Source of the DNA: Candidatus Bathyarchaeia archaeon
Lineage (GTDB): Archaea; Thermoproteota; Bathyarchaeia; 40CM-2-53-6; DTGE01
Direction: 5' to 3'
Length of the DNA: 41,745 bases
NCBI GenBank assembly: GCA_038852285.1
Contig: JAWCKG010000017.1
Location: 1-41,745, forward strand
The notes under the pieces: model-generated
Database searches by the model: none
Told to the model about the DNA's origin: nothing
Seen by the model: only the letters and a program-made list of their open reading frames with translations
Part shown: positions 1-41,745 of the stretch, one piece after another
Layout: every line of letters begins with the position of its first letter
How positions within the stretch are numbered: position 1 is the first letter of the stretch
Made by a program: the position numbers and the translations under genes

Positions 1-213
1 GTCCATAGGCCCAAACAAGGTGGTTGGAAGACCTTTAATCCTTGAGAGGCCTGTGCTATAGGCTATGATTAAATCTGCTCCACCTATCTCAGCGCACTTA
101 GCTACGAGACCCACACTGCATCCAGCGCCTAGAATCGGCTTACCCAGCTTAACGGTTTTCCACAGCCTCTCTAAGACCTCTTTTCTGCTAAACCTTCTCC
201 CCAAGCCTACCAC
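1..213 (-). CDS. PEP-hydrolase-like TIM-barrel protein (N-terminal part only)
   Basis: Partial gene read on the minus strand; 71 codons are visible before the window edge cuts it. After a short lead-in containing RKEVLERL it reads GKPILGAGCSVGLVAKCAE and then IGGADLIIAYSTG, which matches the N-terminus of the phosphoenolpyruvate-hydrolase-like TIM-barrel family, proteins of poorly known function found in bacteria and archaea. The frame is closed by TAG at 229-231. The first usable start is GTG at 213; TTG at 204 is the alternative. A TATA-like CTTTATATGA (254-263 on the + strand) sits about 45 bases upstream, giving a short leader. The family call is good; the exact reaction is unknown. Confidence 0.6.
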   Translation of the reverse strand, partial: MVGLGRRFSRKEVLERLWKTVKLGKPILGAGCSVGLVAKCAEIGGADLIIAYSTGLSRIKGLPTTLFGPMD

Positions 214-622
214 ACCAATAACCGTTATCTAGGCTCTCCTGAAGTGAGAGCTCTCTTTATATGAGGCTTTTGCGAAATCTTTTCCTCATAATGATTTTGA
301 AAGGGATTTAAATCATTGTAAGGCTTTACCGCTAAAATAAATGTGAAAGCCTTACCGGGGGATGGTTGAGGCTCATGTAGGAATGGGCTAATCTACTTAG
401 AAAGCCTTTTAACCCAACGGGTTTTGTCGAAATCATTGTAATTAGCGGTAGATCTCGATCGTTCTCAGAACATTCTTTTGAGAACAGTAACGAGCAGATT
501 AACGGTTCATAGGTCGAGCACCTACGATATAAACTCCTGATAATTTTTATATATCAAGATAGCGGACACTTTTATACGGACGCGTATTTGTAGGGCGGTC
601 TGAAAAAAGAGGTTTGGAAGAA
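214..622. other. Intergenic region with paired repeats
   Basis: No credible gene is seen between the divergent genes on each side. The stretch holds TATA-like boxes for both (254-263 minus; 544-554 and 570-580 plus) and a set of short repeats. There is a 10-base inverted repeat GTAAGGCTTT (318-327) / AAAGCCTTAC (346-355), a direct repeat AATCATTGTA (311-320 and 431-440), and an inverted pair TACCGCTAA (327-335) / TTAGCGGTA (442-450). Confidence 0.5.
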
Positions 623-2032
623 TTGCCTCATCTCAAAAAAGCACTCATATTGTTAATGATGCTTTCCATTTCAAGTTGGAATATTTACGTTGCCAGCGCT
701 GCACCCAGTGGGACCATCGACCCACCCGTCGGGGAAGTCGATCCTAACGTGTTGGAGCTGGGTGATGATGAGTGGGTTATCGTAACGTTCAAGAATTCAG
801 CGGGAGCGTCTCTAACTGATGTTGCGAGCACGATTCAATACATCACTCTTGCGGCCGCGGATCTTAACCCGACTCGCGCACAGATCGATTTAACTGCTTC
901 ATGGGAGATATACTCGCCAGATAACTTAGTTATTCCTAGAGCAAGCGGCACTGTCATGGGTTCTGTGGATTTAAACGCCATCTACTCACCCTACTCTACT
1001 ACCGATCTCATCTACCTATACACTTGGGAGCTTGGGTCTCCCAGCGGCACCTTGTCTGCTTACACAGATCCTAATCAATTTGCCAGCGGGCTTAAAGTTT
1101 TAAGGCCCCAGGAAATTCTAAAGTTAAAAGTTACCATAAAATGCCAAAAAGTGGTTGGCGACTCTATATTCTGGTTCTTCTTTAAGGCTACTGAAGCTCA
1201 TTACACGGCGGGAAACTACCCAACGGACATCAATAGCATCGATGCCCAGAATAGAATGAACCTCTACTATTCGAAGCTTCCAGGTCCAGATCAAACAAAA
1301 TACTGGCTACCTTTGCACAACAGCTACGACCCTTACGATGCGGATATCGGAACCGGCCACAACTTCGAACAACACTCCTGGACTAGGGGTTCAACGATAC
1401 ACGCGTTTGCGAAAGCGAATAAACTAGCCCACCAGAAGCCTAAAGAGGACCCGGAAGACCCACAAGGCCCATATTCTTTCCATATATGCGGCATAAAATT
1501 TGATGATTCTAACAGGAACGGATTATATGATGCAGAAATCGAGAAGGGAATCAACGACGTTACAGTTATACTGCTAGGCCCTGACCAAAAAACACTGGCA
1601 GAGGAATATTACCCAGGGATGTTCGAGTATCCTCCGCCAGAGGGAAATCCTCTTCTAACCGGTGAGAACATGCTCAGGGGAAGCTACTGCTTCAATCTGG
1701 AAAATGTGGATCCAAAAGGCGGCATCGATAAACAAGGGACCTACGAATTCTGGGTTAAAATAGAGGAGCCCACTGGAAGAGAGGCGACTACCCCAACGTT
1801 GATAGGACCCATAATCTTGAAAGCCAGCCCTGAAGGTCCTCGAGAAAAACTTGACATCCATTTCGGTAATTCACCGCCAACTACACGGCCACCAATTATG
1901 CCAAGCAACCCCGTAGGGGGCATTATCACATCGGTGAATAAGCTCGCCATTATAGCACCATATCTTGTCTTAGTGGGGCTGGCTGGGGCTCTCTCCACAC
2001 TCACCATAGTGAGGCGAAGACGCAAAGCCTAG
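623..2032 (+). CDS. Secreted, C-terminally membrane-anchored SdrD-like protein
   Basis: A surface protein. It begins with a basic start and hydrophobic signal peptide (LKKALILLMMLSISS, cleavage probably after ASA) and ends with a hydrophobic span of about 20 residues followed by RRRRKA, a typical stop-transfer anchor. Around residues 290-320 the string DSNRNGLYDAEIEKGI resembles the calcium-binding repeat of SdrD B-like/Cna-B domains (DxNxNGxxDxxE). The region before it is beta-rich and unassigned. Two TTG starts are possible, at 614 and 623. GAGGT at 609-613 abuts the first but lies nine bases from the second, so 623 is chosen. The gene stands alone, with TATA-like sequences at 544-554 and 570-580. 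Likely an exposed adhesin or cell-wall protein; ligand unknown. Confidence 0.7.
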   Translation: MPHLKKALILLMMLSISSWNIYVASAAPSGTIDPPVGEVDPNVLELGDDEWVIVTFKNSAGASLTDVASTIQYITLAAADLNPTRAQIDLTASWEIYSPDNLVIPRASGTVMGSVDLNAIYSPYSTTDLIYLYTWELGSPSGTLSAYTDPNQFASGLKVLRPQEILKLKVTIKCQKVVGDSIFWFFFKATEAHYTAGNYPTDINSIDAQNRMNLYYSKLPGPDQTKYWLPLHNSYDPYDADIGTGHNFEQHSWTRGSTIHAFAKANKLAHQKPKEDPEDPQGPYSFHICGIKFDDSNRNGLYDAEIEKGINDVTVILLGPDQKTLAEEYYPGMFEYPPPEGNPLLTGENMLRGSYCFNLENVDPKGGIDKQGTYEFWVKIEEPTGREATTPTLIGPIILKASPEGPREKLDIHFGNSPPTTRPPIMPSNPVGGIITSVNKLAIIAPYLVLVGLAGALSTLTIVRRRRKA

Positions 2033-2326
2033 CAAACTCCCCTTTTCTTTATTTAGCGTAACCACTTCATCGCAAATAGGGTTCATGACGATTTGTTAGG
2101 AAAGGATTTAATCAACCTCGTTCATATGACACAACACAATTTTTGAGTCGCCTAAAAAATTTGATGGAGTTGTATAGCATGCTACGCTTTCGTTCAATTC
2201 CTTAGCGAAAATTTAGAATTTGATATTCTTCGCTTAATCAGAAGCATTATTCTAGCGCCAAGTTTTAGGTATTCGCAGGATAGATGGATTGAGAAGCATG
2301 AGAGGCCCGTCGCCTTGCTTAGCTCG
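2033..2326. other. Intergenic, nothing recognised
   Basis: AT-rich stretch after the surface-protein gene. No open frame with a plausible start, no tRNA and no strong repeat was seen. Together with the pseudogene that follows it forms a decayed-looking gap of about 1 kb. Confidence 0.4.
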
Positions 2327-2606
2327 TTAAAATTTCCCTACATTAAATAAGGGCCTTATGGCTCTTGAAGCAACGAATATGATTACACAAACGATTACAG
2401 CCCAAATGATGATGCCGGCGACTAAATTTATCGGTCAACCTTCCACGAGAAGTATTGGGGAGCCACCACCATCCGGACAAGCCACACGAACGAGCACCCG
2501 AAAAGGGCCGTCCCCACCAATATCTCAGGCGTGTTTGGAATTAGACCCGTCAACAGGATAATTATCAGTCCGCCGATAATCGCGGAAACCAGAATCTTTA
2601 ACTTAT
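2327..2606 (-). pseudogene. Frameshifted small membrane-protein gene
   Basis: Read on the minus strand, two adjoining frames join into one small hydrophobic protein. Frame 1 (2601 down to 2428) has a membrane helix (VSAIIGGLIIILLTGLI), then PNTPEILVG and VRMVVAPQYFSWKVD, then stops. Frame 2 (about 2425 down to 2327), offset by one missing or two extra bases, continues with NLVAGIIIWAVIVCVIIF and stops at GKF. Frame 1 has no start codon: a ribosome-site-like GGTGA sits where expected (2608-2612), but the codon that should be ATG reads ATA or AAT. The simplest reading is a gene of about 90 codons broken by loss of its start and a frameshift near 2430. I recall similar small archaeal membrane proteins but cannot name a family. 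Sequencing error could explain one lesion but hardly both. Confidence 0.5.
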
Positions 2607-3079
2607 TTCACCAATATTCTACAGTTAAGCCGTTGTAAAAAGGACTAGTGCAGATCGATTTCTAAGCCTAGGCCTAGAATGGTTTACTATGAACCTTATT
2701 CTTCCTCTTAGAGAGCCAATAAAGCTTTCCTCAATGGGATGTCAGATCCTCGAATACGTCATCGTAATTTATGGAAGTTGGGGACGTTAAATCAAAGTCT
2801 AGAATGAATAAAGCGGAAGTATTCCAGATATATTCCGATAAGATACAGATAAGAGCTGACGTTTTTAATTTAGAAATAGTTTAGGATTGGTCTTGGAAGA
2901 TTGTAATTTAAATTTCGCGTAGCATTGTTGAAGCGAAACCACTACCGTCAAGACGTATTGTGATGCTCAAAGGACGTATGATGGATTTGACCCCCGTCCC
3001 CGTTGGTCGTAACGTTCTCGCTAATATCGTGGATGGAAATAATTATTAGCGTTTCATACGTGCTAGTCTGTGACGAGTG
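2607..3079. other. Intergenic, nothing recognised
   Basis: No open frame, RNA gene or strong repeat was identified between the broken membrane-protein gene and the DapA-family gene. It presumably includes the promoter of the latter, but no convincing TATA box could be chosen. Confidence 0.35.
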
Positions 3080-3988
3080 ATGAGCAGAATTAAACTCGAT
3101 GGCATTTTTGTCCCTCACATAACGCCATTCAATGAAAGAGAGGAGCTCGATGAAGAGGCGCTTCGGCGATGCGTCAGGTTTTGGATGCAGGGTGAAGTTT
3201 CCGGCTTAGTGTCATGTGGCAGTAACGGTGAGGCTCCTTATCTTTCACGGGATGAGCGTCGGCGCGTTGTTAGTGTCGTGTTAGATGAAGTCGATGGGCA
3301 GACTCCAGTCATCGCGGGGACAGGCAGTATAAGCACACGCGAAACGATTCAGCTCACACGGGACGCGAAGGATCTTGGAGTAGACGCCGCCCTCGTCGTT
3401 ACACCCTTCTATTTCACACCCTCCAACAGAGAGCTCTATGAGCATTATCGAGCTATCTTGGAGGCGGTTGACCTACCCATCATTCTTTACAGTGTTCCTA
3501 AATTTACATCATTCCACCTCGATCTATCGGTAATTGTCCGCCTTGCGTCTGAATACGAAAACGTCGTGGGAGTAAAGGATAGCGGAGATAACATTGGAAG
3601 GATAACGAGTACCATTAGAATGGTCAGCGACAAAATTTCTGTACTAGCGGGGACAACTGACGTCACACTTCCAACTTTGATGCAAGGAGGAAGGGGGGCG
3701 GTCATCGCCATAGCGAACATATTTCCCAAGACATGCAGCGATCTTTACAAGGCCTATAAACAGGGTGACTACGAACAAGCAAGCAGGCTACAACACTACC
3801 TCTCCCATTACAATGATGTGCTCATCAAGCGGTACAATCAACTCGCCGCCCTCAAAGAAGCATTAAACCTCAACGGATTACCTGCCGGCTACCCTAGAAA
3901 ACCCACATTACCATTAACAAGAGAGGAAAAAAGAGAGCTGAAAAAAATGTTAAAACCCGTAAAAGGCTTCCCGTATGAACACGTCTAA
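3080..3988 (+). CDS. DapA/NanA-family class I aldolase
   Basis: A TIM-barrel lyase of the dihydrodipicolinate synthase/N-acetylneuraminate lyase family, which joins pyruvate to, or releases it from, an aldehyde through a lysine Schiff base. The N-terminal GSNGEAPYLS corresponds to the family's GTTGE substrate loop, ILYSVP carries the conserved tyrosine, and GVKDSGDN carries the Schiff-base lysine about 165 residues in. The length of about 302 residues is normal. GTG at 3077 and ATG at 3080 are adjacent; ATG is preferred. No lysine-pathway gene is nearby, so DapA itself is not favoured. A 2-keto-3-deoxy sugar-acid aldolase or related lyase is equally possible. Family confident, substrate not. 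Confidence 0.8.
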   Translation: MSRIKLDGIFVPHITPFNEREELDEEALRRCVRFWMQGEVSGLVSCGSNGEAPYLSRDERRRVVSVVLDEVDGQTPVIAGTGSISTRETIQLTRDAKDLGVDAALVVTPFYFTPSNRELYEHYRAILEAVDLPIILYSVPKFTSFHLDLSVIVRLASEYENVVGVKDSGDNIGRITSTIRMVSDKISVLAGTTDVTLPTLMQGGRGAVIAIANIFPKTCSDLYKAYKQGDYEQASRLQHYLSHYNDVLIKRYNQLAALKEALNLNGLPAGYPRKPTLPLTREEKRELKKMLKPVKGFPYEHV

Positions 3989-4237
3989 CCATCCTACTCC
4001 TAACCCTAACTAACCCGCGAACTTCTACAATTGATCATTAGAGTTAACGTGAAAACGTAGCATTCTCGGAAAGAACATAGATGTGAAAATTACCAGAGAT
4101 TAAATTAGATTTTATTGAAGAAGAAAACATTCAATCTTAGCCAGTAATCCGCGAAAAGAAAACCCGTAACGCCTACCCTCTCTGGGAACTCAAAACAAGA
4201 TTTACTGTAAGAAAATAGACTCCACGATGGTTTTTGA
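3989..4237. other. Intergenic gap before tRNA-Ala
   Basis: Holds the end of the aldolase transcript and, from the other side, the region downstream of the minus-strand tRNA gene. No gene or clear hairpin seen. Confidence 0.35.
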
Positions 4238-4337
4238 TGGTGGACCGGGCGGGATTTGAACCCGCGGCCTCTCGGATGCGAGCCGAGCGTTTATACCGTT
4301 TTCCTACAGCGTTCATACCAGGCTGAACTACCGGCCC
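4238..4337 (-). tRNA. tRNA-Ala(CGC) with a 22-base intron near position 26/27
   Basis: The minus strand folds into a complete tRNA. The acceptor is GGGCCGG/CCGGTCC, with the G3-U70 pair that marks alanine tRNAs. The D stem is GTTC/GAAC, the anticodon arm CTCGG-CTCGCAT-CCGAG gives anticodon CGC, and the T arm is GCGGG-TTCAAAT-CCCGC. The discriminator is A and CCA is encoded at 4240-4238. Between the D stem and the anticodon stem there are 22 extra bases (about 4288-4309); removing them leaves a standard 75-base body. The ends are ambiguous because AACGCT repeats at both junctions. This is not the usual 37/38 site, so splicing would need the broad-specificity archaeal endonuclease. I could not draw a clean bulge-helix-bulge by eye. 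Confidence 0.85.
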
Positions 4338-4591
4338 ACATCTATTGCCATCGTCCATCTATCGACCCGTTCGCCGCCGTTCAAGGTATCTTCCCTAACC
4401 AGTATAAATATTTGCCTGACATCTTTGAGAAAAAACGTGTTCTACAACCTATCTTAACAGTAAAATTATCAGACGTTCACGAATTAAAAATAGCGCGTGA
4501 AGACGTAGGTTTCGTTTAAGCTTAGCCTTGGAATCGTAATGGCCTAAACCTTATAGCCTTTTCCGACGTAGGGTAGTGTTGTGGCTTGTTG

Positions 4592-5293
4592 ATGTTTTTC
4601 GGTTCAAATTCGGTAGATTACGTAGCTGAAAGATTTCGAATGGTTGAGCGCTACATTAGGATGGGGTATGTGAGGGCTGGTTGGATGGAGAGGGCGTTGA
4701 AGAAGGTGCCTAGGGAGCTTTTTATGCCTCGGGAGTTGAAGCGTTACGCTTATGAGGATGAGCCTTACCCCATTCCAGGAGATGGGAGACAGACGATTTC
4801 AGCCCCTTACACCTACGCGCTGTTTTATGAGCCTTTGGAGTTGAAGAGGGGAGATCGGTTCTTGGAGGTGGGAATGGGGTCGGGTTACGGGGCCGCCTTA
4901 GCCTACGAGGTGGTTGGCGAGGAGGGACTGGTTGTAACCGTTGAGATAAATGAGGAAACCTACAGGTTCGGTAAGGAGAATCTTATCAGAGCCGGCTATG
5001 GAAAGGTGGTTACCGTTCTCGGCGATGGCTCTAAGGGGTATCCTCCACTAGCCCCATACGATAAGATTTGCGTGACAGCGGCTTGCCCGAAGATTCCTGA
5101 GCCTTTACGCTTACAGCTTAAGGCCCCAGGCAGATTAGTGGCCCCGGTCGGGCCTTTAAACCGATGGCTGGGCCAGGACCTAACACTTATGATGAAGAGT
5201 GGGGATGGTGGGATCTCTGTGAAGAAGCTCAGCAAGGTAATTTACGTTCCACTGCAAGGGGAGTTCGGATGGTCGAAGTTGAGTCAAAGCTAG
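4592..5293 (+). CDS. pcm: Protein-L-isoaspartate O-methyltransferase
   Basis: Repairs aged proteins by S-adenosylmethionine-dependent methylation of isoaspartyl residues. The family signature is clear: RQTISAPYTYA near residue 60, methyltransferase motif I LEVGMGSGYG near residue 90, the acidic end of the next strand (VVTVEINEE), and the C-terminal GRLVAPVGP loop. The length of about 233 residues is normal. Two TTG codons at 4586 and 4589 precede ATG 4592; ATG is preferred and no strong ribosome site separates them. The gene lies just upstream of the sugar-isomerase-like gene, which has its own TATA box and so is probably transcribed separately. Confidence 0.88.
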   Translation: MFFGSNSVDYVAERFRMVERYIRMGYVRAGWMERALKKVPRELFMPRELKRYAYEDEPYPIPGDGRQTISAPYTYALFYEPLELKRGDRFLEVGMGSGYGAALAYEVVGEEGLVVTVEINEETYRFGKENLIRAGYGKVVTVLGDGSKGYPPLAPYDKICVTAACPKIPEPLRLQLKAPGRLVAPVGPLNRWLGQDLTLMMKSGDGGISVKKLSKVIYVPLQGEFGWSKLSQS

Positions 5294-5296
5294 AAA

Positions 5297-5310
5297 AAAC
5301 CTATTTAAAC
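5297..5310 (+). promoter_or_regulatory. TATA box for a leaderless transcript
   Basis: AACCTATTTAAACC lies 25-30 bases ahead of the GTG at 5333, the spacing expected for an archaeal promoter whose transcript starts at or next to the start codon. No ribosome site is present, which fits a leaderless mRNA. Confidence 0.5.
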
Positions 5311-5332
5311 CTTAAAACACGTAGTTTTATAT

Positions 5333-6202
5333 GTGGCAGATATGCAGCTGGCGTTTGAAACTGGAAGCCTAGCTACGGCTGGGTTTTCGGTGGAGGACTA
5401 TTTAAAGGTGGCTTCGAATCTAGGCTTCAAATATGTGGAGTTTTGGATTGACAGGGGCAACCTCTGGCCCTACACGGCCGGCGAAAAAGAGAAGAATCGG
5501 GTGAGAGAGCTTTTATCCAGCTTCGGCCTAGAGGTCGTGTCCACCTGTCCTATACCATTCTCAGCTGAGCGATGGGAGAAGTTTGAGTTTGAGTTTAACC
5601 TAGCTCACCCTGTCAAGGAGGAGAGGAAGAAAGCCATCGAGTTCATAAAGGACTCCGTAAACCTAACCAGAGAGCTGGGAGGTTGCGTGATGATCACCCT
5701 TCCAGGGAAGGTTGAGCAACCTAGCTTCATGGAGTCTCAGACCTCCTACCGAAGATATTTCGAGCAAGCCGTGGAAAGCCTAAAGGAATGCGCTCAACTC
5801 GCCAGGGATGCTGGAGTAACATTGGGCGTGGAAAACGCTGTGGTTGGAAACTTTATCGATCTACCCGAGGAGATGCTGAGACTCTTAGAAGCCGTTGGCT
5901 CCGAGTATGTGAAGGCTTACCTAGACGTGGCTAACGCCAACGTTTACCATCCACCGTTAGAATACATCCACGCCTTAAGGGGCTGGCTGGCCAATTGTAT
6001 GCATATAACGGACAACGATGGAAGCCATGCACATCACCTACCCATCGGCATGGGAACCATCGACTTCAAAACAATCCTGAGGGAGTTGAAAGCCACCGGT
6101 TGGGACGGGTACCTGATCCCAGAGATCTTCTACAATCAAGACCCAGTAGGTGGAGTAAAACAATCCAAAGATAAACTTCAAGAATTGATCGAAAAACTCT
6201 AA
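5333..6202 (+). CDS. Xylose-isomerase-like TIM-barrel sugar epimerase/isomerase
   Basis: Member of the xylose isomerase-like/AP-endonuclease-2 TIM-barrel superfamily, metal enzymes that isomerise or epimerise sugars, sugar phosphates or inositols. The metal-site pattern is visible: GVENAV (Glu near residue 164), AYLDVANANVYH (Asp near 197), MHITDNDGSHAHHLPIGMG (His/Asp near 225-235) and LIPEIF (Glu near 263). The length of 289 residues is typical. The start is GTG 5333, about 27 bases after a TATA box; ATG 5342 would suit a short-leader form. Distinguishing an isomerase from endonuclease IV rests on the missing endonuclease motifs and is moderately sure. Substrate unknown. Confidence 0.72.
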   Translation: MADMQLAFETGSLATAGFSVEDYLKVASNLGFKYVEFWIDRGNLWPYTAGEKEKNRVRELLSSFGLEVVSTCPIPFSAERWEKFEFEFNLAHPVKEERKKAIEFIKDSVNLTRELGGCVMITLPGKVEQPSFMESQTSYRRYFEQAVESLKECAQLARDAGVTLGVENAVVGNFIDLPEEMLRLLEAVGSEYVKAYLDVANANVYHPPLEYIHALRGWLANCMHITDNDGSHAHHLPIGMGTIDFKTILRELKATGWDGYLIPEIFYNQDPVGGVKQSKDKLQELIEKL

Positions 6203-6449
6203 AGGCTCCTGTAAATGGGAAAAGCCGCGACCAAGATTCTGTCCAAAATCGTCACGTTAAATAAACCTACCCCTATTTTTAACCCAAAATTAAAAACATC
6301 TCCTTAAATCCGGAAGACGATGCGGGAAAAATTTTCGTCGATCAGCGGATGTCGAATCGTCTTCCACGGACCACAAAATTAAAAGCCACGGCTGGATTGA
6401 AAAGGGAAGAAAAAGAGCTAAATAAGACTCGTTAAAACGATAAATATGT
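6203..6449. other. Intergenic gap before tRNA-Ile
   Basis: AT-rich spacer containing the end of the isomerase transcript and the promoter side of the tRNA gene. Nothing else recognised. Confidence 0.35.
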
Positions 6450-6563
6450 GGGCCGGTAGCTCAGCTTGGTTAAGCGAAGCCAAATGGCGAGGCGCTGAAG
6501 AGCGTTCGGCTGATAACCTCCGCTGAAACCGAAAGGTCATGGGTTCAAATCCCACCCGGCCCA
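6450..6563 (+). tRNA. tRNA-Ile(GAT) with two apparent introns
   Basis: The acceptor is GGGCCGG/CCGGCCC, the D-stem 5' strand is GCTC, the anticodon loop is CTGATAA (anticodon GAT) and the T loop is TTCAAAT. The gene is 114 bases, but a normal body needs about 75. Two inserts account for the rest. About 27 bases sit in the D loop between GGTTA (ending 6472) and GAGC (starting about 6500). Twelve bases sit just after the anticodon, compatible with the canonical 37/38 site, between CTGATA and ACCGAA. Removing both restores a GCTC/GAGC D stem and a TTCGG/CCGAA anticodon stem. Exact junctions slide because of short repeats. No CCA is encoded, unlike the other two tRNA genes here. The T stem has one A-C mismatch at its base. 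Confidence 0.82.
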
Positions 6564-6919
6564 TCAAATTGCAGTCGAATCGGGAAGACCCCAACATCCG
6601 GGAAGAACGTACCCTACTGCTTGAAGATGTTTTTCGCTGATTTATAGGGTTCCTCGTGAAATACCTTAGGGCTATTCTCAGAGTTGAGTCTAGTTTAGAA
6701 AACTTTAGCTCCAAGTTCGCGTTCACGCTGGTCTACATTCCTTATTTTCTTTTCTGAGGCATGCTTACATTCTACTTAGTTAAATGTGTAAGGATGCGTT
6801 TTCACCAGAATATTGCAATAGAAAGCCATATGGATTGATCTATCACTACAAGAACCTTCACGTAAATTTTCTAAAAACTTATAAATGAAATGATCAACTT
6901 ATATTATCGAGGACGAAGA
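6564..6919. other. Intergenic, with the promoter of the lysine-rich microgene
   Basis: No gene recognised. The 3' end holds a TATA-like CTTATAAAT (6878-6886) correctly spaced for transcription of the small open frame at 6920. Confidence 0.4.
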
Positions 6920-6973
6920 ATGGCTAAGAAAAAGAAAGCTTCAAAGAAAAAAGGCTCAAAGAAAAAGTGCTAG
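6920..6973 (+). CDS. 17-residue lysine-rich microprotein (candidate)
   Basis: A tiny open frame, MAKKKKASKKKGSKKKC, with lysine at 10 of 17 positions and one terminal cysteine. It is too short for normal gene finding but has signals a chance frame would rarely have: a TATA-like CTTATAAAT at 6878-6886, and GAGGA at 6909-6913 six bases before the ATG. Very basic tails like this bind nucleic acids or acidic surfaces in many proteins, but no function can be claimed. It stands alone in about 1.3 kb of otherwise empty DNA. A fragment of a longer basic protein is the main alternative, though no coding continuation is seen on either side. Confidence 0.45.
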   Translation: MAKKKKASKKKGSKKKC

Positions 6974-7828
6974 AGCCAACTTGACTACCTTAAGGCTCGC
7001 TGAATTGAATTACATTAGCGGAGCATCCCGCATCAATTTTTCAAATAGGCCTATCGAGGTTAAACTCTTAGAAGAATAATTTTTTCTTCCCAAGGAGGTT
7101 GGATAGATTTCTTAAAAGAGATCTCGTTACCTTCCTGAAGTAATCTGGTTTTCATATCCGCTGATAGGGATGAGGGGATCGACTTATTGATGGACTATTC
7201 ATTCGCCGTACGTTGGACGCTGAGAAGCCTAAGAGAGGCGAAAGCAGGGTACAGTGCGGGAAGAGGGTAGAAGAAGAAAGCCTCAGACCCTCTTCAACGA
7301 TTATCTCTTTCTTCCCCCATACTTCTTTATATTAGAACATGACGGCACACCGAAACCGCGATGAGGGGTATGATTGAGAGGGTATGCCCGTGTGTGTCTG
7401 TAACCGCGCCTCAACTCATTAACTGCTTTTCCAAGGCTTTGCAAAATTTGAGCAATACCCCCTAAAGACCGCTAGTATCCTTTCCTTAGCCTTAACTTAT
7501 TCTTAAAGATGCGAGAGGCAACTATTAGCTGACCATATAAATCGCTTATGCAACGTTACGCAACCGAGGTTTAGCAACCATGAAACGGTGTAACGTCAAC
7601 TATTAAAGATGTCGTTTTACGACCTGACCTACACTAAAATAATCCATTCAACCGTTCTGACTTAATGGTTCTTAAGTTACCTAAGCTTGGTCAGGCTCAT
7701 TGAAGCGATGTAAAATCGAAAAATAATTGATGCCGGGATTCTTGCGTACACTCAAGATGAGCTCACAGTTTCACGGGGGTTCATAGCGGAGGAAGGTATG
7801 TTAAGCTTGTTCTAGACTTAAATTTTGA
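6974..7828. other. 855-base gap, nothing recognised
   Basis: No open frame with family resemblance, tRNA or clear hairpin was seen. Short frames exist (one of 26 codons from about 7190) but lack promoter, ribosome site or familiar motifs. The stretch may be decayed or may encode an RNA that cannot be recognised by eye. Confidence 0.35.
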
Positions 7829-8572
7829 TCAGACATCCCAGACGGATCTAGCGTGGGGGAGAGTCCAAGAAACAACCATGTAGTAGGCGTTTACGATTCG
7901 AAGTGGTTGCAGTTCAGCGATTCTAAACTGCGCCGACCGTCCAAGCTCTAAGAAACCCCTTCCAGTCCACGCTTCGAGAAGTTGGCTGTCTTCAAGCCGG
8001 ATATGAATCACCTGACGAATGGGTCGTCCATCTTTCAATGGGGATGGGATCTTACGAAGCGTTAAATTGTCGTCCATGTTTGGAATCTCCTCCGGGCTCG
8101 CCTTACGTTCAATGGATACAGAAGCTTTCATCAATGTTTCACCTCTCCTTTGCACCGTGCCGGTGACCGTGTGACCGTCTTTCACGATCCTCGGATGAGG
8201 ATAATCCGCCATCATCTCAGGCCACCCATACATTTCCCTATTCGCCAGCACTACTTCTTCAGGGCACCCGAAAACATACGGCGCATAGAAGCCGAGTTGA
8301 CCTTTATACCTCGCCCGGAGAAAAATATAACCTTCATGGAAAGCCGCGCCGGAGGCGATCTGCGCGTCTTGAATAACCGCGAAAACCGTTCCTGGCTGAA
8401 ATTCCAAGGGTTCCGGTAACTCCTCCTCCACGCGTTCATGTGACGTCTCAAACTCGATCAGGATCGTTTCAGCGTTCCTAAACGGATAGGGAGGCGGAAA
8501 ATAGGCGGGACTTCCAAGAGGATTAGTAAACCCCTCTTCAAACCTCTTCACCGCGAACACCAGCCGGACCAA
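7829..8572 (-). CDS. Acetoacetate decarboxylase-family protein lacking the catalytic lysine
   Basis: The fold signature of acetoacetate decarboxylases is present: an N-terminal PPPYPFRNAE, the central block VVLANREMYGWPEMMA near residue 110, and a C-terminal VNAYYMVVSWTLP. In true decarboxylases the central block reads YG-x-PKK, and a lysine there forms the Schiff base. Here the residues after Pro are Glu-Met-Met, so the classical reaction is unlikely. The protein may use another chemistry or simply bind a ligand. The start is TTG 8572, 28 bases after the palindromic TATA ATTTATAAAT (8596-8605), consistent with a leaderless mRNA; no in-frame ATG lies nearby. Length 247, as expected. It stands alone. 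Confidence 0.72.
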   Translation of the reverse strand: MVRLVFAVKRFEEGFTNPLGSPAYFPPPYPFRNAETILIEFETSHERVEEELPEPLEFQPGTVFAVIQDAQIASGAAFHEGYIFLRARYKGQLGFYAPYVFGCPEEVVLANREMYGWPEMMADYPHPRIVKDGHTVTGTVQRRGETLMKASVSIERKASPEEIPNMDDNLTLRKIPSPLKDGRPIRQVIHIRLEDSQLLEAWTGRGFLELGRSAQFRIAELQPLRIVNAYYMVVSWTLPHARSVWDV

Positions 8573-8595
8573 TCCATAAAATTAATGGATTTCCC

Positions 8596-8605
8596 ATTTA
8601 TAAAT
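8596..8605. promoter_or_regulatory. Palindromic TATA box
   Basis: ATTTATAAAT is its own reverse complement. On the minus strand it is correctly spaced for leaderless transcription of the gene starting at 8572. On the plus strand it could contribute weakly to the next operon, which however has a better box at about 8699. Confidence 0.45.
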
Positions 8606-8698
8606 AAGCGAAGAGGCAAACATTAACGTTCGTCGACCAATCGCGATGAAACTGGTTTAATCACCGCCCACAACGATGCCTCTTAAGTTGAAGAAAGG

Positions 8699-8794
8699 TT
8701 TAAAAATAAGAGTCGTTAAAAGCCAACCAGGGATCTGATCTAAACGTAGATCTAGATCACCCAAGGTGATGAGGCTCACCTTAACCGCTTGACG
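8699..8794 (+). promoter_or_regulatory. Structured promoter/leader of the repeat-protein/DUF6062 operon
   Basis: A TATA-like GTTTAAAAATAAG at 8699-8710 predicts transcription from about 8730. The leader then holds GATCTA-AACG-TAGATC (8737-8752), a second TAGATC (8753-8758), and three alternating blocks: ATCACC (8756-8761), GGTGAT (8765-8770) and TCACCTT (8776-8782). The middle block can pair with either neighbour but not both, so two hairpins are mutually exclusive, and GGTGA is itself a ribosome-binding sequence. A seven-codon frame starts at ATG 8769 and ends with TGA at 8790-8792, overlapping the TTG at 8789. This looks like an attenuator-type leader or a multi-site operator; neither is proven. 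Confidence 0.4.
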
Positions 8795-9817
8795 ATGCGT
8801 CAGGCTAATAGCTTCTACCCATTTCAGCGGAGCATGACAGCCATGGACCTAAACACCACTCGCCTCCCACCTTCTGTGGTTGTTACTCGTCCAGTATCGG
8901 CGTCGGAAACCTCCAAATCGACGACTCGTATGGAAATGGAGAAACCCGTTTGGGAAACCTATGAACGTGAATCTAAGTTTGGCGAATGGATCCGAGTGGA
9001 TAAAGTCGTCCGCTATGTATTCATCAGGCAGAACGCGGATGGAGGATACTCGTTTGCTCAAGGAGGAGATTCCTCGGTTGAAGACACCTATTACGGCGTC
9101 AGGATACTAGGGATGCTGGGTGTGAAACCGCTTAACAAGGATCGCACGGTTGCCTTCTTGAAGAGGATGCAGCATGGGGACGGAAGCTATGACTCTGTGA
9201 AAGTGGCCTACTACGCAGTGAAGACGTTGAAGGAGTTAGGATCGAAGCCTGAAAGAGACGTCAAGAAATTCGTTTACTCCATGAGGCGGCGAGATGGAGG
9301 ATATGGAAGTCGTGAGGTGGATGTTGAAACCTCATCGGAGCTTGAAACCACTTACATCGCGCTTAAACTGTTAAAGCTTTTGGAGGCTCCTCTGAAACCA
9401 ACTACAACGAAATTTATTTTAAGCTTGAAGAATCCTGATGGAAGCTTCGGACACCGCGGATACTCTCGCCTCGCATCCACCTATCATGCGTTGGCGTGTC
9501 TAAAGCTCCTCGAATTCAACGGAAAATTCGAAGACACTCTTAGGTGGATTCTAGGATGCGAAAATCCCAAGGGCGGATTCGCTCGAAGCCCAGAGGTTCA
9601 CGACCCTTACTTCGTCGTCGACGACCTCTACTACGCGGTTAAAGCGTTAGAAATCCTCGGCGAACCTGCACGCTACCCAGTCCAACATTTGCGTTTAATC
9701 GGTAAATTCCAGAATCGAAATGGCGGATTTCGACGATCCATCTTCATAGGAATCTCCACGTTCGAATCTACCTACTATGCACTCTCCTCACTTAAAACAC
9801 TCTTGACGTGGATGTAA
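8795..9817 (+). CDS. Prenyltransferase/squalene-cyclase-type alpha/alpha repeat protein
   Basis: Contains six repeats of the alpha/alpha-barrel type seen in protein prenyltransferase beta subunits and squalene cyclases: a turn such as NADGGY, HGDGSY, RRDGGYG, NPDGSF, NPKGGF or NRNGGF, then a helix such as STYHALACLKLLE. The zinc ligands of real protein prenyltransferases (Asp-x-Cys and a later His) are not evident; the equivalent site reads VVDDLYYA with no Cys. The DxDD motif of squalene cyclases is also absent. A binding or structural role is therefore more likely than prenyl transfer. The roughly 50 residues before the first repeat are low-complexity, and the start is uncertain: TTG 8789, ATG 8795, ATG 8834 or ATG 8843. 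The stop TAA abuts the TTG of the next gene, so the two are surely cotranscribed. Confidence 0.7.
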   Translation: MRQANSFYPFQRSMTAMDLNTTRLPPSVVVTRPVSASETSKSTTRMEMEKPVWETYERESKFGEWIRVDKVVRYVFIRQNADGGYSFAQGGDSSVEDTYYGVRILGMLGVKPLNKDRTVAFLKRMQHGDGSYDSVKVAYYAVKTLKELGSKPERDVKKFVYSMRRRDGGYGSREVDVETSSELETTYIALKLLKLLEAPLKPTTTKFILSLKNPDGSFGHRGYSRLASTYHALACLKLLEFNGKFEDTLRWILGCENPKGGFARSPEVHDPYFVVDDLYYAVKALEILGEPARYPVQHLRLIGKFQNRNGGFRRSIFIGISTFESTYYALSSLKTLLTWM

Positions 9818-10669
9818 TTGAGCGATATTAAAAAAGACATCCTAACGATTAAGATTGACGAAGCAGTTAAAATGAATTATGAGTGTCCTTTTTGCTGGCT
9901 CTTAGAAAGGAGCGAAACAAGATATCTTGAAACGTTTTATTCTGAATATGTGAAGGATTCCTGGTATAGAGGTAAAGTCATCCGCTCACGCGGATTCTGC
10001 CGATACCATTTCTATCGCATGTTAGATTACGCTCTTAAACATTTTGAGAAGCTTGGATTGGCGCTGGTGCTTGAAAATATAGCGGAGGCGCGATTCAAAG
10101 ATCTGAAAGAATTATGCTTTGTTAGTCGTGACCTACCTCAGCTTAAATTGAAGGGGTCGCTGAGTCTTTTTACAAATAGTGGATCAAAGGATAGGACAAA
10201 AGCGGTAGCTAGATTCATGCTCCGCGTAAAATCGATGCTCAAAGATGGGAGTGTAGCTTGCCCTGCCTGCGATTATATGGAAGAAGACGATAAGATTAAC
10301 GTGGATACGCTTGCCTTCATGCTCACTACAAACACAAGTTTTCTGAAGAGATTCGAGGAAGGTAAAGGACTATGTCTACCTCATCTTCTCAGGCTGTTTG
10401 AATCTCTGAAAGCGTCATCTAAAATGGCCGTTCCCTCTTTAGCTGAGAAACTACTTTCGCTGGAACTGAAGAATTTCAGCCGTCTTGCCTCCGAACTCAA
10501 AGAGATTATCAGAAAACATGATTACCGGTTCCATGATGAGCCTTGGGGGTCTGAAATAGACGCGGTGGAAAGAACAGTCCTTAAGCTTATCGGATCATAT
10601 CAATTGGGCTTTATCCACGAAAAAGGAAGGTTGGAAGATTTGAACAGAACTACAAGTTTTGAGGGTTGA
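9818..10669 (+). CDS. DUF6062-type Cys/His protein, two-repeat form
   Basis: A soluble protein of unknown function resembling the DUF6062 family. Two similar halves each carry a CxxC followed by CxxH. Half one has CPFC (residues 23 and 26) and GFCRYH (61 and 64); half two has CPAC (148 and 151) and GLCLPH (186 and 189). Each set would make one four-ligand metal site, presumably zinc. Around the first CxxC the pattern E-x-RYLE-x-FY-x-EYV is typical of the family. Start TTG 9818 follows the previous stop TAA without a gap; ATG at codon 19 is possible but would cut close to the first CxxC. The coupling to the repeat-protein gene and to a second family member is the main functional clue. Confidence 0.68.
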   Translation: MSDIKKDILTIKIDEAVKMNYECPFCWLLERSETRYLETFYSEYVKDSWYRGKVIRSRGFCRYHFYRMLDYALKHFEKLGLALVLENIAEARFKDLKELCFVSRDLPQLKLKGSLSLFTNSGSKDRTKAVARFMLRVKSMLKDGSVACPACDYMEEDDKINVDTLAFMLTTNTSFLKRFEEGKGLCLPHLLRLFESLKASSKMAVPSLAEKLLSLELKNFSRLASELKEIIRKHDYRFHDEPWGSEIDAVERTVLKLIGSYQLGFIHEKGRLEDLNRTTSFEG

Positions 10670-10671
10670 AA

Positions 10672-11064
10672 ATGTGGGAAAAACTGAGCAGAATTCAATT
10701 CATTAAGACTCTAGACAGGGGAGAATGCCCAATCTGTAAACGGATAGAGGAGACTGAGAGCACGTATCTTGAGGAAATCCTCATGGAATTAGTAGATGAC
10801 GTGAAGTTCCGAGAGAAGTTGAAGAGCTCTCGTGGTCTTTGCTTACAACACTTCAAAAAAATGCTTCTATTGGTTCAGAAAAGGCCGGAACTTGACGGGA
10901 TCGGCGTATCAGACATCCTCAGAGATTTAGTTGAAGCCGAGATTCAAGATCTGCGTGAGGTTGAGAGAAAGCTTGCTGAAATACGGTTGAAGACATCGAT
11001 GCCTATGGATGAGGAATGGAGTAGAATTCTGAGAGCTTTAAAAAAGTTGTTTGGAAGAATTTGA
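10672..11064 (+). CDS. DUF6062-type Cys/His protein, single-repeat paralogue
   Basis: About 130 residues, equal to one half of the preceding protein. It has CPIC (residues 19 and 22 from this start) and GLCLQH (57 and 60), with the same ESTYLEEILMELVDD helix between. It would hold one metal site. GAGGG at 10661-10665 lies six bases before ATG 10672, which is preferred over the TTG at 10666 that overlaps the upstream stop. It is third in the operon with the repeat protein and the two-repeat paralogue. Duplication and fusion, or a split, within one operon is suggested; the proteins may form a hetero-complex. Confidence 0.65.
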   Translation: MWEKLSRIQFIKTLDRGECPICKRIEETESTYLEEILMELVDDVKFREKLKSSRGLCLQHFKKMLLLVQKRPELDGIGVSDILRDLVEAEIQDLREVERKLAEIRLKTSMPMDEEWSRILRALKKLFGRI

Positions 11065-11151
11065 AACCCAATCATATCGAGGCTCCCTAACGACTCTCCA
11101 CGCCTTGAAACATTTAACTTAAAGCATAAGGGGATAGCGGGTTTAACCGAG

Positions 11152-11230
11152 CTTTACAGTATTCCTCTGTAAAGATCAAAATAAGTTAACAGCATCCAAC
11201 TGACTCTATCCTACTCGATGGATGAGTAGG
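11152..11230. terminator. Two hairpins between convergent genes
   Basis: CTTTACAG (11152-11159) pairs with CTGTAAAG (11167-11174) over a seven-base loop. CCTACTC (11210-11216) pairs with GAGTAGG (11224-11230), also over seven bases, followed by TTGGGTTTTG. They lie between the converging DUF6062 operon and htrA-like gene and may act as transcription terminators or transcript-end stabilisers. Confidence 0.35.
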
Positions 11231-11303
11231 TTGGGTTTTGAGAGAAAACCATCTCGCAAGCTTTGAAGAGAACGTTGCTGGCGATGGCTTTCGATGAAGA
11301 AAC

Positions 11304-12518
11304 TTATTGTTCCGCTCCTGGAGGGGGGCGTTCTCCCAACGTGACCTCGACGTTTATTTCGCCTCCATTTCTTAGAATTGTTAGAGAAACAACGTCGCTG
11401 GGAGACTTATTATACTCTATATACAGTAGTATGTCCTCTAGTCCTCTGACGGGTTTATCGTCGACGCCTATGATGATGTCTCCTCCCACCGGGATCTTAA
11501 CGCCTCCTATAGTTTGAACCTCGCTTCCCCCCTTCAACCCAACTTTTTCAGCTGGGCTACCAGGTAGAACCTCGGTTACGAGGAAGCCACGGGGCTCTTC
11601 GAGGCCTAAGGCTTCAGCGATATCAGCGGTTACGTCAACACCTTGGACGCCCAGCCATGGGTGGGCATAGGTTCCCTTCTCTATGAGGGAGGTGACGACC
11701 CTTCTAACTAAGTTGGATGGGATGGCGAAGCCTATGCCTGAAAACTCCCCTGTGAAGGACGCTATGGCCGTGTTTACGCCGATCACCTCGCCTTGAAGGT
11801 TAAGCAACGGCCCCCCGGAGTTTCCGGGGTTTATGGCGGCGTCGGTTTGCACAACGCCAACTATCAAATATCCTCCAGGTGCCCTCAACGCCCTCCCTGT
11901 TTGGCTTACAATGCCCTCAGTCATGGTTCCGCTTAACCCATAGGGGTTTCCGATCGCCAATACCCGTTCCCCGACGTATAGCTGAGTGGAATCCCCAAGC
12001 TTAAGGGGCTTAAAATTCTTTCCAGATGAAACCTTGACCACCGCTAGATCGCTGTACACGTCTATTCCAGTCAGCGAAGCCTTCATTCTTTCCCCATCCG
12101 GGGAAGTCACCTCTATTTCATCGGCTTCCAAGACTACGTGCGCGTTTGTGATTATGCTCCCCTCCTCGTCGTAAACAAACCCGGATCCTTCACCATAGGG
12201 AGTTAACCCCTGAGCCGTTGAATGGTAAACGGTAATCTTAACCACCGACGGCTCAGTCAACCGGTATATTTCATTGTAGGTTAATTGCTCCAGCGAGCCC
12301 GCTGGTCTAGAAGCGTTGGCTTTAATCTCAGCGCTCAGCTTCGTGAACTCCAAGCTTAGCTCCTCATATTTTTCCCGCAAGGCGATGTTCCTTTGCTGTA
12401 AATCCTGGTAAATGTATAGAAAGAAGCCTGAAAGTGAGATGAGGGCGAGGAGAAAAGCCGCATAGATGTATACTCGACCACGGCCATCGACTGGGCGGGT
12501 TAAATTTAAGCTACTCAA
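11304..12518 (-). CDS. HtrA/DegP-type membrane-anchored serine protease with PDZ domain
   Basis: Quality-control protease acting outside the cytoplasmic membrane. After a short cytoplasmic tail a membrane helix (about residues 17-37) acts as an uncleaved anchor, followed by a coiled-coil-like linker (40-70). The trypsin-like domain has the full triad: His127 in TNAHVV, Asp157 in SDLAVV and Ser234 in GNSGGP. One PDZ domain follows, from about residue 290 (WLGVQG) to the end. Start TTG 12518 has GGTGAG five bases upstream. Length 404, normal for a one-PDZ HtrA. It is alone, facing away from the SpoIIM-like gene. Family call very secure; substrates unknown. Confidence 0.9.
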   Translation of the reverse strand: MSSLNLTRPVDGRGRVYIYAAFLLALISLSGFFLYIYQDLQQRNIALREKYEELSLEFTKLSAEIKANASRPAGSLEQLTYNEIYRLTEPSVVKITVYHSTAQGLTPYGEGSGFVYDEEGSIITNAHVVLEADEIEVTSPDGERMKASLTGIDVYSDLAVVKVSSGKNFKPLKLGDSTQLYVGERVLAIGNPYGLSGTMTEGIVSQTGRALRAPGGYLIVGVVQTDAAINPGNSGGPLLNLQGEVIGVNTAIASFTGEFSGIGFAIPSNLVRRVVTSLIEKGTYAHPWLGVQGVDVTADIAEALGLEEPRGFLVTEVLPGSPAEKVGLKGGSEVQTIGGVKIPVGGDIIIGVDDKPVRGLEDILLYIEYNKSPSDVVSLTILRNGGEINVEVTLGERPPPGAEQ

Positions 12519-12708
12519 TCATCTCACCACTCAACGCGTTACGGTAGACGCGGATTTAAAGGATTCGCCCAATTTAAGGTTGAAAAAAGGCTACAAAATT
12601 ACGGGCCCGTCTTTGCTAACGACCGTTTAGCCTTAAAGAGGCATGCCGGATTCTTAGTAAGCCTAAGCCTTTATTAGAGGAAGTTGAGGTTAACGATGGT
12701 GAAGGGTT

Positions 12709-13347
12709 ATGAAGGTTCTACGCCAATCCTTGGAGGCGGCTGGGAGGTTAAGGGGGATTCTTCTTCTAGTCACGTTAATCTACGTGACCACTTACCTAGT
12801 CGGCTCCTACATGGTTCAAATCAACATCCCCTCCGCTGTGAAGCTCGGTGAATCCACCCTTGAAACCGTTTCCGCTAACCCAGTTTTTGTTCCCGTAATC
12901 GGGGCTCTGAGAAGCGGAAACCTCATACTCGCGATCGCGTACACATTCTCGATCAACCTTTTAGGCGGGGCCTTCGCGACGACTACTTTACCAGGGGTAA
13001 TTCCATTAATAGGCGGCGTGGGATCGATGCTCATCAGCGGGGTTCGTGGATTCCTGTTAGGAGCCGTTTTCCAATACGCCGAAATTTACCAGGTTTCACC
13101 CGGTTACACGGTCTTGGTTGTAGGCACTTTAATCCTAGAGCTAGGCGCCTATGTGTTCTCCGCGGCCGCCGGAGTCAACATAAGCCTTTCCACCGTTTTC
13201 CCAAGCAGATATGGTGTTGAATCTCGTTCAACAGCTTTTAAAGAGGCTTGGAAAGACGCTTTGAAAATATACTTCATAGTCACCATTCTGCTAGCGATCG
13301 GGGCTGTATGGGAGATGACAGGCATATACCTTTCAACGCAACGATAA
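12709..13347 (+). CDS. SpoIIM (DUF95)-like integral membrane protein
   Basis: Multi-pass membrane protein with the layout of the stage II sporulation protein M/DUF95 family, widespread in archaea that do not sporulate. One N-terminal helix (residues 18-36) is followed by a loop, then a run of three or four helices. Conserved features include FSINLLGGAFATTTLPGVIPLIG, a glycine-rich turn near SGVRGFLLG, and a Glu-bearing helix TLILELGAYVFSAAAG. GGTGA lies six bases before ATG 12709. Possibly involved in membrane remodelling or transport; this is inferred only from the family. The gene ends four bases from the convergent folD stop. Confidence 0.7.
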   Translation: MKVLRQSLEAAGRLRGILLLVTLIYVTTYLVGSYMVQINIPSAVKLGESTLETVSANPVFVPVIGALRSGNLILAIAYTFSINLLGGAFATTTLPGVIPLIGGVGSMLISGVRGFLLGAVFQYAEIYQVSPGYTVLVVGTLILELGAYVFSAAAGVNISLSTVFPSRYGVESRSTAFKEAWKDALKIYFIVTILLAIGAVWEMTGIYLSTQR

Positions 13348-13351
13348 CGAT

Positions 13352-14317
13352 TTAAATTCCATTTTCCACGCTCTTTTTCTCTTTCAAAAAGCTTTCAAGT
13401 GTTCGCGTTAAGGGTAAGCCTGTTTGATTTGAAGTCGCCAGTAAGGTGTTGTATAGAAGCATGGCCACCGTCATGGGTCCAACACCCCCAGGGTTAGGAG
13501 TTATATAGCCCACCTTCTCCTTGACCTCATCGAATTCCACATCCCCGACGATTCTGCCGTCAACCCGGCTTACCCCCACATCCACCACCGCTGACCCTGG
13601 TTTAACCATGTCCGCCGTTACGTGGAAGTGCGGTCTTCTACCAACAGCTGAAATCAGTATGTCAGCGTTCTTCGTGAAGTACAGTAAGTCCCTTGTCTTG
13701 GAATGACAGACAGAGACGACGGCGTCCTCGTTCAGAAACAGCATGTCGGCGTTGAAGAGATGCATTTGCATGGGGTCGAATCTGGTAAGTAGCATTAACG
13801 GCTTCCCCACTAATGGGCTTCGATTTACGATGACCACGTGTTGACCCGCCAAATCGACGTTGTAGTATCTGAGAAGCGTCATGATGCCGCCTGGAGTGCA
13901 TGGAGCCAAAATATGTCTTTTATACGATAGTTTCCCCATGTTGTAGGGGTTTAGGCCATCCACGTCTTTCTCAGGCTTTATTCGGTCAACTACTTTATAG
14001 CTGTCTATGCTCTGAGGTAATGGAAGCTGGACCAGTATTCCATGGGTTTTCCCATCTTCGTTTAACTCGCCGATCAGGTTTAACAACTCATCCTCTTCTA
14101 CATCGCCGTTCAGCTGATGGTTTTCCGACTTCACGCCCGTTTCTTCGCAAGCCTTATGCTTTATCGACACATAGATCTTGGAGGCGGGGTCCTCGCCCAC
14201 CATCACCGTGGCCAGTTTAGGTTGAACGCCTCTGCTCTTAAGCTGTTTAACCTCCTCTGAAATGTAGAGTTTCACAAGCTCTGACAGCTTCTTCCCATCC
14301 ATCAGCACGGCGGTCAT
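13352..14317 (-). CDS. folD: FolD, methylene-tetrahydropterin dehydrogenase/cyclohydrolase
   Basis: Bifunctional enzyme that oxidises 5,10-methylene- to methenyl-tetrahydrofolate and hydrolyses it to the 10-formyl form used by PurN. Seen: the catalytic Tyr/Lys segment YVSIKHKACEETG (near residue 49), the GILVQLPLP signature (near 94), DVDGLNPYNMG, the dinucleotide-binding NRSPLVGKP, and the C-terminal PGGVGPMT. Between GKPLMLL and VCHSKT there are about 15 more residues than I recall for bacterial FolD, including DPMQMHLFNADML. ATG 14317 immediately follows the pfkB stop. Last gene of the purF-purD-purN operon. Whether the pterin is folate or a methanopterin is open. Confidence 0.9.
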   Translation of the reverse strand: MTAVLMDGKKLSELVKLYISEEVKQLKSRGVQPKLATVMVGEDPASKIYVSIKHKACEETGVKSENHQLNGDVEEDELLNLIGELNEDGKTHGILVQLPLPQSIDSYKVVDRIKPEKDVDGLNPYNMGKLSYKRHILAPCTPGGIMTLLRYYNVDLAGQHVVIVNRSPLVGKPLMLLTRFDPMQMHLFNADMLFLNEDAVVSVCHSKTRDLLYFTKNADILISAVGRRPHFHVTADMVKPGSAVVDVGVSRVDGRIVGDVEFDEVKEKVGYITPNPGGVGPMTVAMLLYNTLLATSNQTGLPLTRTLESFLKEKKSVENGI

Positions 14318-15277
14318 TCAGCCATCCTCAAACTCCGCGTATTCACCATAGGCTTTAAGCTCTTTAACGGTGGGAGTTGACCTAGCGCCTATCCTGGTTA
14401 CCGAAACGCCGGCTACAAGGTTGCCGAATTTGACGCATTTCTCCAAGCTCCAACCCTTGAGGAAGCCGGCTATGAAGGCTGCGTTGAAGGAGTCTCCAGC
14501 CCCAGTTCTATCAACCGCCTTAAAAGACTTGTATCCTGGAATCTGCCTGCCTAAAGAAGAGGTTCGCAGATAGCACCCTTCCTCTCCGAGGGTTATCAAC
14601 ACAACTGATGGTCCATGGGCTAGGATTTTAAGCGAAGCCTCTTCAACATTTCTGGTTCCTGTAAGCATTACGCTTTCCTCTCTGTTAAGCTTCAGAATGG
14701 TCGACTTTTCCAAAGTCTTCCTTAACCCTTGGATTCCCTTCTCCGCTAAAATGTGGCCTGGGTCGAAAAAAACGGGGACTCCATGGACGTAGGCTATGTC
14801 GCATAAGTGTTCAATGGCTTTAAAAGCTAACTCGCCCTGCATACTGCTGACGTATACGCATCGTGATGATGCTATATACGCCTCGTCCAGTTGTTTCTCG
14901 CTGAACATCAGGTTCGCTTCATTGTATACGTATATGGATCGCTCCCCTTTTCCATCCACTACGCACACCGCGACACCGGTTTGGGAGTTCAGCTTCTTCA
15001 GATGAGTGATGTCAACGCCTTCCTCCTTGAAGGATTTTTCTAGAATCGATCCGAAAACGTCTGTCCCGATGTTTCCGATGAACCCTGCTTTCAACCCAAG
15101 CCTGGAGGCCCCTACCGCGACATTGGCCGCGGAGCCTCCTCCCTCTAACCTGAAGCCTTTAGCCGATACTTCTTCATCAGCTCCAGCGAACTTGTCAACC
15201 AGCATGATGAGGTCCACGTTGGCGGCGCCTACAGCTACGAGGTCCAGCCTTTCAGCCAAGAGCCCCCACCCTTTCAC
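14318..15277 (-). CDS. PfkB-family carbohydrate or nucleoside kinase
   Basis: Ribokinase-like sugar or nucleoside kinase. The N-terminal PfkB signature LEGGGSAANVAVGASRLG (near residue 44) and the C-terminal signature DRTGAGDSFNAAFIAGFL (near 250), with the catalytic Asp of GAGD, are intact. Length 319 is normal. Start GTG 15277 is preceded by GGTGAGGG and overlaps the HAD gene by 26 bases; the stop abuts folD. Sitting inside a purine operon, it may phosphorylate a nucleoside, ribose or a ribose derivative, but the substrate cannot be read from the sequence. Family confident. Confidence 0.82.
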   Translation of the reverse strand: MKGWGLLAERLDLVAVGAANVDLIMLVDKFAGADEEVSAKGFRLEGGGSAANVAVGASRLGLKAGFIGNIGTDVFGSILEKSFKEEGVDITHLKKLNSQTGVAVCVVDGKGERSIYVYNEANLMFSEKQLDEAYIASSRCVYVSSMQGELAFKAIEHLCDIAYVHGVPVFFDPGHILAEKGIQGLRKTLEKSTILKLNREESVMLTGTRNVEEASLKILAHGPSVVLITLGEEGCYLRTSSLGRQIPGYKSFKAVDRTGAGDSFNAAFIAGFLKGWSLEKCVKFGNLVAGVSVTRIGARSTPTVKELKAYGEYAEFEDG

Positions 15278-16343
15278 CCCTCACCGTTTTGCGGTAAACC
15301 GAACTTTCAGCGGAAACCTGGTCTCTGCTATCATCCCTTAACCTGTAAACCTTCACAGGAATCGTTGTGGTGAACACCCTCTCAACCAGTCTCCGGTTAA
15401 CTCCCTGACTTCGCAGCGTTTTCTCACTCCAATCCTCCGCGATCCTCAACGCGGCTTGTAAACCATGCTTTTTAAAAACCTCGGCTAGGATGGCTAGAGG
15501 AGTGGCCTCCGGGGAGAGAACCGCGATCTCAGCTTCAAATACAGCGTAGTTGTTTCCGTTAAATGAAACCGAAAGCCCACCCGCCTCCTTGACGACCCTT
15601 AAGGCCTCAACGTCGGTTATGCTGTCGCCCACGTACATGAGCTCTGAGACGGACGTACCAGTGGATTCACATATATTCCGTATCGCGTTAACCTTCTCAG
15701 AGCCGCCTATGGGATTAACCTCCTGAATTATCTTATAGGCCTCCATTTCAGGCATTATTTTCCAGAAGATTTCGTCAAGTCTCCGGAAGGTTTGACGATC
15801 CCCCTCCGATAATTCTTGAAGGCTTTGTGCTCCTAACGGTATTTTAATCGGATTCATAGAGCATATCTCTTCGCTAAGTTTTATCAACACCTGTCTTTCA
15901 TCTTCGGGAAGCTTGTATCGGTCGAGATCCAGTTTCGTGCAATATACTTCCTTGAAAGGTATCTTCAGGAGACTGCGCACGGCTTCAACGTAGGGTTCAT
16001 AGCTTGTGCTTATCATGTACGTCGGTATCTTCAACCTTCTATGAATGTAGAGGAGTGTCTCCTCTACCTTTGGCATTAATAGGATATTGGCCGCCGAGTA
16101 CTCGATTATGCCTTTGTTGGTGGCTCCGTATGCTTTCAGGAATGGAAGTATGAGCTTTAAAGTGTCTCCAGCCTTATAGTTTTCCCGTTTTACAATGTAG
16201 GCTAATACGTCGTCGTAACTGCTTATAACGGTGAAGAATTCGCCTCCATCAACCCTTTCACCTTTAACGTAATACTTCGAAAGCTCGTAAGCGTTGTCGT
16301 TTTTCGTGACGGGGCCTTCACCATCAGTGACGTATCTCATCAT
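15252..16343 (-). CDS. EhaR-like archaeal HAD-superfamily hydrolase
   Basis: Archaeal HAD protein related to the group annotated in methanogens as energy-converting hydrogenase A subunit R, whose role is unproven. It opens with YVTDGEGPVTKND, where Asp-Gly-Glu replaces the usual DxD of phosphatases, then has GDTLKLILPFLKAYGATNKG (near residue 60), a motif II-like MISTSYEPY, and motif IV VGDSITDVEAL. ATG 16343 overlaps the purN stop as ATGA, with GAGGT eight bases upstream. The frame is open further 5', but that part lies inside purN. No other hydrogenase subunit is present here, so the Eha label should not be read as function. Its place in the operon suggests a phosphatase acting on a purine or one-carbon intermediate. 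Confidence 0.72.
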   Translation of the reverse strand: MMRYVTDGEGPVTKNDNAYELSKYYVKGERVDGGEFFTVISSYDDVLAYIVKRENYKAGDTLKLILPFLKAYGATNKGIIEYSAANILLMPKVEETLLYIHRRLKIPTYMISTSYEPYVEAVRSLLKIPFKEVYCTKLDLDRYKLPEDERQVLIKLSEEICSMNPIKIPLGAQSLQELSEGDRQTFRRLDEIFWKIMPEMEAYKIIQEVNPIGGSEKVNAIRNICESTGTSVSELMYVGDSITDVEALRVVKEAGGLSVSFNGNNYAVFEAEIAVLSPEATPLAILAEVFKKHGLQAALRIAEDWSEKTLRSQGVNRRLVERVFTTTIPVKVYRLRDDSRDQVSAESSVYRKTVRGERVGALG

Positions 16344-17200
16344 GCTTCGGACCTCAAACGCTCCTCTACCTCCCTGTTTAAGCATAATCCCCGCTTCGAC
16401 GCTTTTCCATCGACAAGTACCGTGTGAGTTCCACTGACGATTCTTATCCTTCGCTGGGACATGGCCTTCAAGGTTTCGATTATAAGCGGGGTTTCACGTT
16501 TGAACTCTTCCCATCTGATGGCTTTAAACAACGGGTTTTCCTCCCCCTCAGCGGCCCTCAACTCCTCGAAACTCTGGTGTTTCAATTTTTCATCAACCTC
16601 ACGCCATAAGCCGTCGAATTTAGGGCCTTTAAGCGGGAAGGTGCAATAAGTGGCTGGAGGCCCCTCATCCAAGGCCTCCGTTACCACGTGCATCATGCAT
16701 CCAGCCTCCGGCAGCCTTCTTTTAATGGTTTCCCAGATCACCTCCTGCCATGTTCCTTTAGGGCCCCCGGGTGGAGCGGGATGCAAGTTAATCATGACAT
16801 GCCTCCTAGTGAAGTATTCGCTGAATATGAGCATGTAACCGGCTAACATGTTTAGGTCCACGCTATAATTTTGAATCAATTTCTCAATCCTTCTATCGTA
16901 CATTTCTCTCCATTTTTCCAAGGCTTGAAACCCTACCCCACGCTTGGATTCCTCTAAACCACGCTCCCTTAAGCTCGGCATAAATTTTCTATGCGACAAA
17001 TAGATAAGTGGGGTGTTACACTTCCTCACATACGCCATGAATTCATCGCTTTCAGGGAACTCACCGGGCTCCCGGTTACAGTACACGAAGCTTATTTCAA
17101 CGTCTTCTAAAAATCCTCCTTGTATGGCTTGGTGAACCTTCGAAAATAACGTTAACGCGTCTCTGTCCCTGCCAGTGGAAAACCACCCGATCCTAAACAA
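16340..17200 (-). CDS. purN: PurN-like phosphoribosylglycinamide formyltransferase
   Basis: Transfers a formyl group from a 10-formyl-tetrahydropterin to GAR, step 3 of purine synthesis, or acts on a related amine. Seen: N-terminal FRIGWFSTGRDRDA (phosphate loop), FVYCNREPGE, LSHRKF, the formyltransferase core MINLHPAPPGGPKGTWQ with the Asn-x-His pair, and MMHVVTEALDEGP carrying the active-site Asp. It is longer (286 residues) than bacterial PurN (about 200), because of an internal helical segment and a C-terminal extension. TTG 17200 is chosen: it places FRIGWFSTG right at the N-terminus and overlaps the purD stop by eight bases, while ATG 17332 would lie 140 bases inside purD. Confidence 0.8.
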   Translation of the reverse strand: MFRIGWFSTGRDRDALTLFSKVHQAIQGGFLEDVEISFVYCNREPGEFPESDEFMAYVRKCNTPLIYLSHRKFMPSLRERGLEESKRGVGFQALEKWREMYDRRIEKLIQNYSVDLNMLAGYMLIFSEYFTRRHVMINLHPAPPGGPKGTWQEVIWETIKRRLPEAGCMMHVVTEALDEGPPATYCTFPLKGPKFDGLWREVDEKLKHQSFEELRAAEGEENPLFKAIRWEEFKRETPLIIETLKAMSQRRIRIVSGTHTVLVDGKASKRGLCLNREVEERLRSEA

Positions 17201-18602
17201 TCCTTGAACCTTTTCTAAGGTCGTTAAGATGCTGAACGCTGCGGGCGATATGCTTCTCGCTGCCGATGTCCCACCTATTCCATAGGGGGCCATCAATGCT
17301 TCTAACGCCTTCCAGAGAGACTTGTCTAGCATCCTCGATCGATTCTCCGACCCCCACGACGGCTACGGCCCTGGACTTTAAAGCGTACGTGACTCCATTC
17401 CTAACCTCCATCGATCCAGGGTAGACGAATAATCTTCCCCGGCTTTCAACGCTTAGCCTGTAGGCCTCAGTTAAATCAACCTTGCTGTCTCCGCTGTAGG
17501 TTTTTCTGTACCCGCCATACGTCATGGGAACGGCATAGATGACCACTGAGGCCTCTCTCCGATACTTGACGTGACTCAAGGATCCGTTTACCATATCGTA
17601 GCATAAATCAACTAAATCGGTTTCCATCGTGGGTAAAATGTTAATTATCTCAGGGTCTCCTGGCCTGCTGTTGATCTCCAGTATTTTCGGGGTTGAAGCG
17701 GTGTGGGTGAAAGCGATGTAGAAGGGCACGCCCAAAAGGTTTGGGTTACGTCCCCCATTTTTCAAGTGGTTTAACAGCCTATTCGCCATGTTAACCTCCT
17801 TTTCACGGTCACTGGGCGACATAAAGGGGAGACGGTCTTCAACGTTTCGGTAGGATCCCATTCCTCCAGTGTTAGGGCCGACGTCTCCGTCATAAGCCCT
17901 TTTATAATCCCTGGTGTCCGGCATGGGAGCGAGGGCGTTTCCATCACACCATGCTTGAAAGCTTGACTCCTCCCCATCCACCTTCTCCTCCACTATGACC
18001 TTCTCCGTTAACCTATCTCCGAGGAGGGATTGGAAGTGGCCTAACGCTTCGCGCATGGTGTTGAAGTGCTCCCCTCCCACACCTACGCCTTTACCGAAAC
18101 CCGGTTTATCCGGCTTTATCACTACCCGTTCAACTCCGCCCAGCTCCATGATCCATCGCTCCACATCTTTTAAGACGGCTGACTTCCCCTCTTCTTCAAG
18201 GCTGAAAACCTTGAACCTCGGATTCGCCTCCGGGATAACCTCCTCTAACAGTAGTCGTTGCTTAACCTTACTTCCCTCTAAGGCGTAGCGCTGTGAAGGA
18301 CAAATAGTGGGTATTTTAAGCCTTCCTTCAAGGACGTCCTTCACCCCTTCTATGATGGGGTTCTCTGGGCCGATAAGGGCGAAGTCAAGTTCGCCCCTCC
18401 ATTTTTCAGCGGACCTGTATATTTCCTCGACGTTAAGGTCAGGTATCACCCTGTGCTCCTTAGCGATTCGAGCGTTATGAGGGTTTTTCTGCTTATCCAC
18501 TATGAAAAGATCCACCGCGTAGTTGGTGGAGCGTTTTAGCGTGTCAGCTAAGGCGACGCCCCTGGCTCCATAGCATACGACAAGGACACGCGCCCTCTCC
18601 AT
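17193..18602 (-). CDS. purD: PurD, phosphoribosylamine-glycine ligase
   Basis: ATP-grasp ligase for step 2 of purine synthesis. N-terminal VLVVCYGARGVALADTL, then IGPENPIIEGV, ATP-grasp VVIKPDKPGFGKGVGV (near residue 160), DYKRAYDGDVGPNTGGMG (near 235), and the metal-binding EINSRPGDPE (near 310) are all present. Length 469 is slightly above the bacterial norm (about 430). ATG 18602 shares its A with the purF stop (TAATG), which implies translational coupling. Good confidence. Confidence 0.92.
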   Translation of the reverse strand: MERARVLVVCYGARGVALADTLKRSTNYAVDLFIVDKQKNPHNARIAKEHRVIPDLNVEEIYRSAEKWRGELDFALIGPENPIIEGVKDVLEGRLKIPTICPSQRYALEGSKVKQRLLLEEVIPEANPRFKVFSLEEEGKSAVLKDVERWIMELGGVERVVIKPDKPGFGKGVGVGGEHFNTMREALGHFQSLLGDRLTEKVIVEEKVDGEESSFQAWCDGNALAPMPDTRDYKRAYDGDVGPNTGGMGSYRNVEDRLPFMSPSDREKEVNMANRLLNHLKNGGRNPNLLGVPFYIAFTHTASTPKILEINSRPGDPEIINILPTMETDLVDLCYDMVNGSLSHVKYRREASVVIYAVPMTYGGYRKTYSGDSKVDLTEAYRLSVESRGRLFVYPGSMEVRNGVTYALKSRAVAVVGVGESIEDARQVSLEGVRSIDGPLWNRWDIGSEKHIARSVQHLNDLRKGSRIV

Positions 18603-20065
18603 TAACTCTTCATCTCCCTTCTAGACCTGAAAATAGGCTTATTTTTTAAACAGCTGTAGTCTCCGGTTACGCATGATGTGCATAAATCGCTGAGGGGTAG
18701 GCCGACTCCTCTACTTAGGTTTTCCCTGTCTATGTAGCCCAGCCGGTTGACTCTCAGATACTTTTTTATGAGCTCATTCGCCTCCTCTACTGTACAGTCC
18801 CTTCCAGACACCTTCGGGACTATCAACTCCTCCCTTGCGGGGAAATCTATGCCTTGATAGCATGGATACTGGATTGGCGGGAAGGTTAGGTACCATTGGA
18901 TTCTCTTAGCGCCAGCCGCCTTCAGTCTTCGAACGATCTCCCTCGAAGTTGTTCCCCGCACGATGCTGTCATCTACCACGATCACGTCTTTGCCTTCGAT
19001 GACAGGTTTAATGGGTATCATCTCCCTCACGATTGTAACCCTTTTTGAAGGCTCGATGAAGCTTCTTAAGCTTCCCTTCCTTCTGTAACGGTCTTTCATC
19101 AACCCTTCCCTATGAGGAATACCGGATTCCTCGGAGAAACCTATGGCCGCAGGCCTAGCGGTGTCAGGAATCGGTATCACAACATCGCCTCTAACCTCTT
19201 CCTCATACATTTTGGCGAGCATCCTCCCACAGTTCTCCCTCGCCTCGTAAACGTTTATTCCCTCGATGTAAGAGCTGGGGTTAGCGAAGTACGTGTACTC
19301 GAAGGGACAGTGCGCGTGTCTCTTTTCCTCGAAAATCTTTCTGCACTCACATCCTTCCCTGCTTACCTTGACGACGGAACCTGGCTCAACATCCCTGAAA
19401 CAGAGCCTCCTATCAAACCTAGCGTTGATATAATCTATTACACAGCTTTCCGAAGCAATGACGTATAGGCTTGAATCCGACTGGCTGTCCTCCCATCCTA
19501 CGCAGAGGGGCCTAAAACCCCTCCCATCCCTTACGGCGATGAGCTCTCCCTCATCAGTTACGATCGTAAAGTTATAGGCTCCATCAAGCTCTGAGCCTAA
19601 TCTTTTAAACGCCTCAAACCAGTCTCTTGTCTCACCGTATATTTGCCTTAACCTGATAGCCGCTAACTCGGTGTCCGTGGCGTGGGAGGAAGGGGTTTGA
19701 CCTGAAGATTTAATCTTTAAAGCGATTTCATGATAGTTTGGAATCGTGCCGTTATGAGCGATGGAGAAGTCCTCAACCTGTATTGGATGCGCGTTGCTTA
19801 AACTTGAAATGCCCTTAGTTGAATACCTTACATGCCCAATTCCACACGACCCCTTAAACCCACGTAGTATACGTTGAACATCTTCAGTGTATCCCTCGAG
19901 AACCATCCCCATCTTCTTATACACTCTACCAGGTACACCTATCCCCCAGGCCTCTTGGCCTCTATGCTGCTGGCTTTGCAATCCACTCACAAGCATCCTC
20001 ACTAGTTGAAGGTCTTCAAACGAGTAGATTCCCATCACACCGCATGATTCTTTAAGGGTCAACAT
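18602..20065 (-). CDS. purF: PurF, amidophosphoribosyltransferase
   Basis: Commits PRPP to purine synthesis. A seven-residue propeptide precedes Cys8 (KESCGVMGIYS), the N-terminal nucleophile of the glutaminase domain; HRGQEAWGIG and HVRYSTKG follow. The PRPP-binding loop DVIVVDDSIVRGTTS is intact near residue 360. Cysteines in HCPFEY, RDCTVE and the C-terminal DLCTSCVTGDYSCL match the four ligands of the iron-sulfur cluster in Bacillus-type enzymes, so an oxygen-sensitive clustered form is likely. First gene of the operon. A TATA-like GATAAATAAT (20091-20100) lies about 30 bases before ATG 20065, implying a nearly leaderless mRNA. Confidence 0.93.
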   Translation of the reverse strand: MLTLKESCGVMGIYSFEDLQLVRMLVSGLQSQQHRGQEAWGIGVPGRVYKKMGMVLEGYTEDVQRILRGFKGSCGIGHVRYSTKGISSLSNAHPIQVEDFSIAHNGTIPNYHEIALKIKSSGQTPSSHATDTELAAIRLRQIYGETRDWFEAFKRLGSELDGAYNFTIVTDEGELIAVRDGRGFRPLCVGWEDSQSDSSLYVIASESCVIDYINARFDRRLCFRDVEPGSVVKVSREGCECRKIFEEKRHAHCPFEYTYFANPSSYIEGINVYEARENCGRMLAKMYEEEVRGDVVIPIPDTARPAAIGFSEESGIPHREGLMKDRYRRKGSLRSFIEPSKRVTIVREMIPIKPVIEGKDVIVVDDSIVRGTTSREIVRRLKAAGAKRIQWYLTFPPIQYPCYQGIDFPAREELIVPKVSGRDCTVEEANELIKKYLRVNRLGYIDRENLSRGVGLPLSDLCTSCVTGDYSCLKNKPIFRSRREMKS

Positions 20066-20260
20066 GGACGGTGAAATCTAACGCTGAGACATTATTTATC
20101 CTTTATCGGCGATCAAGCCCAGATGCTTGCGCATTCAACCACTGAATCATTTAACCATACATACCAACGGGTTGAAAACCATTTGAGAGGCCTCCTTATC
20201 GTTAAAGTTTGGGTGAGTGGAGGTTCGAGAGGGTCTTTAAGCCCTTTCGCATGGCCTTCT

Positions 20261-20623
20261 TTAGTAGAAGCGGTGAAGCAGGTCTAAGTAGATCATGAAG
20301 GTAAACGGCCCTACTCCGGCTATCGTTGAAATTATGTTTATAAAGCCTGGTGGAAAGCCCCGTCGAATCAAAATAAACCTCAGGTTCACGGCGATGTGGA
20401 AGCTGAAAGCGGCCATTAAAGGTAAGGGGATGGATGTATGTAGAATCACGCCGTAATGCCAGCTGATGAAGCCCCTTGTGATCATGTACCCGCTAATCAT
20501 TTCAGCTAAGAATAACGTTAACAGCAGCCAAGCTACGATTTCATCAATCTTTTTCAAAACAAGGTTTAGATTCAACACCATCCTCCACCAATTTCTATAA
20601 GGATCAAGCAAATTTATCTTCAT
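20261..20623 (-). CDS. Small membrane protein with conserved-looking histidines
   Basis: A 120-residue protein with three or four membrane helices (about residues 30-50, 60-80 and 92-115). Histidines at WHYG, ILHTS and FSFHIAV occur at helix ends, a pattern seen in small b-type cytochromes and related DUF4405-like proteins, so heme binding is possible but unproven. The ATG at 20623 is isolated, and no neighbour is clearly a partner. No confident family assignment. Confidence 0.55.
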   Translation of the reverse strand: MKINLLDPYRNWWRMVLNLNLVLKKIDEIVAWLLLTLFLAEMISGYMITRGFISWHYGVILHTSIPLPLMAAFSFHIAVNLRFILIRRGFPPGFINIISTIAGVGPFTFMIYLDLLHRFY

Positions 20624-20701
20624 TCAAAAATGCTTGAGGTCCAGAGGACCATTCGTCTCCTTTAGCCTTATAACTCGGTTAATCGCCTTAATTCAGGTCA
20701 A

Positions 20702-21391
20702 TTGGAGGGGTTAAACATATTTCCCTTGAAGGACGATAATCCATCCTGCATCTTCCCAGCGGTGAACTGGGCTATAATAACCTCCTGTTTCATCATATTC
20801 ATCATTCAGGTTTCCAGCGGACTCGGCTTTAAACAGATGGTTGAAACATACGGTTTAAACCCATACAAGGTGGTTCATGGAGGAGCATATTACACCTTCT
20901 TCACCTCCATGTTCTTACATGGAGGATTGATCCATTTAGCGGGTAACATGCTTTACCTCTACATTTTCGGCGACAACATCGAGGACATGTGTGGACATGG
21001 CTTATACCTCCTTTTCTACCTTACATGCGGGATAATCGCCTCAGCAACCTATCTATTTACCAGCTGGAACCTCGATCTTCCAGCCATCGGGGCCTCAGGC
21101 GCTATTTCAGGCATATTAGGGGGGTATGTGAGACGGTTCCCCAAGGCGAGAATACTCACCGCCATACCCTACATCTTCATAATCAGAGTTGTATGGGCAC
21201 CTGCGTATCTGATTATCGGAATTTGGTTCCTATACCAGTTTATTCTAGCCTTCATAGCTCCGGAAACTGGAGTCGCGTACTGGGCTCACATCGGTGGGTT
21301 CATCGCCGGCCTCATACTCGCCGACGCGTTTACGCGACGCAAACATCTCCACCCGTTACATGCGTATAAAATATATAGAATACCTAGTTAA
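20702..21391 (+). CDS. Rhomboid-family intramembrane serine protease
   Basis: Cleaves membrane proteins within or next to the bilayer. Six helices are visible. The catalytic Ser132 is in GASGAISG, the catalytic His196 in WAHIGGF, and the oxyanion-side His78/Asn82 in HLAGN. The short cytoplasmic tail is basic. Length 229 is typical. The start is uncertain: TTG 20702 lies about 30 bases from a TATA-like CTTATAAC (20667-20674) and would be leaderless, whereas GGAGGGG at 20704-20710 could serve a later start, but only ATA or TTG 20726 follow in frame. Substrate unknown. Confidence 0.88.
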   Translation: MEGLNIFPLKDDNPSCIFPAVNWAIITSCFIIFIIQVSSGLGFKQMVETYGLNPYKVVHGGAYYTFFTSMFLHGGLIHLAGNMLYLYIFGDNIEDMCGHGLYLLFYLTCGIIASATYLFTSWNLDLPAIGASGAISGILGGYVRRFPKARILTAIPYIFIIRVVWAPAYLIIGIWFLYQFILAFIAPETGVAYWAHIGGFIAGLILADAFTRRKHLHPLHAYKIYRIPS

Positions 21392-21678
21392 CGGAAAACT
21401 TATTGTCAAAATGTGATTCACACTTACCTTGCTAGCAAGCACAGTGGGATACGGGAAATCCATCTGACGAGGGTTAAGGCTTTTCAAAAAGCTACTACAC
21501 TTAGGTCAACGAGGTAATCGAACATTACTTTTACTGAATACGATTATCTAGGAGATGAAAACTGTTGAAGAGATGGCTCTTTTAAACAAGTTTATTAACA
21601 ACTTTAAACTGCAACCGAAACGCTAAACTTCTTTCTATTTATCAAACTTGGTCCAAACTCCTCTAACTTCTCTTTCTC
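21392..21678. other. Convergent intergenic gap
   Basis: About 290 bases between the rhomboid gene and the propeller/KaiC-like gene, which converge. No gene or obvious hairpin terminator was seen. Confidence 0.35.
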
Positions 21679-23607
21679 TCATATGTGGAGGGTTTCTTTA
21701 GAGTAGCTTAGGCCGTACAGCCTTGACACGGACAGCTTTCTCCGAACCTTGCCTTTCACCTTCTCCTCGGTGATGTCGACTTGGCCGTCGAAGAGGCTTA
21801 GAACGGCGTGTAAGTCTTCTCGATGATGCATTTTCGGGTTCACAGTCGCCAGAATCATTCCACCCATTTTCTTCAGTCTGGGTAAAAACTCTAGGAGCCA
21901 CTTCCTCGTCGTAGGGCCTTTATGCTGTATGAGGATGTCATCGAGGATGTCGAGGCAAATCCTTGAAGGAGTCAACCTTCCTTCATAGATCTTTTCCATC
22001 AGCGTTATTAGGCTGATGTTCAGTTCGGTAAGATTTTCCACGTTCCTTATCTTTTCAACGTTCGCTGATTCAGGTGAAATTTCCTCCGCTTGAGGATTGC
22101 AGATTATCACGTAAAGATTTGGAGAGTCTAGGAACCATAAAATTTTATCTGGTGTGCTTGACACGTACACGGTCAGCCCCTCATCTAAACCCACCTTGAT
22201 AAAGCCTTTGACAACCTCATCCTTTTGATCGCATGGAGGTGAAGAGAGCGCGATCGAATAGCCTCTTGGCACTTCTCCTCCCAATAGTGCGTCTAAGGCC
22301 CCAAAACCAAACGAGAACTTTGAACCACGTTTAGGCTCAGGGGCTTTCCTCCTTTTTTTAACATAAATGATGTAGGTGGCCGACATGGCTAAGGCGACGA
22401 GGATGAGCAAAATGACTTCAACTCGCATCCTTGCTTTATTTGTGATTTCGGGCGTCGAGGATAGCGACGTTTCTTCGGTTTCTTCGACTGTTACGATGAG
22501 CGGGAGAGTCGTCAGCGGGGTTGTGGGCCAAAACATGTAAACGTATCCATCTTCGTCGCCCGCCACCACTGAGAACCCATCCTTAGATATTTCGAGATCC
22601 ATTATCTCTGCGTTAACGGGAAGATGCCATAAGAAGCTGTTATTCTTAAAGGCCCTGTTGAAGAGGTAGATTCCTTTCTCAGATCCTGAAGCTATGAGGC
22701 CGCCGTTCCCTGAGATGGACACGACGGTTAATTGACCACCTGTTGGGTAGGACCATACATAGCTGTTACCGGTGTAGTTTTTGTCGAATAGGTAGGTTCT
22801 CCCGGAGGAATCTCCGGCTGCGACGTATCCTCCGTCTGATGATATGTCTAGGGAGGTTACCTTAGAAGTAACTTTATGCCTCCATGTATAACCTTCGACG
22901 TTCCTAAACCTGTCTTGAAAGTAGACGTAACCGTCTAAGCTTCCGGCCGCGACACAGGATCCATCCCTTGAGATCGAAACAGAAACGATGGGAGCCCCCG
23001 CTCTGAATCTGGATATGAAAGTATTTCGGGTGTACTCACGGTCAAAAACGTAGACGTATCCATCGTCGCTTCCGGCTACAGCGAATCCACCTTCTACTGA
23101 CAGCTTAACGGCTCCAACCTTCCCTTCTGTCTTATGGGACCATAGGGGGCTGGGCTGATCCTTTTCGAAGAAGTACAGTCGTTGATCAAAGCATCCCACG
23201 ACCACGCATTCCCCATCCCCTGAAATGGATGTGCTAAGAACCGACGTGCCTAGCGAATACTTCCACAAATACGAGTTACCGGTAAGGTTCCTGTCAAAGA
23301 AATATAGTATTCCATTGCTTCCCCCAGCAACCACGTACGAACCATCTTCCGAGATTGAGACATCGTTTATTCTGCTCCAAACAGCGTATTTCCATAACTT
23401 ATCTCCTCTCAGCCTATCTAGAAGATATATGAAGCCATCTTTACTACCCACAGCCACGTACAGTCCATTCGATGAAATGGCCACCGAGGTAACTGAGCCA
23501 GTTGCAGTGTACCTCCACACTAATGGCTGAGCCCTTAACTGACCGTCTAAGCAAACCAGCGTGAAAGAGGTGGACAACACTAAAAAGATTACGAGCAGCC
23601 GCCTCAT
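21679..23607 (-). CDS. Receptor-like protein: outer beta-propeller, membrane helix, inner degenerate KaiC-like domain
   Basis: Signal peptide (RRLLVIFLVLSTSF), then seven or eight WD40/PQQ-like blades of about 45 residues with a repeated SISxDGxxVxAGxxDGxxYxFD pattern (about residues 30-370). A threonine-rich linker, one membrane helix (VEVILLILVALAMSATYIIY) and a basic KKRRK stop follow, then a cytoplasmic domain of about 210 residues. That domain starts FGFGALDALLGGEVPRGYSI as in KaiC/RecA-like proteins. The Walker A that should follow (GPPGSGKT) is SSPPCDQKDE, with no GKT, so ATP hydrolysis is improbable. The Walker B-like strand reads ICLDIL. ATG 23607 has GGGGTG just upstream; the open frame runs further 5' but would place the signal peptide inside the protein. 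Function unknown; sensing and signalling are inferred from architecture. Confidence 0.75.
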   Translation of the reverse strand: MRRLLVIFLVLSTSFTLVCLDGQLRAQPLVWRYTATGSVTSVAISSNGLYVAVGSKDGFIYLLDRLRGDKLWKYAVWSRINDVSISEDGSYVVAGGSNGILYFFDRNLTGNSYLWKYSLGTSVLSTSISGDGECVVVGCFDQRLYFFEKDQPSPLWSHKTEGKVGAVKLSVEGGFAVAGSDDGYVYVFDREYTRNTFISRFRAGAPIVSVSISRDGSCVAAGSLDGYVYFQDRFRNVEGYTWRHKVTSKVTSLDISSDGGYVAAGDSSGRTYLFDKNYTGNSYVWSYPTGGQLTVVSISGNGGLIASGSEKGIYLFNRAFKNNSFLWHLPVNAEIMDLEISKDGFSVVAGDEDGYVYMFWPTTPLTTLPLIVTVEETEETSLSSTPEITNKARMRVEVILLILVALAMSATYIIYVKKRRKAPEPKRGSKFSFGFGALDALLGGEVPRGYSIALSSPPCDQKDEVVKGFIKVGLDEGLTVYVSSTPDKILWFLDSPNLYVIICNPQAEEISPESANVEKIRNVENLTELNISLITLMEKIYEGRLTPSRICLDILDDILIQHKGPTTRKWLLEFLPRLKKMGGMILATVNPKMHHREDLHAVLSLFDGQVDITEEKVKGKVRRKLSVSRLYGLSYSKETLHI

Positions 23608-23738
23608 ACACCCCACTCTAAATATCTTTATCCAAAACTTTCCCTTACAAGAGCCGCGACACAACTATCTCATGAATACGAATTATAATCAAATTAATTA
23701 ATGTTACATCGAGTAATAGGTCCTTAGTGAATGTAAAA

Positions 23739-23757
23739 GTTCACGGACTCCGTGAAC
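23739..23757. promoter_or_regulatory. Inverted repeat GTTCACGG-ACT-CCGTGAAC
   Basis: A perfect 8-base inverted repeat around a three-base centre, about 130 bases upstream of the receptor-like gene and 340 upstream of iorA. It could be an operator or an RNA hairpin; no T-run follows. Confidence 0.35.
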
Positions 23758-23827
23758 TAATAAGGATCAAGGAACTTAGCTAATCAGAAGTAGTCGTTAG
23801 GGCTCCCTCTGACGGTTTCCTTGGAGC

Positions 23828-23902
23828 TTAACCAGCTTTTTCGAGGAGAGGCTTAATCTCGCTTACAGGAAGCGTAGTAACCGGTCGGCGTTCACACTCC
23901 AC
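23828..23902 (-). other. Short coding-like frame with CxxC, status uncertain
   Basis: On the minus strand a frame ends at TAA 23828 with a protein-like sequence: FKYRETETPVACVECERR, then a segment ending PLLEKAG. The only usual start in frame is GTG 23902 (24 residues), which would cut before the first Cys of CVEC. The frame is open back to about 23978 but without ATG, GTG or TTG. It may be a small zinc-binding protein with an unusual start, a decayed gene, or chance. Confidence 0.25.
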
Positions 23903-24034
23903 GCAAGCAACGGGCGTCTCAGTTTCACGATACTTAAAGAGGATTAGCCTTAACCGACAAGCCCCGATCAGTAAGGGAAGGTTTTAAAACGTAGAAGGAT
24001 GGATAGGGGTCCAACGTTTTTAAACACACAGCGA

Positions 24035-24052
24035 TTTAACATTTATGTTAAA
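24035..24052 (+). promoter_or_regulatory. Palindromic operator candidate ahead of iorA
   Basis: TTTAACATTTATGTTAAA is a perfect inverted repeat of two 8-base arms around TT, 49 bases before the iorA start and just downstream of a TATA-like TTTTTAAAC (24017-24025). AT-rich dyads of this kind are typical targets of Lrp/AsnC-type regulators, which control amino-acid genes in archaea. The half-site TTTAACAT recurs twice before the ECF S-component gene near 35.5 kb. Confidence 0.45.
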
Positions 24053-24100
24053 CATACGTGGAGATTGGGAGTTTATCTAAGGTTATAGGAAGATGATGAG

Positions 24101-25936
24101 GTGTTGGTTGATCTTAATGCTTTAGCCTCCCTTGAATCTGGCAAGCTTCTTCTGCTGGGAAATGAGGCAATAGTGAGGGGTGCGTTGGAAGCGGGAGTGA
24201 AGGTAGTGACGGCTTATCCCGGAACACCATCGTCGGAGGTCGTGGACACATTTTACAGGATAGCTGAAAAAACTGGTGTTTATGTGGAGTACTCGGTGAA
24301 TGAGAAGGTGGCTTTGGAGGTCGCGGCGGGTGCGGCGGTTTCCGGTGTGAGGGCTTTATGCTCGATGAAGCATGTAGGGTTGAACGTGGCTTCAGACGCC
24401 CTCATAACCCTAGCGTACACTGGGGTGAGAGGAGGTTTTTTGGCGGTGACGGCGGATGATCCTTCATGCTGGAGTTCTCAGAACGAGCAAGATAACAGAT
24501 ACTACGCTAGGCTAGCCAACATCCCCATGTTCGAGCCTTCAAACAGCCAGGAGGCGAAGGATATGACATGTTCAGCATTGAAGCTTTCTGAGGAGCTGGA
24601 GCTACCGGTCATTCTAAGGACGACTACGAGGGTAAGTCACACCTTGGCACCTGTCACCTTAGGTCCACTGGAAAAATCGGCGGTGAAAGGCGTTTTCATC
24701 AAGGATGCTCGGCGATTCGTCATGGTTCCCAGCAACGCCCTCGTAAGGCATGACGTGCTTCTAGACAAGATGAAGAAGGCTGAAGAGGTAAGCGAAGGCT
24801 CCGAGTACAACAGGGTATTTGGAGAGGGGGAAGAGATAGGCGTGATCGCGTCGGGCGCCGCCTTCAACTACGCTGTGGAGGCGGTGGATAAACTGGGAGT
24901 GAAGGCTTCGATCCTTAAGCTGGGTTTAACCCACCCTCTTCCATCAGGGAAGATCCTTAACTTTCTCCAAGGATTTGACAAGGTATTAGTGGTCGAGGAG
25001 CTTGAACCCATACTTGAAAACGATGTGAGAAGCATCGGCTTCGCCTTAGAAAAGAGGCCTAAGATATACGGTAAGCTTACAGGACATTTCCCTAGAAGTA
25101 AAGAATACTCCATAGAGGTCGTGTACCACGGTGTCGCCGCCTCCCTCGGTTTAGCCCCTCCTTTAGAAGCGAAGAGGCAAGATTCAACTCTGCCTCCAAC
25201 CCCTCCTAGACCTCCAATACTATGCCCAGGATGTCCTCATAGAGCCTCACTCTACGCGGCGAAGACAACTCTGGGAAAAGAAATGGCGTACTGCACCGAC
25301 ATAGGATGCTACGCCCTAGGTGTACAGCCTCCCCTTGAAGTAGGAGACATACTCATCTGCATGGGGGCCAGTTTAGGAGTCGCTAGCGGCATAAGCCATG
25401 CTCTAGGCTCCTCCACCGTAGCCATAGTGGGGGACTCCACATTTTTCCACGCTTCAATACCCGCCCTCATAAACGCCGTGTATAACAACCACAGAATCAT
25501 CGTTATAGTCTTAGACAACTTGACAACAGCCATGACGGGTTTTCAGCCCCATCCCGGCGTTGAGCCTACCCGAGGCCACAGGGTTATGATCGAAGACGTG
25601 GCTCAAGGATGCGGAGTTAAATACGTTAAGGTCCTCGACCCGATGAACCTGATGGAGGCGAGAAAAGCGCTTAAGGAAGCCGCCTTGTTTGAAGGCCCCT
25701 CAGTCATCGTCATGAGGCGCGCTTGCTCAGTGGACGAAAGGAGGAAGGGAGTGTACTCTCCTCCTTACGTAATCTCAAAGGAGAAGTGCAATAAATGCTT
25801 GGCATGTGTGAAGGTGCTAGGATGCCCCGCTTTTCACCTCTCAGATGGAGAATTAAAAATAGATGAGGTTCTATGCTCAGGATGCGGGTTATGCGTCTAC
25901 ATCTGTCCAGTGAAGGCGGTTGAACCGTCAAGGTGA
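24101..25936 (+). CDS. iorA: Indolepyruvate:ferredoxin oxidoreductase, alpha subunit
   Basis: Large subunit of the enzyme that oxidatively decarboxylates aryl-pyruvates from Trp, Phe and Tyr to aryl-acetyl-CoA, reducing ferredoxin. The N-terminal half has the pyrimidine-binding domain (GNEAIVRGALEAGV, AYPGTPSSEV). The thiamine-diphosphate domain has CPGCPHRASLYA (near residue 375), CTDIGCYALG, and GDSTFFHASIPAL followed by LDNLTTAMTGFQPHPG (near 445-485). The C-terminus has two ferredoxin-type cysteine sets, CNKCLACVKVLGCP (near 563) and CSGCGLCVYICP (near 592). Length 611 is as expected. GTG 24101 is used; TTG 24104 follows it. It overlaps iorB by four bases. Confidence 0.94.
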   Translation: MLVDLNALASLESGKLLLLGNEAIVRGALEAGVKVVTAYPGTPSSEVVDTFYRIAEKTGVYVEYSVNEKVALEVAAGAAVSGVRALCSMKHVGLNVASDALITLAYTGVRGGFLAVTADDPSCWSSQNEQDNRYYARLANIPMFEPSNSQEAKDMTCSALKLSEELELPVILRTTTRVSHTLAPVTLGPLEKSAVKGVFIKDARRFVMVPSNALVRHDVLLDKMKKAEEVSEGSEYNRVFGEGEEIGVIASGAAFNYAVEAVDKLGVKASILKLGLTHPLPSGKILNFLQGFDKVLVVEELEPILENDVRSIGFALEKRPKIYGKLTGHFPRSKEYSIEVVYHGVAASLGLAPPLEAKRQDSTLPPTPPRPPILCPGCPHRASLYAAKTTLGKEMAYCTDIGCYALGVQPPLEVGDILICMGASLGVASGISHALGSSTVAIVGDSTFFHASIPALINAVYNNHRIIVIVLDNLTTAMTGFQPHPGVEPTRGHRVMIEDVAQGCGVKYVKVLDPMNLMEARKALKEAALFEGPSVIVMRRACSVDERRKGVYSPPYVISKEKCNKCLACVKVLGCPAFHLSDGELKIDEVLCSGCGLCVYICPVKAVEPSR

Positions 25937-26574
25937 GATCCGTGGACGCGTATAACATACTCGTAGTTGGAGTGGGGGGTCAAGGGGTCCTCTTCGCGTC
26001 GGAGGCTATAGGCGAAGCCGCCTTAGAATCTGGCTTCAACGTGAGGGTGGCTGAAGTGCATGGGATGGCGCAGAGGGGGGGCTCAGTTGTATGCAATGTT
26101 CGCCTAGGGGAAAGGGTTCACTCCCCCATGATTCCGGAGGGGGAATCCCATCTGATCATCGCCCTAGAGCCCTTAGAGGCCCTGAGATACGTAAGATATA
26201 TGAATCGTGAAACGTTAATCGCAGTAAACTCGAACGCCGTCATCCCTCCGGGACTCATCATATCTGGTGGGAGATATCCGAGTTTAAGCGAAATTGTTAA
26301 GGGGATAGGCGAGGTTTCTAAAAACATCTTGATCGTCGACGCTCTCAGCAAAGCTAAAGAGGCGGGAAGCCCTGCCGCTCAAAACGTTGTCATGCTTGGA
26401 TTGGTGTCCGCCTCCGGGAAGCTACCCATTTCCTCAGAGATTTTGAAGAAAACCGTTACCCAACTAGTGAAAAGAAAGTTTCAGGACGTTAATCGGAGAG
26501 CCTTCGAAATAGGCTTCAAAAGCTACATGGAAGCCTTAAACTCCTCATCCCTCTACTTAACCGGTAAGCTTTAG
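25933..26574 (+). CDS. iorB: Indolepyruvate:ferredoxin oxidoreductase, beta subunit
   Basis: Small subunit (213 residues) of the same enzyme, belonging to the gamma-type domain family of 2-oxoacid oxidoreductases. It begins YNILVVGVGGQGVLFASEAIG, then has VRVAEVHGMAQRGGSVVCNVR, the conserved block of this subunit. GTG 25933 overlaps the iorA stop as GTGA, so the two are translationally coupled and made in equal amounts. A second GTG lies at 25942. No other oxidoreductase subunit is needed. Confidence 0.93.
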   Translation: MRSVDAYNILVVGVGGQGVLFASEAIGEAALESGFNVRVAEVHGMAQRGGSVVCNVRLGERVHSPMIPEGESHLIIALEPLEALRYVRYMNRETLIAVNSNAVIPPGLIISGGRYPSLSEIVKGIGEVSKNILIVDALSKAKEAGSPAAQNVVMLGLVSASGKLPISSEILKKTVTQLVKRKFQDVNRRAFEIGFKSYMEALNSSSLYLTGKL

Positions 26575-26620
26575 AGAGGAGTGAAGCCGCTTAGGCTCAT
26601 CTATTGCCCCTTCACGGGTA

Positions 26621-26630
26621 ATTTTATAAA
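26621..26630 (+). promoter_or_regulatory. TATA box of livKHM
   Basis: ATTTTATAAA lies about 60 bases before the livK start, giving a leader of about 35-40 bases. GGAG about ten bases before the ATG would serve as ribosome site. Confidence 0.45.
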
Positions 26631-26689
26631 TGAGGAAGAGGGATGGCTAAACTTCAAGAGCCATAAAGGCTTGATGGAGAATCGAAAAT

Positions 26690-28006
26690 ATGAGTGAGAA
26701 AGTTTCTAGACGTAAGTATGTGAAGTACGCCGCCGCCGGGGTGGTTGTGGTGGCAGCTGGCGCCGCGGGGGGCTACGTCGCCTGGCAGGCCGGTAGGAAG
26801 CCTAAAGCAAAGAGCGAGGTTATAATAGGCGTTATAGCGCCGATGGCTACATATCAAGGAACCGTGCAGAGAGACGCCGCCGCTCTGGCCATCGAAGAGG
26901 TCAACGCTAAGGGTGGTATACTCGGCTTACCTGTTAGAATGGTGGTTGGCGACGACAAGCTGGACGCCGATACGGCTGTAGCTGAGCTTAGAAGGCTTGT
27001 CACCGTGGAGCACGCCGATGTACTCACAGGTGGCTACTCGAGCGGTGTCATGACAGCTGAGATGGAAACCATGGCTGAGCTAAAAACCGTGTTCCTCGCC
27101 GATGCCTCTTCTACAGAGCACCCTGCGAAGGTCGCTGAAAACTATGAAAAATACAAGTACTGGTTTAGGATTACTCAAAACAACGGGGCGACGTTCGCCT
27201 TTGACCTAATTGACATGCTGGACATGCTCAAGGCAAGTGGAGTGACGGTAAACAAGGTTTACATAATCAGGGATGAGCACATATGGGTTGAAGCGGTCGA
27301 AGAGTTCCTAAAACCCCTGCTGAAGGAGAGAAACGTGGAGGTCGTTAAAAACGTGAAGATTCCAAGGGGCTACACGGAGTACGAGCCCTTGATCATAGAA
27401 GCCCACGATCTAGGCGCCCAAGTGATTTTACCGATCTTAGCCATCTCCGGGACGGGAGACGTCTTAGTCAAGCATTGGGCTACGCTCCGCTTACCGGTGT
27501 TGCTGGCTGGCCATGACTTGGCGCCGTTAGATCTGGGGTTCTGGGAAAAAACCGGAGGTGCGTGTAACTACTATATTTTCATCGTCGACGGCGGCGTTGT
27601 GCAAACAGCTCCTCCCACCTCGATGTGCGCGAGCTTCATCGAAAACTACACCAAGAAATATGGTCATCCCCCAGAGGCGCATCAAGGCTACGGCGCCTAC
27701 GACGCCGTCTACCTCTACAAGATGGCTCTCGAGGAAGCCGCGAAAGCCGGAGAACGCGACCCATTCAACTCGGACACTGTTGTCAGATACTTGGAAAAAA
27801 TAGCTACCTTGAAGAGTCCAGTGGAGTTGACTAGAAGAATAGCCTTCTACCCCCCCGGGCATGAAAGGAGATGGGATCACGACTTGGCTTGGGGCGACGA
27901 ATACGTCAGGAACTGGGTAGCGGAGTGGATCGATGGAAAACAGTACCTGATATGGCCGAAGGAGAGAGCCAACGCTGAAATGAAGCTTCCCCCTTGGTTC
28001 AAATAG
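26690..28006 (+). CDS. livK: Branched-chain-type amino-acid ABC transporter, substrate-binding protein
   Basis: Periplasmic-binding-protein type I fold of the Leu/Ile/Val receptor family. The N-terminus SRRKYVKYAAAGVVVVAAGAAGG is a twin-arginine signal (RRKYVK followed by a weak hydrophobic stretch); no lipobox Cys is seen, so an uncleaved helix may anchor it. The mature part starts VIIGVIAPMATYQGTVQRDAAALAIEE, followed by LGLPVRMVVGDDK and LTGGYSSGV, as in LivJ/LivK. Length 438. It leads the plus-strand half of the importer. Ligand could be branched-chain, aromatic or other; proximity to iorAB suggests amino acids used as fuel. Confidence 0.85.
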   Translation: MSEKVSRRKYVKYAAAGVVVVAAGAAGGYVAWQAGRKPKAKSEVIIGVIAPMATYQGTVQRDAAALAIEEVNAKGGILGLPVRMVVGDDKLDADTAVAELRRLVTVEHADVLTGGYSSGVMTAEMETMAELKTVFLADASSTEHPAKVAENYEKYKYWFRITQNNGATFAFDLIDMLDMLKASGVTVNKVYIIRDEHIWVEAVEEFLKPLLKERNVEVVKNVKIPRGYTEYEPLIIEAHDLGAQVILPILAISGTGDVLVKHWATLRLPVLLAGHDLAPLDLGFWEKTGGACNYYIFIVDGGVVQTAPPTSMCASFIENYTKKYGHPPEAHQGYGAYDAVYLYKMALEEAAKAGERDPFNSDTVVRYLEKIATLKSPVELTRRIAFYPPGHERRWDHDLAWGDEYVRNWVAEWIDGKQYLIWPKERANAEMKLPPWFK

Positions 28007-28058
28007 CCGTTAAAGCTCTCCTAAAACCTTTTTTAACTCTTAGCTTGAGATAATAGAA

Positions 28059-28922
28059 ATGATAGAAGTTTTGATGAGGATTCTCGTTTACGGAGCTACC
28101 CTAAGCGGAATCTACTCCCTCATCGCCGCTGGCTTCACCTTAATATTCGGCGTTTCAAGGATAATGAACTTCTCCCACGGAGCCTTTTTCATCCTTGGAG
28201 CTTACCTCGGAATCGCCGTCATCAACGGCCTCGGCCTCAACCCATATCTCTCCACCGCGATCAGCATACTTATCGTCGGTCTCTTCGCCGCCGCCGTCTA
28301 CAAGGGCATTATGTCTCCCGTGAGGACGCAAGAGGTGATGGTGATAATCGTCACCCTCGCGCTTGCCTTAATCCTCGAACAAATCATCCTCCTAACCTTC
28401 GGAGAGCATGGAATCTCCTACCCATCTATGATTAAGGGTGTGATGAGCGTAGGAGGAGTCCCCATCCCAACCATGAGGCTTCTCGTGCTAGCAATCGCCT
28501 TGACCGCTTTAATCATGCTCTGGATACTCATCAGTAAAACGAGGTTGGGAAGAGAGATAACGGCGGCGTCCCAGGACATGGAGGCCGCGACCCTTCTGGG
28601 CCTAGATGTCGACAAACTGTTTTTGACCACCGTATTCATCTCGGCCATCCTCGCCGCTTTAGGGGGATCGTTGTACGCCCAAGTCTACGCGGCGAACCCT
28701 TTCCTAGTGCTTAAATCCCTCATATTCGCCTTCGCCATCGTCATATTAGGCGGTTTAGGAAGCGTCAAAGGAAGCGTGATAGCGTCCTTCATAGTAGGCT
28801 ACATATTAACGGCGGTGATCGTCCTCTACGGGGCGAGGTGGTCTGAGCTCACCGCGCTACTAATAATCATAGCCATTTTGATCCTGAAGCCTACTGGGCT
28901 GTTCGGGGTGAAGGAGCTGTGA
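28059..28922 (+). CDS. livH: ABC transporter permease, LivH family
   Basis: Inner-membrane permease of the branched-chain amino-acid family, with eight or so helices over 287 residues. Typical LivH motifs are SLIAAGFTLIFGVSRIMNFSHG at the N-terminus, RTRLGREITAASQD-like text (here KTRLGREITAASQDMEAA) that contacts the ATPase, and FAIVILGGLGSVKGSVIAS near residue 225. It starts 52 bases after livK and overlaps livM by four bases (GTGA). Confidence 0.9.
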   Translation: MIEVLMRILVYGATLSGIYSLIAAGFTLIFGVSRIMNFSHGAFFILGAYLGIAVINGLGLNPYLSTAISILIVGLFAAAVYKGIMSPVRTQEVMVIIVTLALALILEQIILLTFGEHGISYPSMIKGVMSVGGVPIPTMRLLVLAIALTALIMLWILISKTRLGREITAASQDMEAATLLGLDVDKLFLTTVFISAILAALGGSLYAQVYAANPFLVLKSLIFAFAIVILGGLGSVKGSVIASFIVGYILTAVIVLYGARWSELTALLIIIAILILKPTGLFGVKEL

Positions 28923-29938
28923 GTGCTAGCCGTACAGTAGGCCTCAGGCTTATGGATAAAAGAGTTCTAGGAGCGGCGTTTTTCGTTTCCCTAGCTCTCG
29001 TCGTTTCTATTCTATCCCCGGACGCGTTCCTTTACATCCTTGGTTTAACGTACCTTTTCATGACCATCACGGTAAGCTGGGACGTAATGGTTGGCTATAC
29101 TGGACAAGTAAACCTGGGTCACATCGTCTTCGTAGGCATAGGTGCTTACACCACAGCTTTGCTTCAAACCCCGTCTAGGCTTCAAAGACTCATTCCCGGT
29201 ATACTTTTCGAAACATCCCAAGTACCAATATATGTCTCGATTCTTTGCGGAGGGATAGCGGCGGCGATATTTGGGCTGATAATAGGGGTTATAACCCTCA
29301 GGCTTAAAGGATGGTACTTCGCTTTGGTCACAGCTGTCCTGCCGCTTGTTTTCATGGAGACAACCGTCATATGGAAGGATGTGTTCGGTGGAGAAGAAGG
29401 CTTTTCCGTCGGTTTGAAGGGCGCCTTAGCTTCATCCACTGTTGGGAAATATTACGTCGCCTTCGCCTTCATGCTCGGGTCTGTAGCGGCGATGTACGCC
29501 ATAGCAAACAGCAAGGTGGGGTTAAAGTTTAAAGCGGTGAGGGAGGATTCATACCTCGCTGAGTCTGTGGGAATAGACACGGTGAAAGTTAAGGTTCTAG
29601 CCTTCATGGTAAGCTCCTTCTTCGCGGGCCTCGCGGGGGCGTTGATCGTGCATTACCGAGGCACAGTGTCACCGAGCCTCTACGACGTACCATTAATGCT
29701 TCTCATTATTCTGGCTGCGGTAATCGGTGGGTTAGGCACAGTATTCGGCCCAATGGTCGGGGGGCTAATCGTGTATTTAGCGAAGCATTGGTGGTTAAAG
29801 GGAGCGATGGCCGCGTTAACCTCGACCGGCCTTCCGTTAAACGACGATATAATCCTATACGCGGTGCTCATCGCAATGGCTGTGCTTTTACCAGAGGGAA
29901 TATGGATTAGGGCTAGGAAGATTATCCGCAGAGCATAA
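28919..29938 (+). CDS. livM: ABC transporter permease, LivM family
   Basis: Second permease subunit. The LivM signature is clear: VGYTGQVNLGHIVFVGIGAYT near residue 60, KFKAVREDSYLAESVGID near residue 200 (coupling loop for the ATPases), and the C-terminal block AAVIGGLGTVFGPMVGG. Length 339. Start GTG 28919 overlaps the livH stop. Its own stop is 27 bases from the convergent livF stop, so the importer genes meet tail to tail rather than forming one operon. Confidence 0.9.
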   Translation: MSASRTVGLRLMDKRVLGAAFFVSLALVVSILSPDAFLYILGLTYLFMTITVSWDVMVGYTGQVNLGHIVFVGIGAYTTALLQTPSRLQRLIPGILFETSQVPIYVSILCGGIAAAIFGLIIGVITLRLKGWYFALVTAVLPLVFMETTVIWKDVFGGEEGFSVGLKGALASSTVGKYYVAFAFMLGSVAAMYAIANSKVGLKFKAVREDSYLAESVGIDTVKVKVLAFMVSSFFAGLAGALIVHYRGTVSPSLYDVPLMLLIILAAVIGGLGTVFGPMVGGLIVYLAKHWWLKGAMAALTSTGLPLNDDIILYAVLIAMAVLLPEGIWIRARKIIRRA

Positions 29939-29964
29939 ATTGATTTAACCTATTTCCCGTGAGG

Positions 29965-30657
29965 TTAGAGTCGCTCCACGTAACTTTTTTCCAAGCCTCT
30001 AAGCGACTCAACGGTTCCGCTTTCCACTATTTCGCCACCGATCAACACGTTCACCCTGTTGGCCAACTCCAAGGCTAGGTGAATGTTTTGCTCAACCAAC
30101 AGAATTGGGGTTTTAAACTCCTTCTGTATATCTCTGAGGGCGTCTCTTATGCGACGTATAAGTTTTGGCGCCAATCCTAATGATGGTTCATCCATCAAAA
30201 GTAGTTTAGGCTTAGACATCAAGGCTCGACCAATCGCCACCATTTGCTGCTCTCCTCCACTCGCCATTTTGGCGACCTGGCTTCTTCTTCCTCTCAACTC
30301 TGGAAAAACCTTATAAACAAACTCCAACTCTTCATCGCAGCGGTTACTTTTCGCTCCAAGCATGAGGTTATCCTCTACAGTCATGTCTGGGAACAGCCTC
30401 CTTCCCTCTGGACAGATGGCGATCCCCTTCAGTATTCTTTCATGTGGTTTAAGCTTGTTGAGGGGTTCGCCGTTAAACTTTATTTCCCCTTCGGTTTTCA
30501 CCAGCCCGATTATCGATTTTAACAGCGTGGTTTTTCCCGCGCCGTTAGGGCCGAGTATGGCGACGGTTTCACCCGGATCCACATCGAAGCTTACATCTCT
30601 CAATATTAACGCTTTTTCATAGTAGGCTTTTAGGTTCTCAATCTCAAGAACCTTCAT
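29965..30657 (-). CDS. livF: ABC transporter ATPase, LivF family
   Basis: ATP-binding subunit. Walker A GPNGAGKTT (near residue 36), LivF-type MASGGEQQMVAIGRALM signature (near 130), Walker B LLLMDEPSLGLAP and the switch LLVEQNI are all intact. Length 230. Read on the minus strand after livG, with which it overlaps by 14 bases. It would pair with LivG to drive LivHM. Confidence 0.92.
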   Translation of the reverse strand: MKVLEIENLKAYYEKALILRDVSFDVDPGETVAILGPNGAGKTTLLKSIIGLVKTEGEIKFNGEPLNKLKPHERILKGIAICPEGRRLFPDMTVEDNLMLGAKSNRCDEELEFVYKVFPELRGRRSQVAKMASGGEQQMVAIGRALMSKPKLLLMDEPSLGLAPKLIRRIRDALRDIQKEFKTPILLVEQNIHLALELANRVNVLIGGEIVESGTVESLRGLEKSYVERL

Positions 30658-31348
30658 ATTCCGTCCCCAAGTAGACTTGAACTACTTTCTCATCCTTAAC
30701 CAGCTCCTCAGGGGTTCCTTCAAAAATAAGTTGCCCATAGTTCAAAACCAAAGCTCTCTCAACGTGACCGAAAAGCTCCCTCAACTTATGCTCAATGAGA
30801 ATCATCGTCATGTTTTTCTGCTTCAGCCTTTCGATAAGTGTCCCTAACCCTACGCTCTCCTTAGGGCTTAGCCCCGAGAAAGGTTCGTCCAGCAGCAGCA
30901 ACCTAGGGTTCGTCGCCAAAGCCATCCCGATGTTCAGCCTCCTCAAATCGCCTTGAGGAAGATCCTTCGCTAGAAGATTTCTCCTCTCCCAAAGCTCCAG
31001 CTCCTTCAACAACCCTTCCCACTCTTCGGTTATAACCGAAATATTCTCACGGACAGTAATGTTCTTAAAAACCCTGATGACTTGAAATGTTCTACTTAAA
31101 CCCATCTTAACCAATTCGTGGGGTTTTTTCCCCACTATGTTCTCACCGTTAAACTTTACAATCCCTGAGGTTGGCTTCATAAACCCTGATATAACGTTGA
31201 ATAAAGTGGTTTTTCCCGCGCCGTTAGGGCCGACGATTCCTAAGCACTCCCCTTCCTCCACGTCGAAGCTTACGTTACTTACCGCCTCAAGCTCCCCGAA
31301 TTTTTTGGTTAAATTTTTAACCTGAAGCAACAACGCTTTCCATCTCAA
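30644..31348 (-). CDS. livG: ABC transporter ATPase, LivG family
   Basis: ATP-binding subunit with Walker A GPNGAGKTT, the LivG-type GLSRTFQVIRVF after the Walker A domain, the signature region DLPQGDLRRLNIGMAL, Walker B LLLLDEPFSGLSP and the switch ILIEHKL. The signature starts PQGDLRR instead of SGG, a substitution seen in some LivG proteins. Start is uncertain: TTG 31348 is about 25-30 bases from a TATA-like region and could be leaderless, while TTG 31333 or 31330 would give the family's usual N-terminus LLQVKNLTKKFG. Divergent from the thioesterase gene. Confidence 0.88.
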   Translation of the reverse strand: MRWKALLLQVKNLTKKFGELEAVSNVSFDVEEGECLGIVGPNGAGKTTLFNVISGFMKPTSGIVKFNGENIVGKKPHELVKMGLSRTFQVIRVFKNITVRENISVITEEWEGLLKELELWERRNLLAKDLPQGDLRRLNIGMALATNPRLLLLDEPFSGLSPKESVGLGTLIERLKQKNMTMILIEHKLRELFGHVERALVLNYGQLIFEGTPEELVKDEKVVQVYLGTEYEGS

Positions 31349-31459
31349 CGTTGCGCAGTTTCCCTCAACCCTCAGATATAAGTTTAATATAAAAAAGTAA
31401 TTGAATGGTTAAGTTGACCTGAACAGTTTGCACCAGCTGAGGAGGGTGATGGATTCGCC

Positions 31460-31894
31460 TTGAAGAGTGAGGAATGTACGTCCATAATTAAGTCTTGGAT
31501 GAGTAACGATACTCTGTATAGGAATTATGGAATTAAACTCGTGGAGTTAGGGGAGGAGTACGCTGAAACCGAGATGGTAGTAAGAGAGGACATGAACAAC
31601 TTCCTAGGGATCACTCATGGAGCGATGATTTTCGCGTTAGCTGACCAAGCGTTCGCGGCTTCATCGAACTCTAAGGGACAGGCCTCGGTGGCTTTAAACA
31701 TGTCCATCGCCTTCCTAGAGGCTCCCAAGATAGGGGAGAAGTTGGTCGCTAAGGCTAGGATGCTAAGCTCCACTAGGCGAACTGGACTGTACGATATAAA
31801 AGTATACGGAGAGAATGGTAGGCTGATCGCGGTCTGCCAAGGTTTAGTGTACAGGAAGAAGGAGAGCGTTCAAGAGTTGTCAAGTTTACAGTAA
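31460..31894 (+). CDS. PaaI-like hotdog-fold acyl-CoA thioesterase
   Basis: Hydrolyses aryl- or acyl-CoA. The hotdog signature is NFLGITHGAMIFALADQAFAASSNS (asparagine, His-Gly and Asp of the PaaI-type site, near residues 45-65), with LNMSIAFLEAP and TRRTGLYDIKVY completing the sheet. Length 144 is normal. TTG 31460 has GGAGGGTGA ten bases upstream; an ATG at 31449 is out of frame and stops after four codons. Set between livG and the CoA ligase gene, it probably releases aryl-acids or rescues CoA during aromatic amino-acid breakdown. Confidence 0.82.
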   Translation: MKSEECTSIIKSWMSNDTLYRNYGIKLVELGEEYAETEMVVREDMNNFLGITHGAMIFALADQAFAASSNSKGQASVALNMSIAFLEAPKIGEKLVAKARMLSSTRRTGLYDIKVYGENGRLIAVCQGLVYRKKESVQELSSLQ

Positions 31895-31914
31895 GTTAAA
31901 ACCTTTAAAAAAGA

Positions 31915-33216
31915 TTAGATCTTTCTCATATCGACCACCCTCTTCGCCTTCCCTGTGGACCTCGGTATGCTGCCGGGCTCCGCTAACTCAACTTCAACAG
32001 AAAGGTTCAACACATTCTTCAACGCCGCCTGGGCCTTCCTCCTAACCTCATCCAGGCTCGCTGTCATGCCTTTACACGTCTTCTCGTCTACTTCAACTCT
32101 AACGGTCATCTTATCCAGTTCGTGCTCTCTATCGACGATCAATTGATAGTTTTCACTTAATTCAGGAATTCTCATCAAAACTGATTCAACTTGGCTGGGG
32201 AAAACGTTAATGCCTCTTATTATAAGCATGTCATCTGTCCTACCGTGAATTCGCATTATCCTAGGATGCGTTCTACCGCATTCGCATTCTTCGCTGTTAA
32301 GGTAGGTTACGTCGCCGGTTCTGTACCTCACCAAGGGCAACGCCTCCTTCGATAGGGTAGTCGCCACCAGCTCACCTTTCTCGCCTTCACCTAAAACCTC
32401 CCCAGTTTCAGGATCCACGATTTCCACGATATAGAGGTCACCCCAAACGTGGATACCATTTTGAAACTTGCACTCCGTGAACAATGGGCCGCCTAGCTCA
32501 GAGGTTCCGTAAACATCGTAAGCCTTTATTCCAGTGGAGTCTTCAATCCGTTTTCTCATATCCTCGGACCAAGGCTCAGCCCCGAACAATCCGGCTCTTA
32601 GCCGTGTATCCTTTCTGAACTCGACGCCTAAACCTCTAGCCACCTCGGCTAAATGTAGAAAGTATGAGGGGGTGCACGCTATGATGGTGGAGCCTAGGTC
32701 TTGCATAAACTCTATCTGCCTTTCAGTTCCCCCAGCTCCGATTGGCAGAACGGTGGCTTCAACCATCTCAGCCGCGTAGTGGAAACCCAACCCCCCCGTG
32801 AATAGGCCATATCCGTAGCTATTCTGCACGAGGTCTCCCCTCCCGACTCCTAAAGACTTTAACCCCCTGGCTAGGGAAGTGGACCAATCGTGAACATCGC
32901 TCCGCGTGTAACCTACGATCGTGGGTTTTCCCGTGGTGCCGGAAGACGCATGGTAGCAGGCAAGCTGATCGAGTGGAACACAAAACATGCCTACAGGATA
33001 GTTTTCTCTAAAATCCCGTTTAAATGTGAAAGGAAGATTTTTAAGGTCCTCCAGACTCTTCACATCCTCGAAGCCTACTCCAGCTTCCTTAAACCGTTTC
33101 CTGTAGAATGAAGAATGATCCTTGAGGTAGAGCATAAGTTGGCGGAGCTTTTTCTCCTGAAGCATCCTTAACTCCTTTTGAGGCATCCTTTCCGTAACTG
33201 GATCCAAGTACTCCAA
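31915..33216 (-). CDS. paaK: Phenylacetate-CoA ligase family enzyme
   Basis: AMP-forming ligase that activates phenylacetate or a similar aryl-acid with ATP and CoA. The P-loop HASSGTTGKPTIVGYT is at residues 89-104, the central motif YDVYGTSELGGP near 235, and LVRYRTGDV plus CECGRTHPRI (a likely zinc loop) near 300-320. Length 433 is normal. GGAGGAGGT lies six bases before TTG 33216, a strong site. Beside iorAB, whose products are aryl-acetyl-CoAs, it may scavenge aryl-acetates. Divergent from the ACT-domain gene, a common pairing. The exact acid is uncertain. Confidence 0.87.
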   Translation of the reverse strand: MEYLDPVTERMPQKELRMLQEKKLRQLMLYLKDHSSFYRKRFKEAGVGFEDVKSLEDLKNLPFTFKRDFRENYPVGMFCVPLDQLACYHASSGTTGKPTIVGYTRSDVHDWSTSLARGLKSLGVGRGDLVQNSYGYGLFTGGLGFHYAAEMVEATVLPIGAGGTERQIEFMQDLGSTIIACTPSYFLHLAEVARGLGVEFRKDTRLRAGLFGAEPWSEDMRKRIEDSTGIKAYDVYGTSELGGPLFTECKFQNGIHVWGDLYIVEIVDPETGEVLGEGEKGELVATTLSKEALPLVRYRTGDVTYLNSEECECGRTHPRIMRIHGRTDDMLIIRGINVFPSQVESVLMRIPELSENYQLIVDREHELDKMTVRVEVDEKTCKGMTASLDEVRRKAQAALKNVLNLSVEVELAEPGSIPRSTGKAKRVVDMRKI

Positions 33217-33352
33217 GGTTAACCTCCTCCAAACAGCTTTGGAGCCGATCGTAGATTTAAATAGGTTTGAGGAAATGCTTTAAAAGTGTTCACTTTAAAA
33301 TTATCGTCCGCGCTTAGCCCGTGGCTTAAACTGGCTTTGGAAGCGGATGAAG

Positions 33353-33370
33353 TTATATAATTATATATAG
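33353..33370. promoter_or_regulatory. AT-rich promoter element upstream of the ACT gene
   Basis: TTATATAATTATATATAG lies about 40-50 bases before the ACT-domain start, with a second TATA-like CTTATAAAG at 33384-33392. Nearly palindromic, so it may also bind a dimeric regulator. Confidence 0.4.
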
Positions 33371-33405
33371 CTCTGGGTGAAAGCTTATAAAGTGGATGTG
33401 GAAAG

Positions 33406-33870
33406 ATGCCGCTTCTTCAGTTAAGCGTTTTCGTCGAGAATAGACCTGGGGAGATGGCGAAGGTAGCTTCAATCCTCGACAAAACTGGCATAAAAATCTT
33501 CGCGCTTTCAATAGCTGACGCCGGTGAAGCTGGTTTAATAAGGATGGTTGTAAACGATCCGGAGAAGGCTGTTCAACAGTTGGAGGCGGCGGGTCTAACC
33601 TTAGCGAGGTCTAAGAAGAACGTTGAGGTTATAGCGGTTTTGGTGACCGAGGACCATAAGCTATCCGAGATCACTAAGATTCTAAGCGAAAACAGCGTAA
33701 ACATCGATTACGCTTATTCATCTTCAATCCTTGTCGACGGGAAATCAGCAATGATATTGAGGGTGGACGACCCTGAGAAATCTGAGAAGATCCTTGAGGA
33801 GAAAGGCGTTAAGGTTCTTAGAATAGAGGATCTCAGGATTTTATTCGCCTTCTCATACTTTAACCTTTAA
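33406..33870 (+). CDS. Tandem ACT-domain protein
   Basis: Small regulator of 154 residues made of two ACT domains. The first is LLQLSVFVENRPGEMAKVASILDKTGIKI (residues 3-31), with the Gly of the ligand loop; the second begins near residue 75 with VEVIAVLVTEDHKLSEITKIL. ACT domains bind amino acids and control partner enzymes. Genes like this are often found next to phenylacetate-CoA ligases and IorAB in anaerobes and archaea, so a role in sensing aromatic amino acids is a fair inference. ATG 33406. The next gene starts 10 bases beyond its stop, so they may be cotranscribed. Confidence 0.82.
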   Translation: MPLLQLSVFVENRPGEMAKVASILDKTGIKIFALSIADAGEAGLIRMVVNDPEKAVQQLEAAGLTLARSKKNVEVIAVLVTEDHKLSEITKILSENSVNIDYAYSSSILVDGKSAMILRVDDPEKSEKILEEKGVKVLRIEDLRILFAFSYFNL

Positions 33871-33880
33871 AACTTTGAAG

Positions 33881-34510
33881 ATGAATCTGAAAGAATTCGT
33901 TAGAAAACATGGGCAACCATACTCCGAAATGTTAGGCATAAATCTCAGGTCAGGTAGCGGAGAAGAGATAACAAAATGGTTTCTCGCCTCCATCTTATAC
34001 AGCAAACCTATCAGGGAAAGCAGCGCTACCAAGACTTACAAATGTTTCGAAAGAAGTAACGTTTATTCAGCCGAAAGCATACTTAAAGCCGGATGGGATA
34101 AGCTCGTCTCAATTCTGGACGAGGGCGGGTACACTCGCTATGATTTCAGCACCGCCGACAAGCTCATAGAGGTGTTCAAAAACTTAAAACGCCTTTATGG
34201 AGGAGACCTAACGCGGCTGTACGAGGACTCGAAGGATTCAAAGGACCTTGAGGAGAAGATCAAATCCTTGGGCAAGGGGATAGGCGATACAACAGTCTCC
34301 ATATTTCTTAGAGACATGAGAATGGTTTGGAAGAAAGCCGACCCCAAGCCCACACCCCTCGTTGAAAAGGCCTTGAAAGCCTTGAACATAGAGAGCTTGA
34401 AGACGTACGCTGTTGAGAACGGTCTAGACGTGGTATGGCTTGAAACAGCTTTGCTGAGATACGCCAAAGACTTCTTGAAAAAAGGTAAGACACTGACTTT
34501 AGAAAAGTGA
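33881..34510 (+). CDS. HhH-GPD-like DNA glycosylase/endonuclease III-related protein
   Basis: About 210 residues, helical. It has KSLGKGIGDTTVSIFLRDM near residue 130, which resembles the helix-hairpin-helix of endonuclease III-like glycosylases, and an upstream segment SGEEITKWFLASILYSKPIRE that fits the N-terminal helices. There is no C-terminal iron-sulfur cysteine cluster, and a catalytic Lys/Asp pair cannot be assigned with confidence, so it may be a divergent or inactive relative. ATG 33881 is preferred over TTG 33875; no strong ribosome site is seen. It follows the ACT gene by ten bases, perhaps by chance. Confidence 0.6.
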   Translation: MNLKEFVRKHGQPYSEMLGINLRSGSGEEITKWFLASILYSKPIRESSATKTYKCFERSNVYSAESILKAGWDKLVSILDEGGYTRYDFSTADKLIEVFKNLKRLYGGDLTRLYEDSKDSKDLEEKIKSLGKGIGDTTVSIFLRDMRMVWKKADPKPTPLVEKALKALNIESLKTYAVENGLDVVWLETALLRYAKDFLKKGKTLTLEK

Positions 34511-34692
34511 AATCTCATCAAGTCTTCAAAGCGGATGAATAAAGAGGGAGACATCGTTTTGAAGCAAAAACCTCTGTTTCTTTCCCAGCTATTCGACGCT
34601 AAAAGTTGAAGAATGTTCCATCATCACGTGGTTATATTGGCATCAGCCTTTTCCATGGTCCGAGCCGAGGCGAGGTTCTCCGATAATGCTTC

Positions 34693-35469
34693 TTAAGCGG
34701 CTTTAAACTCTCCTCGCAGTTGTTCGCGCAACCATTGTCCAGCGATCCTGAGCAGAGGGGTCCCTATGAGGGTTGTTACAGCTATGATGAAGGCTCTCTC
34801 AGTGGGGTAAAGCCAGAATATGGTGTACCACAGTAGCTTAAAGGCTTCAGGCGCCTTTCCGAGGAACATTCCCCACACAGTTTCGTATAAAAGGTTGCCG
34901 GTTAGGTGTTGAGCCATCGTTCCTATCAAGCTTAACAGGAGGATGGCTGCTGACAGCGGGATAGTGGATTTCTTGTTAACCCACTCCGCCGCCTTTCCGC
35001 TCAACGGGGAGATGAGGATGATAAGCGCCGCTAGGTGTAGCCAGGGGTAGAAGAGATGGGCCTCCCCTTTCAATCCGGGTATGCGAGCTGGGACGGTTAT
35101 GGCCGTGTATGGATGTAGGAGGAACAGCGTGAATAACGCTATGTTCAGGGAGATGGGTTGAATCCTTCGCTTTCTGGCGAGAAAACCCACCATCAACGTG
35201 TTAACGGTGGCCGGTAGGAAGTCGAGTCCTAGGAAGATCACGGGTTTACCGGCGGCTATGGCTAGGAACGTTCCGATGATGACGGTAACCGCCCCCATGT
35301 AGGGGCCTAAGATCACGCCGTACAGCGGGGCTAGGACATCGGAGAGGCTGAAGGCTCCGCCGCTAACCCCTATCATGGGAAAAGTTGGTAGCATACGGAA
35401 AATGAAGTAGACAACGGAGAGGACGGCGATGGAGGCTACGGCTTTGGTTGAAACCTTTTTAGCGCTCAT
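34693..35469 (-). CDS. ECF-transporter S-component-like membrane protein
   Basis: A 258-residue membrane protein with six or so helices and the layout of energy-coupling-factor substrate-binding (S) components. The N-terminal helix is followed by SGGAFSLSDVLAPLYGVILGPYMGA, characteristic of S components for vitamins or vitamin precursors. No ECF ATPase or T component is in the window, so it would rely on shared modules elsewhere. It lies downstream of the pterin-cofactor operon, which might hint at transport of a cofactor precursor, but its promoter region suggests separate transcription. Substrate unknown. Confidence 0.68.
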   Translation of the reverse strand: MSAKKVSTKAVASIAVLSVVYFIFRMLPTFPMIGVSGGAFSLSDVLAPLYGVILGPYMGAVTVIIGTFLAIAAGKPVIFLGLDFLPATVNTLMVGFLARKRRIQPISLNIALFTLFLLHPYTAITVPARIPGLKGEAHLFYPWLHLAALIILISPLSGKAAEWVNKKSTIPLSAAILLLSLIGTMAQHLTGNLLYETVWGMFLGKAPEAFKLLWYTIFWLYPTERAFIIAVTTLIGTPLLRIAGQWLREQLRGEFKAA

Positions 35470-35492
35470 GAGAATCAGATCTAGTACTTAAT

Positions 35493-35538
35493 TACATTCA
35501 AATGTATTTTTTAACATTTGTATTTAAGGTTTAACATT
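35493..35538 (-). promoter_or_regulatory. Repeat-rich promoter of the S-component gene
   Basis: TACATT-CA-AATGTA (35493-35506) is a perfect inverted repeat placed about where transcription should start. Upstream, TTTAACATT occurs twice (35510-35518 and 35530-35538), exactly 20 bases apart, on either side of a TATA-like CTTAAATAC (minus strand). The arrangement suggests a regulator binding on one face of the DNA. Confidence 0.4.
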
Positions 35539-35566
35539 CCCGCGGTACGCGTGGTCCCACTTCCAG

Positions 35567-37135
35567 TTATTGAGTGAAAAGAGGCTCATCCTGAATGTAG
35601 GTCTTACCTGTTTCCAGCGCCACTTGAGCTTTCATAAGCTCAGCTCCAAGGTAAGCCGCGTGATCCATGCGGGAAATCAAACCCTTCCTTAACACAGCCC
35701 TGCACATTTTAAGCGGGTCCTTACCCCTGAAGGCCGCGTCGGGTTTTCCACCCTTATACGTGTAGTGGAATAGTAGAATCTCGCTTCTGCGTCGGTCAAC
35801 CATTATTTTAAAGCATCCCTTCGGGTCAAATGAAACCCTACGCTCATGATCGGAGGAAACGGGTTTAACGTCTCTCAGCTCAGGCGTCTCCAGCTCCTCT
35901 CTCACCGTTTTATCCTTTAGGATCAGTAGATCCAAGCCTAAGTCCTTAGGAGGTGAATTCCTCTTCTTAGCCAACGTCATCATCTTAACGGCCTTCACCA
36001 ACTCACTTACGCATCCCCTGGTCTTACTGCTGGCCTCAGTCGTTAAGATGACGCTGGCGTTAAGCTCTGAGGCTATGCCTGCGAGGATCAGGTTAGCGCC
36101 AATCGAGTCGCCGTCCATGAGCTCCGTCACATTCCCCGCCCCGAACAATAAGGGGATGTCCGGATACCTTCTCCTAAAGCTCCAGTAAGCTACGATGGAC
36201 TCCGTTAGGCTTGGGGTGAGCATCGGCGTTAGAACAGGGTCAGCTATGATCCATTTAAACCCAAGCTGTTTCGCGATGGCGATGTTATTTTCCAAAGCCT
36301 CCATTTTCTCCTGTACATCCGTTGGGCAGCCTCCACGCCCTTGATATGGCGTGACCACCACAGGTATTTCACGCGCGAACCTAGCATCCTTTAAGCTCTC
36401 TTCGCTTAGACTTAGAATCAAATCCACGCCGGCTTTCACAGCCGCCCTAATTTCTTCAACGCTTCCCGTGTCGATGCTGACAGGGTTAGGCACGCTGCTC
36501 TTAACAACGGTTAAAGCCCTCACAGCGTTCTCAACGTCTTCTCTTCCAGCCGCCATGCCGACATCTATGATATCCGCCCCAGACTTAGAGTAGTAAACGG
36601 CCGTCGTATGAATCGCCTCAGAAGACATGAGGGAAGCGTCGACGATTTCAGCCAACACCTTCGGCGGCTGTAATCCTCCAATCCAAATCTTCCTCCTTCC
36701 CTTGCCGATGGGCAGCGATCCAGGGCACGCTCGTCTCCTCTCAGCTTTCCTGTATATTGCTTTCAGCTCCCTAAGCGTGGTCTTACGTATCTTCTCTTTG
36801 AGGATTTCGCACGCTGGCTTGGAGGAGGAAAGCTTAACCTTACTCAGCGATCTTAAGACCAAAGGTAAATCGAAGGCGTGCCTAGGCCCCTTAAACGCGT
36901 TAATACCCAAAGATGTGGTGATGAAAGAAACGTCTCCTGGCATTAACCCCGGTGTGAGAATGAGTTCAAAGTTGGAGAGGTTAAGTTTCCTAAGATGCTC
37001 CACGATCATCCTTTGCGGTATAAGCGCAGCTACGTCCACCGGTAGTGAAACAACCTCACATTCAACGCCACTTTTTCCCGCGTATTTCTTAACGGTTTCC
37101 GCGGCCAATCTGCCTGTAACGATTAAAACCTTCAT
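35567..37135 (-). CDS. Archaeal dihydropteroate synthase-like protein with N-terminal DUF6513-type domain
   Basis: Two-part protein of 522 residues. The N-terminal about 150 residues (VLIVTGRLAAETVKKYAG, LILTPGLMPGDVS) fit the archaea-specific domain found only with this enzyme. From about 150 the TIM barrel of the dihydropteroate synthase family follows: ADIIDVGMAAGRE, VSIDTGSVEEIRAAVKAG, IADPVLTP and LFGAGNVTELMDGDS. A C-terminal about 100 residues complete it. These proteins occur in organisms making methanopterin-type cofactors and are thought to join the pterin with its aryl partner; direct proof is limited. ATG 37135. The gene is 36 bases after the RFAP synthase gene. Confidence 0.83.
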   Translation of the reverse strand: MKVLIVTGRLAAETVKKYAGKSGVECEVVSLPVDVAALIPQRMIVEHLRKLNLSNFELILTPGLMPGDVSFITTSLGINAFKGPRHAFDLPLVLRSLSKVKLSSSKPACEILKEKIRKTTLRELKAIYRKAERRRACPGSLPIGKGRRKIWIGGLQPPKVLAEIVDASLMSSEAIHTTAVYYSKSGADIIDVGMAAGREDVENAVRALTVVKSSVPNPVSIDTGSVEEIRAAVKAGVDLILSLSEESLKDARFAREIPVVVTPYQGRGGCPTDVQEKMEALENNIAIAKQLGFKWIIADPVLTPMLTPSLTESIVAYWSFRRRYPDIPLLFGAGNVTELMDGDSIGANLILAGIASELNASVILTTEASSKTRGCVSELVKAVKMMTLAKKRNSPPKDLGLDLLILKDKTVREELETPELRDVKPVSSDHERRVSFDPKGCFKIMVDRRRSEILLFHYTYKGGKPDAAFRGKDPLKMCRAVLRKGLISRMDHAAYLGAELMKAQVALETGKTYIQDEPLFTQ

Positions 37136-37171
37136 GGGTCATTCCTCCTTGAAACTTCCATGAATCGCCCG

Positions 37172-38155
37172 TCATTTTAGAAGCTTTAACGTCGCGCCCC
37201 TGTTATTTGCCGACGTGTAAAATGCCTCGCCGCCACCGGTTCGCTGTAAAAATTCGTTAACGACTCCCATAATTTTTCGGGCTTGGGAAACCCCACTTAC
37301 CAAGGCGTATGCGTTAGGGCCGAAGGAGCTTTGCCCAGCGCCGTACGCTCCGAGTTTAAGCATTAGCTTCACGCAGCTTTTAACAGTAGGATGCATAAAG
37401 TCCTTGGTGGCGGCCGCGAAGCCAACCTTCTGCAGTTGGGTCAGAGATGAACCAAACTCCTCTATGTCCTGCTCCTTCAAGGCGGGCAGCATTTTCATGA
37501 GTATCAAGCGGCATACTTTTCCAACCTCCACATCTGGGATTGGGCATTTACTCTGGAACACTTCCACCTCTCTGGGGCCATGTAGCCCTTTAGGAAGGTT
37601 TGGGAGGGCTATTACAAACATCCAATCTTCCGGAAAGTCATATCTTAGCAATATGGGCGGTGGAGGGGCCTTTGACGCGTGGGAGGGAAGAAATCTTCTT
37701 TTCCCACCCTTTTTCATGTAAGGGTGTCCGCCGTCCAGCAGGAATCCTCCACGGTGAAAGGCGGCCACTCCTATGCCCGACGTCCCCCCTCGACCCATCA
37801 CTCTGGCCAGATAGTTGATGTCACGCTCTACGTTGAACAGCTCCGCCAACGCTGAAGCTATGGCCATGGAGAGCTGCGTGGTTGACCCTAAACCTACATG
37901 AGAAGGTATAGTAGACTTGAGATTTACTCGAACCCCCTGCTTTAAGTTAAAGTGTTTCATGAACCTTTTAACAAGGGCCTTCACCTTGCTCGGCATCGAG
38001 CCCTCAACCCGAAGGGTCGCATTTGGCTGAGCCTCCAACGCTACGTTAGGATGGTTTAACGCTAACCCAACGCCTCCGTCAACTCTTCCAATGCTTCCAC
38101 TCATATCTATCAGGGAGAAATGTAACCTGCAAGGTGTCTTAACATAGACCTTCAA
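37172..38155 (-). CDS. mptG: Beta-ribofuranosylaminobenzene 5'-phosphate synthase (GHMP family)
   Basis: Makes the aryl-ribose phosphate at the start of methanopterin synthesis from p-aminobenzoate (or p-hydroxybenzoate) and PRPP. VKTPCRLHFSLIDMSG begins the protein, then VDGGVGLAL, the GHMP loop SHVGLGSTTQLSMAIASAL (near residue 90), RGGTSGIGVAAFHRGGFLLDGGH, and GAYGAGQSSFGPNAYA near the end. TTG 38155 is chosen: GGAGG lies eight bases upstream, TTGA overlaps the DUF447 stop, and the conserved text begins at once. ATG 38170 would add five residues. Good family confidence. Confidence 0.85.
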   Translation of the reverse strand: MKVYVKTPCRLHFSLIDMSGSIGRVDGGVGLALNHPNVALEAQPNATLRVEGSMPSKVKALVKRFMKHFNLKQGVRVNLKSTIPSHVGLGSTTQLSMAIASALAELFNVERDINYLARVMGRGGTSGIGVAAFHRGGFLLDGGHPYMKKGGKRRFLPSHASKAPPPPILLRYDFPEDWMFVIALPNLPKGLHGPREVEVFQSKCPIPDVEVGKVCRLILMKMLPALKEQDIEEFGSSLTQLQKVGFAAATKDFMHPTVKSCVKLMLKLGAYGAGQSSFGPNAYALVSGVSQARKIMGVVNEFLQRTGGGEAFYTSANNRGATLKLLK

Positions 38156-38793
38156 AGAGTCATCCTCCATCTCTTCACGTCCCGCATAACGTCATCGACG
38201 ATCTGAGAATAAACCGAGGAGGGAGATACTCTGTCGATGAGGCCTCTATAATGCTTTATTAGGAGTAGAAGTTTTTTCACCTCGTCAAACCTTTTCTCTT
38301 GGATGTATTCTCGTATCCTAGTGGCGTGGATTATGCATTCTATGGATGCGAATAACCCCCTGCAATATGGGTTTGGCGTATTCGCGGCTGCCTCACCGTG
38401 TGTTACTTGACAGCACACCTGGACCCTTTCGTTTTCAGCAATGAGCTCCACGACCTTGAATTCTAAATAGAGACTTGAAGATTTAATTCTTGGAGCTTTT
38501 ACAGATCGAGCGGGCTCAAATAAGCCCCTCGGCACCCTTCCGTTCGGATTCTTTTCCTTAAAAGCGGTGATGTAGAAAAGATATGGGTCTAAGGTAAAGT
38601 TCACCACTCCGCATCTAGAGTGCTGTAACCCTAAAAGAAGGGTTGAGGTTTTAAAGGGCCTGATGCGCAGCTGATCGCCGGAAACCGTTATCCCCATGGG
38701 GGAAGCCGTCGGTGTATTATCCGGCATATAGGTTGAGACGATCGCTTCGTAGATTCGGCCCTCCATTAAGCCGAGGTCAGAGAACACGTTCAT
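38152..38793 (-). CDS. DUF447-family protein
   Basis: About 213 residues of the archaeal DUF447 family, whose members have a flavin-reductase-like barrel and cluster with methanopterin genes. Seen: MEGRIYEAIVSTYMPDNTPTASPMG at the N-terminus, VNFTLDPYLFYITAF near residue 75, and a helical C-terminus with TRIREYIQEKRFDEVKKLL. ATG 38793 is about 29 bases after TTTAAAT (38819-38826), consistent with a leaderless transcript; GTG 38802 would be too close to that box. First gene of the pterin operon. The reaction is unknown; a step or helper role in cofactor synthesis is inferred. Confidence 0.78.
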   Translation of the reverse strand: MNVFSDLGLMEGRIYEAIVSTYMPDNTPTASPMGITVSGDQLRIRPFKTSTLLLGLQHSRCGVVNFTLDPYLFYITAFKEKNPNGRVPRGLFEPARSVKAPRIKSSSLYLEFKVVELIAENERVQVCCQVTHGEAAANTPNPYCRGLFASIECIIHATRIREYIQEKRFDEVKKLLLLIKHYRGLIDRVSPSSVYSQIVDDVMRDVKRWRMTL

Positions 38794-39388
38794 ATCAAAC
38801 ACTAAAATATGTTAAGTTGATTTAAACTCAACTGCTGTTTATCATCTAATTCATCTGAGGATCTTCAAGCGTATAGGTATACGTGTCGCCTGAATCAAGT
38901 ATCAGTTTGAAGTCATCTGCTTTGATCCTCTTTTAAGCCATTCGAAGAGGTATTCAACATAATGTATTTATAGGTTCTGCGTTAAGCTTACGAGGCCTTC
39001 TACACTTAGGCTTAAAACACTTCCTTGAGTTGACCTCTATGCTCGCCTTTTTTACTAAAGGTATTTTACTCATCCCTTCACTTCGTAGAGAATCTTAGTA
39101 AACTTCCCTAGAATAGGCCTAACTTATCATTCTTAACCATTATGCTATCCAAGACTTCAAACTACTCGTCGTACCCGTTTCTAATGTTAGTTAGTGTAAT
39201 GATTCAGTTACGGCAACCACGTGAATTTAGAGCCCATTCCTGTCTATCTGTATGCTCATCGCGTTCTATGAGCTGCCCCTTTTCTAGCCTCTAAGTTTTC
39301 TGGAAAACTTCTTCTAAGTGTTACATGCCATTAATTGTAAGGGTTCGCTTTTCGTCTCTGGTATTGCTTTCGGGATTTAAGTCTTGGA
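38794..39388. other. 595-base gap with a repeated regulatory motif
   Basis: No gene recognised. It holds the TATA box of the pterin operon (38819-38826) and, at 38872-38891, a 20-base sequence also found at 40888-40910 next to the winged-helix regulator gene. Confidence 0.45.
38872..38891. repeat. 20-base motif, copy 1
   Basis: TATAGGTATACGTGTCGCCT, about 80 bases upstream of the DUF447 start. All 20 bases recur in order at 40888-40910, where three extra bases (GTA) split the sequence after TATAGGTATA. The core AGGTATACGT also occurs inverted at 40855-40864. A regulator site is likely. Confidence 0.5.
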
Positions 39389-39429
39389 TTATTTTAGATA
39401 AACTTTATATTCTAGATAATCTAAAATAA
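39389..39429 (+). promoter_or_regulatory. vapBC promoter with TATA box bracketed by inverted repeats
   Basis: TTATTTTAGAT (39389-39399) and ATCTAAAATAA (39419-39429) form a perfect 11-base inverted repeat. The 19-base spacer contains a TATA-like CTTTATATT (39403-39411). Binding of the antitoxin or toxin-antitoxin complex here would cover the promoter, the usual autoregulation of such pairs. Confidence 0.65.
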
Positions 39430-39439
39430 CTTGTGAACT

Positions 39440-39709
39440 TTGGCGACGATACTTGTAAAAAACTTGCCGGAGAACCTTCTAAAAGAGCTTAAAAGGCTAA
39501 AAATTGAGCTGGGCTGTAGAACATGGGCTGACCTCCTAGCCAAGCTTGTTGAACCGGAAAGAACAGTCTTGTTAACAGGGGAAAAATTGAGCGAAATGAG
39601 AGCGGGAGTGCGGGGATTCCTAAAACTTAAGGACGTCGTTTCCAGCAAATGGCCAGGGTCTCCTACAGTACTTGAAGAATCAAGAAGGTCTAGGAGTCAT
39701 GAAGATTAG
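39440..39709 (+). CDS. vapB: VapB-like antitoxin
   Basis: 89-residue protein. ILVKNLPENLLKELKRLKIELG looks like a ribbon-helix-helix DNA-binding N-terminus (strand, then helix), followed by a variable, charged C-terminus that would wrap the toxin. Start TTG 39440 is about 33 bases from the TATA box within the inverted repeats, giving a very short leader. It overlaps the PIN-domain gene by 11 bases, the standard antitoxin-first order. Confidence 0.78.
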   Translation: MATILVKNLPENLLKELKRLKIELGCRTWADLLAKLVEPERTVLLTGEKLSEMRAGVRGFLKLKDVVSSKWPGSPTVLEESRRSRSHED

Positions 39710-40145
39710 CCGCTTATTGACTTTAGACGCCAACGTCTTGATAGCGGCTTTAAAGGGAGACGAGCCTTATAGCGAAAAATGCCATCAAATTCTCAGCCAA
39801 GTGCCAGACATATTCATCTTAACGGAGCCAAGCATCGTATATCAAGAGGTCTGTGGAACGTTAGCGAGAAAAGTTGGAAAAGATGTAGCTGACCAAGCAA
39901 GAAAACAGCTCGACCTTATAATACATCCGAAACTTCTAGAAAACTGCGATGGAGCCTTCTGCGCATCCGCATACCTCCTCTGCGCTGAGTATGAAATCTA
40001 TGCTATAGACGCAATGTACCTCAAAGTAGCATTAAACAATCATGCAGTCTTAGTATCTTTAGACAAAGAAGAATTTATAGACAAGCTTAAACTCAAAAAG
40101 CCGCCCATCGAAGTGTACGATGTAAACGGGTTTCCGTATCGATAA
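39699..40145 (+). CDS. vapC: VapC-like PIN-domain toxin (ribonuclease)
   Basis: PIN-domain nuclease of 148 residues. The acidic metal-binding residues are present: Asp10 in LLTLDANVLI, Glu50 in VYQEVCGTL, Asp104 in AIDAMYLKVAL and Asp122 in VSLDKEEF. ATG 39699 has AGGAG just upstream and overlaps the antitoxin end; the open frame extends to 39672 but would add residues before the first strand. VapC toxins cut tRNA or rRNA; the target here is unknown. Residues intact, so probably active. Confidence 0.83.
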   Translation: MKISRLLTLDANVLIAALKGDEPYSEKCHQILSQVPDIFILTEPSIVYQEVCGTLARKVGKDVADQARKQLDLIIHPKLLENCDGAFCASAYLLCAEYEIYAIDAMYLKVALNNHAVLVSLDKEEFIDKLKLKKPPIEVYDVNGFPYR

Positions 40146-40315
40146 ATGACTTGAGAGTATGATTCCCCTTTTGAACGAACTTCCAGCCCACCTACAGTTC
40201 TTCTTTTCAGCTTAGCCGAGATCAGCTTCAAGTCCTTAACTGGGCTTCTTAAGTAAATGGAAAATCAATGTTTTAAATTTTCACGTTTAAATCAAAGGAC
40301 GAGATGGAAGCGCTT

Positions 40316-40822
40316 TCATCTTTTTTCACGACACGCCTCTTCAAAAATGTTTCTAAGCTCTTGGAGGCTTATGTTGTTCTTTTTATAAAGCTCGATTAAG
40401 CTGTTAACGTAGATTTGAAAGAGCTCATTTACCAGCTCTTTAATCCTCTCCTTAGGCAGTTGACCAGGTGGAATTATGAGAAGCTTAATCCATCTCCCCA
40501 GCTTCGTCAGCTTATACCACTTCAACCATCTTGCTTTGCCGTTTACCTGAGACTTTTCCATCCCCTCCTCCAACAGACCATTAGAAACCATTCTCTTCAG
40601 GCTCTCTGTAACCGTCTTATTAGAATAGGGAAGTTGCGCAATTAATTCGCCATGATACATTTTTCCCTCAAGCCTTATTTTTCGCATAATGTCAAGGGAG
40701 GCTCTGGAGCTGAATAAAGAGGACAATACTGTGTACTGAGAATGGGTTGGTAAAGGCATGATGTAAGGCCACACCCGGTTCGATGACTCCTTTTCAACTT
40801 CGTTTAACATTGAATTATCCAA
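40316..40822 (-). CDS. Winged-helix transcriptional regulator
   Basis: 168 residues with a winged-helix domain at about 28-100: SSRASLDIMRKIRLEG, then the recognition-helix region ELIAQLPYSNKTVTESLKRM and the wing NGLLEEGMEKSQVNGKARWLKWYKLT. The C-terminal 60 residues form amphipathic helices (RIKELVNELFQIYVNSLIELYKK), probably for dimerisation. Start TTG 40822 has GAGG about nine bases upstream; ATG 40810 is the alternative. A TATA-like CTCTTAAATC (40866-40875, minus strand) lies upstream with AGGTATACGT between box and start. Confidence 0.75.
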   Translation of the reverse strand: MDNSMLNEVEKESSNRVWPYIMPLPTHSQYTVLSSLFSSRASLDIMRKIRLEGKMYHGELIAQLPYSNKTVTESLKRMVSNGLLEEGMEKSQVNGKARWLKWYKLTKLGRWIKLLIIPPGQLPKERIKELVNELFQIYVNSLIELYKKNNISLQELRNIFEEACREKR

Positions 40823-40854
40823 TGCTTGCGCCTCGTCTAAAAGCTTTCGAAAAG

Positions 40855-40910
40855 ACGTATACCTCGATTTAAGAGGCTATGGTAAAATATAGGTATAGTA
40901 CGTGTCGCCT
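40855..40910. promoter_or_regulatory. Operator region of the winged-helix gene, with motif copy 2
   Basis: Contains ACGTATACCT (40855-40864), the inverse of AGGTATACGT, just downstream of the gene's TATA box. At 40888-40910 is the second copy of the 38.87-kb motif, with a three-base insertion. The two half-elements face each other across the TATA box, as expected for autoregulation. Confidence 0.5.
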
Positions 40911-41234
40911 ATGCTTTGGCGGGTTAAACGAATTAATTACGCGGTGGTGGTCTTCACCCCGAGTTCGCCTATGATGTTTTACCTAAAATTTACAGCGATT
41001 CGATCTTCGTTCCACGGTTTTGTTCTCGATCGCGTTGCAGTAGGAGTTGATGCCTTTTAGAGTATTGTTTGAATGGTTGTGTTCGCCTTGGCTCAGGGTG
41101 GGGTGACTCGTTTTATGCGCGCTGTTGCTTAAATGCGATTTCCGCGAGCTTCCTGAGCTGAAACGTGATTTAGATGTGGAAAAAAGGGCAGTTGAGAAAG
41201 GCTCTATAGATATTATGCTATTGGCGTTCAGGAA
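40911..41234. other. Intergenic, nothing firm
   Basis: Between the winged-helix and small helical genes, which are both on the minus strand. Plus-strand text around 41135-41220 (LPELKRDLDVEKRAVEKG) looks faintly protein-like but has no promoter or ribosome site. Confidence 0.35.
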
Positions 41235-41390
41235 TTACTCCCACGCCTCCAGTAATGCGTGTAGCATGTTTCTAGTCTCTTCTTGGCTCGCGCCGGATTG
41301 CTTAAGCTCCCATATTTTTTGATGAAGCTCGTCCCTTTGATCCTCCGTTAATCGCTCTAACATGAGGTGCGTCCTCGTTTGATTTCTCAT
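41235..41390 (-). CDS. Small helical protein, possibly 5'-truncated
   Basis: 51 residues from ATG 41390: RLTEDQRDELHQKIWELK, then SGASQEETRNMLHALLEAWE. This two-helix pattern (LTxEQRxxL, GASxxE) is familiar from small archaeal proteins that usually carry a signal peptide. The frame is open upstream to 41462 and reads AKLAKWGVKATEAPTCKWP, which also looks like protein, but it contains no ATG, GTG or TTG. Either the short form is the real protein or an older, longer gene has lost its 5' end. Function unknown. Confidence 0.5.
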   Translation of the reverse strand: MRNQTRTHLMLERLTEDQRDELHQKIWELKQSGASQEETRNMLHALLEAWE

Positions 41391-41636
41391 AGGCCACTTG
41401 CAGGTAGGCGCCTCAGTAGCCTTAACACCCCATTTTGCCAGTTTTGCCTCTGAACATTCGATTCAGGGAGAACTCGTAATCCAAGGCTCCCACTCAGCTA
41501 TTAGGAAGTAACTAAAATGGTTTTTGACAATATTTTGGGATTGAGATTTTGAATCTTATTTTCTGACACGACCCACTTATATAATAAAACTCTCAAGCCT
41601 TTTATAAGGTAAGGCTTTCGCATTTAAAGCCCTATT

Positions 41637-41643
41637 AAAAAAA
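41637..41643 (-). terminator. T-run after the right-edge tRNA
   Basis: On the minus strand the tRNA 3' end is followed after eight bases by seven consecutive T, a typical archaeal tRNA terminator. Confidence 0.5.
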
Positions 41644-41651
41644 TGATAATA

Positions 41652-41745
41652 TGGCGGGCCCGCCGGGAGTTGAACCCGAGACCCCTACCCGAATTAGGCT
41701 TTGAGCCCGTTCTCCGGGTGGCCTCCAGCTCAGGTTAAAAGCTTC
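41652..41745 (-). tRNA. 3' part of an intron-containing tRNA gene, isotype unresolved
   Basis: On the minus strand the end reads TCGGG-TTCAACT-CCCGG (T arm), CGGGCCC (acceptor 3' strand), discriminator G and encoded CCA (41654-41652). The matching GGGCCCG acceptor start is not in the window, so the gene runs off the right edge. Upstream of the T arm the text does not give a simple D arm and anticodon arm, so at least one intron is likely. CCTA-ATTCGGG-TAGG would give anticodon TCG (arginine), and archaeal tRNA-Arg often has a GGGCCCG acceptor with G at the discriminator. A CTCAAAG loop (CAA, leucine) was also considered, but leucine tRNAs normally have A there. Arginine is a tentative best guess. 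Confidence 0.6.

What the first reader, a model, noticed from the sequence alone, without database searches (positions are those of the whole stretch)
8699..11064. Three-gene unit: non-catalytic prenyltransferase-type repeat protein with two DUF6062-type Cys/His proteins
The repeat protein keeps the alpha/alpha barrel repeats but lacks evident prenyltransferase zinc ligands and the cyclase DxDD motif. It is followed without a gap by a protein with two C-x2-C...C-x2-H sites and then by a single-site paralogue. The tight spacing means the three are made together, and a paralogue of one and two repeats in one operon suggests a built complex. I know of no described system with this set, so it is the best candidate here for an undescribed module: a metal-dependent scaffold or ligand carrier.
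Basis: partly seen in the sequence, partly recalled or inferred. Interest (0 to 1): 0.68.

Follow-up and report, generated by a model that had tools for sequence, protein, structure and literature searches.

The report
Fluoride-switched operon without known exporter
A fluoride-sensing RNA switch sits directly in front of this archaeal three-gene unit, so the unit is probably part of how these archaea survive fluoride; its proteins are unlike any known fluoride exporter, and this genome shows none of the known exporters.

Summary
The three genes are real: a prenyltransferase-fold toroid ("PT"), a two-site DUF6062 protein and a one-site DUF6062 paralogue. The PT-DUF6062 pairing recurs: both genes occur in 13 other genomes of a 300-genome phylum sample and are neighbours in 11. 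PT lacks the protein-prenyltransferase zinc triad (0 of 47 relatives) and DxDD, but has its own invariant acidic residues.

A fluoride riboswitch (Rfam RF01734, 44.5 bits, cut-off 34) lies at 8756-8824, ten bases before the likely PT start. The same riboswitch precedes PT in 25 of 41 PT-bearing genomes, whether the next gene is DUF6062, one of two orphan families, or none. In this sample PT is the commonest gene found behind that riboswitch (26 of 65; CrcB 18). The 26 aptamers aligned covary, pseudoknot included.

The window genome has no detectable CrcB or CLC; 18 of 25 riboswitch+PT genomes lack both, against 3 of 29 riboswitch-only genomes. I read this as a fluoride-response operon whose effector is the toroid plus an exchangeable partner. 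Fluoride control is strongly supported; the biochemistry is inferred. No held paper links fluoride riboswitches to prenyltransferases, or mentions DUF6062.

The parts
8756..8824 (+). Fluoride riboswitch aptamer (RF01734, crcB motif) heading the operon
   Evidence: 44.5 bits, gathering cut-off 34, full model 1-64; the same element stands before PT or DUF6062 in 25 other aligned loci, with covariation in P1, P2 and the pseudoknot
8828..8836 (+). Shine-Dalgarno-like GGAG and the likely PT start codon ATG 8834 (or 8843), directly after the aptamer; GGAGC could pair with GCUUC of the aptamer 3' strand, so translation control is possible (inference)
   Evidence: sequence; in most related loci a start codon lies within about 5-25 bases of the aptamer end
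8834..9817 (+). PT: alpha/alpha-toroid of the prenyltransferase fold; conserved domain 8930-9814
   Evidence: PF00432 93 bits; AF2 model pLDDT 88.7; Foldseek best hits RabGGTase beta subunits, 1dce_B TM 0.76
9818..10669 (+). D2: two-site DUF6062 protein, all-helical, two C-x2-C...C-x2-H sites
   Evidence: PF19538 143 bits; AF2 pLDDT 83, no PDB fold match at E<=0.001; site conservation
10672..11064 (+). D1: one-site DUF6062 paralogue
   Evidence: PF19538 46 bits; 37% identity to repeat 1 of D2

Best explanation
A fluoride-response operon of Thermoproteota (mostly Bathyarchaeia-type) archaea. Supported here by sequence: a fluoride riboswitch heads the operon, and the same architecture is retained over deep divergence. 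Following established knowledge of this riboswitch class, fluoride should turn the genes on. Inferred: the prenyltransferase-fold toroid is the common effector, because it stays while its co-encoded partner changes (DUF6062, family A, family B or none). DUF6062 is a probably zinc-stabilised helical subunit that caps or positions the toroid. Inferred with low confidence (about 0.3): the toroid works in the cytosol on a ligand held by its invariant acidic residues, perhaps a metal-fluoride species or a fluoride-inhibited enzyme or metabolite, and so protects the cell by mitigation rather than export.
For: Riboswitch over the cut-off, with the full core. RF01734 directly upstream of PT in 25 of 41 PT genomes of 300, against 65 riboswitches in all; 26 at PT, 18 at CrcB. 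PT-riboswitch association Fisher p 1.4e-13. Also upstream of DUF6062 without PT in G160 (L031) and of DUF6062-then-PT in L094. Covariation: 98.8% of cells paired, 6 of 13 pairs with two-sided changes, 0 of 500 shuffles as high. Riboswitch-PT-CrcB in one unit in G225; CrcB and DUF190 after PT-DUF6062-MFS in L079. No CrcB and no CLC detected in the window genome (99% complete); 18 of 25 PT+riboswitch genomes lack both, against 3 of 29 riboswitch-only genomes, p 4e-6. Pairing with DUF6062 recurrent, p 1.4e-7, in several separate branches. Invariant D52, T53, E211, T281.
Against: No expression, knockout or binding data. PT genomes of Wolframiiraptor, Thermofilum-like and f16 archaea have no riboswitch over the cut-off at PT, so fluoride is not the regulator everywhere. 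The exporter comparison is confounded by ancestry; counted by family it is only p 0.058. Exporters outside CrcB/CLC cannot be excluded. Several PT loci have no recognised partner, so DUF6062 is not essential. DUF6062 outside PT loci usually has no riboswitch.
Confidence: 0.72

Rival explanations
1. Fluoride tolerance through lipid chemistry: the toroid binds or modifies isoprenoid chains (its fold class does) and so alters the archaeal membrane to slow HF entry.
For: Prenyltransferase/terpene-cyclase fold with aromatic TYY pairs kept in the repeats; HF permeation is the main entry route for fluoride (PMC11139923); archaeal lipids are isoprenoid (general knowledge).
Against: No DxDD in the ten members scanned, no zinc triad in any of 47; the conserved positions are acidic and polar; no lipid gene was recognised among the recurrent neighbours.
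Confidence: 0.2
2. Accessory to an exporter: PT-partner regulates or couples a transporter (MFS, P-type ATPase, CrcB) that does the fluoride removal.
For: MFS-type genes within 7 kb in 10 loci, one behind its own fluoride riboswitch (L122) and one 6 bases after the partner gene (L118); P-type ATPases near PT in four loci, one behind its own riboswitch (L037); CrcB directly after PT in G225.
Against: No MFS, ATPase or CrcB gene was recognised beside the unit in the window; most riboswitch+PT genomes have neither CrcB nor CLC. MFS genes are common, so some neighbours are chance.
Confidence: 0.2
3. One reading: a metal-dependent scaffold or ligand carrier with no tie to fluoride.
For: Eight conserved Cys/His ligands in DUF6062; toroid without known catalytic motifs; partner exchange fits a scaffold.
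Against: The riboswitch upstream in most PT genomes.
Confidence: 0.07
4. A protein prenyltransferase: PT as beta subunit and DUF6062 as an all-helical alpha-like subunit that supplies the metal.
For: Closest fold is RabGGTase beta; partner all-helical and Cys/His-rich.
Against: Zinc triad absent in all 47 relatives; DUF6062 is not matched by any alpha-subunit model in Pfam; partner often absent or unrelated.
Confidence: 0.03

Closest known systems
Fluoride riboswitch regulons (RF01734: crcB/Fluc, CLC-F, Na+/H+ antiporter, enolase, pyrophosphatase, formate hydrogen lyase, chorismate mutase, UspA)
   Same: Same riboswitch class heads the operon; CrcB shares the unit in one relative (G225).
   Different: The genes behind it belong to none of the families named in the papers read (PMC11139923, PMC2864571, PMC5533749); the window genome has no CrcB or CLC match.
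RabGGTase / FTase beta subunits (PF00432)
   Same: Same alpha/alpha-barrel fold, TM about 0.7-0.76 to RabGGTase beta.
   Different: Zn ligands D-x-C and H absent; no PPTA alpha subunit; own set of invariant acidic residues.
DUF6062 (PF19538)
   Same: D2 is a full-length member; both Cys/His sites kept.
   Different: Family has no known function; a recurrent toroid partner and a fluoride riboswitch were not found described.
ChrB N-terminal domain regulators (PF20229)
   Same: In six riboswitch-less PT genomes a stand-alone ChrB_N gene adjoins PT.
   Different: Known ChrB is a chromate sensor with a second domain (PMC3817168); here it may be a protein-based substitute for the riboswitch (inference).

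Membership tests
Fluoride riboswitch (RF01734) | Score over the curated cut-off across the full model | tested here: met
   44.5 bits against 34, positions 1-64
Fluoride riboswitch (RF01734) | P1, P2 and pseudoknot kept through compensatory change | tested here: met
   26 aptamers: 98.8% of cells paired, two-sided changes in 6 of 13 pairs including 3 of 5 pseudoknot pairs
Fluoride riboswitch (RF01734) | Binds fluoride and raises expression | not testable with these tools
   needs in-line probing or a reporter
Protein prenyltransferase beta subunit | Alpha/alpha-barrel fold | tested here: met
   Foldseek 6o60_B E 1e-8; 1dce_B TM 0.76
Protein prenyltransferase beta subunit | Zn ligands D-x-C and H | tested here: not met
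   R/A/D in the window; triad in 0 of 47
Protein prenyltransferase beta subunit | Partner alpha subunit of the PPTA type | tested here: not met
   the co-encoded partner matches DUF6062 and no PPTA model; PPTA was not searched for elsewhere in the genome
Class II terpene cyclase | DxDD acid motif | tested here: not met
   absent in all ten members scanned
DUF6062 (PF19538) | Curated cut-off and two C-x2-C...C-x2-H sites | tested here: met
   D2 143 bits; eight ligands in 26-28 of 28 relatives
Known fluoride exporters (CrcB/Fluc, CLC-F) | PF02537 or PF00654 match in the operon or genome | tested here: not met
   no match to either in the whole window genome; controls ring
Anti-phage defence | PADLOC model match | tested here: not met
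   none

The most novel reading that the evidence does not exclude
An export-independent fluoride-resistance system: a cytosolic toroid with exchangeable partner subunits, switched on by the fluoride riboswitch, that serves many archaea in place of Fluc/CLC-F exporters.
Probability: 0.35. Interest if true: 0.88.

Novelty: new variant of a known kind. Interest (0 to 1): 0.76.

Why it matters
Fluoride resistance is explained mainly by two exporter families plus spare copies of inhibited enzymes and pH control. Here, in an archaeal phylum sample, the commonest gene found behind the fluoride riboswitch is a toroid protein absent from the reviews read, mostly in genomes with no detectable exporter. 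It gives a physiological handle to DUF6062 and to two orphan families, and it makes the question "is there fluoride resistance without export?" directly testable by expressing two genes in an exporter-deleted laboratory strain.

Tried and rejected
Protein prenyltransferase and terpene cyclase: motifs absent. Solved homologues of DUF6062 or of family A: none convincing by fold or sequence. Defence system: no PADLOC match. Viral spread of PT: a viral-contig scan confirmed no relative; the DUF6062 alignment was too variable to scan with. Family A and B related to DUF6062 or to each other: not supported; family B and the L031-type helical family may be distantly related. Bacterial DUF6062: only two plasmid hits, neither next to a toroid gene. 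Sigma-70 and terminator scans: at chance level and not suited to archaea. Baker et al. 2012, the primary fluoride-riboswitch paper, is not held, so its supplementary gene list was not checked.

Full report
OBSERVATION. The three ORFs are present as described: a 342-codon Prenyltrans-fold frame (PT), a 283-aa DUF6062 protein with two C-x2-C...C-x2-H sites (D2), and a 132-aa one-site paralogue (D1). The PT-D2 junction has no gap, and D1 most likely starts two bases after D2. D1 is most like repeat 1 of D2 (37% identity). D1 is specific to this genome in the sample: no other genome of the phylum or order samples showed a one-site paralogue behind a two-site protein.

IS THE PAIR REAL? In 300 genomes of the phylum, DUF6062 occurs in 23 and PT in 41 (both counts include the window genome). 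Leaving that genome out, 13 have both (Fisher p 1.4e-7), and in 11 of the 13 the two genes are neighbours. A named-genome scan adds further pairs in Bathyarchaeota, Wolframiiraptor and Nitrososphaeria, one with the order reversed (L094). The trees show that the pairing is not one inherited block. The window PT falls beside PTs whose neighbour is an unrelated orphan family (A), while its DUF6062 groups with the DUF6062 of G160, which has no PT.

EXCHANGEABLE PARTNERS. PT is followed or preceded by one of three partners: DUF6062 (12 genomes, the window included), family A (about 218 aa, no Pfam match; adjacent in 9 of the 11 genomes that have it) or family B (about 153 aa, helical; adjacent in 9 of 9). 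No genome had two of them at one PT. This points to PT as the constant core.

PT SITE. The AF2 model (pLDDT 88.7) matches RabGGTase beta best (TM up to 0.76). The zinc ligands D238/C240/H290 correspond to R180/A182/D232 in the window; none of 47 relatives has the D-C-H triad, and the ten members scanned have no DxDD. Yet D52, T53, E211 and T281 are invariant, and E231 and E279 nearly so, across all partner classes. "Non-catalytic" is therefore unproven; "lacks the known chemistry" is correct.

THE MISSED ELEMENT. Rfam finds a fluoride riboswitch at 8756-8824 with 44.5 bits (cut-off 34), covering the whole aptamer. The TTG 8789 start lies inside it; the likely start is ATG 8834 or 8843, after GGAG. 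Across 300 genomes there are 65 such riboswitches over the cut-off; 26, in 25 genomes, lie 12 to 472 bases upstream of the PT match on the same strand, and 18 lie upstream of CrcB (CrcB was sought in 64 of the genomes, so 18 is a lower bound). All three partner classes and several partnerless PTs have it. It also precedes DUF6062 in G160, which lacks PT. Twenty-six aligned aptamers keep 98.8% of pairs with two-sided changes in P1, P2 and the pseudoknot, far above shuffles and slid controls. In G225 the unit reads riboswitch-PT-CrcB; in L079 CrcB and DUF190 follow PT-DUF6062-MFS.

EXPORTERS. The window genome (99% complete) has no CrcB and no CLC match, while the control genomes ring. Of 25 genomes with riboswitch-PT, 18 have neither; of 29 riboswitch genomes without PT, 3 have neither (p 4e-6). 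Counted by family the contrast weakens (p 0.058), so ancestry explains part of it.

REGULATOR SWAP. ChrB_N occurs in 7 of 300 genomes, and in 6 it adjoins PT; all six lack the riboswitch at PT. ChrB is a chromate-responsive DNA-binding regulator in Ochrobactrum, with mutations suggesting that the N-terminal half binds DNA (PMC3817168). A protein regulator in place of the riboswitch is an inference.

MECHANISM. Supported by sequence: fluoride-riboswitch control and a conserved module. Inferred: fluoride turns the genes on, PT is the effector, and DUF6062 is a zinc-stabilised partner. Least certain: what PT binds. I favour cytosolic mitigation over export, because neither protein resembles a transporter and most such genomes lack the known exporters. 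Lipid modification and an accessory role for an unrecognised transporter remain open.

NOVELTY. The held library has no paper with DUF6062 and none with both "fluoride riboswitch" and "prenyltransferase". The papers read list exporters, antiporters, phosphatases, enolase, formate hydrogen lyase, chorismate mutase, mutS and UspA (PMC11139923; PMC2864571; PMC5533749). The primary 2012 paper could not be read, so a mention in its supplement cannot be excluded.

Noticed in passing
L048:7640-8170 (-); L091:1734-2276 (-); G032, G056, G189, G206: Stand-alone ChrB_N genes adjoin PT in six riboswitch-less genomes, of only seven ChrB_N genomes in 300: a possible protein substitute for the fluoride riboswitch.
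   Followed up: partly
L115:7912-8568 (+) and relatives (alignment A5): Orphan family A (about 218 aa, no Pfam match) is almost always next to PT, after it in Bathyarchaeia-type genomes and before it in Thermofilum-like ones.
   Followed up: partly
L031:9252-10667 (+): Riboswitch, DUF6062 and a small helical gene form a unit without PT; relatives of the helical gene lie some kilobases after PT-DUF6062 in L037 and L078.
   Followed up: partly
L041:11206-11808; L045:8388-8989: DUF6062 is decaying in G027 and G043 (lost Cys ligands, truncated or split frame) while the PT beside it stays intact.
   Followed up: no
L037:6653-8517; L122:4743-6092: Further fluoride riboswitches stand before a P-type ATPase gene (G207, with six riboswitch matches in all, four over the cut-off) and before an MFS transporter (G190): possible new fluoride-stress genes.
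   Followed up: no
window 4238-4337 (-): Weak tRNA-Phe call with the unusual anticodon AAA.
   Followed up: no
L095:5968-6705: Bacterial DUF6062 in Monoglobus lies between a manganese efflux gene (MntP) and thymidine phosphorylase.
   Followed up: no
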